Assembly (NCBI RefSeq): GCF_029626225.1 | Contig: NZ_JARUBP010000001.1 | Location: 3,162,001-3,226,000, forward strand | DNA: 64,000 bases | Direction of reading: 5' to 3' | Source of the DNA: Asanoa sp. WMMD1127 | Lineage (GTDB): Bacteria; Actinomycetota; Actinomycetes; Mycobacteriales; Micromonosporaceae | Shown: one piece after another, positions 1-64,000 of the stretch | Position numbering within the stretch: the first letter of the stretch is position 1 | Layout of the letters: every line of letters starts with the position of its first letter | The notes under the pieces: generated by a model | Told to the model about the DNA's origin: nothing | The model's database searches: none | The model's input: the letters and a program-made list of their open reading frames with translations, nothing else | Program-made: the position numbers and the translations under genes

Positions 1-7
1 TCGACGA

Positions 8-838
8 CTAGAGATATTCGATCTCCATGCCTTCGAGCTCGGCCTGGTCGGCGCGGAGGTCGATGGCGGTGACGTGGCCGGCCGCGTCAACGGTGAAGCG
101 GAACACGACCTGCGGCCGGCCGCCCTTGGCCCACACCGCGCCGACCTGGCCGTCGACGAGGGCGATCCGGGCGGCCTCGGCGCGCCCGCAGAACGTGCGG
201 GCCACCGCGTCGGCGCCGAGCACCGGCTCCGCGCCCTCGGCGCGTACCACCGCGCCCGGGTCGAGCAGCGCCAGCAGTCCCTCGAACTCGCCGTTGCGGG
301 CCGCGGCGAGGAAGGCTGTGACGACCGTGCGTTGCCGTTGCTGGTCGGCGTCGAGCGGCTCCTGACCGCGGACCCGCCGGCGGGCGCGGCTGGCCAGCTG
401 CCGGGTGGCCGCGGGCGACCGGCCCACGATCGACGCGACCTCCTCGAACGGCACCGCGAACAGGTCGTGCAGCACGAACGCGAGCCGCTCCGCCGGGCTG
501 AGGCTGTCCAGCACGACCAGCAGGGCCGGCCCGACCGCGTCGGCGAGCAGCGCCTCCTGCTCAGGATCGGGCTGGGTCGCCGGGGCCGGCCCGTCGAGGG
601 GCTCCTCCCGGCGCGCCCGGCGGCTGCGCAGCATGTCGAGGCAGATCCGGCCGACCACGGTGGTCAACCAGCCGCCCAGGTTGTCGACCTCGGCGGTGTC
701 GGTGCGCCGCAGCCGCAGCCAGGTCTCCTGCACCGCGTCGTCGGCCTCGGCGGCCGATCCGAGCATCCGGTAGGCCACCGCGCGCAGGTGCGCCCGGTTC
801 TCCTCGAAGCTGGCCGCCAGCAAGTCCATCTCCGCCAC
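8..838 (-). CDS. sigJ: SigJ-like ECF sigma factor with C-terminal SnoaL-like domain
   Basis: 276 aa. Residues about 10-75 form the sigma-2 region (AYRMLGSAAEADDAVQETWL, then GGWLTTVVGRICLDMLRSRR), residues about 105-160 the sigma-4 HTH (LSPAERLAFVLHDLFAVPFE), and the last ~100 residues a SnoaL/NTF2-like domain. This architecture defines the SigJ (ECF41/ECF56-type) sigma factors, in which the fused C-terminal domain, not an anti-sigma factor, tunes activity. The ECF41 linker motif WLPEP is not present, so ECF56-type is possible. The start is GTG at 838; an ATG three codons in is an alternative. The amidohydrolase gene lies upstream on the same strand, but the 64-bp gap carries a likely own promoter. 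Confidence 0.9.
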   Translation of the reverse strand: MAEMDLLAASFEENRAHLRAVAYRMLGSAAEADDAVQETWLRLRRTDTAEVDNLGGWLTTVVGRICLDMLRSRRARREEPLDGPAPATQPDPEQEALLADAVGPALLVVLDSLSPAERLAFVLHDLFAVPFEEVASIVGRSPAATRQLASRARRRVRGQEPLDADQQRQRTVVTAFLAAARNGEFEGLLALLDPGAVVRAEGAEPVLGADAVARTFCGRAEAARIALVDGQVGAVWAKGGRPQVVFRFTVDAAGHVTAIDLRADQAELEGMEIEYL

Positions 839-872
839 CCGTCACATTCTCGTCGACGCCTGTCACCGTCCT

Positions 873-899
873 GACGGATCGCGCCGGTGGGATGTGACG
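873..899 (-). promoter_or_regulatory. candidate ECF41-type promoter of sigJ
   Basis: Reading the minus strand, CGTCACA (899-893) is followed after 16 bases by CGTC (876-873), about 35 bases before the sigJ start. From memory, the published ECF41 target consensus is TGTCACA in the -35 and CGTC in the -10 region, so this is one mismatch away with plausible spacing. The site lies inside a 10-bp perfect inverted repeat (CCCGTCACAT at 838-847, ATGTGACGGG at 892-901). Autoregulation is inferred. Confidence 0.55.
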
Positions 900-902
900 G
901 GG

Positions 903-1946
903 TCAGCGCACCCGGCGGCCGCGCAGGACGACGGCGGTGGGCTTGTCGAGCTGGCCGAGGTCGGCGCGCGGGTCCTCGGCGTAGACGACCGCGTCGGCGG
1001 GCGCGCCCTCCGCCAGGCCGGGCAGCCCCAGGTAGTCGCGGGCCGACCAAGAGCCCGCGGCCAGCGCCTCGTGCGCCGGCACGCCGGCCGCCGCCAGCGC
1101 GCGGACCTCGTCGGCGACCCGGCCGTGCGGGCGCGAGTCGGTGCCGGCCAACAGCGTCACCCCGGCCTCGGCGGCGGCGGCGACGAGGCCGGGATGTTGG
1201 GTGGCGCCGCCGACGTACCACCGGTTGCGCGGGGTGTCCGGTGCGTCCCGCCGGCGCTGGAGGGAACTGGTCATCACCGCCAGGGTCGGGGTCAGCGCGG
1301 TGCCCTGGGCCGCCATCGTGGCGAGCAGCGCCGGGTCGAGCCACATGCCGTGCTCGAGCGAGTCGACACCGGCGGCGACCGCCACCGCACAACCCTCGGC
1401 GTTCATCGCGTGCACCGCGACCCGGCCGCCGGCGCGGTGCACGGCCCCGACGACGTCGCGCAGCACCGGCTCGGGGAACGGCGGGTCGCCGGGGAACCAG
1501 TCACCGATCAGCTTGACCCAGCCGGTCGCGGCCGCCTGGGCCCCGGCCAGGGCGGGCAGGTCGGCGTGGCTCGGCCGGCGGCCCCAGGCGTCGAAGAACT
1601 GGCCCTCCTGCGCGAACCAGGGACCGGCGTGCACGGCCCGGGGCAGGTCGGGGTCGGTGCCGAACCAGGCCGGCGGGTGGTCGGCGAGCCCGGGCGCGCG
1701 GATCAGCGTCACGCCGCTCTCGGCGTGCTGGCGCAGGTGGGCCCGGAGCACGTCGTCGTCGAGCGGGTCGCCCAGCTCCTCGGTGCCCGGGTGGGTGTGC
1801 GCGTCGACCAGGCCGGGCAGGAGCCAGCCCTCGGCCACGAGCTCGGCGCCGGGCACCGGGTCGGTGGTCCACCGGTCGCCGTCGGCGTAGAGGTCGACCA
1901 TCTCGCCACTCGGCAACGCTTGCCCGCGGATCCGCAGCACGCCCAT
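903..1946 (-). CDS. amidohydrolase family metal-dependent hydrolase
   Basis: 347 aa. An N-terminal small beta domain leads into a TIM-barrel hydrolase: metal-binding HTH at residues 50-52, candidate carbamylated lysine K145 (GWVKLIGD), ligands H179 (AVHAMNAEG) and H199 (SLEHGMW), and catalytic Asp D270 (LLAGTDSRPHG). These are the imidazolonepropionase/prolidase-like amidohydrolase signatures; the substrate (cyclic amide, dipeptide or lactone) cannot be read from the sequence. The start chosen is ATG 1946, because TAGTGT sits 8 bases upstream and fits a leaderless promoter; a longer 382-residue reading would run into the divergent gene. The gene is monocistronic or leads into sigJ. Confidence 0.82.
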   Translation of the reverse strand: MGVLRIRGQALPSGEMVDLYADGDRWTTDPVPGAELVAEGWLLPGLVDAHTHPGTEELGDPLDDDVLRAHLRQHAESGVTLIRAPGLADHPPAWFGTDPDLPRAVHAGPWFAQEGQFFDAWGRRPSHADLPALAGAQAAATGWVKLIGDWFPGDPPFPEPVLRDVVGAVHRAGGRVAVHAMNAEGCAVAVAAGVDSLEHGMWLDPALLATMAAQGTALTPTLAVMTSSLQRRRDAPDTPRNRWYVGGATQHPGLVAAAAEAGVTLLAGTDSRPHGRVADEVRALAAAGVPAHEALAAGSWSARDYLGLPGLAEGAPADAVVYAEDPRADLGQLDKPTAVVLRGRRVR

Positions 1947-1949
1947 GTT

Positions 1950-2001
1950 CCGGGACACTACGCCGTCCGGGAAATGTCGTACGCCGGCGTTAGCGTCCCG
2001 G
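1950..2001. promoter_or_regulatory. divergent promoter region with 7-bp inverted repeat
   Basis: The 57 bases between the amidohydrolase start and the gene at 2004 hold CCGGGAC (1950-1956) and its exact complement GTCCCGG (1995-2001). On each strand a TANNNT hexamer (TAGTGT at 1960-1955 minus, TAGCGT at 1991-1996 plus) lies 7-8 bases from the start codon. This looks like back-to-back leaderless promoters sharing an operator-like repeat. No cognate regulator is identified. Confidence 0.45.
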
Positions 2002-2003
2002 CC

Positions 2004-2465
2004 ATGCGAAACGACTTCGATTTCTTCGTGGGCACCTGGACGTCGCGCCAACGGCGGCTGCGCGAGGTGCTGACCGGCTGCACGGAGTGGTACGAGTTCG
2101 AGGGCCTCAGTCGCAGTTGGAGCGTGCTCGACGGGGCCGGCAACATCGACGAGGTGACGTTCCCGTCGCAGGGGTTCGGCGGGGTGACGATGCGGCTCTA
2201 CGACGCGGAGCGCGACGAGTGGTCGCTCTACTGGGCCAGCAGCCGCACGGGGTTGTCGCTGCCGCCGGTGGTGGGCCGCTTCGACGCGTCCGGCGTCGGG
2301 GTGTTCACCGCCGACGAAGACTACGAGGGCCGGCCGATCAGGGTCCGCTTCACCTGGTCCGACATCACGCCCGAGTCGTGCCGCTGGGAGCAGGCTTTCT
2401 CGGTCGACAAGGGCGAGACCTGGGAGCCCAACTGGGTCGCGGAGTTCAGCCGGAGCGCGGCATGA
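2004..2465 (+). CDS. conserved hypothetical protein (DUF1579-like, calycin-type)
   Basis: 153 aa, cytosolic, no signal peptide or membrane segment. The opening FDFFVGTW, the regular alternation of aromatic and charged residues and the repeated W/Y/F strands (FEGLSRSWSVLDG, DEWSLYWASS, RVRFTWSDI) resemble the small DUF1579/calycin-like beta-barrel proteins often annotated only as hypothetical. The start at 2004 has TAGCGT 7 bases upstream and no ribosome-binding site, so it is probably leaderless. It overlaps the next gene by ATGA (stop 2463-2465, ATG 2462), so the two are translationally coupled. No specific function is assigned. Confidence 0.75.
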   Translation: MRNDFDFFVGTWTSRQRRLREVLTGCTEWYEFEGLSRSWSVLDGAGNIDEVTFPSQGFGGVTMRLYDAERDEWSLYWASSRTGLSLPPVVGRFDASGVGVFTADEDYEGRPIRVRFTWSDITPESCRWEQAFSVDKGETWEPNWVAEFSRSAA

Positions 2466-2836
2466 GCGATCCGACCGCGGCCGCGTTGGCCTACTGGGCG
2501 GCCGCCGAGGCCCGCGACTGGTCCGCCTTCAGCGCGCTGCTGCACGACGACGTGGTCTACGAGCTACCGCAGACCCGCGAACGCATCAGCGGCAGGACCC
2601 GCTACCTCCAGTTCAATGTGGAATATCCCGGTGACTGGCACCTGACGGTCGACCGGGTGGTGGGCGCGGGGCGGCAGGCGGCGACCTGGTGTCACTTCAC
2701 CGCCGACGGCGAGCCGGCTGAGGCGGTCACCTTCTTCGAGCTCGACGAGGCGGGCCTGGTCACGTCGATCACCGAGTTCTGGCCGGCGGCCTACGAGCCG
2801 CCGGCGGGGCGCGCGCACCTGATGCAACGCAGCTGA
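2462..2836 (+). CDS. SnoaL/NTF2-like protein
   Basis: 124 aa. It has the pattern of the SnoaL-like/NTF2 cone fold: an N-terminal helix pair (ALAYWAAAEARDWSAFSALLHDD, in part), the VVYELPQTRERI strand, then long curved strands ending VTSITEFWP. Such proteins are small ligand-binding or isomerase-type folds, and the ligand here is unknown. It begins with an ATGA overlap on the preceding DUF1579-like gene, so the pair should be made together. It is followed by an inverted repeat belonging to the next, secreted peptidase gene. Confidence 0.78.
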   Translation: MSDPTAAALAYWAAAEARDWSAFSALLHDDVVYELPQTRERISGRTRYLQFNVEYPGDWHLTVDRVVGAGRQAATWCHFTADGEPAEAVTFFELDEAGLVTSITEFWPAAYEPPAGRAHLMQRS

Positions 2837-2839
2837 GTC

Positions 2840-2872
2840 GATCAATGTCGAGGTCTTCACATGACATCGATC
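2840..2872. promoter_or_regulatory. inverted repeat ahead of the M28 peptidase gene
   Basis: GATCAATGTC (2840-2849) and GACATCGATC (2863-2872) form a 10-bp repeat with 9 matching pairs around 13 bases, ending 7 bases before the first possible start. This looks like an operator or leader hairpin. Its TCGATCAAGG core also occurs upstream of the secreted M36 peptidase. Confidence 0.45.
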
Positions 2873-2879
2873 AAGGACA

Positions 2880-4343
2880 ATGATTCCTGGAATGGGAGAC
2901 AACCGTGAAAGCCAGGAGCGACCCACGGCCACCCGCCGGGCGTTCCTGTCCGCATCCGCAGTCACCGCCGCGGCGGCCGTCCCGCTGGTCGGCGCGTCAC
3001 CCGCGCAGGCCCACGGCCGGTGGACCGACCCGCCGGTCGCCGGGCCGGGTCGGGGGATCGGCACACAGCGGCCCAGCGCGGCCCTGCGCCGCGCGCTGCG
3101 CGAGGTCGACGCCGACCGCATCGAGGCCGACGTGCGCCGCCTGGCCGCGTTCGGCACCCGGCACACGCTCTCCACCCAGACCGATCCGGCGCGCGGCATC
3201 GGCGCGGCCCGCGACTGGCTCTTCGAGCAGTTCTCGCGCATCGCCGAGCGGTCCGGCGGCCGGATGACGGTCGAGAAGCAGTCGTTCACCCAGCCGGTCT
3301 CGCCGCGCGTGCCCACCCCGACGGTGATCACCAACGTGATCGCCACCCTGCGCGGCACGGTGACGCCCGAACGGGTCTACGTGCTGACGGGGCACTACGA
3401 CTCGCGGATCAGCGACGTCATGAACTTCACCGACGACGCGCCCGGCGCCGACGACGACGCGTCGGGCGTCGCCATCCTGCTCGAGCTGGCCCGCGTCCTG
3501 GCCGACCGGCCGCTCGACGCGACCCTCGTGCTGGGCGCCGTGGCCGGCGAGGAGCAGGGACTCTACGGCTCGGCCTACATGGCCCAGCAGTTCAAGGACG
3601 CCGACACCGACATCCAGGGCATGTTCAGCAACGACATCGTCGGCGCCAGCCGGGCCGACGACGGCACCCGCGAGCCCCGGGTGATCCGGCTCTTCGCCGA
3701 GGGCGTACCCACCTCGGAGACGCCGGCCCAGGGCAACACCCGGCGCTCGGTCGGTGGCGAGAACGACTCGGCGAGCCGGCAGCTGGCCCGGTTCGTCGAC
3801 GCGGTGGCCGACAACGACGAGACCGGCATGCACGTGCGGGTCATCTGGCGCCGCGACCGCTACCTGCGGGGCAGCGACCACATCTCGTTCCTCGAGCGGG
3901 GCTACCCGGCCGGCCGGTTCACCGAGCCCAACGAGGACTTCAGGCATCAGCATCAGGACGTACGCGTGGAAGACGGTGTGCAGTTCGGCGATCTGCCCGA
4001 GTTCTGCGACTTCGACTTCATCGCCCGGGTGGCCCGGGTCAACCTCGCCACGGTCTGGTCGCTGTCGCAGGGTCCCGGCACGCCCAAGGGCGTGATCATC
4101 GTGACCACCAACCTGACCAACGACACCCAGCTCCGGTGGCAGGCCAACACCGAGCCCGACGTCGCCGGCTACGAGGTCGTCTGGCGGGAGACCCGCGAGG
4201 ACGACTGGACCCACGTGATCGACGCGGGCGACGTCACCGAGGCGATCATCGATCTCTCCAAGGACAACGTCTTCTTCGGCGTACGCGCGTACGACCGCGA
4301 CGGGCACCGCAGTCCGGTCGCGTTCCCCGTCCCCGGCACCTGA
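2880..4343 (+). CDS. secreted M28 family zinc aminopeptidase with C-terminal fibronectin III-like domain
   Basis: 487 aa. The N-terminus has a Tat-type signal: twin arginine (TRRAFLSASA, residues 18-27), a hydrophobic stretch and an AQA-type cleavage site near 44. The M28 catalytic domain spans about 70-390 with zinc and catalytic residues visible: H172 (GHYDSR), D191-193 (ADDDASG), E224-E225 (GEEQGLYGS), D252 and a late His in GSDHISFLERG. Residues about 400-487 are a fibronectin III-like module (YEVVWRE, VRAYDRDGHRSPV). It should act outside the cell as an aminopeptidase. ATG 2880 and ATG 2892 are both possible starts; neither has a well-spaced ribosome-binding site. Confidence 0.88.
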   Translation: MIPGMGDNRESQERPTATRRAFLSASAVTAAAAVPLVGASPAQAHGRWTDPPVAGPGRGIGTQRPSAALRRALREVDADRIEADVRRLAAFGTRHTLSTQTDPARGIGAARDWLFEQFSRIAERSGGRMTVEKQSFTQPVSPRVPTPTVITNVIATLRGTVTPERVYVLTGHYDSRISDVMNFTDDAPGADDDASGVAILLELARVLADRPLDATLVLGAVAGEEQGLYGSAYMAQQFKDADTDIQGMFSNDIVGASRADDGTREPRVIRLFAEGVPTSETPAQGNTRRSVGGENDSASRQLARFVDAVADNDETGMHVRVIWRRDRYLRGSDHISFLERGYPAGRFTEPNEDFRHQHQDVRVEDGVQFGDLPEFCDFDFIARVARVNLATVWSLSQGPGTPKGVIIVTTNLTNDTQLRWQANTEPDVAGYEVVWRETREDDWTHVIDAGDVTEAIIDLSKDNVFFGVRAYDRDGHRSPVAFPVPGT

Positions 4344-4352
4344 TCCAGGCGG

Positions 4353-4383
4353 CCCCGGCCGGTGCGCCAGCGCCGGCCCGGGG
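4353..4383 (+). terminator. GC-rich hairpin after the M28 gene
   Basis: CCCCGGCCGG and CGCCGGCCCGGGG can pair around a short loop just after the peptidase stop, with no T tract. It is an actinobacterial-type terminator candidate. Confidence 0.4.
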
Positions 4384-4457
4384 TGACGCTAATTGCGTTG
4401 AGGTATCGGCGATTCCGGCGCAGGCTGAGAGTTCGCCAACCCGGGGGATGCGCACCG

Positions 4458-7400
4458 ATGCCTCTGCTTCGCGACCTCTGGTCGACCGCACCGCTACGCA
4501 CCTCCGTCGTAGCGGTCCTCGTGCTCGTCAACGCCGTCGGGATGGCGCTCTCCGCGGCCCTCGCCGGGCCGGTCCTGGTCGACCACTCGATGGTGGCGTT
4601 CGTGGCGTTGGCGGTCGCGCTGACCGCCGCCGTCCTCAGCGACACGGCCACGGGGCTGCTGATGGCCCGGGTCAGCGCCGACTGGACGGCCGACGTCCGG
4701 CGGCGGCTCTGCCGGGCGGCGATCGGGCAGGACATCCCGCGGCTCGAGTCCACCCCGGTCGGCGAGCTGCTCGACCGGATCGACGGCGACGTCTACCAGA
4801 TCGGCAGCGACCTGCGCGGCAGCGGCATCCGCGTGGTCCAGTCGGTGGCCATCGGCCTCGTCTCGGTCGCCACGGCCCTGGTCGTCTGGTGGCCGGCCGG
4901 CCTCGGCATGCTGGTGCTCGCCGCGATCCTCGTGGTGTGGCTGGCCAAACCCACCCGGCGGATCGCACCCGCCCGGATGGCCGAGGAAGAGGCCTGGTCC
5001 GATCTCGCCGCGGTGATGGAGGAGTCCATCCACGGGCAGGACGACGTGCGCACGACCCTGGCCCGGCCCTACGTGCTGCGCCTGTTCGCCGCCCGCTCGC
5101 GCGAGGTGCTCCGGCTCGCCCGGATCGTCTGGCAGCTCACCGCCAAGGTGACGACGATGGCGGTCGGCGTCATGCGGGTCGGCGTGGCGCTGGCCGTGGT
5201 CGGCGGCGTCTGGGCGTTGTCGACCGGGCGGATCGACGGCGCCCGGCTGACCGCGATCTGGCTGCTCATCATCGGGTTCGCCGGCGTGGTCGAGCACATG
5301 AGCCGGATGGTCCCCGAGCTGCAGAACGCGCTCGGGGCCTGGGGCCGCGTGCTGCTGCTGAAGGCCTCGCCCCAGGAGCCGGTGGGCGGCACGCCGCCGC
5401 CTGACGCCGACATCGCCGTGCGCGGGCTGACCTTCCGCTACCCGGCGAGCGAGGCGACCGGGCGCCCGGCCGCCCTGCGCGACGTCGACCTGTCGTTCGT
5501 CCGCGGCCGGTCCTACGCGGTGGTCGGTCGCACCGGCTCGGGCAAGTCGACGCTGGCCAAGGTGCTCACCCGCTCGGTCGACGTGCCGCGCGGCACCGTC
5601 CGGCTCGGCGACACCGACCTGGTCGACATCGACCTCGACGGGCTGCGCCGGTGGGTCGCGATCGTCCCGCAACGCACCGAGATCCTCGCCGGCACGCTCG
5701 CCGAGAACGTGGCGCTCTTCGACCCTGAGCTGATCGACGGGGCCGGCGCCGCGCTCGACGAGCTCGGCCTGACCTCGTGGGTCGCCGAGCTCCCCGACGG
5801 GTTGGCGACCAAGCTCGGCGAGGGCGGCCACAAGCTCTCCGCCGGCCAGGAGCAGCTCGTCGCGTTCGCCCGCATCCTGGTCCGCGACCCACACGTCGTG
5901 ATCCTCGACGAGGCCACCGCGCGGCTCGACCCGGTCACCGAGGAACGCGTCCAGCACGCCACCGCACGCCTGCTCCGCGACCGCATCGGCATCGTGATCG
6001 CGCACCGGCTCTCCTCGGTGCGCCGGTGCGACGAGGTGATCGTGCTGGCCGACGGCGAGGTGGTCGAGGCGGGCCCGCTACGCGAGTCCGCGCGGTTCGC
6101 GGCGCTGATGGCGCGCAGCCGCGCGGGCGCGCCGGCGACGGCCGGCGGGCTCGCCCTGGCCGAGCGGCCCGCCGGCGACGACGACCTCGAACTGGCCGAG
6201 GACGGCGAGCCGGAGGCCGAGGAGCGGCCGGGCGCCGCCGTGACCGTGCCGCCCAAGGCCGACCCGCCGCCGGTGGTCGAGGCGGCCCGGCCCGGCACGC
6301 TGCGCGAGATCCTGCGGCTGATGACCAACGACCCGCGATTCGGGATCGCGGGCCTGGCCGTCTTCTGCGGCATGACGCTGCTCGGCCTCGACGGTTCGGT
6401 CCTGCCCTACCTCTGGGCCACGCTCGTCGACGGCAGCGGCAGCCTGCTGTGGCCGACCATCGGCATCATCGCGGGCCTGCTGGTCTACCTGCCGATGCCC
6501 TACGTGACGTCCATCTGGTACCCGGAGTGGTGGGTCCGCCAGATGCTGCGGATCAGCCTGCGGCTGCTGCACGGCCAGACCGGGCCCCGGCGGGTCAGCA
6601 AGCACACCCCGGCCGAGGTGGTCGCCCAGGCCGGCGACACCGAACGCGTCGTGCTGCTCGCCGACCACCTGGTCGACCAGACCCTCTGCCTGTTCCTGCT
6701 GGTCTCGATGACGGTCGTCTCGCAGTCGTTCGTCCCGGCCGGCTTCTTCCTGGCCACCGTGCTGGTCTCCGGCCTGGTGGCGACCGCGTTCGGCGGCTCG
6801 CTGGAACGGCTGGCCCGCAGCACCGTCGCGGCCCGCGCGGCGTTCGCCACCGCGCTGGTCTCCTCGCTCTCCGCCGCCCGCACCGTCAAGCTGGCCGGCG
6901 CGAGCGAGCCGGTGCTGGCCCACCTGGCCCGCCTCGACCAGATCCGCAGCGACAAGCAGCGGCGCGAGATCGCCACCCAGGTCCTGGCCCGGTCGACCCC
7001 GTCGATGGTCAGCGGCCTGCTGCCGATCGGCGCCTGGGCGCTCTACCTCAACGGCGGGTTGTCCGCGGGCGCCACCCTGGTCGCGGTGGCCACGCTCGGT
7101 GCCGCGCGCTGGTTCGCGTGGACCACCGCCTCGCTGGTCGCCCAGCTCCCGTCGGCCCGGGTCTGGACCCGGCGCACGGCGTCGATGGCCGGCCGGCCCG
7201 ACTACTCGGCCGAGGTGCCGGGCGTCGACATCTCGCTCGGCATCGCGCCGGCGCCCACCGCCCCGCCGCGTACGCCGCTGCGCCGGCTGGAGCTGCGCGG
7301 GTTCACCGCCGTGCACGAGGACGGCACGCTCGGCGTACGCGACGTCGACCTGTCGATCCGCCGCGGTCAGCTCGTGCTGGTGGTCGGCCCGGTCGGCGCC

Positions 7401-7961
7401 GGCAAGTCGTCGCTGCTGCGGGCCATGGCGGGCATCGTCCACCACACGGGCGAGCTGCGCTGGAACGAGGAGTCGGTGACCGAGCCGGAGCTGTTCCTGC
7501 GGCCCAACCAGGTCGGCTACGTCGGCCAACTGCCACGGGTGCTGTCCGGCACCGTCGCCGACAACATCCAGCTCGGCCACCAGGTCGACGCGGAAAATGC
7601 GGTGACGATCGCCCAGCTGTCCCACGACCTGTCCGCGGCCGGCGGCGGGCTGGGCCTGCTGATCGGCCACAAGGGCACGCGGCTGTCCGGCGGCCAGCTG
7701 CAGCGGCTGGCGCTGGCCCGGGCACTGGCGCCGCGCACCGAGCTGCTGATCGCCGACGACGTCTCCTCGGCGCTCGACGTGACCACCGAGCTCGACCTGT
7801 GGCGGGCGCTGCGCGCCACGGGCGTCACCGTGATCGGCTCGACGTCGAAGCAGGCCGCGCTGGCCCAGGCCGACCACGTGATCGTCCTCGTCGAGGGCAC
7901 GGTGGCCGCCAGTGGCACGTGGTCGGAGCTGGTGCCGCGTTGGGGACACCTCGCCGGTTGA
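4458..7961 (+). CDS. fused ABC transporter, TMD-NBD-TMD-NBD
   Basis: 1167 aa, a full exporter in one chain. TMD1 spans about 1-320 and NBD1 about 330-560 (Walker A GRTGSGKST near 357, signature LSAGQ near 460, Walker B VVILDEA near 480). An acidic/proline linker follows, then TMD2 (about 620-900) and NBD2 (Walker A GPVGAGKSS near 976, signature LSGGQ near 1075, Walker B LLIADDVSSALD near 1096). NBD2 has Asp where the catalytic Glu normally follows Walker B, and NBD1 has LSAGQ instead of LSGGQ, so the two ATP sites are probably unequal, as in heterodimeric exporters. The start ATG 4458 follows a GGGGG run. Substrate unknown; it does not look like CydDC despite cydAB further on. Confidence 0.85.
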   Translation: MPLLRDLWSTAPLRTSVVAVLVLVNAVGMALSAALAGPVLVDHSMVAFVALAVALTAAVLSDTATGLLMARVSADWTADVRRRLCRAAIGQDIPRLESTPVGELLDRIDGDVYQIGSDLRGSGIRVVQSVAIGLVSVATALVVWWPAGLGMLVLAAILVVWLAKPTRRIAPARMAEEEAWSDLAAVMEESIHGQDDVRTTLARPYVLRLFAARSREVLRLARIVWQLTAKVTTMAVGVMRVGVALAVVGGVWALSTGRIDGARLTAIWLLIIGFAGVVEHMSRMVPELQNALGAWGRVLLLKASPQEPVGGTPPPDADIAVRGLTFRYPASEATGRPAALRDVDLSFVRGRSYAVVGRTGSGKSTLAKVLTRSVDVPRGTVRLGDTDLVDIDLDGLRRWVAIVPQRTEILAGTLAENVALFDPELIDGAGAALDELGLTSWVAELPDGLATKLGEGGHKLSAGQEQLVAFARILVRDPHVVILDEATARLDPVTEERVQHATARLLRDRIGIVIAHRLSSVRRCDEVIVLADGEVVEAGPLRESARFAALMARSRAGAPATAGGLALAERPAGDDDLELAEDGEPEAEERPGAAVTVPPKADPPPVVEAARPGTLREILRLMTNDPRFGIAGLAVFCGMTLLGLDGSVLPYLWATLVDGSGSLLWPTIGIIAGLLVYLPMPYVTSIWYPEWWVRQMLRISLRLLHGQTGPRRVSKHTPAEVVAQAGDTERVVLLADHLVDQTLCLFLLVSMTVVSQSFVPAGFFLATVLVSGLVATAFGGSLERLARSTVAARAAFATALVSSLSAARTVKLAGASEPVLAHLARLDQIRSDKQRREIATQVLARSTPSMVSGLLPIGAWALYLNGGLSAGATLVAVATLGAARWFAWTTASLVAQLPSARVWTRRTASMAGRPDYSAEVPGVDISLGIAPAPTAPPRTPLRRLELRGFTAVHEDGTLGVRDVDLSIRRGQLVLVVGPVGAGKSSLLRAMAGIVHHTGELRWNEESVTEPELFLRPNQVGYVGQLPRVLSGTVADNIQLGHQVDAENAVTIAQLSHDLSAAGGGLGLLIGHKGTRLSGGQLQRLALARALAPRTELLIADDVSSALDVTTELDLWRALRATGVTVIGSTSKQAALAQADHVIVLVEGTVAASGTWSELVPRWGHLAG

Positions 7962-8008
7962 CCCGTGGGCTATCTTCATGGCCGGCATCGCGAGGCACGG
8001 GGGTCCAC

Positions 8009-8449
8009 ATGGCAGAGCTGACGGCTACCGGTCGCGGCGCCCGCGTCGTCGCCGCGGTCGTCGGGGCCGCCCTGCTGCTCGCCGGCTCCGCGTGGGGCCA
8101 TGACGACTGGTTCCCGTTCGGCCCGTTCAGCATGTACGCGGGCGTCAACGGCCCCAACGAGCCCGCGCCCGACACCCGGGTCGAGGGCACCGACCGCACC
8201 GGCCGGGTGATCGTGCTCAACGAGCGCAACGCCGGCGTGCGCCGGGCCGAGATCGAGGGCCAGGAGGGTTCGTACGTCGGCGATCCGGCCCGGCTGGCCC
8301 GCATCGCCGACAGCTACCAGGGGCTCAACCCGGGCGCGCCGCCGCTCGACAAGGTCGCGCTGATCGTCCGGCTGCACGAGATCCGGCACAGCAGCGCCAC
8401 CGGCAAGTGGCACGACGACGTCCGCGCGGTCTGGGAGCGGCCGGCATGA
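8009..8449 (+). CDS. small membrane-anchored partner of HTTM protein
   Basis: 146 aa. A single N-terminal hydrophobic segment (about residues 12-28, VVAAVVGAALLLAGSAWG) is followed by an extracytoplasmic domain beginning DDWFPFGPFSMYAG, then mixed alpha/beta sequence. It overlaps the HTTM gene by ATGA (ATG 8446), and that gene is followed closely by a DCC-family thiol protein, so the three probably work as one membrane unit. The PFGPFSMY motif appears from memory to recur in proteins beside HTTM genes, but no biochemical role is known. The ABC exporter lies 47 bases upstream and may be cotranscribed. Confidence 0.7.
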   Translation: MAELTATGRGARVVAAVVGAALLLAGSAWGHDDWFPFGPFSMYAGVNGPNEPAPDTRVEGTDRTGRVIVLNERNAGVRRAEIEGQEGSYVGDPARLARIADSYQGLNPGAPPLDKVALIVRLHEIRHSSATGKWHDDVRAVWERPA

Positions 8450-9321
8450 GGGCCTGGCTGTTCGAGGCGGCGCCGCGCGGCCGGGTCGCGGCCCTGCGCA
8501 CGCTGACCTACCTGTTCATCGTCTTCGACCTGCTGCTCTACAGCTCCTGGGTACGCACCCGGGGCGACGTGCCGACCGAGCTCTACCAGCCACTGTGGAT
8601 CGGCCGCACGCTGCACCTGCCGGAGCCCGACGCGACGCTGGTCGCGGTCGTCTTCTGGGCGCTGCTGGTGCTCGCGCCGCTGGCCGCGACCGGTCGCTTC
8701 CCGCGGTTGCTGGGCTGGCTGGTGTGCGGCCTCTACCTCGAGTGGCTGGTCATCGCGATGAGCTACGGCAAGGTCGACCACGACCGGTTCGCCTTCGTGA
8801 TCGCGCTGGCCGTGCTGCCCACCGTCGGCCGCGCCCGACACGGCGACCGCACCCCCAGCGAGGCGGCCGGCTGGGCACTCCGCATGATCCAGATCGCCGT
8901 CGTCGCCACGTACTTCCTGGCGGCCTGGGCGAAGATCCGCTTCGGCGGGCTCGGCTGGATGACCGGCTCGGTCCTGGCCCGCGCCTTCATCCGCCGCGGC
9001 TCGGAGCTCGCCGACCTCATCGCCGCGGTGCCGTACCTGATGATCGCGGCCCAGATCGGCATGGTCACCTTCGAAGCGCTCAGCCCGCTGGTCTTCGCCC
9101 TACGCGGCCGCTACCGCTACGCCGCGATCGCGTTCTTCTACTCCTTCCACGTGCTGTCGTTCGCCACCATCTCCATCTCGTTCGCGCCGCACCTGGTCGC
9201 CATGACCTCGTTCCTGCCGCTGGAACGTGTCCGCCCCCTCGTTTGGCTACGCCGTCTGACAACCCGCCGCCGCGAGGTCGATACGCTTGATCCTGTTCCA
9301 GCCGAAGCGGGCGGAGGTTAG
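8446..9321 (+). CDS. HTTM domain membrane protein (vitamin K-dependent carboxylase-related)
   Basis: 291 aa, multi-spanning (seven or eight hydrophobic segments). Features typical of bacterial HTTM proteins, distant relatives of gamma-glutamyl carboxylase, include an early RTLTYLFIVFDLLLY helix, WLVIAMSYGKVDHDRFAF, the amphipathic WAKIRFGGLGWMTG region and the late histidine FYSFHVLSFATISI. Proteins of this family often sit next to a DCC-type thiol protein, as here. It starts inside the stop of the preceding gene (ATGA). The reaction is unknown; redox-linked modification of an extracytoplasmic substrate is an inference from family and context. Confidence 0.82.
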   Translation: MRAWLFEAAPRGRVAALRTLTYLFIVFDLLLYSSWVRTRGDVPTELYQPLWIGRTLHLPEPDATLVAVVFWALLVLAPLAATGRFPRLLGWLVCGLYLEWLVIAMSYGKVDHDRFAFVIALAVLPTVGRARHGDRTPSEAAGWALRMIQIAVVATYFLAAWAKIRFGGLGWMTGSVLARAFIRRGSELADLIAAVPYLMIAAQIGMVTFEALSPLVFALRGRYRYAAIAFFYSFHVLSFATISISFAPHLVAMTSFLPLERVRPLVWLRRLTTRRREVDTLDPVPAEAGGG

Positions 9322-9325
9322 AACC

Positions 9326-9721
9326 GTGACAGACACATTCGTCTACGACGGCGACTGCGCCTTCTGCACGATGTGCGCCCGCTTCCTGGAGCGCTGGATC
9401 CCCACCAAGGCCGTGGTCATCCCGTGGCAGTTCGCGGACCTGACCACCCTGCGCCTGACCCGCGCCGAGTGCGTGGAAGCGGTCCAATGGTCCCCGGCCG
9501 AGGGCCCGACGGCCGCGGGCCCGGTAGCCATCGCCCGGCTGCTCGGCACCAGCACGGCGCCATGGCGCCTGGCCGGCCGAGTCCTCGGTCTGCGCCCGGT
9601 GACGGCGGTGGCGTGGCCGCTCTACCGCTGGGTGGCCCGCAACCGCCACCGCCTCCCCGGGGGGACCGCGGCGTGCGCCATCCCGGCCAACTCACCCGCC
9701 GCCCCACCACCATCTCCCTGA
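9326..9721 (+). CDS. DCC family thiol-disulfide oxidoreductase (DUF393)
   Basis: 131 aa. The N-terminus TFVYDGDCAFCTMC carries the DxDCxxC motif of the DCC/DUF393 family (cysteines 11, 14 and 17), a thioredoxin-like redox protein; the WPLYRWVARNRHRLPGG near the end is also typical. Start is GTG 9326, set by GGAGG eight bases upstream (9313-9317); a longer reading from an upstream ATG lacks such a site. It lies 4 bases after the HTTM gene and is presumably the redox partner of that membrane enzyme. The tail after the family domain is Ala/Pro-rich. Confidence 0.85.
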   Translation: MTDTFVYDGDCAFCTMCARFLERWIPTKAVVIPWQFADLTTLRLTRAECVEAVQWSPAEGPTAAGPVAIARLLGTSTAPWRLAGRVLGLRPVTAVAWPLYRWVARNRHRLPGGTAACAIPANSPAAPPPSP

Positions 9722-10209
9722 CCCGCGGGCCTGGTGGTCGCTCCCGCTTCGCGGGAAGCCTCAGCGCCGCGGCTTCGCGGGCGCCCTGCCGTGCCGGCCA
9801 GCGGCACCTCCGGGCGGCTCACCCGTCGGCATCGTAGCCGGGGGCCTGGCTGCCAGCATCATGACCGGCGGCGCGATGCCGCCATCCCTTCCCGTCGGGT
9901 CCCTGACCACCAGGCCCGGGCCATCGCCCTCCCCGCCGCTTGATCGTCGCCCTTCCTCGACCTGCCTGGTGCGCGCCGGGCCGGCGCCGGTTCTTGCCCT
10001 TCGCGGGTGCCGTGACCGTCGCGGCTTCGCGGGTGCCGTGTCCGTAGGCGCTTCCGGCCGGCCTGAGCGCTGACCCGGCCGCGGGGTGTTCCGGGTCGCA
10101 AGGGCCCACCCCGGCGCGGTGACGGTGGGCGCCGGGTTGACCTCGGTTATTACGGGTTCGTGACAAAGCGGGGATCGGCCAAGGACATGGTGCTGGCAGC
10201 GTCTGGCGC
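9722..10209. other. 488-bp gene-free region with hairpin and short direct repeats
   Basis: No convincing gene. At 9742-9755 a CCCGC-TTC-GCGGG hairpin follows the DCC gene and may terminate its operon. CTTCGCGGGTGCCGTG occurs twice, at 9999-10014 and 10025-10040 (26-base period), with a degenerate third copy near 9771. The 3' part must hold the alr promoter: TTGACC at 10137-10142 is a possible -35 element, but no good -10 was found. Confidence 0.5.
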
Positions 10210-11337
10210 GTGATCATCCATCCGACCGCGTCGGCTACCGCGTTGGCTGAGGCAGTGGTCGATCTCGATGCGATCGCCGGGAACGTGCGGGCGATCGCGG
10301 CTATGACCAGGACCGACGTGATGGCCGTCGTGAAGGCTGACGGGTTCGGGCACGGGGCCGTGCCGGTCGCTCGGGCCGCGCTCGCCGGCGGGGCCACCTG
10401 GCTCGGGGTCACCTCGTCGGCCGAGGCGCTGGCCTTGCGGGACGGCGGCATCACCGCGCCGATCCTGAGCTGGTTGCATCGCGTCGACGAGGATTTCGAG
10501 CCTGTGCTCGCCGCGGGGGTCGACGTCGCGGTCAGCACGGTGCCGCATCTGCGGGCCGTGGCCGCCGCGGCCGCGCGGCGGCACTCCGTCGCCATGGTGC
10601 AGCTCAAGGTCGATACCGGGTTGTCGCGCAACGGCGCCCGGGGGAGTGACTGGGTCGATCTCGTCGCGTTGGCGCGGGCCTATGAGATGGCCGGGAGCGT
10701 CAAGGTACGGGGCGTCTGGTCACATCTGGCCGACGCCGATCAGCCGGGGTCGCCGCTTCTGCACGGGCAGGTGACCGCGTTCCGGTCCGCGGTCCGGCTG
10801 GCCCGTGCGGCCGGGCTCGATCCGGTCCTGTTGCATCTCGCCAACTCGGCGGCCGCCATCTCCGCCCCGGCGACCCGGTTCGACATCTGCCGCATCGGGC
10901 TCGCCCTCTACGGCGCGCACCCCGCCGCGAACCTGCGGCCAGCCATGGCGCTGCGGTCCACCGTCGTCAACCTGAAACAGGTACCGGCCGGCACTGGCGT
11001 CTCCTACGGCCCGGACCACGTCACCCAACGACCCACCACGCTCGCGCTCGTGCCGATCGGCTTCGCCGACGGGCTGCCGCGCGCCGCGGAGGGACGGGCC
11101 GAGGTCTGGGTCGGTGGCGCCCGCTGCCCGGTGGTCGGGCGGATCGCGATGGACCAGTGCGTCGTCGACGTCGGCGACCGGCCCGTGCGGCTCGGCGACC
11201 CGGTCACCGTGTTCGGACCCGGGCCCGACGCGCCGACCGCCGCCGACTGGGCCCGGTGGGCCGGCACCAACCCGAACGACATCTTGACCGGCATCGGCCC
11301 CCGGGTCGCCCGGCGCTACCAGGAGGTGGCGGCATGA
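10210..11337 (+). CDS. alr: alanine racemase
   Basis: 375 aa, usual length. It interconverts L- and D-alanine with PLP to supply D-Ala for peptidoglycan. The PLP lysine is K42 in VVKADGFGHG (Phe where Tyr is commoner), the catalytic tyrosine is Y266 in GTGVSYG, and the substrate-side motifs VDTGLSRNG, SHLADAD and GRIAMDQCVVDVG are intact. Start GTG 10210 has no obvious ribosome-binding site. The D-Ala-D-Ala ligase gene follows after a tandem array of the gene junction, so the pair supplies the D-Ala-D-Ala dipeptide. Whether this is the only racemase in the genome cannot be seen here. Confidence 0.95.
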   Translation: MIIHPTASATALAEAVVDLDAIAGNVRAIAAMTRTDVMAVVKADGFGHGAVPVARAALAGGATWLGVTSSAEALALRDGGITAPILSWLHRVDEDFEPVLAAGVDVAVSTVPHLRAVAAAAARRHSVAMVQLKVDTGLSRNGARGSDWVDLVALARAYEMAGSVKVRGVWSHLADADQPGSPLLHGQVTAFRSAVRLARAAGLDPVLLHLANSAAAISAPATRFDICRIGLALYGAHPAANLRPAMALRSTVVNLKQVPAGTGVSYGPDHVTQRPTTLALVPIGFADGLPRAAEGRAEVWVGGARCPVVGRIAMDQCVVDVGDRPVRLGDPVTVFGPGPDAPTAADWARWAGTNPNDILTGIGPRVARRYQEVAA

Positions 11338-11390
11338 GGATCGGCATCGGCCCGTGGGTTGCCCGGCGCTACCAGGGGGTGGCGGCATGA
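11334..11390 (+). CDS. 18-residue leader-like peptide, copy of the Alr C-terminus
   Basis: ATG at 11334 overlaps the alr stop (ATGA) and sits behind the strongest Shine-Dalgarno of the array (AGGAGGTGG). It encodes MRIGIGPWVARRYQGVAA and stops at 11388-11390, overlapping the next ATG (11387). Thirteen of the last 15 residues match the Alr C-terminus GIGPRVARRYQEVAA, showing duplication origin. Whether it is translated, and whether the peptide matters or only the ribosome coupling, is unknown. Confidence 0.4.
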   Translation: MRIGIGPWVARRYQGVAA

Positions 11391-11438
11391 GGATCGGCAT
11401 CGGCCGCTGGGTCGCCGGCGCTACCAGGGGGTGGCGGC

Positions 11439-11495
11439 ATGAAGATCGGCATCGGCCCGTGGGTTGCCCGGCGCTGCCAGGGGGTGGCGGCATGA
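11439..11495 (+). CDS. second 18-residue leader-like peptide before ddl
   Basis: ATG 11439 to TGA 11493-11495 encodes MKIGIGPWVARRCQGVAA, a second copy of the duplicated Alr C-terminal peptide; its stop overlaps the canonical ddl ATG (11492). The intervening ATG at 11387 is instead in frame with ddl because the third unit lost one base, giving a possible 35-residue N-terminal extension of Ddl. Confidence 0.35.
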   Translation: MKIGIGPWVARRCQGVAA

Positions 11496-12478
11496 AGATC
11501 GCTGTGTTGTACGGCGGCCGCAGTGGCGAGCACGAGGTGTCCCGAAACTCCGCGGCGAGCATCATCGCGAACCTAGGCCCCGCGTACGACGTGACCGAGG
11601 TGTTGATCGGCCGCGACGGGCAGTGGCACGTCGACCAGACGCCCGTCGACCTCGCCGGCGCACTTAACGAGCTGACCCACCAGGACGTCGTCTTCCCCGC
11701 CCTGCACGGCCCCTACGGGGAGGACGGCACCGTGCAGGCCGTGCTGGAGTGGATCGGCGTCCCGTACGTCGGTAACGGGGTGCTCGCCAGCGCCGCCGGT
11801 ATGGACAAGGCGGTCACCAAGACCCTGCTCGCCGCCGAAGGCCTGCGGGTGGCCGGCGGCGTGACCCTGCGCGCGGGCCAGCACCCGACGGACACCGACC
11901 AGCGGCTCCCCGTGTTCGTCAAGCCCGCCCGCGCCGGGTCGAGCCTCGGCGTCTCCCGGGTCACCGACTGGTGGCAGCTTCCGGAAGCGCTCGCCACGGC
12001 GCGCATGTTCGACGACAAGGTGCTGATCGAGCCCGCCATCCGCGGCCGCGAGGTCGACGTCGGCGTGTTGGAGCATCCGGACGGCCGCGTCGAGGCCGGC
12101 CCGCCGCTGGAGATCAACGTGACCGGCGAGGGGTTCTTCGACTACGACGCGAAATACCGCGCTGGCGGCGCCCACTTCCAGATCCCGGCCCATCTCGACC
12201 CCGCGATGACCGAAACGTTGAAGGACCGGGCGATCCGCGCATTCCAGGCGCTCGGGTGCCGCGGCCTGATCCGGGTCGACTTCTTCCTGCCCGACGACGA
12301 GGACGAGCCCGTCGTCAACGAGGTCAACACGTTCCCGGGGTTCACGAGCCAGTCGCAGTACCCGCAGATCTGGCAGCGGGCCGGCATCGCCTACCCGGAA
12401 CTCCTGGACATCCTCATCGCCGGCGCCCTCAGAAATCGGCAGGGCAGGTCAGCGGTCCCCGGCGCTGCTCGCCGTTGA
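11492..12478 (+). CDS. ddl: D-alanine-D-alanine ligase
   Basis: 328 aa, ATP-grasp enzyme joining two D-Ala for peptidoglycan precursors. Visible: N-terminal KIAVLYGGRSGEHEVS, the ATP-binding VKPARAGSSLGV, FFDYDAKY of the omega loop and metal-binding VNEVNTFPGFT. The Tyr in DAKY is the residue found in D-Ala-D-Ala ligases, not in VanA-type D-Ala-D-Lac ligases, so it is not a resistance-type ligase. Start ATG 11492 matches the family N-terminus; an in-frame ATG at 11387 would add 35 residues derived from the repeat array. The gene ends tail to tail with the lipoprotein gene, overlapping it by 50 bases. Confidence 0.94.
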   Translation: MKIAVLYGGRSGEHEVSRNSAASIIANLGPAYDVTEVLIGRDGQWHVDQTPVDLAGALNELTHQDVVFPALHGPYGEDGTVQAVLEWIGVPYVGNGVLASAAGMDKAVTKTLLAAEGLRVAGGVTLRAGQHPTDTDQRLPVFVKPARAGSSLGVSRVTDWWQLPEALATARMFDDKVLIEPAIRGREVDVGVLEHPDGRVEAGPPLEINVTGEGFFDYDAKYRAGGAHFQIPAHLDPAMTETLKDRAIRAFQALGCRGLIRVDFFLPDDEDEPVVNEVNTFPGFTSQSQYPQIWQRAGIAYPELLDILIAGALRNRQGRSAVPGAARR

Positions 12479-12890
12479 CCAGCGTCACCGGCGCATACGC
12501 CGTAGTCGCCTGCACCGTGCAGACGATCTGCATGACCGCCAGCACCGACAGCGCCCGCACGTCGGTCGCGACCGTGACGATCGTGCTGTCGCCCTGGTAG
12601 CCCACCTTCGCCGGCCCCAGCCCAGCCGGCACCTCGGTGGTCAGGCCGGCGGCTGCCTCCTCAGGCGTGGGCCCGGCCGCCAGCAGACGCAGCGCCGACG
12701 TCGCGTCGGCGGGCTTGGCCACCCGTGTCACGACCGCCGTCTCCCCGTCGGCAACCAGATAGAGCCGCAACCCGGCGACCGTGCCGGCCGGCGCCGGTCC
12801 ACCGTTGATCACCACGGTGGGCCGCACACCACAGGCGGCGAGCAGCAGGGCGGCCAGGATGCCGAGCACGAGCAGCCCACGCCGGATCAC
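12429..12890 (-). CDS. GerMN-domain lipoprotein of the AfsQ-like operon
   Basis: 153 aa. Lipoprotein signal: RRGLLVLGILAALLLAAC with lipobox LAAC, so the mature protein is anchored outside the membrane. The remainder (LRLYLVADGETAVVTR, ALRLLAAGPTPEE, GDSTIVTVATDV) fits the GerMN fold seen in LpqB-like lipoproteins. Start GTG 12890 overlaps the stop of the kinase gene (GTGA), so it is the third cistron of that operon. In Streptomyces coelicolor the afsQ1-afsQ2 pair is also followed by a lipoprotein gene (recalled). A sensory accessory role is inferred. Confidence 0.78.
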   Translation of the reverse strand: MIRRGLLVLGILAALLLAACGVRPTVVINGGPAPAGTVAGLRLYLVADGETAVVTRVAKPADATSALRLLAAGPTPEEAAAGLTTEVPAGLGPAKVGYQGDSTIVTVATDVRALSVLAVMQIVCTVQATTAYAPVTLVNGEQRRGPLTCPADF

Positions 12891-14302
12891 GACGCGACCC
12901 CCGTGGTGGGCAGGCGCAGCGTGAACACCGCGCCCTGCGGCGACCGGTTGCCGGCGACCAGCGTGCCGCCGTGCAGCCGGGCGTTGGCCAGCGCGATGGC
13001 CAGCCCCAGTCCCGCGCCGTCCGAGCGGCTCCGGGCGGTGTCCGCCTTGTAGAACCGGTCGAACACCCGATCGCGTACGTCCGGCGCCAGCCCTGGCCCG
13101 TGGTCGGCGACCGTCAGCTCCACCCAGCCCTGCGGCGCCCGCAACCGCACCGTCACCGGGGCCGCGCCGTGCCGCAACGCGTTGCCGACCAGGTTGGCCA
13201 CGATGACGTCGAGGCGACGCGGGTCGAGGCGGGCCACGATCCCGTCCGGCAGGTCGGTGTCGACCTGGTCGGTCCACCCGCGCGCCCGCAGCGTGGCCCG
13301 GACCGCGCCGGCCACGTCGATGTCGTCGCGGGACAGCGCGGCCGTCCCGGCGTCGAACCGGCTGATCTCGATCAGGTCCTCCACGAGCTGCGCCAGGTTC
13401 TGCGTCTCCTGGCTGACCAGCCGGGCCGCCTTTCCCGCGTCGCCGGGCAGCCGGGCCGACTCCTCGTCGAGCACGTCGGTGACCGCGGTCATCGCGGCCA
13501 GCGGCGTACGCAGCTCGTGCGAAACGTCGGCCACGAACCGCCGCGCGTCCGCCTCCATCCGGCGCAGCTCGCCCACCTGCCGCTCCAGCCGCTCGGCCGT
13601 CTGATTGAAGATCAGCGCGACGCCGGCCAGCTCGTCGGTGCCGCGCACGGTCGCCCGGCTGTGCAGGTCGCCCTCGCCGAGCCGGCGGGCCGCCCGGCCG
13701 AGCTCGCGCACCGGCCGCAGCACGCCACGGGCGGCGAGCAGGGCCAGCAGCACGGCCAGCACCAGCGAGGCGGCGCCGGTCGACCAGGCCAGCGCGGCGA
13801 GCTGGTCGATGCTGTGCTGCTCCTCGGCCAGCGAGTGCAGCCGGTAGATCTCGATGCCGGTCGGCTCCGACCCGCCGTCGGGCCGTCGCGCCCGCAGCTC
13901 GGTGCCGATCACCAGCATGGGGTTGCCGCCCGGGCCGGAGACCCGTTGCCAGACGACGTTGCCCTCGGGCACGGCCGCCCGCAGGTCCGCCGAGATCTCC
14001 TCGGCCGCGAGGCCGGCGGAGGAGTACGCGTCCCGGTAGAGCACCACGGCCGCATCAGGCCCTTGGGACAGGTCACGCGCGATGGCATCCAGCTGCGGAA
14101 CGGACGGCGGAAGCTGGGCCACCGACGGCAGCCGGGACACCTCGTCGACCAGCGAGAGCACGGCCGCGTCCTGCGCCTTCTGCAGGATTACCGTGCGGGC
14201 CTGGCCGTAGCTGACCCCGGCGACCAGCGCCGTGGAGGTCAGTCCGAGCACCGCGAACGCGAGCAGCAGCCGGCCGCGTAACCCGAGGGTCCAACCGGTC
14301 AC
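12887..14302 (-). CDS. afsQ2: AfsQ2-like sensor histidine kinase
   Basis: 471 aa. Two transmembrane segments (about 12-31 and 173-194) flank an extracytoplasmic sensor of ~140 residues; HAMP about 195-248; HisKA with phosphoacceptor H262 (VADVSHELRTPL); HATPase with N box (VANLVGNALRHG) and G boxes (DHGPGLAP, GAGLGLAIA). Start GTG 14302 overlaps the regulator stop (GTGA). It should sense an envelope or metabolic cue and phosphorylate the AfsQ1-like regulator. The orthology call rests on regulator similarity and operon order, not on a search. Confidence 0.8.
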   Translation of the reverse strand: MTGWTLGLRGRLLLAFAVLGLTSTALVAGVSYGQARTVILQKAQDAAVLSLVDEVSRLPSVAQLPPSVPQLDAIARDLSQGPDAAVVLYRDAYSSAGLAAEEISADLRAAVPEGNVVWQRVSGPGGNPMLVIGTELRARRPDGGSEPTGIEIYRLHSLAEEQHSIDQLAALAWSTGAASLVLAVLLALLAARGVLRPVRELGRAARRLGEGDLHSRATVRGTDELAGVALIFNQTAERLERQVGELRRMEADARRFVADVSHELRTPLAAMTAVTDVLDEESARLPGDAGKAARLVSQETQNLAQLVEDLIEISRFDAGTAALSRDDIDVAGAVRATLRARGWTDQVDTDLPDGIVARLDPRRLDVIVANLVGNALRHGAAPVTVRLRAPQGWVELTVADHGPGLAPDVRDRVFDRFYKADTARSRSDGAGLGLAIALANARLHGGTLVAGNRSPQGAVFTLRLPTTGVAS

Positions 14303-14985
14303 AGCGGCCCGAACCGGTAGCCGAAGCCGCGCACCGTCTGCACGTACACCGGGGCCGTGGTGTCGTCTTCGATCTTCGCCCGGAGCCGCTGCACGCACGC
14401 GTCGACCAGCCGCGAGTCGCCGAGGTAGCCCTGCTCCCACACGGCCTCGAGGAGCTGCTGGCGGCTGTGCACCCGGCCTGGCGTCGCGGACAGCTCGAGC
14501 AGGAGGCGCAGCTCGGTCGGGGCGAGGGTGACGGGCTCGCCACCCTTGCGAACCACGAGGGCGGCCCGGTCGATGCTGAGGTCGCCGTGCTTCTCGACCG
14601 CGGCGGCCGGCTCGGGGGACCGCGCGTTGGTGCGCCGGAGCACCGCCCGGATCCGCGCCTCGAGCACGCGGGCCTGCACCGGCTTGACCACGTAGTCGTC
14701 GGCGCCGGCCTCGAGCCCGGCCACCACGTCCATGTCGTCGTCGCGGGCGGTGAGCATGATGATCGGCAGATCCTGGGTCGCCCGGATGCGGCGGCAGACC
14801 TCGAAGCCGTCCATGCCGGGCAGCATCAGGTCGAGCACGACGACGTCGGCCGCGGCGGAGGAGAGGTGCGCCAGGGCGCGCTCGCCGCTGTCGACCGCCT
14901 CGACGGCGTGGCCCTGCCGGGTGAGCGCGATCCGCAGACCTTCCCGCACCGTGTGGTGGTCCTCGATCAGCAGCACCCGTGACAT
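14299..14985 (-). CDS. afsQ1: AfsQ1-like OmpR-family response regulator
   Basis: 228 aa. Receiver domain with acidic pocket E8-D9, phosphoacceptor D52 (VVLDLMLPGMDGFEVCRRIR) and K near 102 (ADDYVVKPVQARVLEARIRA), followed by an OmpR/PhoB winged helix (APTELRLLLELSATPGR, GDSRLVDACVQRLRAKIED). The wording closely matches my memory of Streptomyces AfsQ1, which controls antibiotic production and nitrogen-related genes. It is first in a three-gene operon (regulator, kinase, lipoprotein) and is divergent from cydAB across 94 bp. Confidence 0.82.
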   Translation of the reverse strand: MSRVLLIEDHHTVREGLRIALTRQGHAVEAVDSGERALAHLSSAAADVVVLDLMLPGMDGFEVCRRIRATQDLPIIMLTARDDDMDVVAGLEAGADDYVVKPVQARVLEARIRAVLRRTNARSPEPAAAVEKHGDLSIDRAALVVRKGGEPVTLAPTELRLLLELSATPGRVHSRQQLLEAVWEQGYLGDSRLVDACVQRLRAKIEDDTTAPVYVQTVRGFGYRFGPL

Positions 14986-15035
14986 CGCACAACTATCGCA
15001 TTAGCCGCCAAGACGACCCGCCCTCACGTTGTGCG
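14986..15035. promoter_or_regulatory. afsQ1-cydA divergent region with 8-bp inverted repeat
   Basis: CGCACAAC (14986-14993) directly abuts the afsQ1 start and is complemented exactly by GTTGTGCG (15028-15035). A TAGCGT hexamer (15065-15070) lies 9 bases before the cydA ATG. No good match to the recalled AfsQ1 consensus GTnAC-n6-GTnAC was found. Confidence 0.35.
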
Positions 15036-15079
15036 TTTGCCCACGTAAGTCGGTTACCGGCGCGTAGCGTGACGTGTCG

Positions 15080-16438
15080 ATGACCGAGATCCTGGCGCAG
15101 GACTACCTGCTCGAAGCGCGTCAGATGCAGGCACTCTCCTTCGTGGTGCACATCCCGCTGGTCTGCTTCGGCATCGCGTTCCCGGCGTTCGTGCTGTTCG
15201 TCGAGTGGCGCTACCTGCGCACCGGCGACGAGCTCTATCGCACGCTGGCCCGCCGCTGGTCCAAGGTGCTGGTCGCGCTCTTCGCGGCGGGCGTGGTCAC
15301 CGGCACCATCCTCAGCTTCGAGCTCGGCCTGCTCTGGCCCAACTTCACCGCCACCTTCGGCGAGGTGTTCGGCCTCGGCTTCGCGATCGAAGGGTTCTCT
15401 TTCTTCACCGAGGCGATCTTCATCGGCATCTACGTGTACGGCTGGGACCGGCTCTCGCCCCGCGCCCACTTCCTGTCCGGCCTGCCGATCGCGGCCGCGG
15501 GCGTGGTCGGCTCGTTCATGGTGATCGCCGTCAACGGCTGGATGAACCACCCGAAGGGCTTCACCTACGAGAACGGCCAGGTCGTCGAGTCCAACGCCGC
15601 GAAGGCGCTGTTCGCCAACTCGTACTTCTGGCACGAGTTCGTCCACATGTACGTCGCGGGCTTCATCGTCGCCGGCTTCCTGGTCGCCGCCGTGTACGCG
15701 GTCTATGCGCTGCGCGGCCGGTGGGGCCGCTACGAGCGGACGGCGTTCGCGGTGCCGATGACGGCCGCCGCGGTCGCCTCGCCCGTGCAGCTCCTGGTCG
15801 GCGACTGGGCCGCCCGGGAGGTGGCGAAGAACCAGCCGGTCAAGCTGGCCGCGATGGAGGGCCTCGGCCAGACCACGAAGGGCGCGGCGCTGCACATCGC
15901 CGGCTGGTACCAGAACGGCGAGGTGGTCTGGGGCCTCGGCATCCCCAAGCTGCTCTCGTTGCTGGCCTTCCACGACATCAACGCGACCGTGCAGGGGCTC
16001 GACACCGTGCCCGTCGAGGACCAACCGCCGGTCAACGTCGTGCGGTACGCGTTCCAGACCATGGTCGGCGCCGGGACCGTGATGGCCCTGGTGGCGGTGC
16101 TCTTCCTCTACATCCGCTGGCGGAAGAGCCGCCTGCCGGGCAGCCCGTGGTTCTACCGCGCGGTCGTGCTCTGCGGGCCGCTGTCCGTGATCGCGCTGCT
16201 GGCCGGCTGGATCACCACCGAGGTGGGGCGGCAGCCCTGGGTCGTCTACAACGTCATGCGCACCGAGGAGGCGGTCACCGGCGCGTCCGGCATCCCGGTG
16301 GGCTACGGCGCGCTCGCGGCCGTCTATCTCGGGCTGGTGATCGCGGTCGGCTGGGTGCTGGTGCGGCTGGCCCGCTCGCCGATGCCGTCGCCGCCGGAGG
16401 ACACCCACGCCGTCCATCCGCTGAGCCGCGCCGAGTGA
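15080..16438 (+). CDS. cydA: cytochrome bd ubiquinol oxidase subunit I
   Basis: 452 aa. Multi-spanning haem-binding subunit of the high-affinity quinol oxidase. Hallmarks: early histidine in RQMQALSFVVHIPLVCFG, the GLLWPNF region, and the family motifs VNGWMNHPKGF, HIAGWYQNGEVVWG and WITTEVGRQPWVVYNVMRTEEAVT. The Q-loop is short, as in most actinobacterial CydA. ATG 15080 has no ribosome-binding site but has TAGCGT 9 bases upstream (leaderless type); GTG 15074 would add two residues. cydB follows after 4 bases. No cydDC is adjacent; the distant ABC gene at 4458 does not look like it. Confidence 0.95.
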   Translation: MTEILAQDYLLEARQMQALSFVVHIPLVCFGIAFPAFVLFVEWRYLRTGDELYRTLARRWSKVLVALFAAGVVTGTILSFELGLLWPNFTATFGEVFGLGFAIEGFSFFTEAIFIGIYVYGWDRLSPRAHFLSGLPIAAAGVVGSFMVIAVNGWMNHPKGFTYENGQVVESNAAKALFANSYFWHEFVHMYVAGFIVAGFLVAAVYAVYALRGRWGRYERTAFAVPMTAAAVASPVQLLVGDWAAREVAKNQPVKLAAMEGLGQTTKGAALHIAGWYQNGEVVWGLGIPKLLSLLAFHDINATVQGLDTVPVEDQPPVNVVRYAFQTMVGAGTVMALVAVLFLYIRWRKSRLPGSPWFYRAVVLCGPLSVIALLAGWITTEVGRQPWVVYNVMRTEEAVTGASGIPVGYGALAAVYLGLVIAVGWVLVRLARSPMPSPPEDTHAVHPLSRAE

Positions 16439-16442
16439 CGCC

Positions 16443-17687
16443 GTGGTGTTGCAGACCATCCCGGCCGCCGTCGTCGTCATCGGCCTGATCCTCTACACGC
16501 TGCTGGCCGGGGCGGACTTCGGCGCCGGCCTGTGGCAGCTCTCGGCGGGCGGCGGACGCCACGGCCGCGCGATCCGGGACCTCGCCCACCACGCCAACGC
16601 GCCGGTCTGGGAGGCCAACCACGTCTGGCTGATCCTGGTGATCACGGTGCTCTGGACGGCGTACCCACCGGTCTTCGGGGCCATCTTCTCGACCCTGGCG
16701 ATCCCGATCTTCCTCGCTGCGCTCGGGATCGTCCTGCGGGGCATGTCGTACGCCCTGCAGAACGCGGCCGACCACCGCCAGCGCCGCTACATCGACGTCT
16801 CGTTCGCGTTCGGTTCGATCCTCGCGTCGTACATGCTGGGCACCGTCATCGGCGCGATCGCCAGCGGCCAGGTGCCGCCCGGCAACGCGCTCGGCGCCGA
16901 GGTGGCGAGCTGGACCAACGCGACGTCGATCCTGGCCGGGTTCCTGGCCGTGGCCACCGGCGCGTTCCTGGCCGCGGTCTTCCTGGCCGCCGACGCCCAA
17001 CGGGTACGCGAACCCGCGCTGGTCGAGTCGTTCCGCGCGCGGGCCCTGCTGTCCGGCGTGGTGGCCGGCGCCCTCGCGCTGGCCGGCCTGTTCGTGGTGC
17101 GGCACGACGTGCCCCGGCTCTTCGCCGGGCTGACCTCGGGCTGGGGCCTGGTGCCGGTGGTGGTCAGCGGCGTGGCCGGCCTGGCCGCGATGGGCCTGGT
17201 GCTGGTGCGCCGGTTCACCGCGGCCCGGCTGAGCGCCGCCGTCGCGGTCGCCGCGGTGCTCGTCGGCTGGGCGGTCGCGCAGCGGCCCTACCTGCTGCCG
17301 ACCACGGTCACGATCGAGGATGCGGCGGCCGGCGACACCACGATGATCGCGCTGATCGTCTCGTTGGCCGTCGGTGCGGTGGTGCTGTTCCCGAGCCTGG
17401 TGTTGTTGTTCCGGCTCACCCTGGTCGGCCGGTTCGACCCGACGACGGAGGGTCCGGAGCTGGTGCGCACCGGGCCGGTGAGCAGGGAAGGCCGCAAGCA
17501 CGCGGCGCAGACCGGCATCGGGTTCCTGGTCGCCGGCTTCGTGCTGCTCACGATCGCGGAGCCGACCGTGTCACACATCTTCGGCCTGATCTTCCTGGGC
17601 ATCGCGATGGTGGCGGGGTTCCGCGCGGTGGGGCCGACGGACCTGGGCAGCCGCTCGGCGCCGGAGGTGTCGACCCGTCGCCGCTAG
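16443..17687 (+). CDS. cydB: cytochrome bd ubiquinol oxidase subunit II
   Basis: 414 aa with at least eight transmembrane helices. The CydB signatures are present: ADFGAGLWQL, VWEANHVWLILVITVLWTAYP (in part), the FYALQN-like MSYALQNAADHRQRR, and the AQRPYLLP segment near the third quarter. It pairs with CydA in the inner-membrane oxidase that reduces O2 under low oxygen or respiratory stress. It starts at GTG 16443, four bases after cydA; in-frame GTG repeats make the exact first codon uncertain. Slightly longer than the usual ~340-380 residues owing to an extended C-terminus. Confidence 0.94.
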   Translation: MVLQTIPAAVVVIGLILYTLLAGADFGAGLWQLSAGGGRHGRAIRDLAHHANAPVWEANHVWLILVITVLWTAYPPVFGAIFSTLAIPIFLAALGIVLRGMSYALQNAADHRQRRYIDVSFAFGSILASYMLGTVIGAIASGQVPPGNALGAEVASWTNATSILAGFLAVATGAFLAAVFLAADAQRVREPALVESFRARALLSGVVAGALALAGLFVVRHDVPRLFAGLTSGWGLVPVVVSGVAGLAAMGLVLVRRFTAARLSAAVAVAAVLVGWAVAQRPYLLPTTVTIEDAAAGDTTMIALIVSLAVGAVVLFPSLVLLFRLTLVGRFDPTTEGPELVRTGPVSREGRKHAAQTGIGFLVAGFVLLTIAEPTVSHIFGLIFLGIAMVAGFRAVGPTDLGSRSAPEVSTRRR

Positions 17688-17784
17688 CACTTCGGATTTT
17701 TCGGACTTGGGTGGTTCATGCCTGTGGCGGAAGTCCGGCTCCCGGCAGAGAATGCGCAGCTCAAAGCCTTGTACAGTGCCCGTC

Positions 17785-17919
17785 ATGGACATTGGCAAGG
17801 AGACGCACGAGTACGAGTTCGCGCCGTTGCGCAGCGACCCGTTCGCGCCCGCCGTCGAGCCCGCCACCACCCCCGCCCCGGCCGAGCCGGCGCCCGTGAA
17901 GGAGCCGGCGACCACGTGA
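17785..17919 (+). CDS. 44-residue Pro/Ala/Glu-rich small protein
   Basis: Begins MDIGKETHEYEFAPLRSDPF and ends in a proline/alanine/glutamate-rich tail. No signal, cysteine or membrane segment. The MDIG start and acidic Pro-rich tail resemble short actinobacterial peptides of unknown function. TACAGT lies 7 bases upstream, suggesting a leaderless transcript. Its TGA overlaps the GTG start of the next gene (17916), so the two are coupled. The coupling and the promoter support a real gene; the role is unknown. Confidence 0.65.
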   Translation: MDIGKETHEYEFAPLRSDPFAPAVEPATTPAPAEPAPVKEPATT

Positions 17920-18539
17920 GCCGGTCGCCCTTCCAGGACGAGTTCAGCGCGGACCGGCCGACCACCCTCGTCGCGGGCGCCCTGCGGGGCTACCGGCAGT
18001 GGGAGGTCACCCTCGACATGAGGCTCAAGGCGGTGACCCAGAACCACATCTGGCACTCGCCCATGCGCGCGATCTGCCGCCACCCCGACACCGACCACCG
18101 GGCGCCCGCCCGGGACTGTGCCTGCGGCATCTACGCCTGCCACCGTCCCGACGACGACCAGCTCGCCGCGTCGTCGGTGCTGCACCCCGGCTGCGTCGTC
18201 ACCGGCGTCATCGAGGCCTGGGGCCGGGTCGAGGTCGGCGAGCGGGGCTTCCGCGCGCAGCACTCGCGGATCGTCGCGCTCGAGTACGCCATGCCGACCC
18301 AGGCCAACCTGGTCCGGGCGCTGGGTGAGTCGCGCTACATCTTCGACGAGCGCCGGCGCACCGAGCTGCCCGACGGTCGCGTGGTGAAGACCGTGGAGCT
18401 GGTGCTCTACCTCGGCCACCCGCGCAAGTGGGAGGACAAGCTGGCGGAGCACTACCCGTCGGTCGAGGTCTTCGCCGACCGGGCCGCCATGGTCCGCGCG
18501 TACCCGCCCGTCGACGTCGCGGGTCTACTGCCCCGCTAG
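17916..18539 (+). CDS. Cys-rich hypothetical protein
   Basis: 207 aa. An N-terminal LRGYRQW segment is followed by a cysteine cluster (C-x13-C-x-C-x4-C-H, in ICRHPDTDH through CACGIYACH, about residues 54-76) that could bind zinc or an iron-sulfur cluster. Further on is a beta-rich middle ([19 protein letters not shown]) with a conserved-looking [10 protein letters not shown]. It resembles unnamed actinobacterial proteins with a GYRxW plus CxCGIYA pattern; no function is assigned. It starts at GTG overlapping the TGA of the 44-residue gene and ends overlapping the ECF42 gene tail by 15 bases. Confidence 0.72.
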
Positions 18540-19742
18540 GGCCGCCCGGCGCCGCTCCAGGAAACGGCGTTCGGCCGCGTTGCCGGTGCGGGCGATCGCC
18601 GCGTCGTAGGCCTGCGCCGCCTCGGCCCGGCGGTCCAGGCGGCGGAGCAGGTCGGCCCGCACCGAGTGGTAGAGGTGGTAGCGGTCGAGGTCGAGCGTCG
18701 CCACGATGGCCAGCGCCGCCTCCGGGCCGTCGACCTCGGCCACCGCGACCGCCCGGTGCAGCGCGGCGACCGGGCTCGGCGCGATCGCCAGCAGCTGGTC
18801 GTAGAGCGTCACGACCTGCCGCCAGTCGGTGCCTCCCGCGTCGGTGTGCACGGCGTTGACGGCCGCCTGGATCTGATAGGGCCCCGGTTCGCCGCGGTCC
18901 AGGCAGCGCCGCACGAGCGCCCGGCCCTCCGCGATCCGCGCGGCATTCCAGCGGCCACGGTCCTGATCGGCCAGCAGCACCAGGTCGCCGTCGGCGGTGG
19001 TGCGGGCGGCCCGGCGGGCGTCGGTGAGCAGCATGAGCGCGAGCAGCCCGAGCACCTCCGGCTCGTCCGGCAGCAGTTCCGCGAGCAGGCGACCGAGCCG
19101 GATCGCCTCGCTGGTCAGCGGCTCGCGGGTCAGCTCGTCACCCGAGGTCGCGGCGTACCCCTCGTTGAAGATCAGGTAGACCACCGCGAGCACGGACCGG
19201 AGTCGCTCGGGCAGCTCGGCGGCGCTGGGCACGCGGTACGGGATCCCGGCGTCACGGATCTTGCCCTTGGCCCGGACCAGCCGTTGCGCCATCGTCGGTT
19301 CCGGCACGAGGAAGGCGCGGGCGATCTCGGCCGTGGTGAGCCCGCCCAGCAGCCGCAGCGTGAGCGCCACCCGGGCCGGCTGGGCCAGCGCCGGGTGGCA
19401 GCAGGTGAAGATCAGCCGCAGCCGGTCGTCGCCGACGGGGTCGGGTTCGGCCGGCGCTTCCGGCGCGAGCAGCCGCACGGCCTCGGCCTGGCGCGCGTCC
19501 CGGGTCGACTCCCGGCGGGCCCGGTCGATCGCGCGGTTGCGGGCGGTGGTGATGATCCAGCCGGCCGGGCTGGGCGGCAGACCGGTCTCGGGCCACCGGC
19601 GGACCGCGGTGACGAAGGCGTCCTGGACCGCGTCCTCGGCGGTGTCGATGTCGCCGAAGACGCGGACCAGCACCGCCACGGCCCGGCCGTACTCCGCGCG
19701 GAAGACCTGCTCGATCTCCGCGGTATCCGTCACAACTGGCAT
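18525..19742 (-). CDS. ECF42-type sigma factor with TPR-like C-terminal domain
   Basis: 405 aa. Sigma-2 about residues 8-75 ([21 protein letters not shown]) and sigma-4 about 105-165 ([20 protein letters not shown]). The ~230-residue C-terminal extension of helical repeats ([53 protein letters not shown]) is diagnostic of the ECF42 group. Members are typically encoded next to, and control, a YCII/DGPF-domain gene, exactly as here (17-base gap). The TPR-like tail replaces an anti-sigma factor as regulator. Start ATG 19742. Overlaps the upstream convergent gene by 15 bases at its 3' end. Confidence 0.92.
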
Positions 19743-19759
19743 CCTGCCAGCCGCGCTGT

Positions 19760-20125
19760 CTAGGGCAGGTGCGTGCCCGGGTCGCCGTGGAACGGGCGGA
19801 CCTCGATCGGCAGCCGGGTGGCCCGGGCGAACTTGCGCGCCCAGCCGAGCGCCTCGTCCAGGTCGGCGGCGGCCAGCACGGTGAGCCCGCCGACGTGCTC
19901 CTTGCCCTCGGCGTACGGGCCGTCGGTCGTCGCCACCTCGTCCCCGTCGAGCCGGACCACCGTCGACGTGCTCGGCGGGTGCAGTCCGCCCGCGAACACC
20001 CACGCCCCGGCGGCCCGCAGCTCCTCGTTGACCACCTCGACGTCCTTGATGATCGGCTCCAGCTCCTCCGGTGGCAGCCGCGCACCGTCGCCCGGCTGTT
20101 GGACGGTCAACAGGTAGTGCCTCAT
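19760..20125 (-). CDS. YCII-related (DGPF domain) protein
   Basis: 121 aa. It contains the YCII/DGPF signature [19 protein letters not shown] and the preceding strand pattern [16 protein letters not shown]-type YCII proteins are ferredoxin-like dimers. It is the standard partner of ECF42 sigma factors, lying immediately upstream in one operon. The ATG 20125 start has GAGAGG upstream. A reading 13 residues longer is possible but lacks support. Its biochemical role is not known. Confidence 0.9.
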
Positions 20126-20173
20126 CGCTTCGACCTCTCTCGCGGGGGCCGGAAGCGGCCCCACCCACAGCTA

Positions 20174-20200
20174 CACGAACGCCCGTGGGCCGGATCGACA
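20174..20200 (-). promoter_or_regulatory. candidate ECF42-dependent promoter
   Basis: On the minus strand TGTCGA (20200-20195) and CGTG (20177-20174) are separated by 17 bases, about 50 bases before the YCII start. The ECF42 consensus as I recall it is TGTCGA in the -35 and CGA/TC in the -10 region, so the -35 is a full match and the -10 differs in its last base. Confidence 0.5.
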
Positions 20201-20229
20201 CCCGGTTCCAGATTCTTTCGCGGCCGAGC

Positions 20230-20856
20230 TCAGGGGGCGGTGGCCGGGCGCCGGGCCACGGTGATCGCGCGGTAGAGCAGCACGATGCCGACGATCTGGG
20301 CCAGATGGTAGAGCGAGTCGCCGTCGAGGTAGGCGAGGTCGGCCGGGATCACCCGGGTGGCGGCCGCGGCGCCGCTGGCGACGATCGCGATCAGCACCGG
20401 CAGGGCCAGCGGATGGCGGCGGCTGGCGGCCCAGCCCCAGAGGCCGACGATGCAGGCGAAGGTGATCGACTCGCACAGGATCAGGGCGCTGATGCCGGCC
20501 CCGGTGGTGATGACCAGACCGAGGTACGCGCCGAGCCCGGCCGCCCGCAGCAACCAGAACACCCGCCGGTGGCCCGGGCCGAGCACCTCCTCCACCGTGG
20601 CGGCCAGCAGGTAGGAGACGCCGAGCACGATCGCGACGCTGATCAGCGTCCAGCTCACCGTCGCCACCGAGGGCCACCGGACGAGGAACCCGTGATGGAC
20701 GAAACCGCCCAGCGCCGACACCGCGAGCCAGCCGAGGGCGAACTCCCAGTAACGGTGGGCCGGCGCGACCCGACGCCGCAGCAGCGCGATCGCCAGCGCG
20801 CACACGACCAGACCGAGCAGCAGGTCGGTGAGGGCTTGCGCAGGCTGCGCCAACAT
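20230..20856 (-). CDS. conserved hypothetical membrane protein
   Basis: 208 aa, about six or seven transmembrane helices ([58 protein letters not shown]; and so on), with [16 protein letters not shown] near the end. The arrangement, with HH and YHLAQ motifs inside helices, resembles small actinobacterial membrane proteins annotated DUF6962-like; this is a weak recall. ATG 20856 is preferred over GTG 20859 because TAACGT lies 6 bases upstream, as in a leaderless promoter. Divergent from the glycosyltransferase at 20943. Function unknown. Confidence 0.7.
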
Positions 20857-20942
20857 CACTCCACGTTACGCGCGCCTACTCGCCGCACGGGCGTCATGTC
20901 GACTTCACCGGTTGTTCGGGCCGCGCCGATACGTTCCGCCGC

Positions 20943-21908
20943 ATGTCGGCGATCCCGGACGTCAGCGTCGTCATCCCCACGCGCGCCCGGCCGGCTCTGG
21001 TGCTGCGGGCCGTGGGGAGCGTGCTGGCCCAGACGTTCGACAACCTCGAGGTGATCGTGGTGGTCGACGGGCCGGATCACGCCACAGTCGAGGCGCTGGC
21101 CGCCGTGGCGGACCCCCGGTTGCGTACCCTCGTGCTCCCGCAGCAGGGCGGCGCGCCCAACGCCCGCAACGCCGGCGTCGGCGCGGCCCAGGGCGCCTTC
21201 GTCGCGATGCTCGACGACGACGACGAGTGGCTGCCCGAGAAGCTGGCGGTCCAGCTCGAGCACGCCAAGTCGGCCGACGCGCCGCTGCCGATCGTCACCT
21301 GCCGCGTGGTCAACCGCACGCCGCGGGCCGACATCGTCATGCCGCGCCGGCTGCCGGAGCCGGGCGAGCCGCGCAGCGAGTACCTGACCGTCCGGCGCGG
21401 CCTGTTCCACGGCGACGGCTTCGTGCAGACCTCGATGATCCTGGCCCCGGCCGCGCTGTTCCGGCAGGTGCCGTTCACGGCCGGGCTGCCCCGCCTGCAG
21501 GAGCTCGACTGGACGCTGCGCGCGCTGGCCGTCGAGGGCACCGACCTGTTCGTCGCCCCCGAGCCGCTGGTCGTCTGGCACACGGACGAGGACCGGCCGC
21601 GGCTGAGCCTCGCGTCCCCCTGGGAGCAGATGTTCGCCTGGTCCCGGCGCAGCCGGCCGCTGTTCACCCCGCGGGCGTACGCCGCCGTGACGTTGAGTGT
21701 GATCAGCTCGGTGGCGGTGGCCAGCGGGAGCTTCCGGGTGCTGCGGGAGGTGCTCCGCGAGGCCCGCGCGCACGGCCGCCCGGGCCTGCTCGACTACCTG
21801 ACGTTCCTGCAGATCTGGCTGCTGCCGCCGGGCCTGCGGGCCAGGCTGCGCGACCTGCTGCTGCGCCGCCGCCCGGCCGTCAGCGGCGCCGGATCAACCG
21901 CGCCTTGA
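20943..21908 (+). CDS. family 2 glycosyltransferase
   Basis: 321 aa. GT-A fold domain over residues 1-240: nucleotide-binding VSVVIPTRARPALVLRAV, VVVDGPDH, then D-rich metal site DDDDEW at 91-96, and ELDWTLRALA, where the ED/LD acid is expected. The C-terminal ~90 residues are basic and partly amphipathic, without clear membrane spans. It should transfer a sugar from a nucleotide donor to an unknown acceptor. TACGTT 7 bases before ATG 20943 suggests leaderless expression. Its tail overlaps the convergent, second GT2 gene by 29 bases. Confidence 0.85.
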   Translation: MSAIPDVSVVIPTRARPALVLRAVGSVLAQTFDNLEVIVVVDGPDHATVEALAAVADPRLRTLVLPQQGGAPNARNAGVGAAQGAFVAMLDDDDEWLPEKLAVQLEHAKSADAPLPIVTCRVVNRTPRADIVMPRRLPEPGEPRSEYLTVRRGLFHGDGFVQTSMILAPAALFRQVPFTAGLPRLQELDWTLRALAVEGTDLFVAPEPLVVWHTDEDRPRLSLASPWEQMFAWSRRSRPLFTPRAYAAVTLSVISSVAVASGSFRVLREVLREARAHGRPGLLDYLTFLQIWLLPPGLRARLRDLLLRRRPAVSGAGSTAP

Positions 21909-23400
21909 GCTGGCGGCTGGTCAGCCAGCCGACCATCACCGTCGCCCGGGCCAGCGACCGCACACCGCCGACTTCCACAGTGGACTGCATCGGGCGCTTC
22001 CGCCGCCCCGTCGGCGCGGCGATGCCCACCGCCGCCGGGGTTTCGGTCCGGCTGCCGAACACGGCGGTGACGGCGTCGCAGCGGGACTCGTCGGGCGCCC
22101 GCACCAGCTCGGCCCGGCGCAGCGCCGCGGTGCGCCACAGCAGCACCGGCTCCGCCGTGCCGACGCGGACCAGCCCGACCTGATGGTGGTCGGCCAGCTC
22201 GACCAGGTGGCGCAGGCTGTCGGGCGCCAGCTGGTGTGCCGGCGGGAGCTCCAGCAGGAACGGCGCCGGGAACGGGTCCGGCGGCTCGGTGACCAGCCGG
22301 ACCCGCGGCTCGCCCCGGTAGGTGGCCGCGATCAGCCGCAGGTCGAGGTGCGGGTCGGCCAGCGGCGAGACCCGGGTGTCGTCGAGCTTGTCCCAGGGGC
22401 CCAGCAGGTTGACCCGCACGTCGAGGTCGGTGCCGCGGAGCACGGCGTCGGTCGCCGCCCGTACGTGTTCCAGCGGCTCGTCGCCGACGGGGACGACCAC
22501 CTCGGCCAGCGGCACCGTCCAGACCGTGCCGCCGACCTTGCGGGAGTGCCGGGGGTACGGGATCCGGTCGGCGAAGAACGCCTGGTTGTAGCGCGCCACC
22601 TGCTCGCGGGCCCGCATCACCTGGGTCCGGCCGAGGTGCCAGGCGCGGGCCGCCGGCTCCGGCACGAACACCGCGCCGGCCTGGGCCAGCCGGTAGCCGA
22701 ACTCGGTGTCCTCGCCGAGCCGCAGGTCGGTGTCGAACCCGCCGGCCGCCTCGTAGAGCTCCCGGCGCAGCGCGGCCGTGGCGCCGACGTGGATCCGGAA
22801 GGCCAGGTGGTCGGCGGTGCGGAGCTGGTCCGTCTGGGTGATGTAGCGCTCGACGTAGCTGTGCGGCTCACCGGCGGCGCCCCCGAACAGCTCGTCCGGC
22901 TCGCCGGCCCGCCAGATCGCGTCGACCGTCTCGGCCGCCGGCCACGGGCCGTGGGTCTCCGGGTCGACGAAGCGCTTGTAGCCGAGCGTCACCGCGTACG
23001 GCAGGACGTGCTGCCACCGGGCCTGCGCCGCCACGTGCTCGGGGTAGACCACCATGTCGGCGTCGAGCCAGTGCAGGATCTCGCCGGTGCTGTGCCGTAC
23101 GCCCGTGTGCAGGGCGTTGGCCCGCCCCCAGCCGGACTCGACGCGGACCAGCGTGGTGCGGGCCGGCCGGATCGCCGGCAGCTCCAGGGCCGGCTCGGAC
23201 CCGTCGTCGACGACGACCACCTCGAGCAGCTCGGCCGGGTAGGTCTGCCGGCTCAACGAGGCCAGCGTGAGGTCGAGCGTCGCCTGGCAGCGATAGGCCG
23301 GAATGATCACGCTGACCGAGCGGGACGGCCGCCAACCGGCCAGCTCCGGCACCGCGACCGTCGACCAGTCGTTGCGAACCACCCGCGGGATGGCGTGCAT
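21880..23400 (-). CDS. family 2 glycosyltransferase, long form
   Basis: 506 aa. N-terminal GT-A domain about 28-290: VSVIIPAYRCQATL, VVVVDDGS, DxD motif D113-A-D115 (LHWLDADMVVYPEH) and the catalytic-type GEDTEFGYRLAQAG near 227. The second half (about 300-506) is a separate alpha/beta region of unknown role, with no membrane helix. It resembles actinobacterial glycosyltransferases of cell-envelope or capsule pathways. Two GT2 genes facing each other suggest a small glycan-modifying locus, but no polymerase or flippase is nearby. Start ATG 23400. Confidence 0.83.
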   Translation of the reverse strand: MHAIPRVVRNDWSTVAVPELAGWRPSRSVSVIIPAYRCQATLDLTLASLSRQTYPAELLEVVVVDDGSEPALELPAIRPARTTLVRVESGWGRANALHTGVRHSTGEILHWLDADMVVYPEHVAAQARWQHVLPYAVTLGYKRFVDPETHGPWPAAETVDAIWRAGEPDELFGGAAGEPHSYVERYITQTDQLRTADHLAFRIHVGATAALRRELYEAAGGFDTDLRLGEDTEFGYRLAQAGAVFVPEPAARAWHLGRTQVMRAREQVARYNQAFFADRIPYPRHSRKVGGTVWTVPLAEVVVPVGDEPLEHVRAATDAVLRGTDLDVRVNLLGPWDKLDDTRVSPLADPHLDLRLIAATYRGEPRVRLVTEPPDPFPAPFLLELPPAHQLAPDSLRHLVELADHHQVGLVRVGTAEPVLLWRTAALRRAELVRAPDESRCDAVTAVFGSRTETPAAVGIAAPTGRRKRPMQSTVEVGGVRSLARATVMVGWLTSRQLKARLIRRR

Positions 23401-23500
23401 TGCCAGAACCTCCTGCGGTGGCCGCCCGTACGGCCGCAGAGGCTAACGCAGGTTGGTTAACGCAAGGTGACCTGCGGCGGCCCGGCGCTAAGGTGCGTCG

Positions 23501-24286
23501 ATGACGGTCGGTCGGCTGCGCCGCGGCGACACCACCCTGGCGTACGCGGACCCGGGCGGCCCGGCGCCGCCGATGGTGCTGCTGCACGGCCTGGCCGGCC
23601 ACCGCGGCGAGTGGGACGCGGTGACCGCCGCGCTGGCCGGCCAAGCGCGGGCCGTGACGCTGGACCAGCGCGGCCACGGCGCCAGCACCGCTCGGCCGGG
23701 TGACGTCTCGCGGGCGGCCTTCGTCGCCGACGTGGTGGCGCTGATCGCGCACCTGCGGCTGCCACCGGTGGTGCTGGTCGGGCAGTCCATGGGCGGCGCG
23801 GTCGCGCTGCGCGCCGCGGCGGGCCGGCCCGACCTGGTGCGCGGCCTGGTGCTGGTGGAGGCGAGCCCGGCCGCCGGCACCCCGGACGACCGGCGGCGGG
23901 TCGCCGACTGGCTCGCCTCCTGGCCGGTGCCGTTCGCGACCCGGGCGCAGGCGGCGGAGTTCTTCGGCGGCGGCCCGGTGGGCGCCGGCTGGGCCGCCGG
24001 CCTGGCGCGCGCGGCCGACGGATGGCGCCCGCGGTTCGACCGGCAGGTGCTGGCCGCCGTCCTGGCCGACGACGGGGACGCCTGGGCCGAGTGGGCCGCG
24101 CTGCCGATGCCGGTGCTGGTCGTGCTGGCCGAGCACGGGATCGTCGGGGCCGCGGACGAGGCGGCGATGCGCGGCGCCGGCCGGGAGGTCGTTCGCTTGC
24201 CCGGCGTCGGGCACGACCTGCACCTGGCCGATCCGGCGGGGCTGGCCGCGCTGCTGCTCAGGTTCCCGAGCCGGCATCCTGTTTGA
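23501..24286 (+). CDS. alpha/beta hydrolase
   Basis: 261 aa. Classical fold: oxyanion motif LLHGLAG (27-33), DQRGHGAS, nucleophile S96 in VGQSMGGA, and C-terminal histidine in LPGVGHDLHL; the acid is probably in VLAEHGIV or nearby. No signal or membrane segment, so cytosolic. This superfamily covers esterases, lactonases, dehalogenases and peroxidases; the sequence alone does not choose between them. TAAGGT lies 6 bases before ATG 23501 (leaderless). The intergenic region shared with the GT2 gene contains a direct repeat TAACGCA. Confidence 0.83.
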   Translation: MTVGRLRRGDTTLAYADPGGPAPPMVLLHGLAGHRGEWDAVTAALAGQARAVTLDQRGHGASTARPGDVSRAAFVADVVALIAHLRLPPVVLVGQSMGGAVALRAAAGRPDLVRGLVLVEASPAAGTPDDRRRVADWLASWPVPFATRAQAAEFFGGGPVGAGWAAGLARAADGWRPRFDRQVLAAVLADDGDAWAEWAALPMPVLVVLAEHGIVGAADEAAMRGAGREVVRLPGVGHDLHLADPAGLAALLLRFPSRHPV

Positions 24287-24362
24287 TCGCCGAGCGAGCG
24301 GGTAGGGGCCCGCACATCCCCCCTGTCCGCACGAGGTTGTCGCGAACAAGGAGGAGAGTCAC

Positions 24363-24803
24363 GTGTTGCTGCTGCGAGATCTCGCCCATCAGGCCCCGTT
24401 GCGGCTGGCCGCCGGAGCCTTCGTGCTCAACTCGGGGCTGGAGAAGCGCGGGGCCGACGAGGTGACGGCCAAGGGCTATCACGGGCAGGCGGCCACGGCG
24501 TACCCCTTCCTGGGTGAGATGGAGCCGCGCAGGTTCCTGAGCCTGCTCTCGTCCGCCGAGATCGCGGTCGGGTCCGTGCTGCTGTTCCCGCTGGTGCCGG
24601 AGGGGCTCGCCGGGCTCGCGCTGACCGGGTTCGCGGCGGGGCTGGTGGGCTTCTACCTGCGTACGCCCGGCCTGCGGCGCAAGGGCAGCCTGCGCCCGAC
24701 GGACCAGGGCATCCCGCTGGCCAAGGACAGCTGGCTGCTCGGCATCGGCCTGTCGTTGCTGGCCGACGACCTGGTCCGCAACATGTACCGCCTGCGGCGG
24801 TGA
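24363..24803 (+). CDS. DoxX-like integral membrane protein
   Basis: 146 aa. Begins LRDLAHQAPLRLAAGAFVLNSGLEKRG and has four hydrophobic helices, the layout of DoxX/DUF4267-like small membrane proteins. Start GTG 24363 is fixed by AAGGAGGAG (24348-24356) at proper spacing; this is one of the few strong Shine-Dalgarno sites in the region. It stands alone between a hydrolase and a convergent regulator gene. A membrane redox role is the usual guess for the family, but no residue here proves it. Confidence 0.72.
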   Translation: MLLLRDLAHQAPLRLAAGAFVLNSGLEKRGADEVTAKGYHGQAATAYPFLGEMEPRRFLSLLSSAEIAVGSVLLFPLVPEGLAGLALTGFAAGLVGFYLRTPGLRRKGSLRPTDQGIPLAKDSWLLGIGLSLLADDLVRNMYRLRR

Positions 24804-24807
24804 CGGC

Positions 24808-25452
24808 TCAGACCACGCCCGACTCGTGGGCGAGCAGGCCGGCCTGGGTGCGGTTCTCGCAGTCGAGCTTCACCAGCAGGCGCGAGACGTAGCCCTTCAC
24901 CGTCGCCTCGGACAGATGCAGGCGGCGGGCGATCTGCAGGTTGGAGCGGCCGGCGCCGAGGTGGCCCAGCACCTCCACCTCGCGTTGCGTGAGCCCGGCG
25001 ACCAGCGCGCGCAGCCGCTGCCGGTGCTCCTGCGGCGCCGCCGACGCGCCGACCAGGCGTTGCGTGGCGATCGGCGACAGCACCGTGTGGCCGGCGGCGG
25101 CGACCCGCACCAGGTCGACGAGGTCCTCCGGGGCGGTCGACTTGAGCAGGAAGCCGACGGCGCCCGCGCGCAGGGCCCGCAGGACGTACGCGTCGAGGTC
25201 GAACGTGGTCAGCGCGACGAGCTTCGGCGGCGCGGGGCGGGCCGCGATCCGCTCGATGGCCGCCAGCCCGTCGACGCCGGGCATCCGCAGGTCCATCAGC
25301 ACCAGGTCGGGGCGCAGCCGGACGGCCGCCTCGACCGCCTCGGCCCCGTCGTAGGCCTCGCCGACCACCTCGATGTCGGGCGCGCTGCCGAGGATCGTGC
25401 GCAGGTGGGCGCAGACCAGCCGCTCGTCGTCGACCACCAGCACCCGGATCAT
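24808..25452 (-). CDS. NarL/LuxR-family response regulator
   Basis: 214 aa. Receiver with D8-D9, phosphoacceptor D54 (LVLMDLRMPGVDGLAAIERI) and lysine in GFLLKSTAPEDL; LuxR-type HTH about 150-210 (LTQREVEVLGHLGAGRSNLQIA and VKGYVSRLLVKL). It pairs with the kinase upstream, whose stop overlaps its ATG by four bases (ATGA). Two-component pairs of this class in actinobacteria often control an adjacent transporter; none lies next to this one, so the target is unknown. Confidence 0.9.
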   Translation of the reverse strand: MIRVLVVDDERLVCAHLRTILGSAPDIEVVGEAYDGAEAVEAAVRLRPDLVLMDLRMPGVDGLAAIERIAARPAPPKLVALTTFDLDAYVLRALRAGAVGFLLKSTAPEDLVDLVRVAAAGHTVLSPIATQRLVGASAAPQEHRQRLRALVAGLTQREVEVLGHLGAGRSNLQIARRLHLSEATVKGYVSRLLVKLDCENRTQAGLLAHESGVV

Positions 25453-26531
25453 CGGGCCGCCACATACGCCGGCAACGCGGCCTCGACCGCGAAGCCGCCG
25501 TCCTCGGTGGCGCCCGCCGCGAACCGGCCGCCGACCACCTCGACCCGTTGGCGCAACCCGTCCAGCCCCGTGCCGCCGCCGACCGCGGCGAGCTCGGGGT
25601 CCGGCGCGCGCCCGGACGGCGTGTTGGCGACCGTGAGCCGGACGTCCTGCGGTCCATAGTGGACGTCAATGGCGACCCGCGCGGCCGGCGCGTGTTTGTG
25701 CACATTGGTCAGTGACTCCTGCACCACCCGGAAGACGGTGCGCCGGACGGTCGGCGCCAGCCCGCTCGGGTCGCCGGTCTCGGCGAGCCGCACCGGCAGG
25801 CCGGCGGCCCGGGAGTCGGCCACGAGGCGGCTCAGGTCAGGGGCGTCGTCCGCGTCCCGGCCGGGCGCGGGGTCGCCGTGGCGGAGCACGCCGACCACGT
25901 CGCGCAGCTCGGCCAGCGCCTGGCAGCCGGCCGCGCGCATCTCCTCGGCGGCCGCCCGTACGCCCTCGTCGGCGCTGGTCACTCGCAGCGCGCCCGCCTG
26001 CAGCACGATCAGGTTGATCCGGTGGGTGACCACGTCGTGCATCTCGGCCGCCAGCCGGGCCCGCTCGTCGGCCCGGGCCTGCTCGACCATCCCCGCCAGC
26101 AGCGCGCGCCGGGACCGCACGGCGGCGCCAGCGAGCGCCGAGGCGAGGATGACCGCGGGCGCCGAGATCGGGTCCGCGATCGACCAGGCGTTGGCGCCGA
26201 CCGTCCAGCAGCCGACCAGGGCCAGCACCACCAGCCACGAACGGCGGGTCCGTTCGCCGTAGGCGGTCACCGAGTAGGGCACCAGCAGCACGGCCCACAC
26301 CGGCACGACCAGGCAGACGGCGGCGACGGCCAGCCCGACCGCGTGCGGGTGCTGGCGGCGGCGCAGCAGCGCGGCCGCGGCGGCGAGCTGGGCCAGCACG
26401 TAGACCCAGGTCGGGGCGTCGATGTGCTTGGTGGCGAGGTTCGCGTCGCTGATCTCCAGCGCCGTTCCGGCGGCACCGGCGGCCAGTGCCGCGAGCACGT
26501 CCGCGGCACGGGGCGGGATCCGGCCGGTCAC
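25449..26531 (-). CDS. NarL-type sensor histidine kinase (HisKA_3)
   Basis: 360 aa from GTG 26531. Four to six membrane helices fill residues 10-140; the HisKA_3 domain carries phosphoacceptor H165 (AAEMHDVVTHRINLIVLQAG), followed by HATPase_c with VVQESLTNVHKHA (N box) and GTGLDGLRQRVEVVGG (G box). No extracellular sensor domain, so it probably reads the membrane itself. GTG 26531 is chosen over an ATG eight codons upstream because TACGCT sits 6 bases before it. Its stop overlaps the regulator start. Confidence 0.87.
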   Translation of the reverse strand: MTGRIPPRAADVLAALAAGAAGTALEISDANLATKHIDAPTWVYVLAQLAAAAALLRRRQHPHAVGLAVAAVCLVVPVWAVLLVPYSVTAYGERTRRSWLVVLALVGCWTVGANAWSIADPISAPAVILASALAGAAVRSRRALLAGMVEQARADERARLAAEMHDVVTHRINLIVLQAGALRVTSADEGVRAAAEEMRAAGCQALAELRDVVGVLRHGDPAPGRDADDAPDLSRLVADSRAAGLPVRLAETGDPSGLAPTVRRTVFRVVQESLTNVHKHAPAARVAIDVHYGPQDVRLTVANTPSGRAPDPELAAVGGGTGLDGLRQRVEVVGGRFAAGATEDGGFAVEAALPAYVAAR

Positions 26532-26676
26532 ACGGGCAGCGTAACTTCGGGCCACCCGCGGCGCCCGGTGAGCGACCGGGTCGCGACGAAGCGACCGTCC
26601 GAATGCGACTTTCGTAGGGTCGGTCCGCTACCCGTGCCCCTGCCGCGCAGCGGTGCTGTCGCGGTGCGCTGGAGGC

Positions 26677-27645
26677 ATGAGTGATCGGCGGATCCACGAG
26701 CTCGACGCGCTGCGCGGCCTGGCACTGGCCGGCATCGTCATGTTCAACATCGTGCAGATGACGCATCTGCACCGGCCGCAAGGGCCGGCGTCCGAACACG
26801 TCGGGGCGTACGTGTGGGAGCTGCTGTTCGTACAACGGCCGTTCCCGATCTTCTCCGTGCTGTTCGGCGTGAGCTTCGCGCTGTTCCTGCGCAGCGCGGC
26901 CCGGCGCACGGACCGGCCCAGGTTGGTGCTCGCGCGCCGGCTGCTGTGGCTGGCCGTCTTCGGCGCGCTGCACACGCTGCTGCAGCCGGGCGAGGTGCTG
27001 AAGTTCTACGCGGCCTTCGGGTTGCTGGTGCTGCTGCCGGCGTCGTACCTGAGCCGCCGTTGGGTGTTGGTCCTCGGCATCGTGCTCACCCTGGCCGCGG
27101 GCCTGACCTTCAACGGTGTCGCGGTGATTCCCGGCCTGTTCCTGCTGGGCCTGGCCGCCGCGGAGTACGGCATCCCGGACACCCTCGACCAGCGTGGCCG
27201 CCAGCTCGTCATCGCGTTCCTGGTCGCGCTGCCGGCCGCCGCCGCGATGGGCTGGTTGCAGTTCCTCGCCGGGGTCGGCCCGTCCGCCCACTACCGGGTG
27301 CTGCCGGCCGGGCTGGTGTTCGCGTTCCTGTTCATGGTCGGCTTCCTGTTGCTGCTCCGCACGCCGCTGCGCCGCCCGCTGGACGCGGTGCTCGCGCCGA
27401 TGGGCCGGATGGCGCTGACCAACTACGTCCTCGCCTCGGCGCTGATCCTGTTGGGTGACCGGCTGTTCGCGATCGACGACTACACCGCGGTGGTCTGGCT
27501 CGGCGTCGCGATCGGCGTCCTGCAGGCCGTGCTCAGCGCCGCCTGGCTGCGGGCCTTCCGCTACGGGCCGCTGGAGTGGGTGTGGCGTCGGCTGACCTGG
27601 TGGCGGCCCGTGCCCATGCGGGCGGGCGTTTCGTCCGCCGTTTGA
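26677..27645 (+). CDS. DUF418-like (YeiB family) membrane protein
   Basis: 322 aa. The start RRIHELDALRGLALAGIVMFNI, the PFPIFSVLFGVSFALFL segment and about eight transmembrane helices match the DUF418/YeiB family, with the typical late block ALTNYVLASALILLG and FRYGPLEWVWRRLTW. DUF418 proteins are related to acyltransferase-3 membrane enzymes, but their reaction is unknown. ATG 26677 has GGAGG only one base away, which is too close; GTG 26653 is an alternative upstream start. Monocistronic, divergent from the kinase gene. Confidence 0.82.
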   Translation: MSDRRIHELDALRGLALAGIVMFNIVQMTHLHRPQGPASEHVGAYVWELLFVQRPFPIFSVLFGVSFALFLRSAARRTDRPRLVLARRLLWLAVFGALHTLLQPGEVLKFYAAFGLLVLLPASYLSRRWVLVLGIVLTLAAGLTFNGVAVIPGLFLLGLAAAEYGIPDTLDQRGRQLVIAFLVALPAAAAMGWLQFLAGVGPSAHYRVLPAGLVFAFLFMVGFLLLLRTPLRRPLDAVLAPMGRMALTNYVLASALILLGDRLFAIDDYTAVVWLGVAIGVLQAVLSAAWLRAFRYGPLEWVWRRLTWWRPVPMRAGVSSAV

Positions 27646-27721
27646 GGAAACCGGCCCGACCCGGCCCGCCGCTGGCTGTAATGGCTGTATCCGCGCCCTT
27701 GCACGCGCGGCCGAGGTGGTG

Positions 27722-28708
27722 ATGCGGGTGGCGGCAGTGTCCGGTGGGAGTCGAGTGCTCAGCGTCGGCGCTTTCCGGCCCGCGCGGGTGGTCTCCAACG
27801 CCGAGGTCGTCGAGAAGATCGACTCCTCGGACGAGTGGATCCGCCGGCGGTCCGGCATCGTCACCCGGCGGTTTGCGTCCGACGACGACACCGTGGTCAC
27901 CATGGCAGCTGCGGCGGGCCGGGAGGCGGTCGCCCGGGCCGGGCTCGATGCGACAGCGGTCGACGCGGTGCTGCTGGCCACCATGTCGTGGGTGCACCAG
28001 TCGCCGCCGGCCGCGCCGCAGGTCGCCCATGAGGTGGGCGCGCTCGGGGCGGCGGCGGTCGACCTCGGCGTCGCCTGCGCCGGGTTCTGCCACGCCGTCG
28101 CGATGGCCGACGCCTTGGTCCGCGCGGGCAGCGCCCGGCACGTGCTGGTGATCGGGTCCGAGAAGATGACCGACATCGTCGACCGCTCCGACCGCGCGCT
28201 GGCCTTCCTGTTCGCCGACGGCGCGGGCGCGGTGCTGGTCGGTCCCGCCGACGGGCCCGGCATCGGCCCGGTCGTCTGGGGCTCCGACGGGTCGCGGTCG
28301 ACGCTGATCTCGCACGCGGTGCCGTGGACGAGCCTGCGCGAGCAGCCCGACATCTGGCCGACGATGACGATGGCCGGGCCCGAGGTGTTCCGGTGGGCCG
28401 TCGGCGAGGTGATCGAGACGGCCCGCACCGCGGTCAAGGCGGCCGGTCTCGAGCCGGGGGAGCTGGCCGCCTTCGTGCCACATCAGGCCAACGCCCGGAT
28501 CACCGACAAGATGGCGGCGTCGCTGGGCCTGCCGGAGTCCTGTGTGGTCGCCCGCGACGTCGAGACGGCCGGCAACACCTCGGCCGCCTCGATCCCGCTG
28601 GCCCTGGACGCCCTGCTCGCCAGCCCCGACGCCCCGCGCGGCCCGGCCCTGCTGGTGGGCTTCGGCGCGGGGCTGTCGTATTCGGCGCTGGTGCTTGATC
28701 TCCCTTAG
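27722..28708 (+). CDS. 3-oxoacyl-ACP synthase III (KAS III) family protein
   Basis: 328 aa, the usual length. The catalytic triad is complete: C119 ([10 protein letters not shown]), H254 ([10 protein letters not shown]) and N285 ([10 protein letters not shown]). The start region [11 protein letters not shown] and the C-terminal [13 protein letters not shown] are characteristic of FabH. KAS III condenses an acyl-CoA starter with malonyl-ACP. No other fatty acid or polyketide gene lies within the window, so it is a stand-alone enzyme: a second FabH, a beta-ketoacyl thiolase-like or a tailoring ligase. The ATG 27722 start is preferred because GAGG lies 5 bases upstream; two GTG codons precede it. 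Overlaps the glyA tail by 4 bases. Confidence 0.9.
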
Positions 28709-30261
28709 GCGGCGGCGCCCCGGTGGGCGAAGGCGTCCAGGCCGAAGTCGGCCGGGCGCACGTGGTCGAGGTCGAGGCCCGGGTAGAGCACGTGCTGGGC
28801 GAGCAGCGCGTGCACCCGCTTGCCGGCCTCGTCGACCGCGTCCGGCTGGGTGGTGAACTTGGCCTTGCTGGCCGGCTTGCCGCCCTCGCCCGCCGCCGGC
28901 GTGGTGGCGGCGAGCACCCGGGCGACGATGTCGGCGATCTCGTCCATCTCCGCGGTGCCCATGCCGAGCGTCGTCAGCGCCGGCGTGCCGAGCCGCAGGC
29001 CGCTGGTGTACCAGGCGCCGTTGGGGTCGCCCGGCAGGCTGTTGCGGTTGAGCGTCATGCCGCAGTCGCGCAGCGCCGACTCGGCCTGCCGGCCGGTGAG
29101 GCCGAAGCCCTCCTCGACGTCGACGAGCAGCAGGTGGTTGTCGGTGCCGCCGGTGAGCACGGGGACGTCGCGGCGCAGGAGTCCCTCGGCCAGGGCCTGC
29201 GAGTTGGCGACGATCCGCGCGGCGTAGTCGGCGAACTCGGGTCGCGACGCCTCGCGCAGCGCGACCGCCTTGGCCGCCATCACGTGCGAGAGCGGGCCGC
29301 CGAGGATCGCCGGGCAGCCCTTGTCCATGGCCTCGGCGTAGTCGCTGGTGCACAGCACCATGCCGCCGCGCGGGCCGCGCAGCGTCTTGTGGGTCGTGGT
29401 CGTGACGACCTGCGCGTGCGCGACCGGGTCGTAGTCGCCGGTGAACACCTTGCCCGCGACCAGACCCGCGAAGTGCGCCATGTCGACCATCAGCGTCGCA
29501 CCGACCTCGTCGGCGATCGCCCGCAGCTCCGCGAAATTGATCTTCCGGGAGTACGCCGAGTAGCCCGCGAGCAGGATCAGCGGCCGCACCTCACGGGCCC
29601 GCTGCCGCACCGCGGCCAGGTCGAGCAGCTTGGTCTGCGGATCGACGGCGTACGAGTGTGCCTCGAACATGCGGCTGGAGATGTTGAACCGGTAACCGTG
29701 CGTCAGGTGCCCGCCGGAGTAGTAGTCCATCGCCAGCAAACGCTGGTTGTTGAGCTCCTGGCGGAGCTGGCTGAACTGCGCGGCCGACAGCTGCGGCAGC
29801 CGGGCGGGCGCGTCGGGCGTGCTGCCGAAGCGGGCGAGCACGTCGGCCTCGACCCGCGTGGCCAGGATGCCGAGGAAGGCGACGAGGTTGGCGTCGGCGC
29901 CGGAGTGGGGTTGCACGTAGGCGTGCTGCGCCCCGAACAGGTCGGTGGCCAACTTGGCCGCGGTCGCCTCGATGGTGTCGACGTTGTCGCAGCCGGCGTA
30001 GAAGCGGTGACCGGGGAAGCCCTCGGCGTATTTGTCGGTGAGCAGCGACCCCTGCGCGGCCTGCACCGCCAGCGAGCTGAAGTTCTCGGACGCGATCAGC
30101 TTGAGATGCGACCGCTGGTCGAGCAACTCCTGCACGGTCGCCGCCGCGATGCCGGGATCGACGGCCCGCACCTGATCGAGCATCGCGTAGAACCCGATGG
30201 CGGACGGGTCCACCCGCGCGGGGTCCACGGCCCCGAGATACCTGCCGACGATCGTCTCCAT
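28705..30261 (-). CDS. glyA: serine hydroxymethyltransferase, long form
   Basis: 518 aa, about 100 residues longer than typical GlyA. It converts serine and THF to glycine and methylene-THF. PLP lysine K292 in the [14 protein letters not shown] motif, with [21 protein letters not shown] and [12 protein letters not shown] all intact. The extra length is an N-terminal extension (~35 residues) and an insertion of about 45 residues after [10 protein letters not shown], plus an alanine-rich C-terminal tail. Start ATG 30261 has GGAG at good spacing; ATG 30270 has it too close. Tail overlaps the KAS III gene by 4 bases. Confidence 0.93.
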
Positions 30262-30318
30262 GGGCGCCATTCTCCGCCAGCCACCAGGCCCGCCGGCCAG
30301 CGGGTGTCCCCGGCGGGC

Positions 30319-30371
30319 GAAAGGAAGGGACCCTCATTAACGCTATGCGTTGACAAGGGTCCCTTTCTTTC
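30319..30371 (-). terminator. long hairpin after the M36 peptidase gene
   Basis: AAGGGACCCT and AGGGTCCCTT form a long stem with flanking GAAAGG/CTTTC, and inside it TAACGC/GCGTT form a second stem. It ends in a pyrimidine-rich run just beyond the M36 stop (30375). It has the same organisation as the hairpin at 37433-37480, with a related loop (TATGCG...GCGTT). Confidence 0.8.
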
Positions 30372-30374
30372 GGA

Positions 30375-33314
30375 TCAGGCCAGGAAGGCCTGGAACTCGG
30401 CGGCGCGGACGAAGTCGTCCTGGACGCTGCCGGCCGCGCAGTCGGTGGTGAACTGCGGGTCCTGGTCCTGCTCACCGGCGTAGGCGGGCGCGCCGGTGCA
30501 CTGGTTGGTGACCACCTCGAAGCGCAGGTGGGTGGCCAGGGTCGGCGGGATTCGGAAGCCCTTCAGCTGCAGCTCCGGGGCCCGCGGCCGGGGCGCGACG
30601 GATGGGAACGCGTCCGCCGGGCTCGTGTAGACGGATCGGAAGTCACCCGGGTTCGCGCAGGTCACGCTGCCCCGGGCCACGCACGCTGACACCTTGAACT
30701 GGCGCAGCGCGGTGAATCTGTTCTGGCCGCCCGCGTCCGGGTCGCCGGTGATCGCCGGCCGGAGGAGCGCGCTGACCTGGACCCGGCTGACCAGCTGCGG
30801 GCCGCCGGCCAGGTCGACCGTGACCTGCTTGCCGGCGATCGGGCTGTTCAGCGATGCCCAGTTGGTGGCCTCGTCGTCGTCGATCAGCCGCGCCTGGTTG
30901 ACGCCGTCGCCGGTCGCCGTGGCGCCGGCCGCGGCGGACGCGACGTTCTGCAGCATGATCACCGGCAGCGGCACGGTCTGGCCGGCCCGGACGGTGATCG
31001 GGCCGATCCGGACCAGGCCGCGGCCCGGCGCCTGGGCGACGAACTCATAGGCGCCCGGCACCAGCCGGACCTCGGCACCCAGCGGCGTCGCCGCGTCGGT
31101 GTCGGCCACCGGCACCGCGCGGGCCTGGTAGCGGCCCACGAACAGCTTGGCGCCGGCCAGCGGGCCGGTGCCGCCGCCGAGGGCGACCGGCTTGAACAGC
31201 ACCCGGGCCTCGGTCGCGTGCGGCGACGCGAAGCTCGGCACCGGGTCGACGTCGGCCGGCCCGGCGCTCGCCGCACCCTCGCCGAGGCCGCGCTTGGCGA
31301 ACGCGTTCCAGAGCAGGTCCTGGTTGGCGCCGCCGAAGCGGATGTTGTCGGCGGCCAGCATCGCGTCGCGGGAGTCGACCATGCTGACGCCGCTGACGGC
31401 CATCAACAGGTACGAGTCGAAGACGAGCTGCATCCACCGCCGGTTACCAGGGCACGCGGTGACGGGCCGCGAGCCGTTGGCGCACGCCTTCTGGATGGCC
31501 GGCGTGCCCGAGCCGTACCGCTTCATCATCGCGGCCCGGATGTCGAAGTTGGTCGCCGTCCACACCTCGCCCGAGGCGTGCACCTGCAGACCGACGAAGT
31601 CGTAGTCGAGCGAGCTGTAGTTGAGCGGACTCCGGCTCATGTTGTAGTTGCGGATGCCGGCGATCGGGTCCGACGTGACGTACTGCCCGATGGTGTAGGC
31701 CTGCAGGCCCGCGGGCGCGTAGCCGTGCTCGAAGAGGTATTCCATGGCCAGCTGGTCGGACCAGCTCTCGCTCATGCCCTGCGGGCTCGACAGGCCCATG
31801 TTCGGCCCGGCGATCATGCGGCCGGTCACCGCGTGCCCGTATTCGTGGGCGATCACCGACATGTCGTAGTCGCCGTCGACGCACGGCGCGTAGAACGTGC
31901 CGGGGATCGACTGCCACAGGTACATGTTGGTGATCGGCGGCGTGCCCTCCGGCGGCGTGATCTGGTTGGCGTTGTCGCGCGCGGCGAAGTTCGGGAAGCC
32001 GCCGGCGATGCCACCGGCCTGAGCGTTGCCCTGCTCGTAGTCGTCGCCGAGCCCACCCTTGCCGAAGTTCTCGTCCTGCATGTTCCAGGCCTGCTCGGTG
32101 AAGCCGAGATGGTACGTCCAGTCGTGCATCCGGTTGTGCATCGCGAACAGGTTGGCCCGGGCCGCGTCGATGTCGTTGCGTTCCGGTGAGGTGAAGACGG
32201 CCGGGTCGCAGCCCCGCTCGTACCACTGGTTGGTCCAGGGGTAGCGGTAGTCGCGGTCGGGCCGCGGCGTCGCGGTCTCCGTGCCGACCGTGAACGGGTC
32301 GGCGCTGTTCCAGTTGTGCACCGCGATCGAGTTGTTGCCGCGGGTCGTGTTGGTGGACTGCCCGGTCGCCGGGTCGACGTCCCAGGGCAGCGGTGAGGCC
32401 GGGCCGCCGACCGTCTCCGCGCACCCGGTGCCACTGGTCCAGCACCAGCCGACGCGGGTGTCCGCGGAGCTGTAGTCGACCCGCGGGCTGTGCGGGAAGA
32501 CCTGCCAGCTGGGGTTTTCGGAGTCGTGGTCGACCAGGTCCTCCCGGACCAGCACGCCGCCGTCACGAGCGTCCACATAGGTCGAGTACGCGACCGGCTC
32601 GGCCCCGTTGGCCGCCAGCACGACCTGGTAGGCCGCGCGGACGCCCCGGTCGGCGGTCGGCACCGCGACGAGGTCCGTGCGCAGCACCTTGACGCCGCTC
32701 GCCGCCGCGTCGGCGGTCGCGATCCGTTCCGCGTCGGCCGCCGCCAGGGTGGCCGGCGCCGGCGCTCCGCCGTCGCGCGCCAGCGACGAGCTGACGTGCC
32801 AGACGGCGCCGTCGCGCACGCCGACGCTCAGCATGCCGTCGCGCCCGGCCGGCAGGTCGCCGAAGCGCTGCCGCATGATCACCGCGGCGCCCTCGCCCAT
32901 CGGTCGCACGGTGAGCACCTCGAGTGCGGCCACGCCCGACTCGGACAGGCCGAGCAGCTCGCGGTTGGCGGCGACGTATTCCCGGGCGGCCTGGGCCGGG
33001 TCGGCGGACAGCCCGCCGGCCAGGGCCCGGCCGGTCGGCGTCACGAGCGCCGCGGTGCCGAGGTTGTTGAAGGTCACGCGGGCCTGGGCCCGGCTCGCCC
33101 GGTCGCGCTGCGCGCCGGTCGGCGCCACCGCGCCGCGGCGGTTGTCCTTGTCGCGGGATGCGGCGTGGTCGCCCTGCACGACGCCGCCGTCGGCCGGCCC
33201 ACGCTCCCGCGGCGCCGAGCCCGCGGCGCCGCCGGCGGCGCCCGATGCGAGAACCAGCACCGCTGCGGTCAGCAGGACGGTGGACCCTCGTGAGCCAAGA
33301 AGTCGTCTTTGCAC
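30375..33314 (-). CDS. secreted M36 (fungalysin-like) zinc metallopeptidase
   Basis: 979 aa. Signal peptide (RRLLGSRGSTVLLTAAVLVL), a prodomain with fungalysin/thermolysin propeptide features (AAREYVAANRELLGL about 108-122), and a catalytic domain with H490-E491-Y-G-H494 (VIAHEYGHAVTGRM) and third ligand E516 (MSESWSDQLAMEY), the M36 pattern. The C-terminal ~170 residues look like a discoidin-type beta sandwich (DDDEATNWASLNSP, VSRVQVSALLRP) likely for substrate or cell-wall binding. Start is GTG 33314 behind AGGAGGGG. It would degrade proteins outside the cell. Terminated by the hairpin at 30319-30371. Confidence 0.92.
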   Translation of the reverse strand: MQRRLLGSRGSTVLLTAAVLVLASGAAGGAAGSAPRERGPADGGVVQGDHAASRDKDNRRGAVAPTGAQRDRASRAQARVTFNNLGTAALVTPTGRALAGGLSADPAQAAREYVAANRELLGLSESGVAALEVLTVRPMGEGAAVIMRQRFGDLPAGRDGMLSVGVRDGAVWHVSSSLARDGGAPAPATLAAADAERIATADAAASGVKVLRTDLVAVPTADRGVRAAYQVVLAANGAEPVAYSTYVDARDGGVLVREDLVDHDSENPSWQVFPHSPRVDYSSADTRVGWCWTSGTGCAETVGGPASPLPWDVDPATGQSTNTTRGNNSIAVHNWNSADPFTVGTETATPRPDRDYRYPWTNQWYERGCDPAVFTSPERNDIDAARANLFAMHNRMHDWTYHLGFTEQAWNMQDENFGKGGLGDDYEQGNAQAGGIAGGFPNFAARDNANQITPPEGTPPITNMYLWQSIPGTFYAPCVDGDYDMSVIAHEYGHAVTGRMIAGPNMGLSSPQGMSESWSDQLAMEYLFEHGYAPAGLQAYTIGQYVTSDPIAGIRNYNMSRSPLNYSSLDYDFVGLQVHASGEVWTATNFDIRAAMMKRYGSGTPAIQKACANGSRPVTACPGNRRWMQLVFDSYLLMAVSGVSMVDSRDAMLAADNIRFGGANQDLLWNAFAKRGLGEGAASAGPADVDPVPSFASPHATEARVLFKPVALGGGTGPLAGAKLFVGRYQARAVPVADTDAATPLGAEVRLVPGAYEFVAQAPGRGLVRIGPITVRAGQTVPLPVIMLQNVASAAAGATATGDGVNQARLIDDDEATNWASLNSPIAGKQVTVDLAGGPQLVSRVQVSALLRPAITGDPDAGGQNRFTALRQFKVSACVARGSVTCANPGDFRSVYTSPADAFPSVAPRPRAPELQLKGFRIPPTLATHLRFEVVTNQCTGAPAYAGEQDQDPQFTTDCAAGSVQDDFVRAAEFQAFLA

Positions 33315-33502
33315 GGCCCCTCCTCTCCGGACGGCTGCGTTGCCGTCGGGGAGGAATCTATGACCTTGATCGACGCACGCCTATCCGCTGGATGGACCTG
33401 ATTCGATTCGTAGAAATCGGACGGGGTTGCCGGACGAAGATCCACAGCATAAGTTCCCCTCCGCCCCGTCGTGCGATGGCGGGTGGAACGGGGAGGCACC
33501 AC
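33315..33502. promoter_or_regulatory. divergent M36/M48 promoter region with leader hairpin
   Basis: 188 bp without a gene. On the M36 side a 6-bp stem (GACGGC 33330-33335, GCCGTC 33342-33347) lies just above its Shine-Dalgarno, and TCGATCAAGGTCA (minus strand, about 33361-33373) resembles the box before the M28 gene. On the M48 side the only clear feature is GGGGAGG (33490-33496) six bases before ATG 33503. Confidence 0.4.
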
Positions 33503-35341
33503 ATGGTCGGCGCTGTGCGCGCGTTCGTCTCGGTCGTCATGTTGGCCGGGTTCTACCTGGTCGCGTTGGTCCAGCTCATCGCCCTGGTCGTGCTGGCGGC
33601 CTGGCTCACCGACCAGGTGTCGGGCTTCGTGGCGTTCAAGCTGCTCTTCCCGGTGCTCGTGGCGACCGTCTGCGGCCTCGCCGTCGCGATGTGGCGGGCG
33701 ATCCGGCACAAGCCCGAGCCGGCCGCCGGCGTGCCGCTCACCCCCGGCGAGGCGCCGCAGCTGTGGGCGACGGTCCAGGAGCTGGCGGCCGCGGTGCGGA
33801 CCCGGGTGCCCGACGAGATCCGGTTGGTGCCCGACGTCAACGCGGCGGTCAGCGAGGACGCCCGGCTGCTCGGCCTGCTCGGCGGCCGCCGCTACCTCTA
33901 CATCGGACTCCCGCTGCTCCAGGCCATGACGGTCGACCAGCTGCGCGCGGTGATCGCGCACGAGCTGGGGCACTACTCAGGCCTGCACACCCGGCTCGCC
34001 GGGATCGCCTACCGGGGCCGGCTCACCATCGCCGGCACGGTCGGCGAGCTGTCGCCGTACAACCCGATGGGTTGGGTGTTCCGCCTCTATGGCGGGCTCT
34101 ATCGCCTGGTCGACAACGTGGTGGCGCGGCGGCAGGAGCTCGAGGCCGATCGCGCCGCGGTGCGGGTGGCCGGCCGGAGCGCGGCGATCGCGGCGCTGCG
34201 CGAGCTGCCAGGCCTCGACGCGGCGTGGGGCTTCTACTTCCGGCGGTACGTCGAGCCGGGCTGGACCGCCAGGTTCGCGCCGGACGACCTGTTCGGTGGG
34301 TTCGGCGCGCTGGTCGATGCCCGCACGGCGGAGCTCGCCCAGCTGCGTGAGCGCGAGCCGGAACGCGAGCGGTCCGCCTGGAACACCCACCCGCCGATCG
34401 CCACGCGGGTCAAGGCGATGGAGAAGGCGCCCGAGGTCGACCGGGCGCCGGATGCCCGCAAGGCCGGCGCGCTGCTGCCCGACCTGAACGCGCTCGGGCG
34501 GCGCATGCAGCAGGTGATGGTCGAGATCGGCGACCGGCAGGTGCTGCCGTGGCCGGAGTTCACCGCGGCCGCGATCGCGGCGGGCGAGCAGCGTGACGCC
34601 GACGCCGTCCTGCGCGCCGCGGCCCGGAGCACCGGCACTCCGGAGGCCAGCCTGGAAACCATCCTGGGCTTGGTCGCCGACAACAAGCTGGGCGAGTTCG
34701 CGCAGCCGTTCTTCACCGACGCCACCCGCCGCGAGGCCGCGCAACACTTCGCCGCGCCGATGACGATGCTGCTCCGGGTCGCCGCGGTGCGCTGTGGCGT
34801 CGGGCGATGGCAGCACTCGTGGTCGGCGCCGGCCGAGTTCACCGGCGCCGACGGCACACCGCTGCCGTTGCGGGAGATCGCCGAGCTGGCGGTGTCCCCG
34901 CAGACGCTCGACGAGGCCCGCAAGCGGCTCGAGGAGCTGGGCATCGACCCGGCCGCCGCCGCGATCGTCGACGAGCGGGCGACCGGGCAGGGCTCCCACG
35001 TGATCGGCGCATTGGCCAACGTCAAGGTCGACGACTTCGGCCACGACGTGGTGCTGCTCAACAACGGGTTCGTCTTCGTGCCGGACCCGGGCGACATCGA
35101 CAAGGGCCGCCAGCGGCTGCGCGCGCTGGTCGGTTCGGCGCCGGCCGAGGCGCTGGCTCAGCGTTACCGGTTCGTCCCGTACGAAGAGGTCGCCTCCGCG
35201 GTGATCGAGAAGCAGACGCCGATCCGGGCGACGCTGACGCTGCACGACGGCCGCACGATCCGGCTCCAGGAGCGATGGAACGGTGAGGACCTGGAGAAGG
35301 AGAGCCGCAGGACGCTCACCGAGGTGCTCGGGCAGCTCTGA
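33503..35341 (+). CDS. M48 family membrane metallopeptidase
   Basis: 612 aa. Two N-terminal transmembrane helices (about 8-34 and 44-66), then an M48 (HtpX/Ste24-like) domain with zinc motif H153-E-L-G-H157 (VIAHELGHYSGLH) and acidic third ligand in QELEADRAAV (about 212-216). The remaining ~370 residues are a mainly helical cytosolic extension, not usual in short HtpX proteins and without a recognised domain. It probably cleaves membrane or membrane-associated proteins as quality control. Start ATG 33503 fixed by GGGGAGG upstream. Divergent from the M36 gene. Confidence 0.87.
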   Translation: MVGAVRAFVSVVMLAGFYLVALVQLIALVVLAAWLTDQVSGFVAFKLLFPVLVATVCGLAVAMWRAIRHKPEPAAGVPLTPGEAPQLWATVQELAAAVRTRVPDEIRLVPDVNAAVSEDARLLGLLGGRRYLYIGLPLLQAMTVDQLRAVIAHELGHYSGLHTRLAGIAYRGRLTIAGTVGELSPYNPMGWVFRLYGGLYRLVDNVVARRQELEADRAAVRVAGRSAAIAALRELPGLDAAWGFYFRRYVEPGWTARFAPDDLFGGFGALVDARTAELAQLREREPERERSAWNTHPPIATRVKAMEKAPEVDRAPDARKAGALLPDLNALGRRMQQVMVEIGDRQVLPWPEFTAAAIAAGEQRDADAVLRAAARSTGTPEASLETILGLVADNKLGEFAQPFFTDATRREAAQHFAAPMTMLLRVAAVRCGVGRWQHSWSAPAEFTGADGTPLPLREIAELAVSPQTLDEARKRLEELGIDPAAAAIVDERATGQGSHVIGALANVKVDDFGHDVVLLNNGFVFVPDPGDIDKGRQRLRALVGSAPAEALAQRYRFVPYEEVASAVIEKQTPIRATLTLHDGRTIRLQERWNGEDLEKESRRTLTEVLGQL

Positions 35342-35343
35342 GC

Positions 35344-35378
35344 TTCGGACATTGGCAGATAATCTGGTACGGTCCGAA
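35344..35378. promoter_or_regulatory. MarR operator at the marR promoter
   Basis: Two concentric palindromes: TTCGGAC (35344-35350) and GTCCGAA (35372-35378), both centred on position 35361, which is also the centre of the perfect CAGATAATCTG (35356-35366). It overlaps the probable -35 (TAATCT) of the gene at 35396; TATGCT (35384-35389) is the -10, 6 bases before the ATG. Confidence 0.65.
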
Positions 35379-35395
35379 ATCGGTATGCTGGTCGC

Positions 35396-35884
35396 ATGAC
35401 CGCCTTGGCGCCCGGGCGGAGCAGCCCGGACCTGTCCTTCCTGCTCGACCACACCAGCCACGTGCTGCGCTCCCGGATGAGCGCGGCGCTGGCCGAGATC
35501 GGCCTGACGCCGCGGATGCACTGCGTCCTCGTGCACGCGCTCGAAGAGGAGCGCACCCAGATCCAGCTCGCGGAGCTCGGCGACATGGACAAGACCACGA
35601 TGGTGGTCACCGTCGACGCGCTGGAGTCGGCGGGGCTGGCCGAGCGCCGCGCCTCCAGCGTCGACCGGCGGGCCCGGATCGTGGCGGTCACCGACGAGGG
35701 CGCCCGGATGGCCCGGCGCAGTCAGGAGATCGTCGACCAGGTGCACGCCGAGGCGCTCGACGCGCTGCCGGCGACCGAGCGCAAGACCCTCCTGCGTGCC
35801 CTGGAACGCCTGGTCGGCGGCCATCTCGCCGCCCCGGTGGAGAGCCCGCGCCCGGCCCGCCGCGCCCGGGAGCGCGCCAATTAG
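35396..35884 (+). CDS. MarR family transcriptional regulator
   Basis: 162 aa. Winged helix in the middle (LAELGDMDKTTMVVTVDAL; wing ERRASSVDRRARIVAVTDEG) with N- and C-terminal dimer helices, as in MarR repressors. It precedes an MFS exporter and both genes carry related operators (35344-35378 and 35882-35914), so it very likely represses itself and the pump, releasing upon binding a toxic ligand. ATG 35396 has TATGCT 6 bases upstream and no ribosome-binding site (leaderless). Ends in a basic tail. Its stop codon lies inside the second operator. Confidence 0.9.
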   Translation: MTALAPGRSSPDLSFLLDHTSHVLRSRMSAALAEIGLTPRMHCVLVHALEEERTQIQLAELGDMDKTTMVVTVDALESAGLAERRASSVDRRARIVAVTDEGARMARRSQEIVDQVHAEALDALPATERKTLLRALERLVGGHLAAPVESPRPARRARERAN

Positions 35885-35914
35885 TTCCTTGAAAGATTGT
35901 CTGTAACGGAACTA
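35882..35914. promoter_or_regulatory. MarR operator at the MFS exporter promoter
   Basis: TAGTTCC (35882-35888) and GGAACTA (35908-35914) form an exact 7-bp repeat centred on 35898, the centre of AGATTGTCT (35894-35902). The shared pattern AGATNNTCTGNNACGG links it to the marR site. It covers the -35 TTGTCT (35897-35902); the -10 TACGGT (35920-35925) follows after 17 bases. Confidence 0.65.
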
Positions 35915-35931
35915 TCCGCTACGGTCCTCGT

Positions 35932-37410
35932 ATGAGGGAACGTTGGACCGCGCTCGGCGTCATCGCCACCGGCTCGCTGATGACCATCCTCGACGGCAGC
36001 ATCGTCACCGTCGCCATGCCCGCCATCCAGGCCGACCTGGGCTTCTCGCCGCCGGGGCTGAGCTGGGTGGTCAACGCCTACCTGATCGCGTTCGGCAGCC
36101 TGCTGCTGCTCGCCGGCCGGCTCGGTGACCTGATCGGTCGCAAGTGGATGTTCCTGGCCGGCACCGCCGTGTTCACCGCGGCCTCGCTGCTGGCCGGCCT
36201 CGCCACGACTCCTTTCATGCTGATCGCCGCCCGCTTCCTGCAGGGCGCCGGCAGCGCGATGGCGATGGCGGTCAGCCTCGGCATCCTGGTCACCCTCTAC
36301 ACCGCGCCGGCCGACCGGGCCCGCGCGATCGCGGTGTTCAGCTTCACCGGCGCCGCCGGCGCGGCCATCGGCCAAGTGCTCGGCGGCCTGCTCACCGACG
36401 CGCTGAGCTGGCACTGGATCTTCCTCATCAACCTGCCGATCGGCGTGGCCACCATCGTGCTCGGCCGGCGGGCGCTGCCGACCGACCGCGGGCTGGGCCT
36501 GCGCTCCGGCGCCGACGTGCCGGGCGCCGTCCTGGTCACCGGCGCCCTGGTGGTCGGCATCTACGCCGTCGTGGCGAGCGCGTTCGCCCTCCTGGCCGTG
36601 GCGGCCGCCCTGCTGGCGGCCTTCGTGGTGCGCCAGGCCCGAGCCCGCAACCCGCTGGTGCCGGTGCGGGTGATCCGCGCGCCGGGCGTGGCGGTGGCCA
36701 ACGTCGTGCAGATCCTCACCCTGGCCGCGTGCTTCGCCTTCCAGGTGCTGGTGACGCTCTACCTGCAGAACGTCCTCGGGTACGACGCCCTGCGGACCGG
36801 CCTCGCGATGCTCCCCGCGGCGGTGGCCATCGGCGCGGTCTCGCTGGGCGCCTCGGCGCGGCTCAACGCCCGCTTCGGCGAGCGCCGCATGCTCCTGGTC
36901 GGACTGGTGTTCCTGGCGGCTTTGCTCGCGCTGCTGATCCGGGTGCCGGTGCACGCTCACTATGTCGCCGACGTGCTCCCGGTGATGCTGCTGGCCGCGG
37001 GCTTCGGCCTGGTCCTGCCCGCGTTGGCGACGCTGGCCATGTCCGGCGCCCGCCCGGACGACGCGGGCCTCGTCTCCGGCGTCTTCAACACGACGCAGCA
37101 GATCGGCATGGCACTGGGTGTGGCTGTGCTGTCCACAGTGGCCGCCGCACGGACCGACGGGCTGCGGGCGGCGGGGGAGGGCGTGGCGGAGGCACTGACC
37201 GGGGGCTACCGGCTGGCGTTCGCGGTCGGCGCCGGGCTGGTGGTGGTCGCCTTCCTGGTCGCCCTCTTCCTGCTCCGTCCGGCGGCGGCTGCGCCGACGG
37301 CCGCCGCACCTGCCTTCGAGGGCGAGTCGACGGCATCCTCGGGCATCTCGGCGCCGAAGGCCGAATTGACTCCGGCTCGCCAAACCATGGCCGATCGCGC
37401 CGCCGGGTGA
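35932..37410 (+). CDS. DHA2-type MFS drug exporter
   Basis: 492 aa, 14 predicted helices. Motif A (GRLGDLIGRKWMF) follows helix 2, and motif C-like GAAGAAIGQVLGGLL appears in helix 5, as in DHA2 proton-driven multidrug exporters. The first helix begins GVIATGSLMTILDGSIVTVA. Under control of the MarR regulator just upstream. ATG 35932 has TACGGT 6 bases upstream with no Shine-Dalgarno, so leaderless. The C-terminal ~30 residues are an extra Ala/Ser-rich tail. Substrate unknown. Confidence 0.9.
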   Translation: MRERWTALGVIATGSLMTILDGSIVTVAMPAIQADLGFSPPGLSWVVNAYLIAFGSLLLLAGRLGDLIGRKWMFLAGTAVFTAASLLAGLATTPFMLIAARFLQGAGSAMAMAVSLGILVTLYTAPADRARAIAVFSFTGAAGAAIGQVLGGLLTDALSWHWIFLINLPIGVATIVLGRRALPTDRGLGLRSGADVPGAVLVTGALVVGIYAVVASAFALLAVAAALLAAFVVRQARARNPLVPVRVIRAPGVAVANVVQILTLAACFAFQVLVTLYLQNVLGYDALRTGLAMLPAAVAIGAVSLGASARLNARFGERRMLLVGLVFLAALLALLIRVPVHAHYVADVLPVMLLAAGFGLVLPALATLAMSGARPDDAGLVSGVFNTTQQIGMALGVAVLSTVAAARTDGLRAAGEGVAEALTGGYRLAFAVGAGLVVVAFLVALFLLRPAAAAPTAAAPAFEGESTASSGISAPKAELTPARQTMADRAAG

Positions 37411-37432
37411 CCGGTCCGCCGGAAGCGGCGTG

Positions 37433-37480
37433 AGGAACGGGCCGTTCCTATGCGGAAAGCGTTAGGAACGGCCCGTTCCT
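37433..37480. terminator. bidirectional 18-bp perfect hairpin
   Basis: AGGAACGGGCCGTTCCTA (37433-37450) pairs exactly with TAGGAACGGCCCGTTCCT (37463-37480) around a 12-base loop; each arm is itself nearly palindromic. It sits between the convergent MFS and MBL genes and shares its layout and loop with the hairpin at 30319. Confidence 0.85.
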
Positions 37481-37484
37481 TGCT

Positions 37485-38111
37485 CTAGATGGTGACTGAG
37501 GCGCCGCGTGGGATGCGTTCGTAGGCCGTGCGGCCGCTTCGGTGCAGCCAGCCGTCGAAGTTCTCGTTGCCGCGGGCCGAGGACATCTCGTCGTGGATCG
37601 GGAACGCCCGCGCCGGGGCGACGGCCCGCGTGAAGTCCACGGACTCCGCCATCTTGACCCACGGCCCGCTGGCCGGCACGAGCAGCGCCTCGACCGGCCC
37701 GTCCGGCACGAAGTAGGAGTCGCCGGGGTGGTAGACGCCGTCGATCAGGAAGCCGACGTTGTCGCACCCCGGCAGGCCGTCGTAGGTCTCCGCGTGCGCG
37801 CCCCCGACCGCCGTCACACCGAAGCCGGCCGCCGTGAACGTGTCACCGGGCGCCACCCCCTGGATCGCCGCGGCCACCGACGGCGCCACTCCCTCCGCCA
37901 GCGAGGCCGGACCCCAGATCCGCAGCGACCGGTCGGCGAGCAGCGTCGCGATGTGGTCCACGTCGAAGTGGTCGGCGTGCTCGTGGGTGACGAGGACGTC
38001 CGCCACGCCCTCCCACGCCGCCGGCTCCGTCCACACACCCGGATCGACCAGCAGCCGCCGGTCGCGGTCCTCGAGTCGCACGCAGGCGTGGGTGTACTTG
38101 GTGAGCAACAT
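37485..38111 (-). CDS. MBL-fold metallohydrolase (UlaG-like)
   Basis: 208 aa. The metal motif H43-x-H45-x-D47-H48 (VTHEHADHFD) and later histidine/aspartate ligands (GGAHAE, YHPGDSYF, PIHDE) fit the UlaG/DUF class of metallo-beta-lactamase-fold hydrolases that open lactones or phosphoesters. Starts MLLTKYTHACVRLED, typical of this subgroup. TAGAGT sits 6 bases before ATG 38111 (leaderless). It is convergent with the MFS gene and ends at the hairpin 37433-37480. The substrate is unknown. Confidence 0.83.
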   Translation of the reverse strand: MLLTKYTHACVRLEDRDRRLLVDPGVWTEPAAWEGVADVLVTHEHADHFDVDHIATLLADRSLRIWGPASLAEGVAPSVAAAIQGVAPGDTFTAAGFGVTAVGGAHAETYDGLPGCDNVGFLIDGVYHPGDSYFVPDGPVEALLVPASGPWVKMAESVDFTRAVAPARAFPIHDEMSSARGNENFDGWLHRSGRTAYERIPRGASVTI

Positions 38112-38141
38112 GATCGAACTCTACGACGCGGGCGTCACCCG

Positions 38142-38987
38142 TCAGCTTTCCAGCCGGTCCCGGTGGTCGCGGACGAACTCGGCGATGCTCCGCGGCGGCC
38201 GGCCGACGACGGTCTCTACGTGATCGTTGACGAACTCGGCCCAGCCGGAGCCGTACGCCGTGCGATATTCGGCCAGCACCTCGGCGTCCCAGCGCGGGAG
38301 GCCGTACCCGAGCATGCGGTCGCGCACCTGCTCCCGGGTCTCCGGCAGGTAGCGGACCGGGCGGCCGAGCGCGGTGCTGATCTCCTCCGCCGCCCCGTGC
38401 AGCGAGATGCTCTCCGGGCCGGTCAGCGTGTAGATCTTGCCAGCGTGCGAGGCCGGCCGGATCAGGATCTCGGCCGCGACCGCGGCGATGTCGCGCACGT
38501 CGACGGCGTTGACACGGCCGTTGCCGAAGATCCCGCAGAGGGTGTCGCCGGCCACGGCGCCGAACAGGTTCTGCATGAAGTTGGACGGCCGCAGGATCGT
38601 CCACGGGATGCCGGACTGCTCCACCTCCCAGTCGGAGAGGGCGTGCAGGCGGCCGTTGCGGGTCGGGGCGTCGGGCGCGGCGCCGATCGCGGAGAGCCGC
38701 ACGACGTGCTCCACGCCGGCCTGCCGGGCGGCCCACAGCGCGTTCATGCTCTGGCTCGGGGCCAGCGGGCCCATCGCGGTCAGCAGGAACAGCCGGGTCA
38801 CGCCCTTGAACGCCGGTTCGAGCGTGTCGGGCAGGTCGAGGTCGCCGGCCACGTAGTCGACACCCTCGATGCCGGGTGTGCGGGACAGGTCCCGGACGAG
38901 CGCGCGGACCGGCTCCTGGCCGCCGGCCAGTTCCCGGAGTACCTCCCGGGACACCATGCCGTTGGCCCCGGTGATCAGTATGGTCAT
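38142..38987 (-). CDS. NmrA-like NAD(P)-binding oxidoreductase
   Basis: 281 aa. Rossmann fold with the N-terminal GxxGxxG-type TGANGMVSREVLREL, no catalytic Tyr-x-x-x-Lys pair, and the later TILRPSNFMQNL of the NmrA/SDR a5-like NAD(P)H-binding family (azoreductase or quinone oxidoreductase QorB-like). Divergent from a MarR regulator over a 51-bp region with a palindromic operator; MarR proteins of this setting often sense quinones or oxidants. TATCGT lies 7 bases before ATG 38987 (leaderless). Confidence 0.85.
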   Translation of the reverse strand: MTILITGANGMVSREVLRELAGGQEPVRALVRDLSRTPGIEGVDYVAGDLDLPDTLEPAFKGVTRLFLLTAMGPLAPSQSMNALWAARQAGVEHVVRLSAIGAAPDAPTRNGRLHALSDWEVEQSGIPWTILRPSNFMQNLFGAVAGDTLCGIFGNGRVNAVDVRDIAAVAAEILIRPASHAGKIYTLTGPESISLHGAAEEISTALGRPVRYLPETREQVRDRMLGYGLPRWDAEVLAEYRTAYGSGWAEFVNDHVETVVGRPPRSIAEFVRDHRDRLES

Positions 38988-39002
38988 GGCGAAGACGATA
39001 TA

Positions 39003-39033
39003 GTCCAACAACGTGATCGTCCAATGATTGGAC
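39003..39033. promoter_or_regulatory. MarR operator between the NmrA-like and marR genes
   Basis: GTCCAATGATTGGAC (39019-39033) is a perfect 15-bp palindrome; a half site GTCCAA lies at 39003-39008, 16 bases apart, next to the NmrA-gene -10 (TATCGT). It overlaps a possible upstream ATG (39024) of the regulator. Confidence 0.6.
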
Positions 39034-39038
39034 CAACT

Positions 39039-39506
39039 ATGAAGCGAAGCACACGCAAGGAGCAGGATCCGGATCTGGGAATCCTGGCCGTGCAGCTCTC
39101 CGCCCGGGTCCAGCGCGAGATCTTCGCGCGGGCGGCGGCACAGGGCTTCGCCGACGCCCGGCCCCGGCACGGCGCCGTGCTCGCCTTCCTGGACGAGGAG
39201 GGCACCCGCCCCGGCGAGCTGGCCCGGCTGGCCGGCCGCAACAAGCAGACGATGGGCGCGATCATCGACGAGCTCGAGCGGCTGGGCTACGTCCGGCGTA
39301 CGCCCGACCCGGCCGACCGGCGCGCCAAGCTGATCGTGCCGACCGACCGGGGCCGGCGCTTCATGGAGATCACCGACGACTTCGTGCGCCAGATCGAGCA
39401 GGGCCTCGCCGGCACGCTGGGCGCCGACCGCTACCGCGACTTCCGCGACGCGCTCGGTCGCGGCGTCGCCAGCTTGCCCGCGACGGGCCAGGACGCGGAC
39501 GGCTAG
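39039..39506 (+). CDS. MarR family transcriptional regulator
   Basis: 155 aa. MarR winged helix with HTH LARLAGRNKQTMGAIIDELERL and wing TPDPADRRAKLIVPTDRG. Encoded divergently from the NmrA-like gene, with an operator palindrome in between, so autoregulation and control of the oxidoreductase are expected. ATG 39039 is chosen; ATG 39024 is in frame five codons earlier, inside the palindrome. No cysteine is present, so thiol-based oxidant sensing is unlikely. Overlaps the end of the convergent hydrolase gene by 4 bases. Confidence 0.88.
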   Translation: MKRSTRKEQDPDLGILAVQLSARVQREIFARAAAQGFADARPRHGAVLAFLDEEGTRPGELARLAGRNKQTMGAIIDELERLGYVRRTPDPADRRAKLIVPTDRGRRFMEITDDFVRQIEQGLAGTLGADRYRDFRDALGRGVASLPATGQDADG

Positions 39507-40723
39507 GACCGGGTCGCGAGTTGCCGGTCGAGCCAGGCGAACATGCGTTCCTCGGTGACGGCCCGGCCCAGCGGTTCACAGTGCAGGTTGGCGCCCTCCT
39601 CGGCGCTGAAGTCGACGCGGTACGCGCGGTCGCCCAGCATCGCCGCGAGCTGCTTGGACTGGCCCGGCCAGAACTGCTCGCCCTCGGGGTCGGTGATCAG
39701 CACCGGCGTCGTGATCCGGTCGGCCAGCTCACGGGTCAACCGGTAGTCGGCGATCTCGGCGTAGAGCGAGAACCAGTCCGCCTCCGACTGGTAGGGGCGG
39801 GAGCGGAAGGCGAGCGTACGCCGGAGGCTCGGCAGCATCGTCGCGAGCTTCATGTCCCGGTTGAACGCCGCCTGGTCACCGCGTTCGAGCTGCCCCCGCA
39901 TGCTCTTGCTGAGCGGCTCGGTCCACGACGTCGACACGTCCACCACGCCCGGGTCGACGACCGCGGCGACCAGGCGGTGCTCGAAGGCCAGCGCGCGGGG
40001 CAGCCAGTAGCCGCCCTGGCTGATGCCGTAGCCGGTGAGCCGGGCCGCGTCGACGTCGGCGCGGGCGGTGAGCGCGTCGAGCACGGGCTTGAGGACCGCC
40101 TCCCAGTCGGGGCGGAAGGCGGTGTGCCGGTCGAAGAGCATCGACTGCTGGCCGGGCCCGTCGTAGACGAACGCGTTCCAGCCGCGGCGCAGCGCCCCCG
40201 CGGCCGCGTAGCTCCATAGCCCGCTGACCGCGCCGTCGCTCCCGTTGGTGATGACCAGCGTGGGCCGCGGCGTGCCGGAGGCGTCCGGTCGCAGCAGGAA
40301 ACCGGGCAGTTCGGTGCTCTCGTACGGCACCCCGACCCGGACATGCGCGCCGGCGGAGCACTCGACGAACTGGTCCCAGGCGGCCCGATGCGCGTGGAAC
40401 GCCCGCAGGATGGCGCCCTCGTCGTCCAGTTCGGACAGTGACTCCACGACGCAGGCCCAGTAGTTGGCGGCCCGGAGATAGGCGGACTGGGCGCCGAGCC
40501 GGTCGCCCTGCCCGCGCAGCGCGTCGGCGTGCAGGGTGACCCGGTCGGCGGTGGCCGACCAGGCCGTACGCCAGCTGTCCTTGTCGGTGATCCGGTCGAA
40601 GGTGGCCAGCACCTCGCCGGCGTCGCTGCCGCCGTGCACGGCCTGCCCCAGCACCGCCCGCGCCTGGTAGTCCATGCCGTTGTCGCGGAAGAAGCCCTTG
40701 GAGAACACCGTGTGCGTCGCCAT
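39503..40723 (-). CDS. alpha/beta hydrolase of the DUF1100/FrsA-like family
   Basis: 406 aa. N-terminal helical cap (~1-150) precedes the hydrolase core with nucleophile S235 (GYGISQGGYWLP), acid in ITDPEGEQFWPG and histidine in GANLHCEPLGR. The layout, with an SxGG nucleophile elbow behind an N-terminal helical domain, matches the family holding 2,6-dihydroxypseudooxynicotine hydrolase and FrsA-like proteins, which cleave C-C or ester bonds. TAGCGT lies 6 bases before ATG 40723 (leaderless). The substrate is unknown; no catabolic partner is nearby. Confidence 0.82.
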   Translation of the reverse strand: MATHTVFSKGFFRDNGMDYQARAVLGQAVHGGSDAGEVLATFDRITDKDSWRTAWSATADRVTLHADALRGQGDRLGAQSAYLRAANYWACVVESLSELDDEGAILRAFHAHRAAWDQFVECSAGAHVRVGVPYESTELPGFLLRPDASGTPRPTLVITNGSDGAVSGLWSYAAAGALRRGWNAFVYDGPGQQSMLFDRHTAFRPDWEAVLKPVLDALTARADVDAARLTGYGISQGGYWLPRALAFEHRLVAAVVDPGVVDVSTSWTEPLSKSMRGQLERGDQAAFNRDMKLATMLPSLRRTLAFRSRPYQSEADWFSLYAEIADYRLTRELADRITTPVLITDPEGEQFWPGQSKQLAAMLGDRAYRVDFSAEEGANLHCEPLGRAVTEERMFAWLDRQLATRS

Positions 40724-40732
40724 TTCCTCACG

Positions 40733-41620
40733 CTAAACAGCCGTCGCGGGTTCCGGGGCCGGAACGGCCCGGCGGCTCAGCGCCACCCCGGCCAACACGA
40801 CCACCATGCCGGCGGCGATCCGCGGGCTGAACGCCTCGTCCAGCACGAGTGCGCCGAGCGCGACCGAGACCACCGGCAGCAGGTACCCGACCGTGGCCGC
40901 GTTCGTGGCGCCCTCCGCCGCGATGATCCGGTAGGTGAGGTGGAAGGTGACCCCGGTGGCCGCCACGCCGAGCACCACGACGCCGGCCAGCGCGGCCGGG
41001 TCGAGGCCGATCGGCGCCAGGCCGCCGGCCGGCAGCGCCAGGGCGGTCAGCCCGGTCGCCGCGAGGAGTTGGGCCGCGGACAGCGAGATCGTCGGCATGC
41101 CCCGGCCGACCAGGTGGCGGTCCATATAGGCGAACGCGACGGCGTAGCTGGCCGCGGCGCCGACGATGGCCAGGGCGCCCCAGCCGACGATTCCGCCGGC
41201 CTGCCACGGCGCGAAGATCACGACGACGCCGAGGAAGCCCAGCAGCAGGCCGGCCAGCCGGAGCGGCCGCGGGGAGCGCTCGGTGCCGACGGCGATGCCG
41301 ATCAGCAGGGACCACAAGGGGGTGGTCGCGTTGAGCACGCCGGCGACACCCGAGTCGACGGTCTGCTGCCCGACGCTGAACAGGGCGAACGGCAGCGCGT
41401 TGCAGAAGAACGCGGCCACCGTCACGTGCCGCCAGGTCTGGCGGTCGCCCGGCAGTCGGTGGCCGGCGCCGAAGCAGACGACCAGCAGCGTGGCCGACCC
41501 GAGCAGGCACCGGGCCAGCGTGACCTGCACCGGCGTCAGCGCGGTCAGCGCCACCTCGATCCAGAGGAAGGTCGATCCCCAGAGCAGGGCGAGCGCAGCC
41601 ACCCGGAACCACGACGACAT
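40733..41620 (-). CDS. EamA-family (DMT) exporter
   Basis: 295 aa, ten transmembrane helices in two EamA repeats (start LLWGSTFLWIEVALTAL; second repeat LTYRIIAAEGATNAATVGYLLPV). The drug/metabolite transporter family exports amino acids, metabolites or drugs. It is divergent from a LysR regulator, the usual regulator of such exporters. Ends nine bases before the hydrolase gene, which carries its own promoter. ATG 41620; a GTG three codons upstream is possible. Confidence 0.88.
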   Translation of the reverse strand: MSSWFRVAALALLWGSTFLWIEVALTALTPVQVTLARCLLGSATLLVVCFGAGHRLPGDRQTWRHVTVAAFFCNALPFALFSVGQQTVDSGVAGVLNATTPLWSLLIGIAVGTERSPRPLRLAGLLLGFLGVVVIFAPWQAGGIVGWGALAIVGAAASYAVAFAYMDRHLVGRGMPTISLSAAQLLAATGLTALALPAGGLAPIGLDPAALAGVVVLGVAATGVTFHLTYRIIAAEGATNAATVGYLLPVVSVALGALVLDEAFSPRIAAGMVVVLAGVALSRRAVPAPEPATAV

Positions 41621-41644
41621 GCCCTGCACGGTCCCGCGTCGCGA

Positions 41645-41658
41645 CTTGGAAGTACAAG
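41645..41658. promoter_or_regulatory. possible LysR binding site between exporter and lysR
   Basis: CTTG and CAAG flank six bases (41645-41658), an interrupted dyad between the two divergent genes; GCACGTGC (41670-41677) is a second palindrome closer to lysR. Both are short, and the spacing is not the canonical T-N11-A, so the assignment is weak. Confidence 0.3.
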
Positions 41659-41692
41659 CGAAAGATTCTGCACGTGCGTTAAGTTGTGCTAC

Positions 41693-42565
41693 ATGCTCGA
41701 CGTCCGGCGCATGCAGGTCCTGCGGGCCGTGGTCACCAGCGGCTCGGTGACCGCGGCGGCGGCCGCCCTCGGCTACACCCCGTCCGCGGTCAGCCAGCAG
41801 GTGGCGGCGCTGGAGAAGGAGGCCGGGACGGCGCTGCTCGAGCGCGTCGGTCGCGGCGTGCGCCCCACGGCCGCGGGCCGGCTGCTGACCGGTCACGCGG
41901 CGATCATCAGCCAGCAGGTCGCCGAGGCGGAGACCGCGCTGGCCGACCTGCGCGCGGGCCGCACGGGCCGGCTCGCGGTGCGCTATTTCGCGTCGGTCGG
42001 GCCGACGCTGCTCGCGCCCGCGCTGGCCCGGGTGCGCCGCGAGCATCCCGGCGTGACGATCGACCCAACGCTCACCGATCCGGACGACCCGTTGCCGGAC
42101 GACGCCGACCTCGTCGTCGTGGTGCGCCGGCCGGGCGACGAGCCACCGCCGGGCGTACGCCTGACGCGGTTGCGGTCCGACGCTTATCAAGCGGTGCTCC
42201 CCATCGGACACCCGCTGGCCGTGGCTCGCGTCGTGGACCTGGCCGACCTGGCGGGCGAGCCGTGGGTCGGCAGCGAGCCACCGGGCCCGTGCCTGGACCC
42301 GATCCTCGACGCCTGCGCCGCGGCCGGCTTCACCCCGGACTTCGTGGCGAAGTCGGAGGACTACGCCACGGCGCAGGGTTTCGTCGCCGCCGGCCTCGGC
42401 GTCAGCCTCATCCCGCGGCTGGGCCTGAGCGCCCGGCACCCGGGCGTCGCGGTCCGCCGGGTCCGCCGACCGGAGCCGACCCGCACGATCTACGCCGCGG
42501 TCCGCACGGTGTCGACCGACCAGCCGGCCCTGCGCGCCCTGCTCGAGGCCCTGGCCGGGAAGTGA
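41693..42565 (+). CDS. LysR family transcriptional regulator
   Basis: 290 aa. N-terminal HTH (RAVVTSGSVTAAAAALGYTPSAVSQQVAALEKE, in part) and a C-terminal substrate-binding domain (about 90-285). Divergent from the EamA exporter, which it probably controls. TAAGTT lies 7 bases before ATG 41693 and no Shine-Dalgarno is present. The effector domain ends FVAAGLGVSLIPRLGLSAR, usual for the family. A long inverted repeat follows the gene. Confidence 0.92.
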   Translation: MLDVRRMQVLRAVVTSGSVTAAAAALGYTPSAVSQQVAALEKEAGTALLERVGRGVRPTAAGRLLTGHAAIISQQVAEAETALADLRAGRTGRLAVRYFASVGPTLLAPALARVRREHPGVTIDPTLTDPDDPLPDDADLVVVVRRPGDEPPPGVRLTRLRSDAYQAVLPIGHPLAVARVVDLADLAGEPWVGSEPPGPCLDPILDACAAAGFTPDFVAKSEDYATAQGFVAAGLGVSLIPRLGLSARHPGVAVRRVRRPEPTRTIYAAVRTVSTDQPALRALLEALAGK

Positions 42566-42596
42566 TGTAACGACACACCGCGCGCCGTGGGGTTTC

Positions 42597-42666
42597 CGGG
42601 CCCGTGCGGTCCAGCGTGACGCGAGGCATCGATGGCACGCTCTCTCCAGTGGACCGCACGGGTCCG
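42597..42666 (+). repeat. 17-bp inverted repeat between lysR and the beta-propeller gene
   Basis: CGGGCCCGTGCGGTCCA (42597-42613) pairs with TGGACCGCACGGGTCCG (42650-42666), with one G-U pair; inside, GCGTG (42614-42618) and CACGC (42636-42640) continue the stem. There is no T tract. It is either the lysR terminator or a leader structure, as it ends 20 bases before the next ATG. Confidence 0.7.
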
Positions 42667-42686
42667 TAGTCCGACGAAGGGAAGAC

Positions 42687-44027
42687 ATGCGTCGCCTAGT
42701 GGCCGCGCTCGCCGCGTCAGCGGTGGGGGCAACCCTGTTCGCCTCGCCCGCTTCGGCCGACTGGCAGTGGTGGGACCCACCGCTGACGGTCGTCAACTCG
42801 ACCAACCTGTCCACCGGCTTCGCCGACCTGGCGCTCAGCTCCGCGACGGGCCAGATCTTCGTATCGAACGGCCGTGACCACTCCACGATCACGGTGTTCG
42901 ATCTCGACGGTCAGGTCCTCGACACGATCGACGGTCAGACGGGGGCCGTCGGCCTGGAGCTCAGCGCGGACGGTTCGACGCTCTACGCCGCGCTGGCCGA
43001 GGGCGACGCCATCTCCGCGATCGACGTCGCGACGCACACCGAACGCGCGCGGTGGACGCTGGCGACGGACGCCTGCCCGTACGACGTCGCGCTGGCCGCC
43101 GGCCGCTTGTGGTTCAGCCAGGGCTGCCCGGGCCAGCACGGCACGCTCAACTCCGTCGACCCGGCCGATCCCACGGCGGCGCCGGTGCTCGACCAGGGCG
43201 GCCACTTCACCTTCGCGCCGCGGCTGGAGGGCGCGGGCACGTTGCTCTTCGCCGTTGAGGAGGGCGTCTTCCCCAACAAGCTGATCAGCTTCGACCTCGC
43301 CGGTGGCCAGCCGGTGCGGCGCACGGCGCTGGAGCAACTCCAATCGGTCTCGCAGTTCGCGGTCGACCCCGACGGGCAGAGCATCATCGTCGTCACGCCG
43401 GGGGAGTACCAGTTCACCAGCAAGGTGGCGCGCTACTCGGCGGCCGACCTGACCGAGATCATCCGGTACGCCGCCCCGGGTCCCGTGATCTCCGTGGCGT
43501 TCGGCGCGGACGGCCGGGTCGCCACGCACGCCGAGGACGGCGGGCTAGCGATGTTCGCGCCGGACCGGGAAGCCGCCCTCTGGAGCACGTTTCGCGAGTT
43601 CTCGCCCGGTCTCGAGCCGGCCCGCCGCGGTCTCGCCGTCGGCGCCGAAGGCCGCTTCTACGCGGTGGAGAAGCTGCTCAGCGACGGCGCCATGACGCTG
43701 ACCACTGTGGACGTCGGTCCGGTCGACACCACGATCGAGATCGACAATCTGGCGTTCCCGGCGCTGGTCCGCAAGCCGTACGCGATAAGCGGCAAGCTCG
43801 TCGCGGCGGACGGCACGTCGACAGGCGCGCTGACCGTCCACGTGACCCGGCGGGACCCCCGCGGCACCACCACCCTCCCGGACGTCACGACCCGCGCGGA
43901 CGGCACGTTCACGGTCACCGACACGCCGAGGGTGGTCGGCGAGACGACCTGGACGATGACCTTCGACGGTACCGGCCGGCTGCTCCCGTACACCTACACG
44001 GTGACGGTGCCCGTCACACGACGCTGA
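42687..44027 (+). CDS. secreted beta-propeller protein with C-terminal Ig-like domain
   Basis: 446 aa. Sec signal (RRLVAALAASAVGATLFASPASA, in part; cleavage after ASA at about 24). Repeated blades (VFDLDGQVLDTIDG, LELSADGSTLYAALAEG, FAVDPDGQSIIVVTPG) suggest a YVTN/NHL-like beta-propeller of about residues 35-345. The last ~95 residues are an Ig-like fold with SGKLVAADGTS and VTRADGTF-type motifs. The start has a good Shine-Dalgarno (GAAGGGAAG). It is exported; the ligand is unknown. The 17-bp inverted repeat lies just upstream and a terminator follows. Confidence 0.8.
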   Translation: MRRLVAALAASAVGATLFASPASADWQWWDPPLTVVNSTNLSTGFADLALSSATGQIFVSNGRDHSTITVFDLDGQVLDTIDGQTGAVGLELSADGSTLYAALAEGDAISAIDVATHTERARWTLATDACPYDVALAAGRLWFSQGCPGQHGTLNSVDPADPTAAPVLDQGGHFTFAPRLEGAGTLLFAVEEGVFPNKLISFDLAGGQPVRRTALEQLQSVSQFAVDPDGQSIIVVTPGEYQFTSKVARYSAADLTEIIRYAAPGPVISVAFGADGRVATHAEDGGLAMFAPDREAALWSTFREFSPGLEPARRGLAVGAEGRFYAVEKLLSDGAMTLTTVDVGPVDTTIEIDNLAFPALVRKPYAISGKLVAADGTSTGALTVHVTRRDPRGTTTLPDVTTRADGTFTVTDTPRVVGETTWTMTFDGTGRLLPYTYTVTVPVTRR

Positions 44028-44040
44028 CCCTCCTGAAGGG

Positions 44041-44073
44041 ACCGCCGACCTGGCAGCCAGGTAGGTCGGCGGT
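44041..44073 (+). terminator. 11-bp hairpin with TTCTT tail
   Basis: ACCGCCGACCT (44041-44051) and AGGTCGGCGGT (44063-44073) pair exactly, and TTCTT follows. It lies 13 bases after the propeller gene stop and in front of the convergent LLM gene. Confidence 0.8.
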
Positions 44074-44087
44074 TCTTATGCGCAGCC

Positions 44088-44852
44088 TCATGACGGTGGG
44101 CCCGCGGCGATGCGGGTCGCGGCGGTGGCGCGGTCGCCCCGCCACCAGCCGAGCGCCTCGATCCACCAGCTGAGCCCGACGTCGCCGTAGGGTGCGATCT
44201 GCTCGGCCGCCCGGGCCGGGTCGGTCGCGCCCTCCACCGCCAGGTCGGGCTGGCCGGTGGACAGCCGGCGGACGTACGCCGCCGCCTCCGCCAGGTCGGC
44301 AACGGCGACGTTGCGTAGCCGTTGGTCGGCGAACGTCGGCATGACACCGTCGAACCGGGCGGCCCGCCGGAGCCCGGGCCGGTTGGGCCAGCGGGCACCG
44401 CACCAGATCGGGACACGGTCGACGCCCCAGTCGGACCAGAGCCCGGTCAGCCGGCCGAGCCGCTCGTCCAACGCCCGCCCCCGGGCCCGCAGGTCGGGAT
44501 CGAGCCCGAAGGCCGCGTACTCCTCCTCCATGGACCCGATCGCCCCGACCACGGTGAGCCGCCCACCCGACAGCGCGGCGATGGCGGCGGTGTCCTGCGC
44601 GACGTCCTGCACCTGCCGGCGGGGGAGCACGACGGTGAGGATGATGCGCAGGCGCGAGGTACGCGCCGCGATCGCCGCGGCCGTGACGGTGGAGCTGGCG
44701 ACCGGCCAGCCGGGCTCGTGATAGAGCAGGTGGTCCCAGAGCTGCACGCCGTCCCAGCCGTGCTGTTCGGCGCTGACCGCGAGGTCGGTGAGCACCCCGA
44801 CGTTGCCGAACTCCCCGACCGTCGGCAACCCGACCGCGTATTTGAGCCCCAT
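44088..44852 (-). CDS. LLM-class flavin-dependent oxidoreductase
   Basis: 254 aa. Luciferase-like TIM barrel, shorter than usual (~280-340): YAVGLPTVGEFGNVG, then HGWDGVQLWDHLL, RTSRLRIILTVVLPRRQ, and LSGGRLTVVGAIGS, which are the standard LLM segments. These enzymes use FMN or F420 on unknown substrates. TAGGGT lies 6 bases before ATG 44852 (leaderless). Convergent with the propeller gene. The very C-terminus is short (GWWRGDRATAATRIAAG), so it may be a trimmed member. Confidence 0.85.
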   Translation of the reverse strand: MGLKYAVGLPTVGEFGNVGVLTDLAVSAEQHGWDGVQLWDHLLYHEPGWPVASSTVTAAAIAARTSRLRIILTVVLPRRQVQDVAQDTAAIAALSGGRLTVVGAIGSMEEEYAAFGLDPDLRARGRALDERLGRLTGLWSDWGVDRVPIWCGARWPNRPGLRRAARFDGVMPTFADQRLRNVAVADLAEAAAYVRRLSTGQPDLAVEGATDPARAAEQIAPYGDVGLSWWIEALGWWRGDRATAATRIAAGPPS

Positions 44853-44910
44853 GAAAGGACCCTACCGACGGCGAGTTTCCTGGCGTGGCCGGCCGGGTAG
44901 CAGCCATCGA

Positions 44911-45138
44911 ATGGACGGTGGTGTATCTAAGCCGCAGTTGACCGGCAGCGGGGCCCGACGGCCGATGCTGGCGATCCTGGTCGGGTTGGCGGCCGGGACG
45001 GCGTTCGCCGTTTTCGTCTTCCACGAGGGGCTCGGGCGTACCGCGGACTTCGGCGAAGGGTCGTTCGGCATCTCCGCGTTGCTGGGGCTCGTCGTCGCCG
45101 CGGGATCAGCCTGGACGATATTCCACAAGGGCTGGTGA
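44911..45138 (+). CDS. small two-helix membrane protein
   Basis: 75 aa, two hydrophobic helices (MLAILVGLAAGTAFAVFVF and GISALLGLVVAAGSAWTIF) joined by a short acidic loop. No domain recognised. One base separates its stop from the OsmC-like gene, so the two are probably cotranslated. The ATG 44911 start gives a compact protein; the longer in-frame reading runs backwards into the LLM promoter and is rejected. Function unknown. Confidence 0.5.
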   Translation: MDGGVSKPQLTGSGARRPMLAILVGLAAGTAFAVFVFHEGLGRTADFGEGSFGISALLGLVVAAGSAWTIFHKGW

Positions 45139-45139
45139 A

Positions 45140-45541
45140 ATGGCTGGTGTGGACGAGTTCGCGGTGGTGGTGAGCGCCGGTTCCCTTCGTGCCATCGCCG
45201 ATGGGGCGGTGCGGTTTCCGCATCGGTGGACGGCCGAGGGCGTCACGGTCGAGGCCGACTTCACCGGCGCGCATCTGTTGCACCTCTCGGCGGCGAGCTG
45301 CGTGCTCAACGACCTCTACCGCGAGGCGGCCGGCCGCCGCATCGACCTCGACGGCGTACGCGTCACCGCGTCCGGTGGTTTCGACCTGAGCGACTGGTCG
45401 TCGACGGGCATCACCTACGAGGTCGACCTCGACTCCACCGCACCCGCCGCCGACCTGGCCGCGCTGCTCGACCACGTGGACCGCATCGCCGAGATCCCGC
45501 GCGCGATCCGGGCCGGCGCTCCGGTGTGGAGGCGATCGTGA
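45140..45541 (+). CDS. OsmC family protein
   Basis: 133 aa. The fold features of OsmC/Ohr are present: VEADFTGAHLLHLSAASCVLNDLYREA, with the first catalytic-type cysteine at C54. The second Cys usual in Ohr peroxidases is missing, so it may not reduce organic hydroperoxides in the ordinary way. It is first of a pair with the 121-aa protein, overlapped by GTGA (45538). Context does not show the substrate. Confidence 0.7.
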   Translation: MAGVDEFAVVVSAGSLRAIADGAVRFPHRWTAEGVTVEADFTGAHLLHLSAASCVLNDLYREAAGRRIDLDGVRVTASGGFDLSDWSSTGITYEVDLDSTAPAADLAALLDHVDRIAEIPRAIRAGAPVWRRS

Positions 45542-45903
45542 CGCCTGAACGACGGGTGCTGGTGATCGGCCTGGATCCGGTGCGCATCCCGGGCTTCGAC
45601 CCGGCGCCGGTCGTGGCGGCGATCGACCGCGGCCGGGCGCGCTTCGCGGAGCTGGGCATCCCGGCCGACTTCTGCCTGGTCGACCCCGAGGACGGGCCCG
45701 TCGCGGCGATCGCGGCGGCCTTGACCGCCCGCGACTACGCCTGCGTCGTGATCGGCGGCGGCATCCGCAAGCACGACCCGCTGCTCGACCTCTTCGAGCA
45801 GACGGTGAACCTGGTGCACCGGCTGGCGCCGGGGGCGGCGATCGCCTTCAACAACGCGCCGGACGACACCGCCGACGCCGCCCTCCGCTGGCTCGGGCGA
45901 TAA
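45538..45903 (+). CDS. conserved hypothetical alpha/beta protein
   Basis: 121 aa, starting at GTG 45538 inside the stop of the OsmC-like gene. It opens VLVIGLDPVRIPGFDPAPV and has CVVIGGGIRKHDPLLDLFEQTVNLVHRLAP, a Rossmann-like alternation of strand and helix with a GGGIRK motif. It is unrelated to any named enzyme I recognise. Strict coupling with the OsmC protein suggests that both act on the same pathway. Confidence 0.65.
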   Translation: MTPERRVLVIGLDPVRIPGFDPAPVVAAIDRGRARFAELGIPADFCLVDPEDGPVAAIAAALTARDYACVVIGGGIRKHDPLLDLFEQTVNLVHRLAPGAAIAFNNAPDDTADAALRWLGR

Positions 45904-45978
45904 ATGCGTCCTAAGTGGAACGGCGAGTTTGTACTTTACGCCTGCCAGCAACGGTAGCGATCGGGGAGTGGTGACACG

Positions 45979-46170
45979 GTGCGAAAGGTTGTCCTGCGAG
46001 CGCTCGCGGGCTTGGCACTGCTGTTGGCAGGAGTCGGGATCATCCTCGAGCTCCGCGATCCAGACCGCTCGTGGTGGTCGCTCGCCAGTGCCGGCGTCGT
46101 AGCCGCGTTGGCGCTACTCGTACTGGCCAACTACGGGCAGCGTAAGCAGAGCGACCCTCCCGAGAGTTAG
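45979..46170 (+). CDS. small membrane protein, 63 residues
   Basis: Two hydrophobic helices (VVLRALAGLALLLAGVGIIL and LASAGVVAALALLVLANY) and a short basic C-terminal tail. Start GTG 45979 is preceded by GGGGAG about eight bases upstream. It lies 147 bp before the RHS protein, but is not obviously in the same transcript. No function is assigned. Confidence 0.45.
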   Translation: MRKVVLRALAGLALLLAGVGIILELRDPDRSWWSLASAGVVAALALLVLANYGQRKQSDPPES

Positions 46171-46317
46171 CGGAAACAAGCGCCCCCGAAGCCGGTAACT
46201 TCGCGTAGTCGGCAGGCAGCGCTGCGCATAGCAATTGCCCAAAGTCAATCATTGTTCTTTGAAGATCTTCCATGTAACGATCTCTTGCGTCAGCCACCTA
46301 CTACACGGGGAGTTTTC

Positions 46318-49300
46318 GTGGCTTTGCGCAAGCGTGCGCGCATCTCGTTCTTATCCGGTCCGGTCGCGGCCTTGGTCGCGGCGTCGCTACTCGTCGTCCC
46401 ACCGGGTCCGGCCGCCGCCGCGGCGGCTGGCGCCGCCGCGTCGCCGCAGGTACCGGAACCGGCACAGCCGGGTTCGCCGAACTCGGCTCGTGGTTCGGCG
46501 CTGAGCACGTCGTCGGTGCCGGTCACCACGATGACGGGGCCGATCTCGGTTCCGGTCGGGACCGGCCCGGTCCGCAACGGCTCGTTCACCACGTTCGCAC
46601 TGACGGACCGCCTCACCCTGGACGTCAACACGGGATCCGGCAACCTGATGCTGCGTTCCACCGATCTGGTCCTGCCCGGGATCGCCGGCAATCTGACGTG
46701 GGGAGCGGCGTACAACAGCCTGCTCACCGGCAGCGGCTTGCCGAAGGGCTCGTTCAACTGGAACTGGCGGACCCGCGCCGGCGTGGACGTGAAGCTCATC
46801 AAGGCCGACGACAACTCGGTCACCTACGTTGCCGCCGACGGCGTCGTCGGCCGGTTCACGCCGAGCGGGTCGGGTTACACCACACCGAAGGAGTTCAAGG
46901 CGACTCTGGCCAACGACGGCTCTGGCTGGAAGCTGACCGAGCACGAGAGCGGTCGGGAGCTGTACTTCACGTCAGGTGGGCTGCTCGACCGCACGCTGGA
47001 CCGCAACGACAACGTGACCGACTTCGCCTACGACGGCAACGGCCGGCTGACGACGGTCACCTCCGACCGGGGCTCATCCGGCGCCCGGTCGGCGACGATC
47101 TCCTACGGCAGCGACGGCATCTCGGCCCTCGCGCAAACGGTCTCCGGCGGTTCGCGCGGTGTTTCCTACACCTATGACGGCAGCGGCAACCTGGCGAAGA
47201 TCGCGACCAACGGCGGGAACGAAACCCGCTTCGAGTACGACTCGTCCCACCGCATCACCAAGATTGTCAGTGGGGTCGGACCGATCGACGTCGGAGCGAT
47301 CACGCTGGTCACCTACGACTCGTCGCACCGGGTGACGTCGGTGAAGCGCGTGCTCGACTCGGCGAACCCGTCGGTCGGCGCGGTGACGCGCTGGGCGTAT
47401 CCGTCAGCGACGCAGACCTTGGTCGCGGACGCCAACACCGACCAGGCCCAGCCGGTCACGTCGGTGCCACGGTCGACGTTCACCGTCAACTCCGACAAGC
47501 GCGTCACGGAAGCGGTCGACCCGGCGGGTAAGACGCGCAAGACGTCGTACACGCCGTTCTTCGACGTCGCGACGGCCACGAACGGCACGGGTGGCATCAC
47601 CACCAACACCTACGGCGCCAACGGCCAGCAGTCGATGACCTCGTCGGCCGCCCCGGCCGGCGCGACGGCGACCTACACGTATGCGAACGCCGCGACGCCG
47701 ACCAACCCGACCGCGGCGTACCAGCCGTCATCGGGCAAGGACACGCAGGGCAACAACTCCACGTTCACCTACAACGGTGCCGGCAACCGGATCTCGGCCA
47801 AGGACGCGCTCGCGGCCGAAGCGAAGGTCGACTACAACAGCGACGGCACGGTCAAAACGTCGACCGACCCGGGCAACGGCACCAACAGCACCACGTACGC
47901 CTACAACAGCGACAAGCAGCTGACCACCGTCACGCCGCCGACCGGAACCAGCCTGGGCAACCGGACGTTCACGTACGACGCCTACGGCCGGGTCCGCACC
48001 GCCACCGATGGAGCGGGGAAGACCTCGACCTACGACTACGACGCGCAGGACCGGGTTAAGACGATCTCCTACTCGGACGGCACCACGGCGGTCACGTACG
48101 ACTATGACCCTGCGGGCAACGTCCGTGCCCGTGCCGACGCGACCGGATCTCAGGGCTATGTCTATGACCGCCTGAACCGCATGATCGGTCGGCAGGCCTC
48201 GCAGGGTTACGTCTACGACCCGGTGGGCAATCTCAAGCAGGTGCAGGACCAGCGGGGCACTTCCGTCTACGAGTACGACACCCGCAACCTGCTCAAGAAG
48301 CTGACCGCTGCCAACGGCGTCTACACCTTCGACTACGACGACGAGGGCCGCCGCACCGCGACCCGCCTGACCGTCGCATCGGCGCAGGTGGCGGAGACCG
48401 TCAACACCTTCGACCAGTCAGGCCGGATCACCCGCACGACCAGCAAGCGCTGGCAGTCCGGCACCGCGTCGACGGTCTTCGACGTGTCCTACTGCTACGC
48501 GAAGCGGGTCAGCAGCAATCCCTGCTCCACCAACAAGCTCGACGACACCGGGCTGCGGCAATGGCACACCGACCACCACCGCTCCGGCGCCGTCAGCGTC
48601 TACACCTACGACAACAGCAACCGGCTGACGAAGGCCACCAACGTCGCCGGCTCGACGTACGAATACGGCTACGACTCCCGCGGCAACCGGACCTCTGAGA
48701 AGACCAACGACATTCCAGCGGGTGGCATCCCCGGTTACAACGCCGCCAACCAGATGACCGGCACCCAGTTCCCCGGGCCCTTCTATTACAGCTATGACGG
48801 TGCGGGCAACCTCACCACAGGCTCGTCACGGAAGGCCAGTTACAACGCGGCCAAGCAGATGACGAGCCGCAGCAAGACAGACGACACAGAGCAGGTCACA
48901 TACAAGTACGCCGGACCCGACCAGAACGAGCTCGGCTACCGCACCACCGCGACCTTCGAGAGCCGCTATTTCTACGGCCTCAAGGACGACAACGGCCTAC
49001 CGATGCTGCAGTCGTATACCGTGCCCAGCTCCTACGCCAAGCACTACCTCGAACGCGACCAGCGAGGGACGCCGCTCGGGATCCGCGCCGAGACGAACGG
49101 CACCAGCCACCACTACTTCTACGTCCTCGACGGGCTCGGGTCGGTGGTCGCGCTCATCAAGCACGACGGCACGCTCGCCGGCACCTATACCTACGACCCG
49201 TACGGCAAGACCGTCAGCACCACCGGCGCCGGCGAAGAGATCCAGGAGAACGCCATCGGGTACGCCGGCGGCCTCCGCGCCGACGGCCTGGTCAAGTTCG

Positions 49301-49638
49301 GTCAGCGCTGGTACGACCCGGTCAGGGGCCGCTTCACCCAGCAGGACAACCTGTCCTTCGTGGGCGACCCCGCCAAGGGAAACCGCTATGCCTATGCAGC
49401 CTGTAACCCAACCAACTACGTCGATCCCACCGGGCTCGACGATGACCCCATCCTCGATGCGATCGACACCGGCGGCAAGTTCGCCGCAGGCACTGCTGCG
49501 GTCGCAGGGCTCGCTGGGTGCGCTGTCGGGGCCTTCGCGGCGGGCGTCGGCTGCCTTGCGGCAGGTGGTTTCATGACGCTCTTCGGCGCAGGCTTCGGGT
49601 TCATATTCGGCGTTATGTATTCTATTGGCAAAGGGTAG
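46318..49638 (+). CDS. secreted RHS/YD-repeat protein with short hydrophobic tip
   Basis: 1106 aa. Sec signal (ISFLSGPVAALVAASLLVV), then about 17 YD repeats (YDGNGRLTTVTSD, YDAYGRVRTATDGAG, YDPAGNVRARADATG, YDNSNRLTKATNVAG). These lead to the RHS core near 900-1040 (DGLGSVVALIKHDGT, GQRWYDPVRGRFTQQD, YVDPTGLD). After DPTGL only ~66 residues remain: a glycine- and alanine-rich hydrophobic tip with two cysteines and two likely helices. RHS proteins are shells that carry a variable C-terminal toxin or effector. Start GTG 46318 behind GGGGAG. GC and codon use look lower than in neighbouring genes, as in other RHS loci. The next gene is a small membrane protein, a candidate immunity gene. Confidence 0.88.
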   Translation: MALRKRARISFLSGPVAALVAASLLVVPPGPAAAAAAGAAASPQVPEPAQPGSPNSARGSALSTSSVPVTTMTGPISVPVGTGPVRNGSFTTFALTDRLTLDVNTGSGNLMLRSTDLVLPGIAGNLTWGAAYNSLLTGSGLPKGSFNWNWRTRAGVDVKLIKADDNSVTYVAADGVVGRFTPSGSGYTTPKEFKATLANDGSGWKLTEHESGRELYFTSGGLLDRTLDRNDNVTDFAYDGNGRLTTVTSDRGSSGARSATISYGSDGISALAQTVSGGSRGVSYTYDGSGNLAKIATNGGNETRFEYDSSHRITKIVSGVGPIDVGAITLVTYDSSHRVTSVKRVLDSANPSVGAVTRWAYPSATQTLVADANTDQAQPVTSVPRSTFTVNSDKRVTEAVDPAGKTRKTSYTPFFDVATATNGTGGITTNTYGANGQQSMTSSAAPAGATATYTYANAATPTNPTAAYQPSSGKDTQGNNSTFTYNGAGNRISAKDALAAEAKVDYNSDGTVKTSTDPGNGTNSTTYAYNSDKQLTTVTPPTGTSLGNRTFTYDAYGRVRTATDGAGKTSTYDYDAQDRVKTISYSDGTTAVTYDYDPAGNVRARADATGSQGYVYDRLNRMIGRQASQGYVYDPVGNLKQVQDQRGTSVYEYDTRNLLKKLTAANGVYTFDYDDEGRRTATRLTVASAQVAETVNTFDQSGRITRTTSKRWQSGTASTVFDVSYCYAKRVSSNPCSTNKLDDTGLRQWHTDHHRSGAVSVYTYDNSNRLTKATNVAGSTYEYGYDSRGNRTSEKTNDIPAGGIPGYNAANQMTGTQFPGPFYYSYDGAGNLTTGSSRKASYNAAKQMTSRSKTDDTEQVTYKYAGPDQNELGYRTTATFESRYFYGLKDDNGLPMLQSYTVPSSYAKHYLERDQRGTPLGIRAETNGTSHHYFYVLDGLGSVVALIKHDGTLAGTYTYDPYGKTVSTTGAGEEIQENAIGYAGGLRADGLVKFGQRWYDPVRGRFTQQDNLSFVGDPAKGNRYAYAACNPTNYVDPTGLDDDPILDAIDTGGKFAAGTAAVAGLAGCAVGAFAAGVGCLAAGGFMTLFGAGFGFIFGVMYSIGKG

Positions 49639-49647
49639 GAGGAGGCA

Positions 49648-49851
49648 TTGAGGCGTAGGCCATCGAGGAAGGCGTTCGCTTCGTTGATCGTCCTAGCCCT
49701 GGTTATCGTCGCGGCGGCTGGGCTACTCAGCGGTGCGGCTGGGCTGAGCGGCAGGGCGGCGGCGCTCGTCATAGGACTAATCGTTGTCGTCTTAGCCCCT
49801 GCACTTGTATTCGTAGCGCCTGACAACGTCTTTACGAGGTTCAAGAGGTGA
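49648..49851 (+). CDS. small membrane protein, candidate RHS immunity protein
   Basis: 67 aa starting at TTG 49648, with a strong GGAGGAGG (49637-49644) that overlaps the end of the RHS gene; 9 bases separate the two genes. Two transmembrane helices (FASLIVLALVIVAAAGLLSG, AAALVIGLIVVVLAPALVFV) and basic ends. Tight coupling to a polymorphic-toxin-type gene is the normal position for an immunity gene; the hydrophobic tip and a membrane partner would fit a pore-type effector. No homology was recognised, so the role is an inference. Confidence 0.55.
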   Translation: MRRRPSRKAFASLIVLALVIVAAAGLLSGAAGLSGRAAALVIGLIVVVLAPALVFVAPDNVFTRFKR

Positions 49852-49858
49852 GCTGAAG

Positions 49859-49888
49859 GGTGGGCCGGAGCGGCTGCTTCGGCCCACC
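49859..49888 (+). terminator. 9-bp hairpin after the RHS operon
   Basis: GGTGGGCCG (49859-49867) and CGGCCCACC (49880-49888) pair exactly 7 bases after the small membrane gene. No T tract; a factor-independent end is possible. Confidence 0.5.
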
Positions 49889-49971
49889 ATCCGGTGCGTT
49901 TGCTGGCAGACTTGCTCTTGGCCGGCATGGCCAACAGGCGTCGCATGTTCCAACGGTTCCTCGACCCAACG

Positions 49972-50009
49972 AAAAGCTCCGCCCCGGGCGTACCCGGGGC
50001 GGAGCTTTT
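49972..50009. terminator. strong bidirectional terminator
   Basis: AAAAGCTCCGCCCCGGG (49972-49988) pairs perfectly with CCCGGGGCGGAGCTTTT (49993-50009) across a 4-base loop, with A and T runs at both ends. It serves the secreted-repeat gene on the minus strand and transcripts from the RHS side. Confidence 0.92.
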
Positions 50010-50024
50010 GTGTTGCTGGAACCG

Positions 50025-51353
50025 TTAGCGGTTGACGCGGCTTTCGCCGGCCTTGCCGTTCAGGTTGAGCTGCGGTCCAGCCTGGGCACCGCGCGCCGTG
50101 GCGCTCGGGAAGTACTCGAAACGACCGCCCATGTCGACGACAACGTTGGTCGAGCCACCGTTGTTGTAGATCTGGAACTGGTTGGTCTCGTTGACTTCAG
50201 CCGTGGTGCCGTTGGAGATGGTCTGGCCAGCGCTCGGGTTGAGCGTGCTGACGGCCGGGCGCGGGCCTCCGGGCCAAACCGTCAGGTAGGTGTTGGCGGT
50301 CGGGGCGACCGCCGTGACGTTGAGCGACAGCGCGTAGGTCTCCGGGGTGGCCGCCGCCGCCGCGTCGACGGTCCGGGTGCTGCCCGGGCCGATCGCGGAC
50401 GTCGTGCGGGTGTCCAGGATGCGCTGCGGGGTCACCGGCGCGAACTTCAGACCGTCGACCGCGTCGTTGAAGTAGTAGCCGATGACGTCGACGAGCCAGT
50501 GCGTGGTGCCACTGGTGTAGACGCCGAACATCCGCCGGGTGGGGTCCTCCGGGCAGAACTCACACGGCGCGGCCGGAACGATGGCGCTGTTCGGCCAGAT
50601 ACCACCGATGCCGTAGTTGAGCGCCGAAACGCCGGCCGGCGGGTCACCGGTGCCGTTCCAGGTGGTCAGGTAACCCGTGGTCGACGGGTTGACCGCGGTC
50701 ACGTTCACCGCGAACGCGGTGATGGCCGAGGTCCAGACCGGGTTGTTGGGGAAGTAGATCGAGTACCTGATCCACGAGCCGCCCGGCAGCGGGGGATAGC
50801 CCCCCGCGCGGGTGTCGTCGAGCCGCCACTGCTCCTCGTCGGGGATGTACGTGCTCCCGACGGGCGCCGCCTCGTCGCCGCTGTAGTAGCCGGCGACATC
50901 GGCGATGACGTGCGCGCCGAGGCTGCTCTGGAAGATGTTGACGTAACCGCCTTCCCCGACCGCAACGGTGATCGTGTTGGCGCGGGTCCACCCCTTGCCG
51001 AAGCTGATGGAGGCCGCGGCGGGCCGCGCCGCTCCATCGGGGTAGGCGGTCAGGTAACCGTTGCCGAGGGTGCCGGTGACGGTCAGGTTGAGCACCACAG
51101 CCGAGACACCCGAAGCGGGCACGCCGCCACGACCGGCGACCTGCAGGTGCACGGTGGCGCCCTGGCCGACGATCTGCTTCGGGGCACCGTTGCCGGTGCG
51201 GGAGTCGAGGATGCGGGCCGGCGCGAGAGGCGTGTAGGTGCCTTGTGCGCCAACGGGCGCCGCCGAGGCCGGCGACGCCAGGACGGTGACGGTACCGAAA
51301 GCGGCCATAGCGGCCGCCGCGGTTCCGGCGAGGACTGTGCGCAGTACGCGCAT
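50025..51353 (-). CDS. secreted three-repeat beta protein
   Basis: 442 aa. Sec signal (VLRTVLAGTAAAAMAAFG, cleavage after ASA). Three tandem domains of about 130 residues, each opening near RILDSRTGN / RLDDTRAGG / RILDTRTTS and holding VVLNLTVTG / NVTAVNPSTTGYLT / LNVTAVAPTANTYLT and a VNIF...VIADVAGYYS-like end. This repeat is widespread in secreted actinobacterial proteins of unknown function, sometimes in hydrolases, and none of the catalytic domains is here. Start ATG 51353. Ends at the strong terminator 49972-50009. Confidence 0.75.
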   Translation of the reverse strand: MRVLRTVLAGTAAAAMAAFGTVTVLASPASAAPVGAQGTYTPLAPARILDSRTGNGAPKQIVGQGATVHLQVAGRGGVPASGVSAVVLNLTVTGTLGNGYLTAYPDGAARPAAASISFGKGWTRANTITVAVGEGGYVNIFQSSLGAHVIADVAGYYSGDEAAPVGSTYIPDEEQWRLDDTRAGGYPPLPGGSWIRYSIYFPNNPVWTSAITAFAVNVTAVNPSTTGYLTTWNGTGDPPAGVSALNYGIGGIWPNSAIVPAAPCEFCPEDPTRRMFGVYTSGTTHWLVDVIGYYFNDAVDGLKFAPVTPQRILDTRTTSAIGPGSTRTVDAAAAATPETYALSLNVTAVAPTANTYLTVWPGGPRPAVSTLNPSAGQTISNGTTAEVNETNQFQIYNNGGSTNVVVDMGGRFEYFPSATARGAQAGPQLNLNGKAGESRVNR

Positions 51354-51707
51354 GATCACCCCGTTGTGTTCCGTGGGAATCGATAGGGAGGGCATCGACA
51401 CCTCAACACCATCCGCGCGTACGCGCAAGGCCGTACCGAAGGCTATTGACCGAACCGTTGTGATCATCAACCGAACGGTCACTTTCGATCAATGGTGGAC
51501 CGGCGAATTCGCTAGAGGCGAACGATCTCAGCGCGCCCGCAAGGCGCGCAGGCGCTACCGTCGGTGTCGGGTAGTGCGCCTGCCCGCGCCCGCAGCGGTC
51601 GCCCACGCCGACCGCCGACACGGCCAAGAGGCTTCGACTCAGCGCCCTCGTTTCGCGCGGCCCCGCCGCGTCCGGATGGGGTGCGTGGGGCCCCGCGAGG
51701 GCGTGAG
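51354..51707. promoter_or_regulatory. 354-bp divergent region between secreted-repeat and ClpC-like genes
   Basis: No gene seen. GACCGAACCGTT (51448-51459) and AACCGAACGGTC (51469-51480) form an imperfect dyad (9 of 12 pairs) around TGATCA; TTCGATCAATGG follows at about 51484-51495. It must hold two promoters; they could not be placed reliably. Confidence 0.35.
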
Positions 51708-53918
51708 ATGGCAATGTTCGAACGGTTCACCGACCGGTCCCGCCGGGTGGTCATCCTGGCGCAGGAAGAGGCGCGGATCCTCAACCACGCGTCGATCGGC
51801 ACCGAGCACCTGTTGCTCGGCATCGTCAAAGAGGGCGAGAACGTCGGCGCGCGGGCCCTGGCCGCGCTCGGGCTCGACCTCGTCACCGTCCGCCAGCAGG
51901 TGGAGGAGGTGGCCGGCACCGGCACCCAGGCGGCGGGCGGGCACATCCCGTTCACCCCGCGCGCCCGCCGCGTGCTCGAGCTGGCCCTGCGCGAGGCGCT
52001 GCAGCTCGGGCACGGCCACATCGGGCCGGAGCACCTGCTGCTCGGGCTGGTCCGGGACGGCGGCGGGGTCGGCGCCCAGGTGCTGAGCCGGTTCGGCGCG
52101 GACGCCGCGGCCGTGCGGCTACAGGTGATCAAAGAGCTGGCGGGCAAGGACGACGACCTGCCGGCCGCCAACGCCGTGCTCGACCAGTTCGGCGTCAACC
52201 TCACCCACGCCGCCCGCAGCGGCCAGCTCGACCCGGTCGTTGGCCGGGACACGGAGATCCAGCGCGTCGTCCGGGTGCTCTGCCGCCGCACCAAGAACAA
52301 CCCGGTCCTGCTCGGCGAGCCCGGCGTCGGCAAGACTGCGGCCGTCGAGGGGCTCGCGCAGCGCATCGCCGACGGCGAGGTGCCGCAACGGTTGCGGGGC
52401 AAGCAGCTCTACACCCTCGACCTCGGCGCTCTGGTGGCCGGCACCCGCTACCGCGGCGACTTCGAGGAGCGGCTTCGCAAGGTGCTCAAGGAGGTACGCG
52501 GCCGCGACGACATCATCCTCTTCGTCGACGAGATCCATACGATCGTCGGCGCCGGGGCGGCCGAGGGGGCGCTGGACGCCGCGTCGATCCTCAAGCCGTT
52601 GCTGGCCCGCCCCGAGCTGCAACTGATCGGCGCGACGACGACCGACGAGTACCGCCGGATCCTCGTCCGCGACTCCGCCCTGGAGCGCCGTTTCCAGCCG
52701 GTGGCGCTCGGGGCGCCGACCGTCATGCAGACCGTCGACATCCTGACCGGGCTGCGGCGGCACTACGAAGCGCACCACGGCGTCGTGTTCACCGAAGCGG
52801 CCCTCGTGGCGGCCGCGACCCTGGCCGACCGCTACATAGCCGACCGGTTCCTGCCGGACAAGGCGATCGACCTGATCGACGAGGCCGGCGCCCGTGGCCA
52901 GCTGCGGTGCGCCACAGAGGTCGGCGAGGACGACATCGCCGAGGTGCTGGCCGACTGGGTCGGGGTGCCGGTGCGGCCGTTGAGCGACTCCGAGACCCGA
53001 CGCCTGGCCCGGATGGAGGACGAGCTGCACCGCCGGGTGGTGGGCCAGGACGCCGCGGTCGGCGCGGTCGCCCGCGCGGTGCGCCGTACCCGTGCCGGTT
53101 TGCAGGATCCGCGCCGCCCGGCCGGGTCGTTCGTGTTCGCCGGACCCACCGGCGTCGGCAAGACCGACCTGTGCCGGGCGTTGGCCGAGTTCCTGTTCGG
53201 CAGCGCCGACGCGTTGATCCAGCTGGACATGTCGGAGTTCCACGACCGGCACACGGTGGCCCGGCTGGTCGGTGCGCCACCCGGCTACGTCGGCCACGAC
53301 GAGGGCGGGCAACTGACCGAGCGCGTGCGCCGCCGGCCGTTCTCCGTCGTGCTCTTCGACGAGGTGGAGAAGGCGCACCCGGACGTGCTGCTGACCCTCT
53401 TGCAGATCCTCGAGGACGGCGCGCTGACCGACGCGCAGGGCCGCAAGGTGGACTTCCGGAACACGGTGGTCATCCTGACGTCGAACCTGGGCACGCGCGG
53501 CGGGGCGATGGGCTTCGGCGACTCCATGATGGACACCCACGACGCCTCGGTACGAGCGGAGCTGCGCCGGTTCTTCCCACCGGAGCTGCTCAACCGGATC
53601 GACGAGACGGTGGTGTTCCGGCATCTCGCGGAGGTCGAGCTCATCGCGATCGCCGACCTGATGCTGGCCCGGCTCGCCGAGCGGCTGACCGCCCGGGACA
53701 TCACGCTCACGGTCACCGACGAGGCCAAGCGGCAGCTGGTGCGGCAGAGCTTCGATCCGGCGTACGGCGCGCGCCCGTTGCGCAGGGCCATCCAGACCGC
53801 CGTCGAGGACCCCCTGTCGGAGCGGATCCTGCTCGACGAGCTGCGGCCCGGTCACACGGTCGAGGTCGGCCTCGTCGACGGGGTCGTCGGGTTCCGGGTC
53901 GAGGAGATGGCCGGGTAG
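51708..53918 (+). CDS. ClpC-type AAA+ unfoldase lacking the M domain
   Basis: 736 aa versus ~810-850 for ClpC. Double N-domain repeats ([15 protein letters not shown] 11-25; [16 protein letters not shown] 83-98), D1 (Walker A 203-210, Walker B LFVDEIH 271-277), D2 (Walker A GPTGVGKT 479-486, Walker B VVLFDE 547-552). Between [14 protein letters not shown] and [16 protein letters not shown] only a few residues remain, so the coiled-coil M domain, the site of adaptor control, is gone. The MGF tripeptide (601-603), the ClpP-docking type motif, is kept. It should still unfold proteins, possibly for ClpP, with altered regulation. ATG 51708 follows GAGGG by 6 bases. Confidence 0.88.
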
Positions 53919-54736
53919 GGCGTCTCCTGCCGCGGCAGCACGACCAGGTCGCCGGGCCGCACCCGCTGCGGCCCGGCGGCGCCGTCGAACCAGACGTCGT
54001 AGCCGATCGGCGGCCCGTCCGCCGCCCACCACAGCCCGACCACCGAGCCGTGCGTGGCGCCGGCGCGGACCCGGGTGCCGGGCGCGTGCCCGTCGTCGGC
54101 GACGACCAGCAACGCGTCGAGGATCTGCCGTGCGCCGGTCCACGGCGCGCCGGCCTCGTCGCCGAACTCGCGGAACGCCGCCCGCAGCCGCGGCTGCCCG
54201 CCGGACGCGAGAGCGCCGTCGATGCGGTCCCAGAGGATCGTCCAGTCGCCGTCGAGCAGCCGGCGGGCCGCGCGGTCGAGGTCGGCGCAGACCAGGTCCA
54301 CCGCCGTCTCCTCGCCGGTCTCCGCCGCCCAGGCTCGCTGGCCTCGCGCCGGTGCTTCGGCCACCAGGTAGAGCATCGCCAGCAGCGCGACCCGTCCCGC
54401 ACCGGCGTAGAGGCCGCCGACCGCGGGCGGGAAGCGCTCGGCCAGGTGCGCCGCGCGCCCACCCGGCAATCGGGCGGCGCGCCGGGCGTCCGCGAGCCGC
54501 GTCGCGACCGGGCGGGCGGCCCGCGCACCGAGCGACCACCGGCCCGAGCCGCGGACGGCCAGCGGGTAGACGGTGCGGCCGGCGTCGCCGAAACTCTCGC
54601 CGGCGCCCAGCCCGGCCGCGGCGACCTGCCGCGCGGCCACCGAATAGGCCACCCCGGTGTGGGCGGCGTGGGCCCGGACGAGGCGCTTGCGGGCCCGGCC
54701 CGAACGGGGACGCCGGCGTGCGCGGTCTTCGGTCAT
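53852..54736 (-). CDS. hypothetical protein beside the ClpC-like gene
   Basis: 294 aa. An N-terminal basic region (RRRPRSGRARKRLVRAHAAHTG) is followed by alanine-rich helices (LAERFPPAVGGLYAGAGRVALLAML) and a C-terminal beta-rich part (VRAGATHGSVVGLWWAADGPP, VRPGDLVVLPRQ). The RKRLVRxHAAxTGxxYS motif is common in actinobacterial hypothetical proteins. Start ATG 54736 behind GGAGGG. It overlaps the ClpC-like gene tail to tail by 67 bases. No function recognised. Cytosolic, probably. Confidence 0.62.
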   Translation of the reverse strand: MTEDRARRRPRSGRARKRLVRAHAAHTGVAYSVAARQVAAAGLGAGESFGDAGRTVYPLAVRGSGRWSLGARAARPVATRLADARRAARLPGGRAAHLAERFPPAVGGLYAGAGRVALLAMLYLVAEAPARGQRAWAAETGEETAVDLVCADLDRAARRLLDGDWTILWDRIDGALASGGQPRLRAAFREFGDEAGAPWTGARQILDALLVVADDGHAPGTRVRAGATHGSVVGLWWAADGPPIGYDVWFDGAAGPQRVRPGDLVVLPRQETPYPAISSTRNPTTPSTRPTSTV

Positions 54737-54798
54737 GGCGGTCCCTCCTGCTGGCCCTCTCCGACCGTACCCACGTCGCGCCTCTAGTGTTGGCTCGC

Positions 54799-55698
54799 AT
54801 GACCGACATCTCCGCGGAGCTGGTGCGGGAGCTGGTCCGTGACCAGCACCCCGACCTCGCCGATCGCCCGGTCCGGCTGGGTGCGCGGGGATGGGCCAAC
54901 CAGCTGTGGCGGCTCGGCGACGACCTGGCGGTCCGGATTCCCTGGATGACGGACGACCCGGACCCGCTGCGCGACGAGTACGCGTGGCTGCCCACCCTGG
55001 CACCGCGGCTGCCGCTGCCGATCCCCGTGCCGCAGCGGTGGGGTGAGCCCTCCGCGCTGTTCCCCCGGCCGTGGCTGATCACCACGTGGGTCCGGGGCAC
55101 GCCGGCCGATGTCGCCGCGGTCACGCACGGTCCGCACGCGGGCGTGTCATTGGCCGCATTCCTCACGGCCCTGCACCAGCCGGCGCCCGCGGACGCACCT
55201 GTCGGCCGGGACCGGGGCGGGCCGCTGACCGAGCGGGCCGAGGGATTCGCCGACGGGCTCGCCTTCGCCGCCGAGCGCGGGCTGATCGACGACCCGGCCG
55301 CCGCGGGGGCGGTGTGGGCCGACGCGGTCAGCGCGCCGCCCTGGACGGGACCGCCGCTGTGGATCCACGCCGACCTGCACCCGGCCAACGTCCTCACCGC
55401 GGACGGCACCCTGTGCGGCGTGGTCGACTTCGGGGACCTCTGCGCGGGCGACCCGGCGTACGACCTGGCTGCCGCGTGGCTCCTGCTGCCCTCCGTCGAC
55501 GAGTTCTGGGCGGCCTACCGGCCGACCGCGGACGCCGCGACCAGGCGCCGCGCCCGCGGCTGGGCGATGGCCCGCGTCCTCAGTGGCCTGATCATCGGCG
55601 CTGACGACGGTCCGGGGGGCAAGCCCAGCTGGGCCCCGCCCGCCCGCGCCGCCCTGCGCCGCCTCACCGACCCGGCGGTCAGCTCGACCGTCGGGTGA
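54799..55698 (+). CDS. aminoglycoside phosphotransferase (APH)-family protein
   Basis: 299 aa, kinase-like fold. Catalytic loop H190-x-D192-x4-N197 (IHADLHPANVL) and metal motif D210-F-G are intact. The N lobe is loosely defined, with VRIPWMTD where the ATP-lysine strand should be and R in place of Lys (AVRIPW). Substrates of this family range from aminoglycosides to homoserine and choline, so antibiotic resistance is not implied. TAGTGT lies 8 bases before ATG 54799. Confidence 0.82.
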   Translation: MTDISAELVRELVRDQHPDLADRPVRLGARGWANQLWRLGDDLAVRIPWMTDDPDPLRDEYAWLPTLAPRLPLPIPVPQRWGEPSALFPRPWLITTWVRGTPADVAAVTHGPHAGVSLAAFLTALHQPAPADAPVGRDRGGPLTERAEGFADGLAFAAERGLIDDPAAAGAVWADAVSAPPWTGPPLWIHADLHPANVLTADGTLCGVVDFGDLCAGDPAYDLAAAWLLLPSVDEFWAAYRPTADAATRRRARGWAMARVLSGLIIGADDGPGGKPSWAPPARAALRRLTDPAVSSTVG

Positions 55699-55717
55699 TG
55701 TTGACCATCCAAGGCCG

Positions 55718-56314
55718 TCAACGTGGAGCCGAACCGTCACCATCGCCGTCCAGCGCGGCGAGGAAATCGAGGCTACGGCGCCAGGCCAGGTCCGCGGCAG
55801 GCGCGTCGTAGTCACTGGTGTCCGGGTCGGTGAACAGGTGCCCGACCGCCGGGTACGTGTGCACCCACACCGCCGCGCCGCCGTCGGTCAGGGCATCGCG
55901 CCAGCCGGTGACCGTGGCGGGCGGAAAGAGAGCGTCGGGATCGGCGATGTGCAGGTGCACCGGCAGGCCGGGCCGCGCGGCCGCGGGGTCGGCGCCGATC
56001 CCGTGCAGGAGCAGCAGCCCGGCGGTCTCGCGGCGGTCGGGCAGCAGGTCACCGACGACGCCGGTGCCCATCGACAGGCCGGCCAGGACTGTGGCGTCGG
56101 GCAGACCGGCCAGGGCCTGTCGCGCTCGCCGCATGATCGTCTCCCAACCGATCCGCTCGCTGAGCGCGAACCCCTCGTCGAGTGCGTCGGCCACGGATCC
56201 GCCGTACAGGTCGGGAGCGACAACGACATGTCCGGCGTGGCGCAACCGTTCGGCCGCGTCGAGCACCGCGGGCCGCAGCCCGTACACAGAGTGGAACAGC
56301 GCGATGGTCGCCAC
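55718..56314 (-). CDS. dienelactone hydrolase-family protein
   Basis: 198 aa. Alpha/beta hydrolase of the DLH family with nucleophile S81 (LAGLSMGTGVVGDL), where classical DLH has Cys; acid in HIADPDALF and His in YPAVGHLFTDPD. The start ATIALFHSVYGLR holds the usual HS(V)YGL oxyanion loop. It follows the ArsR-type gene by 9 bases in an operon, so it is regulated with it. Probably a hydrolase of small esters or lactones. Confidence 0.82.
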   Translation of the reverse strand: MATIALFHSVYGLRPAVLDAAERLRHAGHVVVAPDLYGGSVADALDEGFALSERIGWETIMRRARQALAGLPDATVLAGLSMGTGVVGDLLPDRRETAGLLLLHGIGADPAAARPGLPVHLHIADPDALFPPATVTGWRDALTDGGAAVWVHTYPAVGHLFTDPDTSDYDAPAADLAWRRSLDFLAALDGDGDGSAPR

Positions 56315-56323
56315 GGATCTCCT

Positions 56324-56812
56324 TCAGTCGCCGGCGGGTTGGAAGAGGCCGAGCAGCAGGCCGTAGCGCGGGTGGTCCGGGCCGGCGTCCTGCGTCTCGT
56401 GGGCGATGGCTTCGAGGGTTTCGGTGATCCGGGCCGCCTGGGCCGGAGTCAGGCGGAGGTAGCGCAGCACGAGCAGCGGGTCCGGTTGCGCCGTCGCGAT
56501 CTCCTCGGCGATGGCCCGGAACGCCGTCGGTAGGTGTGCGGCGTAGTGCTCGCTGGGCAGGTGCACGGCGCGCGCCGTCCGCTCGTAGTACTGCTCCACG
56601 CCCCCGCGTACCCGTTGCGTGCCGGCCGGCCGGACCAGGCCCGCTTCCTGCAGCACCCGCAGGTGGTGGGCGACGTTTCCCTTGCGCGTCGCCAGCGCCG
56701 ACGCGAGTTGGCTGATGGTCGCCGGCTTCTCGCCCAGCGCGAACAGCAGCCGGTGCCGTGTCGGGTGGGACAGGGCCTTGAAGTGCTGCGTCTCCAGCGG
56801 CAGGGCGTCCAT
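56324..56812 (-). CDS. ArsR-like winged-helix regulator
   Basis: 162 aa. N-terminal winged helix (LSHPTRHRLLFALGEKPATI; ISQLASALATRKGNVAHHLRVLQEAGLV) and a longer C-terminal effector half (about 85-162). It has no metal-binding CxC of ArsR itself. A 28-bp palindrome lies immediately upstream, between it and the divergent S41 gene. ATG 56812 (MDALPLETQ) is preferred over ATG 56839, which would put the palindrome inside the coding region. Operon partner: the DLH protein. Confidence 0.87.
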   Translation of the reverse strand: MDALPLETQHFKALSHPTRHRLLFALGEKPATISQLASALATRKGNVAHHLRVLQEAGLVRPAGTQRVRGGVEQYYERTARAVHLPSEHYAAHLPTAFRAIAEEIATAQPDPLLVLRYLRLTPAQAARITETLEAIAHETQDAGPDHPRYGLLLGLFQPAGD

Positions 56813-56836
56813 GAAGCCAGCGAAGCAGGGGCTTGA

Positions 56837-56864
56837 CAAAGAGTCAAGAACTCTTGACTCTTTG
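56837..56864. promoter_or_regulatory. 28-bp perfect palindrome, operator of the ArsR-like regulator
   Basis: CAAAGAGTCAAGA (56837-56849), two central bases, TCTTGACTCTTTG (56852-56864). It also contains TTGAC motifs and lies 4 bases before the S41 gene start and 24 before the regulator start, so a dimer bound here would block both promoters. Confidence 0.82.
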
Positions 56865-56868
56865 ACCC

Positions 56869-57729
56869 ATGCGGATCGAACACGTTGCCGAGCTGATGAC
56901 GACGCACTACGTCTTCCCCGACGTGGCCGACGACGTGGTGCGGGTGCTGAAGGCCACCACCTACCCCGAGGACGACGTGGCCTTTGCCGACGCCGTCACG
57001 CGTGACCTGCAGTCGGTCAACGGCGACAAGCACCTGCGGCTGATCCACCACGAGGACGCGTTGCCGGAGGGGCACGGCGACGACGAGACCGACCTCGCCA
57101 CGATGGCGGCGTGGGCCGACCGCACCGGCGGCGGCGTCGCCGGTCTGCACCGCCTCGACGGCGGCGTCGCCCACCTCGACCTGCGTCCGGTGCTCTTCCC
57201 GAGCGTCGTCTGCGGCGACGCGATCGCGGCCGCGATGACCCTGGTGGCCAACGCCGACGCGCTGGTCCTCGACCTGCGCCAGTGCCTCGGCGGCGAGCCG
57301 TCGATGGTCACGTTCATCGCCAGCTACCTGTTCGGCGCGGAGCCGGTGGAGCTGAGCGGCCTCTTCGAGCGCACCACCGATCGGGTGACGCAGGCGTGGA
57401 CACTGCCCTACGTCCCGGGCCGCCGCTTCGGGCCCGACAAGCCGGTCGCCGTGCTGATCAGCGGCACCACGTTCTCCGGTGGTGAGCAGCTCGCCTACGA
57501 CCTGCAGCAGACCGGCCGCGCCACGGTGGTCGGCCAGCGCAGCCGGGGCGGCGCCCACCCGCGTCGCGGCTTCCGGGTCGACGACCACCTGGAGCTGACC
57601 GTGCCGGTGGCCCGCTCGGTCTCGCCGATCACCGGCGGCAACTGGGAAGGCACGGGTGTGGTCCCCACGATCGAGACAGCGCCCGACGACACCCTCACCA
57701 CGGCCCTGCGCGTGCTGCGGGAGCGCTGA
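56869..57729 (+). CDS. S41 family peptidase
   Basis: 286 aa. Starts with the N-terminal helices of the S41 (C-terminal processing protease-like) family (IEHVAELMTTHYVFPDVADD) and the core motif VAVLISGTTFSGGEQLAYDL, where S203 is the nucleophile. The usual Lys partner four residues on is not obvious (E205 follows), so activity is not certain. No signal peptide or PDZ domain is seen, so it is a short cytosolic form such as the DUF3887-free Tricorn-like S41 proteins. Controlled through the 28-bp palindrome. Confidence 0.82.
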   Translation: MRIEHVAELMTTHYVFPDVADDVVRVLKATTYPEDDVAFADAVTRDLQSVNGDKHLRLIHHEDALPEGHGDDETDLATMAAWADRTGGGVAGLHRLDGGVAHLDLRPVLFPSVVCGDAIAAAMTLVANADALVLDLRQCLGGEPSMVTFIASYLFGAEPVELSGLFERTTDRVTQAWTLPYVPGRRFGPDKPVAVLISGTTFSGGEQLAYDLQQTGRATVVGQRSRGGAHPRRGFRVDDHLELTVPVARSVSPITGGNWEGTGVVPTIETAPDDTLTTALRVLRER

Positions 57730-57774
57730 GCTGCGGCACAACATCGCCACAACGGCCGCGCAACAGCAACGCCC

Positions 57775-57807
57775 TTCGATCCAGGGCAGCAACTGACCCG
57801 GATCGAA
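57775..57807 (+). promoter_or_regulatory. inverted repeat before the tandem-repeat secreted gene
   Basis: TTCGATCC (57775-57782) and GGATCGAA (57800-57807) pair exactly; the second arm touches the Shine-Dalgarno AAAGGGAGGG (57806-57815) of the next gene, so it could act as an RNA hairpin that limits ribosome access or as a DNA operator. Confidence 0.45.
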
Positions 57808-57819
57808 AGGGAGGGCATC

Positions 57820-58659
57820 ATGTTCAGACGGTTCGCACGCATCGCGGCCGTGGCGGCCGTGGCCATCGCGGGCACCCTGCACGTCACCTCGGCGCCGGCG
57901 GCCGCCGCGCCCTACGGCGGCTACCACGCGAGCTGCAGCACGGTCGTGAATCCGGGCAACGAATACTGGCATCACGACCTGAGCTGGTCGGAGTTCCTCG
58001 AGAGGGACGCCGCCTACTTCGCCAACGGCTACCGGATCACCGAGCTCGACGTCGTCGGCCACGGCATCACCGCGGTCTGGCGGCCCGGCTCCGGCGCCCA
58101 GTGGGTGCACCCCGCTCTGTCGATCGGGGCGCTTGAGCTCTTGGATGACATCTACTACAACCAGGGCCTGCGGTTGGCCGAGCTCGACCGGGACGGCGAC
58201 GAGTTCTACGCGGTGTGGCGCCCCGGCACCGGCGGCCGGTTCTGGCGGACCAACTTCGCGACGTGGGACGACTTCAAGAACCAGGACACGATCCTCTACG
58301 GCCAGGGCTACCGCCTCGTCGACATCGTCATCCGCGAAGACAACAAGATCGGCGGCTTGTGGCGTCAGGACCAGGGCAGCTCGGTCCAGAAGTGGAACTG
58401 GGGCGTCCTGGCCACCGGCGCCGACGAGAACAACGAGAGCGCCTTCCAGAAGCTCAACCGGCAACGCAAGGAGGCCGGGTACGAGCTGCGGATCCTGAAG
58501 GCGTTCAACAACGACGCCTACCGGGTGGCCGTGTGGCGCTACCGCGGCGGCAGCTTCAACCAGTCGACCCAGAACTTCATGAACACCGACTCCATGCGCA
58601 ACTGGGAGAAGGCCTGCCGCGCCCAGGGCATGCGGATCGTGACGCTCGACGTGACCTGA
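57820..58659 (+). CDS. secreted protein of bacterial tandem repeat domain type
   Basis: 279 aa. Sec signal (FRRFARIAAVAAVAIAGTL, cleavage near AAA/APYGG). About four tandem ~50-residue repeats follow, each with a G-Y-R-[LI]-x-[ED] start and a W-R-[PQ] end (GYRITELDVVGHGITAVWRP, GLRLAELDRDGDEFYAVWRP, GYRLVDIVIREDNKIGGLWR, GYELRILKAFNNDAYRVAVW). It resembles the bacterial tandem repeat domain of polyglycine hydrolase-like proteins but has no catalytic module. Good Shine-Dalgarno AAAGGGAGGG. It abuts the convergent response regulator gene directly. Confidence 0.8.
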   Translation: MFRRFARIAAVAAVAIAGTLHVTSAPAAAAPYGGYHASCSTVVNPGNEYWHHDLSWSEFLERDAAYFANGYRITELDVVGHGITAVWRPGSGAQWVHPALSIGALELLDDIYYNQGLRLAELDRDGDEFYAVWRPGTGGRFWRTNFATWDDFKNQDTILYGQGYRLVDIVIREDNKIGGLWRQDQGSSVQKWNWGVLATGADENNESAFQKLNRQRKEAGYELRILKAFNNDAYRVAVWRYRGGSFNQSTQNFMNTDSMRNWEKACRAQGMRIVTLDVT

Positions 58660-59304
58660 TCACGAGGCGCCGAGATACATCAGCACCGCGAGGACCCGCC
58701 GGTGGTCCTCGTCGGTGTTGGCCAGCCGGAGCTTGCCGAGGATCGAGCCGATGTGGGTCTCCACCGTCCGGTCGGTCAGCCACAGGCGCCGCGCGATGCC
58801 GACATTGGTGCGGCCCTCGGCCATCAGCGCCAGCACCTCCCGCTCGCGGCCCGTCAGGGTCGCGAGCGGGTCGTCGTCGGGGCGGCGCGGCCCCAGCAGG
58901 CGGGCCACCACCTCCGGATCGAGGGCCGAACCGCCGGCGGCGACCCGGCGCAGCGCGTCGAGGAAGTCGTCGACGTCGAACACCCGGTCCTTGAGCAGAT
59001 AGCCGAAGCCGCCCGAGGCGACGAGCTCGACCGAGTGCCGCGTCTCGACGTGCTGCGAGAGCAGCAGGATGCCGAGCGTCGGATGCGCCGCCCGGACCTC
59101 GCGGGCCGCCCGGGCGCCGTCGTCGGTCAGGTCGGGCGGCATCCGCACGTCGACGATCGCCAGATCCGGCTCGTGCGCGGCCACCGCCGCCACCAACGAC
59201 GGTGCGTCGCCGACCTTCGCCACGATCTCGTGGCCGGCGTCGGCCAGCAGCCGGGCCAGCGCCTCCCGGAACAGCGCCGAGTCCTCGCCGATCACGATGC
59301 GCAC
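58660..59304 (-). CDS. NarL/LuxR-family response regulator
   Basis: 214 aa. Receiver with E7-D8, phosphoacceptor D52 (LAIVDVRMPPDLTDDG) and lysine in GYLLKDRVFDVDDFL; LuxR-type HTH 145-205 (LTGREREVLALMAEGRTNVGIA, VETHIGSILGKLRL). Cognate regulator of the kinase upstream, whose 3' end overlaps its start by 13 bases. ATG 59304. Confidence 0.92.
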   Translation of the reverse strand: MRIVIGEDSALFREALARLLADAGHEIVAKVGDAPSLVAAVAAHEPDLAIVDVRMPPDLTDDGARAAREVRAAHPTLGILLLSQHVETRHSVELVASGGFGYLLKDRVFDVDDFLDALRRVAAGGSALDPEVVARLLGPRRPDDDPLATLTGREREVLALMAEGRTNVGIARRLWLTDRTVETHIGSILGKLRLANTDEDHRRVLAVLMYLGAS

Positions 59305-61259
59305 GGCAGCACCGCCTCGACCACGGTGCCCCGGCCGGCCGGCGAGCTCAGCGACAGCAGACCGCCCGCCGCCGCCACCCGGTCCGCCAGCCCGGCCAGC
59401 CCCGCGCCGGGCCGCACGACGGCGCCGCCCGGGCCGTCGTCGCTGACCCGCACCGTGAGGCGGTCGTCGAGCCGGGCCACCCGCAACCCGATTGCGCCCG
59501 GCGCGGCGTGCTTGATCGCGTTGGTCAGCGCCTCGCTCGCCACGTAGAACGCGGTCGTCGCCACGTCGTCGGGCACCGGATCCGGGCAGACCTCCAGCGC
59601 GACCGGCACCGGGGCCTTGCTGGCCAGCGACGACAACGCCGGCCCGAGACCGTCGTCCAGGCTGGACGGTCGGAGGCCGTTGGCCAGCTGCCGCAGCTCG
59701 GCGACGGCCAGCCCGAGCGAGGCGACCGACTCGTCGAGCAGCCCGTCGACGTCGACGGTCCCGTCGTCGAGATGTCGCTGCGCGAGCCGCAACGTCATGC
59801 CCAGCGACACCAACCGCTGCTGCGCGCCGTCGTGCAGGTCGCGTTCGAGCCGGCGCCGTTCGGCGTAACCGGCGTGCAGCAACCGGGCCCGGGACGACTC
59901 CACATCGGACAGCGCCCGGCGCAGCTCGATCCGCAGCGCGACGACCTCGACCAGCAGCGCGGCCGCGTCGGCGAGCTCCCGGAGCAGCTCGCGGCTGCCC
60001 ACCGTGCCCCGCAGCAGCGCGCCGATCTCGTGCCCGCCGGCCCGCACGGGCACCCGCCGGCCGGCGTCGACCGGCAGCGGCTCACCGGTCGCCGACACCA
60101 GGCCGGACGCGCCTGGCACGAGGTATCCCACGCGCAGCAACGGGTCGCGCAGCGCGGCCGCCAGGACCTCTTCGAGCTGCTCCGGGCGGGCCTGGCCGGT
60201 GTGCGTGCGGTCCCGCAGCCCCTCGATCGCCGCCAGCGCCGCCCGCCGCACGGGGTACAGCCGGCGGTCCACGGCCCGCTGGAGCCGCACCCGCAGCGGG
60301 GCCAGCACCGCCGCGCACACCGCGGTGGCGGCCGCCGCGGCGACCGGCGAGGCCCCACCCGCGCCGAGGCCGACCAGGAACGACGCGGCCGTGTAGAAGG
60401 CCAGCAGGACCGCCGTGACCAGGCCGTACGACGCGGCGGTGCTGATCGCCTTGTCCACGTCGTAGAGGTCGTGGCGGAGCAACGCGATCGCGGTCGCGGC
60501 GGGCAGCGCGAGGTAGGTGGCCGCGAGCCCGAGCAGCACCAGGTCGGCCCGGTCGGTGAGGAGGTACGAGGCCCAGCACAGCAGCAGCGTCGCCGGCAGG
60601 AACAGCGCGCCGAGGGCGAACCAGCGGACCTGGGCCCGGCGCACCGGGTCGGCGGCGCGGCGGTAGCGGACGACCATCGCCGCCACCGAGGCGACGAGCA
60701 GGCCGAGGAACACCGGCAGCAGGCCCAGCGCCACCGCCAAGGCCCAGGACGGCAGCGTGTAGAGGTGCGGCACGTGCGTGAACGGGGCCGGCAACGGGTC
60801 AGGGTCGCCCGCCGCCAGCAGGGTGAACAGGACCGGCACGGCGATCAGCCCGTAACCGACCCACCGCCAGCGCGGCCCGGGCAACCGGCCGTCCGGGAAG
60901 ATCAGCATGAGCAGGGCGGCCGGCACGTAGAGCGCCATCCACGTCCCGGGCGACATCGCCACGTACCAGTCCCAGAGCGGCAGCGACCCGGGCCGCGCCG
61001 CGACCGCCGCCGTGTAGAGGTCACCGAACGCCACCCAGATGGGCGACCCTCCGACGAGGACGAGCACCGGGCCGACCAGGTTGTGCGGCCGGCGCTGGGC
61101 GACGACCACCCCCAGCGTCGTCGAGAACAGACCCAGCACCACCGCGACGACGAAGAAGCCGGCCATCTCCGGCACCCGGACGGCGAGCAGCCCGCCGGCC
61201 ACCGCCAGAGCGGCGACGACCACTGCGAAGGCGTACGCGAACACGCGCGGTAAGGCCAT
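59292..61259 (-). CDS. LiaS/NarX-type sensor histidine kinase, membrane-embedded
   Basis: 655 aa. Residues 1-300 hold about eight helices with short loops (7TM-like sensor). A GAF-like region is possible around 330-440 (GYLVPGASGLVSATGEPLPV). Then HisKA_3 with phosphoacceptor H476 (LERDLHDGAQQRLVSLGMTL), and HATPase with ASEALTNAIKHA and GAGLAGLADRVAAAGG. It reads the membrane or a lipophilic ligand. TACCGT lies 6 bases before ATG 61259. The target genes are unknown. Confidence 0.88.
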   Translation of the reverse strand: MALPRVFAYAFAVVVAALAVAGGLLAVRVPEMAGFFVVAVVLGLFSTTLGVVVAQRRPHNLVGPVLVLVGGSPIWVAFGDLYTAAVAARPGSLPLWDWYVAMSPGTWMALYVPAALLMLIFPDGRLPGPRWRWVGYGLIAVPVLFTLLAAGDPDPLPAPFTHVPHLYTLPSWALAVALGLLPVFLGLLVASVAAMVVRYRRAADPVRRAQVRWFALGALFLPATLLLCWASYLLTDRADLVLLGLAATYLALPAATAIALLRHDLYDVDKAISTAASYGLVTAVLLAFYTAASFLVGLGAGGASPVAAAAATAVCAAVLAPLRVRLQRAVDRRLYPVRRAALAAIEGLRDRTHTGQARPEQLEEVLAAALRDPLLRVGYLVPGASGLVSATGEPLPVDAGRRVPVRAGGHEIGALLRGTVGSRELLRELADAAALLVEVVALRIELRRALSDVESSRARLLHAGYAERRRLERDLHDGAQQRLVSLGMTLRLAQRHLDDGTVDVDGLLDESVASLGLAVAELRQLANGLRPSSLDDGLGPALSSLASKAPVPVALEVCPDPVPDDVATTAFYVASEALTNAIKHAAPGAIGLRVARLDDRLTVRVSDDGPGGAVVRPGAGLAGLADRVAAAGGLLSLSSPAGRGTVVEAVLPCAS

Positions 61260-61391
61260 GGCCACACGGTAGGTGCCCGACCGCCGTCGGCATACCCGTG
61301 CCAGCACGGAGTTGTGTCCCGTACCCGTGCCGATCCGCCGGAGCCCGCCCGCGACCGACGCTTCTGGGACACCACCACCACAGGAGGAGTC

Positions 61392-61757
61392 ATGCGACGC
61401 ACCACCGGCATCACCGTCGGCCTCGTCCTCGCCGGTCTGCTCGGCGCCACCGACGCCGTCGGGTTGCTCACCGACACGGGCGACGGCCCACCCTTCGTGA
61501 TCGTCGCGGCCGGCACCGTGCTCGGCCTGCTGACGCTGGCCGGCGTCTGGTTCGGCTGGCGGGGCAGCCGCGCGGGCATCGTCACCGTCGTGGTCACCCG
61601 GCTGCTGTCGGCCCTGACCGCCGTCCCCGCGTTCTTCGTCGACGACGTGCCGGGCCCGCTGGTCGGCTTCGCGGCCGTCGGCGTCGTCGTCACGCTGATC
61701 GCGGTCGCGCTGGTCGCGCCGGCCCTGCGCCAGCCGGTCCGGGCGGGGGTCGCCTGA
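61392..61757 (+). CDS. small four-helix membrane protein
   Basis: 121 aa: four hydrophobic helices (ITVGLVLAGLLGATDAVGLL, FVIVAAGTVLGLLTLAGVWF, IVTVVVTRLLSALTAVPAFF, GFAAVGVVVTLIAVALVAPAL). Start ATG 61392 behind AGGAGGAG. One base separates it from the 461-aa membrane gene, and the two are certainly in one operon. It is divergent from the kinase gene, so the kinase-regulator pair may control it. Function unknown. Confidence 0.75.
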   Translation: MRRTTGITVGLVLAGLLGATDAVGLLTDTGDGPPFVIVAAGTVLGLLTLAGVWFGWRGSRAGIVTVVVTRLLSALTAVPAFFVDDVPGPLVGFAAVGVVVTLIAVALVAPALRQPVRAGVA

Positions 61758-61758
61758 C

Positions 61759-63144
61759 ATGGCCACGACCGTCGCACCCACGATCACCACACCCGCCACC
61801 CGTACGCGCGACCTCCGCCGCTTCTGGCGCTGGACGCTCGCGGTCCTGGCACCCCTGCCGCTGCTCGCTCTCGCGCTCGAGAACATCGCCGCGCCGTGGC
61901 CGCTCGGCGGCAACTTCGCCCGGATGGTCGCCGACGCGGCCGCCCAACCCGGGCGGGCCCAACTCGCCCTGTGGCTGTCGCTGTTCTTCAGCCTCGCCAT
62001 CGTGCCGGCGACCATGGCCGTGCTGTGGACCGCCCGTCGGGGCGCGCCGAGGCTCACGCTGGCCGCCGGCATCCTGCTGCTGCTCGCGTTCTCGGCCAGC
62101 CTGCCCGACAGCGACCTGGCCGGCGTCGTGGCGGCCGACAAGGGGCTCGACCCGACCGCGGTCGCGACGATCGACGACGCGGTCTGGTCGTTCCCCAGCG
62201 TCGGCATCCTCGCGCTGATCTTCCTGATTGGACAGACGGTCGGTTTCGTTCTGCTGGGCCTGGCGCTCTGGCGGGCCCGGGTCGTGCCGGCCTGGCTCGC
62301 CGCCGTCCTGGCGTTGTCGGGGCCGGCCCACCTGCTCGCACCCGGCGGCAACGTGGGTCCGGCGATCGCCTGGGCGATGACCGCCATCGGGTACGCGGGC
62401 GCGTCGGTCGCGCTCGTGCGCACCCGGGACGAGGACTTCGACCTGCCGGCCGCCGCGCCGGCCGGACCGGTGGCACGCGACGCCCGTACCGCCTGGCGTT
62501 GGCTCCTGGCGCTCGCCGCCGTCCCGCTCGCCGTGTTCGTCACGGTGTTTTGCTGGTTCCTGCCCTACGACGGCGACGACTCACCCCGGGAGATCTTCGA
62601 CGCGCTGGTCGCCGCCACCACCTACCAGCGGACGGCGCTGGCGGTCGGGACCGTCGTGGTGCTCACCGGGTTCGCGGGCATCCTCGCGGTCGCCTGGCAC
62701 ACCCGCCGCCGCACGCCGCTGCTCACCACGATCGGCCTGTTCCTCGCGGTGCCGGGCTACACGGCCCTGTTCGCCGGCGGCTCGTACGGCGACGTCGTCG
62801 CCTACCTGGTCGGCACGCGGCCCGGCCTGGACCGCGAGGTCGCCTTCCAGCTCACGTCGGGGATGGAGGCCAGCCCGCAGCCGAACCTGCTGGTGCTGGT
62901 GTTCGTGGCCGGCCACCTGCTGGGCACCGTGCTGGTCGGCGCGGCGCTGTGGCGGTCGCGGCTCGCGCCGACCTGGCTGGCGATCGGCTTCACGTTGTCG
63001 CAGCCGATCCACCTGACGTCGGTGCTGACGGGCATCCGCTGGATCGACCTGATCGGCTGGGGCCTGACGGCGGCCGGCTTCGCCTGGGCGGCCTGGCGAC
63101 TGATCCGCCAACCGAACGACGAGTTCGACCTGCCGCCGGTGTGA
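61759..63144 (+). CDS. membrane protein with internal duplication
   Basis: 461 aa, about twelve helices in two halves of similar order. The first half ends VGFVLLGLALWRARVVPAWL ... DEDFDLP (near 220); the second ends LGTVLVGAALWRSRLAPTWL ... NDEFDLPPV (C-terminus). The repeated LALWR, P-W-L and FDLP motifs show duplication of a ~220-residue unit. Single-unit relatives occur in actinobacteria as unnamed membrane proteins. Coupled to the 121-aa gene upstream (1 base). No active-site motif recognised. Confidence 0.8.
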   Translation: MATTVAPTITTPATRTRDLRRFWRWTLAVLAPLPLLALALENIAAPWPLGGNFARMVADAAAQPGRAQLALWLSLFFSLAIVPATMAVLWTARRGAPRLTLAAGILLLLAFSASLPDSDLAGVVAADKGLDPTAVATIDDAVWSFPSVGILALIFLIGQTVGFVLLGLALWRARVVPAWLAAVLALSGPAHLLAPGGNVGPAIAWAMTAIGYAGASVALVRTRDEDFDLPAAAPAGPVARDARTAWRWLLALAAVPLAVFVTVFCWFLPYDGDDSPREIFDALVAATTYQRTALAVGTVVVLTGFAGILAVAWHTRRRTPLLTTIGLFLAVPGYTALFAGGSYGDVVAYLVGTRPGLDREVAFQLTSGMEASPQPNLLVLVFVAGHLLGTVLVGAALWRSRLAPTWLAIGFTLSQPIHLTSVLTGIRWIDLIGWGLTAAGFAWAAWRLIRQPNDEFDLPPV

Positions 63145-63204
63145 CGGACCGGCCGGACCGGCCGCTCGCGAGGAGCGCCGCCAGGCCCGCCGGTGTGCCG
63201 GGTC

Positions 63205-63246
63205 GGCCGGCCTGGTCAGCGCGCGATGAGCGCCGCCAGGCCGGCC
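63205..63246 (-). terminator. 11-bp hairpin at the end of the glycosyltransferase gene
   Basis: GGCCGGCCTGG (63205-63215) and CCAGGCCGGCC (63236-63246) pair exactly around the stop codon at 63216. A GGACCGG repeat lies further on. It could end both convergent transcripts. Confidence 0.45.
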
Positions 63247-64000
63247 GGGCCCGGCGCCGCGAGGATCTCGGCGCCGATCCGCTCCGCCGCCTTGCGGTAG
63301 TCGGGCCGGGCCAGGACCTCGCGGACCGCCGTGCCCACCGCGTCCGCCGTGGGTGTGTCGGTCTTGAGGTTGACGCCGACGCCCGACCAGGCCACCCGCG
63401 CGCTGACCTCGATCTTGTCCTCCGAGGTGCCGGCGACGACCACCGGGACGCCGTGCCGGAGCGCGAACTGCACCCCGCCGTAGCCGCCGTTGGTGACCAT
63501 CACGTCGGTCAGGGGCAGAAGCAGGTCGTACGGCAGGTAGGAGGCGACCCGCACGTTGGGCGGCAGCGGGCCTTCGAGCGACTCCACCGGTCGGCCGCCC
63601 GTGCTGACCACCACGAGCACGTCGTCGCCGGCGAGCGCCGCCATCGTCGGGCGGATCAGCGCCGAGTAGTCCTGGTTGGCGACCGTGCCCTGGGTGACGT
63701 GCACGACCGGACGGCCGGCGGACAGCTCGCCCCACCACTCGGGCAGCGTCTCGTCGCCGGCGCCGCCCCGGCTGACCGGCCCGACGAAGTGCACGAGCCG
63801 GTCACGGTCGGGCCGCGGATATTCGAAGCCGCGCACGGTGAACTGGACGATCGCGTCCGTCCACGATGGCCAGTCGAGGACGAACCCCGGCAGGGCCCGG
63901 CCGGTCGCCGTGCGGTGCACGCGCTGCGCGTACCGTTGGACGCTTCCGAAGACGACCTTCTCCAGGGCGACGTTGAGGAATCCGTTGCGCAGGCGGCCGA
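63216..64000 (-). CDS. GT1 (MGT-type) glycosyltransferase, 3' part only
   Basis: Partial: the reading frame is open to the window end, so the N-terminus is missing; at least 261 codons are visible. The C-terminal nucleotide-sugar domain is present, with VVHVTQGTVANQD and the family motif NGGYGGVQFALRHGVPVVVAGTSEDK, in place of the HGG(x)nE/Q-type sugar site of macrolide and UGT enzymes. It probably glycosylates a small molecule or lipid. An internal GTG at 63920 is not the true start: codons before it continue in frame (GRLRNGFLNVALEK). Confidence 0.88.
   Translation of the reverse strand, partial: GRLRNGFLNVALEKVVFGSVQRYAQRVHRTATGRALPGFVLDWPSWTDAIVQFTVRGFEYPRPDRDRLVHFVGPVSRGGAGDETLPEWWGELSAGRPVVHVTQGTVANQDYSALIRPTMAALAGDDVLVVVSTGGRPVESLEGPLPPNVRVASYLPYDLLLPLTDVMVTNGGYGGVQFALRHGVPVVVAGTSEDKIEVSARVAWSGVGVNLKTDTPTADAVGTAVREVLARPDYRKAAERIGAEILAAPGPAGLAALIAR

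Follow-up and report, generated by a model that had tools for sequence, protein, structure and literature searches.

A fourfold tandem array of the overlapping alr–ddl junction in one Asanoa lineage, most likely tolerated and not a selected switch

The overlapping junction between the alr and ddl genes of Asanoa sp. WMMD1127 occurs four times in tandem in the stretch of 64,000 nucleotides analysed here (the window), and the array is most likely tolerated and not a selected switch. With moderate confidence, we interpret it as a minisatellite on a −4 stop/start overlap that the two genes already shared, probably built by duplication in at least two steps and leaving a predicted coupled route to a longer form of Ddl.

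The alr gene (10210–11337, forward strand) encodes an alanine racemase of 375 residues, which matches the Pfam families PF01168 and PF00842 as well as TIGR00492 (256 bits; cut-off 168). The ddl gene (11492–12478, forward strand) encodes a D-alanine–D-alanine ligase of 328 residues that scores 368 bits with NF002528 and 314 bits with TIGR01205, both above the cut-off, and its start at 11492 aligns with the N-termini of the ten relatives compared. Tandem Repeats Finder (TRF) and a comparison of the units delineate four head-to-tail copies at 11289–11501, with lengths of 53, 53, 52 and 53 nt, in agreement with the coordinates and spacings given for a fourfold junction in the first-pass annotation. 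TRF describes the array both with a period of 53 (4.0 copies, 91% matches) and with a period of 105 (2.0 copies, 93% matches), the scores being 349 and 377; the units themselves span 11289–11499 and TRF carries the array on to 11501. Each unit comprises the 46 terminal coding bases of alr, up to the A of ATGA, followed by TGA and the next four bases, and thus contains the alr 3′ end, a Shine-Dalgarno sequence, the ATGA overlap and the bases after it. Unit U1 (11289–11341) carries the genuine alr 3′ end with AGGAGGTGG and ATGA at 11334, and is the unit that aligns to the single unit of the sister species. U2 (11342–11394, 53 nt) has ATGA at 11387, U3 (11395–11446, 52 nt) has a CCC run short of one C and ATGA at 11439, and U4 (11447–11499, 53 nt) includes the ATGA at 11492 that starts ddl proper; all are on the forward strand, and the Shine-Dalgarno sequence and ATGA are intact in all four. 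The identity between U1 and U2 at a lag of 53 is 92%, compared with a maximum of 57% in 20000 random draws from the window (draws close to the array were skipped), so that the copies lie head to tail at an identity above chance, as in a minisatellite or tandem duplication. Pairs of units are 2–6 substitutions apart, with U3 also lacking one base, and differences of this extent speak against a path duplicated during assembly. The four-unit array at the alr–ddl junction is confirmed as genuine. An antisense open reading frame running through the array (10720–11565, minus strand) was left out of consideration as a frame over alr that the G+C content probably explains.

The reading frames across the array follow from the unit lengths. 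A predicted 18-codon frame, mini1 (MRIGIGPWVARRYQGVAA; 11334–11390, forward strand), overlaps the alr stop, copies the Alr C-terminus and ends in a stop codon at 11388–11390 that is overlapped by the ATG at 11387. Because U3 has 52 bases, the frame opened by this ATG enters ddl in frame: from 11387 to 11492 there are 105 nt (53 + 52), or 35 codons, and the frame is open through U3, U4 and ddl, giving a possible long Ddl of 363 residues (35 + 328; 11387–12478, forward strand). A second predicted 18-codon frame, mini2 (MKIGIGPWVARRCQGVAA; 11439–11495, forward strand), starts within the long-Ddl frame and its stop overlaps the ddl start. The first-pass annotation had proposed a Ddl with 35 extra residues arising from the short third unit, which the sequence supports together with the frame logic behind it, a 53-base unit keeping the ATGA chain and the sum of 105 setting the second ATG in the ddl frame. 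Its two 18-residue peptides copying the Alr C-terminus stand as reading frames, but they do not chain to each other: mini1 runs by its stop into the overlapping start of the long-Ddl frame, and mini2 begins inside that frame and has a stop that overlaps the start of ddl.

A model of the 363-residue Ddl built with 11 aligned sequences has a mean pLDDT of 77, with values below 50 for residues 1–33, which are unstructured in the model; the fold begins at the strand formed by residues 36–43. The 35 extra residues are thus probably disordered, and a disordered extension of this kind would be compatible with a harmless tag, although the model has no bearing on activity.

The favoured sequence of events starts from minisatellite-type tandem duplication, which would have hit the existing −4 overlap in one Asanoa lineage. 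Since 53 nt is 2 mod 3, each unit added without an indel would form a coupled small cistron running from one ATGA to the next, and coupling would remain uncut. Loss of one base in the third unit would then have brought ddl into the frame opened at 11387. From alr, the coupled route is predicted to pass through mini1 to the 363-residue Ddl with two reinitiations, leaving mini2 off the path, and the native 328-residue Ddl would come only from fresh initiation at 11439 (mini2, followed by coupling) or at 11492. We infer coupling, reinitiation, production of the long form and near-neutrality. As a general rule, a duplication of 2 mod 3 in length across a −4 overlap should leave the chain intact, and a summed duplication length of 0 mod 3 should lead to fusion with the downstream gene.

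The ancestral state of the junction is indicated by the relatives. In all five other Asanoa species the junction contains a single unit, as judged from pairs of DNA matches that have one unit of the subject sequence in common, which answers the proposal of the first-pass annotation to count units in sibling species, and the single-unit junction has a −4 overlap in each (ATGA in four, GTGA in one). We compared 44 related alr–ddl loci, comprising the five of the same genus, six from genomes outside the genus (which could repeat a named species) and 33 from named species. Excluded from this set were L014 (with the ddl match before alr), L064–L067 (four same-genus genomes already counted), the repeat fetches L034–L044 and any locus at which the two matches were not both present; L092, with ddl at a distance of about 1.3 kb, and L093, whose ddl match is cut short, were retained. 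At 43 of the 44 loci ddl lies at most 120 nt from the alr stop, and at 36 an xTGA overlap is present in the ddl frame (32 ATGA, three GTGA and one TTGA), so that the stop/start overlap expected of a translationally coupled pair is conserved at 36 of the 44 related loci and in all five same-genus species. No tandem array with a period of at least 30 was found within 250 nt of the junction at any of the 44 loci; two period-21 arrays (47 and 48 nt) both lie upstream of the alr stop. The overlapping junction is common and the array is confined to one lineage by these counts, and with one unit in all five sister species the array is an ordinary overlapping junction that has expanded in a single lineage, absent from the relatives examined. 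The surrounding genes are collinear with those of the four Asanoa loci compared (downstream in all four, upstream in three). In Paractinoplanes ovalisporus, the same alr–ddl locus carries an 80-nt array of 4.3 copies soon after the ddl match (L111, 8432–8776).

The sequences of the units retain traces of how the array was built. U2 and U4 differ by only two substitutions and share derived bases, the other five pairs differ by 4–6, and the start context is ATGAGGAT in both U1 and U2 and ATGAAGAT in both U3 and U4. Together with the 105-nt TRF period, the closeness of U2 and U4 and the paired start contexts suggest that the array probably arose in at least two steps, from one unit to two and from the pair to four. 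The divergence between units (∼4–11%) exceeds what an assembly duplicate would show and stays far under the synonymous divergence between ddl and its sister-species counterparts (0.43–0.84), which fits an array that arose once the species had separated, although gene conversion between units could make the array look younger than its real age. With four units, selection and youth are not separable as causes of the intact Shine-Dalgarno and ATGA sequences. A pattern search of the own genome allowing up to three mismatches returned three matches, all within the array and none elsewhere. A sequence search with E values up to 10 gave at least 41 matches (40 of the 104 first-look candidates were scored), of which two lie in the array and the remaining 39 listed have E values of 0.007 or worse. 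A dispersed or mobile unit was rejected, the unit being found at the alr–ddl locus only among the matches scored.

The region upstream of alr also appears to be lineage-specific. About 435 nt (window 9700–10134) separate the aligned DNA at a DCC1-like gene from alr, compared with 53–83 nt for the same interval in three sister loci (L064, L065 and L067), and the extra stretch has no good copy elsewhere in the genome, where it has one weak 47-base match. It includes a 26-nt tandem repeat.

Tandem arrays are frequent in the genome as a whole, and an accidental origin of the one at the alr–ddl junction is sufficient for this reason. With thresholds of at least 30 for the period and at least 140 for the score, we found 36 arrays in 0.8 Mb of the own genome (40 stretches, from the first 5.2 Mb), 47 in 1.2 Mb (60 stretches) and 17 in 0.4 Mb of one sister genome, the density in the own genome being about 40 per Mb. 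Genes were called with a simple codon-position G+C rule, which makes the counts of arrays and junctions rough and does not flag the alr–ddl array because its small cistrons are shorter than 100 codons. None of the 47 other arrays in the 1.2 Mb of the own genome spans any of the 47 −4 junctions detected there, and none of the 17 in the 0.4 Mb of the sister genome spans any of its 27. Random placement of 47 arrays, estimated from the measured array lengths (mean 289), puts 0.54 on a detected −4 junction per 1.2 Mb, or about 3.6 per genome; under such placement a sample like the own one would contain no array on a junction in about 57% of cases, and a special cause is therefore neither supported nor excluded. 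The true figure is probably lower, since arrays avoid called gene starts (two observed, 7.9 expected). A preference for gene stops was considered and rejected (five observed and 8.1 expected in the own genome; three and 2.9 in the sister). Where closely spaced genes on one strand lack a −4 overlap, six arrays in the own genome and two in the sister genome sit at the gene ends or between them. Pointing the other way from the high background, the neighbourhood of alr–ddl in relatives is poor in arrays, with none in 52.6 kb from four Asanoa loci and one in 0.39 Mb from 31 other loci. A 55-nt repeat of 2.1 copies lies at a called gene end in the window (63133–63248). Another gene-end minisatellite in the own genome, at about 893344–893820 of C1 (L184, 13344–13820), comprises five copies of 96 nt, in which the 3′ end of a 314-residue open reading frame, stop included, recurs into the following spacer. 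Further large minisatellites lie outside called genes, with units of 83 nt (10.4 copies; L187, 4172–5039), 57 nt (9.2 copies; L196, 1720–2241) and 69 nt (8.7 copies; L193, 18498–19100).

The part of the favoured account that depends on a single base is the long Ddl. If the loss in U3 were a sequencing error, the true array would consist of four 53-base units with three chained minipeptides and no long Ddl. Loss of a base from a short run of C is a common type of error, and the missing base could be a read error of this kind because it falls in such a run (CCC to CC); moreover, the other three units all have 53 nt. On the other hand, neither the window nor the 40 stretches of the own genome contain ambiguous bases, and U3 is four substitutions from every other unit, as befits a separately resolved copy. 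We regard such an error as unlikely, although by no means negligible.

The first-pass annotation went further and saw in the array a genetic dial for the Alr:Ddl ratio. According to this proposal, the extra coupled junctions lower Ddl relative to Alr, or the lost base restores it, and the number of units, reversible by recombination, is selected to tune the ratio. The architecture is the right one, with four intact ATGA and Shine-Dalgarno sites, and the missing base in U3 leaves two reinitiations instead of four on the coupled path to ddl, which would look compensatory; in excerpts of a published study, expression tracked repeat length at one mycobacterial gene (PMC2734929). Against it, no variation in unit number was seen in a sample of one genome of the own species and five other same-genus species that each have one unit, and folding of 11270–11540 gives z = +0.84 relative to shuffles, so that RNA structure beyond composition was rejected as a function of the array.

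The Shine-Dalgarno sequences do not provide the trade-off that had been proposed, in which the strongest site went to the first minipeptide and ddl was left with GGGGGTGG. The 16S 3′ end of the genome is GGATCACCTCCTTTCT, and the computed pairing energies are −15.4 kcal/mol (U1) and −14.5 kcal/mol (U2, U3 and U4), a small difference that lies within the range of the five sister junctions (−6.5 to −15.4 kcal/mol). These single junctions have GGGGG in four cases and GGGG in one, and AGGAGG in none, for which reason the G run is ancestral and the AGGAGG in U1, which brings a change from Gly to Glu in Alr, derived. The sister species thus reverse the proposed history: U1 gained a site and ddl lost none. 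Accessibility at the own four junctions and in four sister loci gave no clear signal, although the own sites tend to be more closed: the computed unpaired probability of the Shine-Dalgarno sequence is at most 0.0025 at all four own junctions and 0.0003–0.0445 in the sisters, and the start-codon values overlap (0.008–0.157 and 0.002–0.545, respectively).

The genomic context likewise does not call for a dial. The genome contains a second alr (G000:C1:955766–956860, 49% identity; two alr matches in all) and two other ddl-like genes (53% and 38%), from which the pair in the window would be an extra set, and the supply of ddl need not depend on the array locus. The 53% match (G000:C1:3544177–3545010; L140) runs over one stop codon, and three of its five sister counterparts also have a stop codon inside the match; the true end of this gene is probably within the match. 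Pairwise dN/dS between the own genome and the sisters is 0.14–0.25 for ddl and 0.18–0.21 for alr, similar to the values among the sisters (0.14–0.32 and 0.17–0.25), and both genes look to be under purifying selection. Loss of ddl function as the cause of a tolerated array was set aside, as pairwise dN/dS shows no sign of it, although these values integrate over the whole period after the species diverged and would miss a recent relaxation. The array alone does not demonstrate regulation, and with an accidental origin sufficient given the base rate of arrays, the dial is unsupported and, in our view, distinctly improbable.

An extended version would make the array a locally formed and immobile equivalent of a mycobacterial interspersed repetitive unit (MIRU). 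In it, a self-copying junction would gain coupled small cistrons by duplications of 2 mod 3 without breaking the operon, and slips of one base would decide whether ddl takes its native, its long or its minipeptide-chained form, as a heritable and reversible setting of Alr:Ddl; we regard this version as highly unlikely. Assembly errors are known to arise at tandem repeats, in excerpts of the literature (PMC6868369), and the sister species have one unit, but the distinct nested substitutions in the units would not be produced by a duplicated read path, and an artefact of a single-unit junction is extremely improbable. We return to a tolerated minisatellite on an existing overlap as the preferred reading of the locus.

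Among known systems, the closest precedent is offered by the mycobacterial MIRUs, which are described as mobile. In the available excerpts of the cited papers, these units measure about 40–100 bp and occupy 41 places in one genome (PMC2734929), and their small open reading frame shares a −4 overlap with the gene next to it (PMC12548453). At senX3–regX3, tandem MIRUs of 77 and 53 bp lie between two co-directed genes (PMC4213456) and their copy number differs between two vaccine strains (PMC9392950). The Asanoa units (53, 53, 52 and 53 nt) fall within this size range and their small reading frames share the −4 overlap with the flanking gene (ATGA at 11334, 11387, 11439 and 11492). Unlike MIRUs, which are chromosome-wide, the Asanoa unit copies the 3′ end of its own host gene and was found at alr–ddl only. 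As dispersed copies were not found and the unit is built from the host gene, by analogy it would work like a MIRU without being one, and the shared size of 53 is taken as coincidence.

Other parallels concern coupling and repeats separately. The alr–ddl pair resembles ATGA termination–reinitiation pairs in its xTGA overlap (36 of 44 loci) and in having the Shine-Dalgarno sequence inside the upstream gene, but here the overlap is present four times with small cistrons between the genes. In the bicistronic designs of synthetic biology the leader stop and the target start overlap. Excerpts of the relevant papers describe a short leader reading frame ahead of the target gene (PMC5995908), the leader cistron delivering ribosomes to it (PMC12548453); the Asanoa case shares the short leader, but it occurs naturally, follows a complete gene and is present in several copies. 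In the excerpts available from Huber et al. (2019; PMC6728339), most overlapping pairs tested were coupled and the role of the Shine-Dalgarno sequence was variable. Tandem repeats between two genes also occur upstream of fpg1 in M. tuberculosis, where, in the excerpted text, longer repeats went with more mRNA and the spacers were far shorter in species outside the complex (PMC2734929); repeat length was compared with mRNA level there, whereas the Asanoa array is known from sequence alone. In the excerpted part of PMC10827132, a preprint about how S. aureus is supplied with D-alanine, the coupling concerns another gene, dat, and lends no direct support to the alr–ddl case. A tandemly duplicated coupling junction was not recognised among the titles and abstract openings covered, and we do not claim its absence from print. 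Compared with these systems, the Asanoa array suggests a simple local route from an ordinary gene overlap to a MIRU-like chain of coupled small reading frames, with a clear frame rule (a unit length of 2 mod 3 preserving the chain and 0 mod 3 fusing it to the next gene), and would serve as a natural test case for the number of successive reinitiations that an operon can bear.
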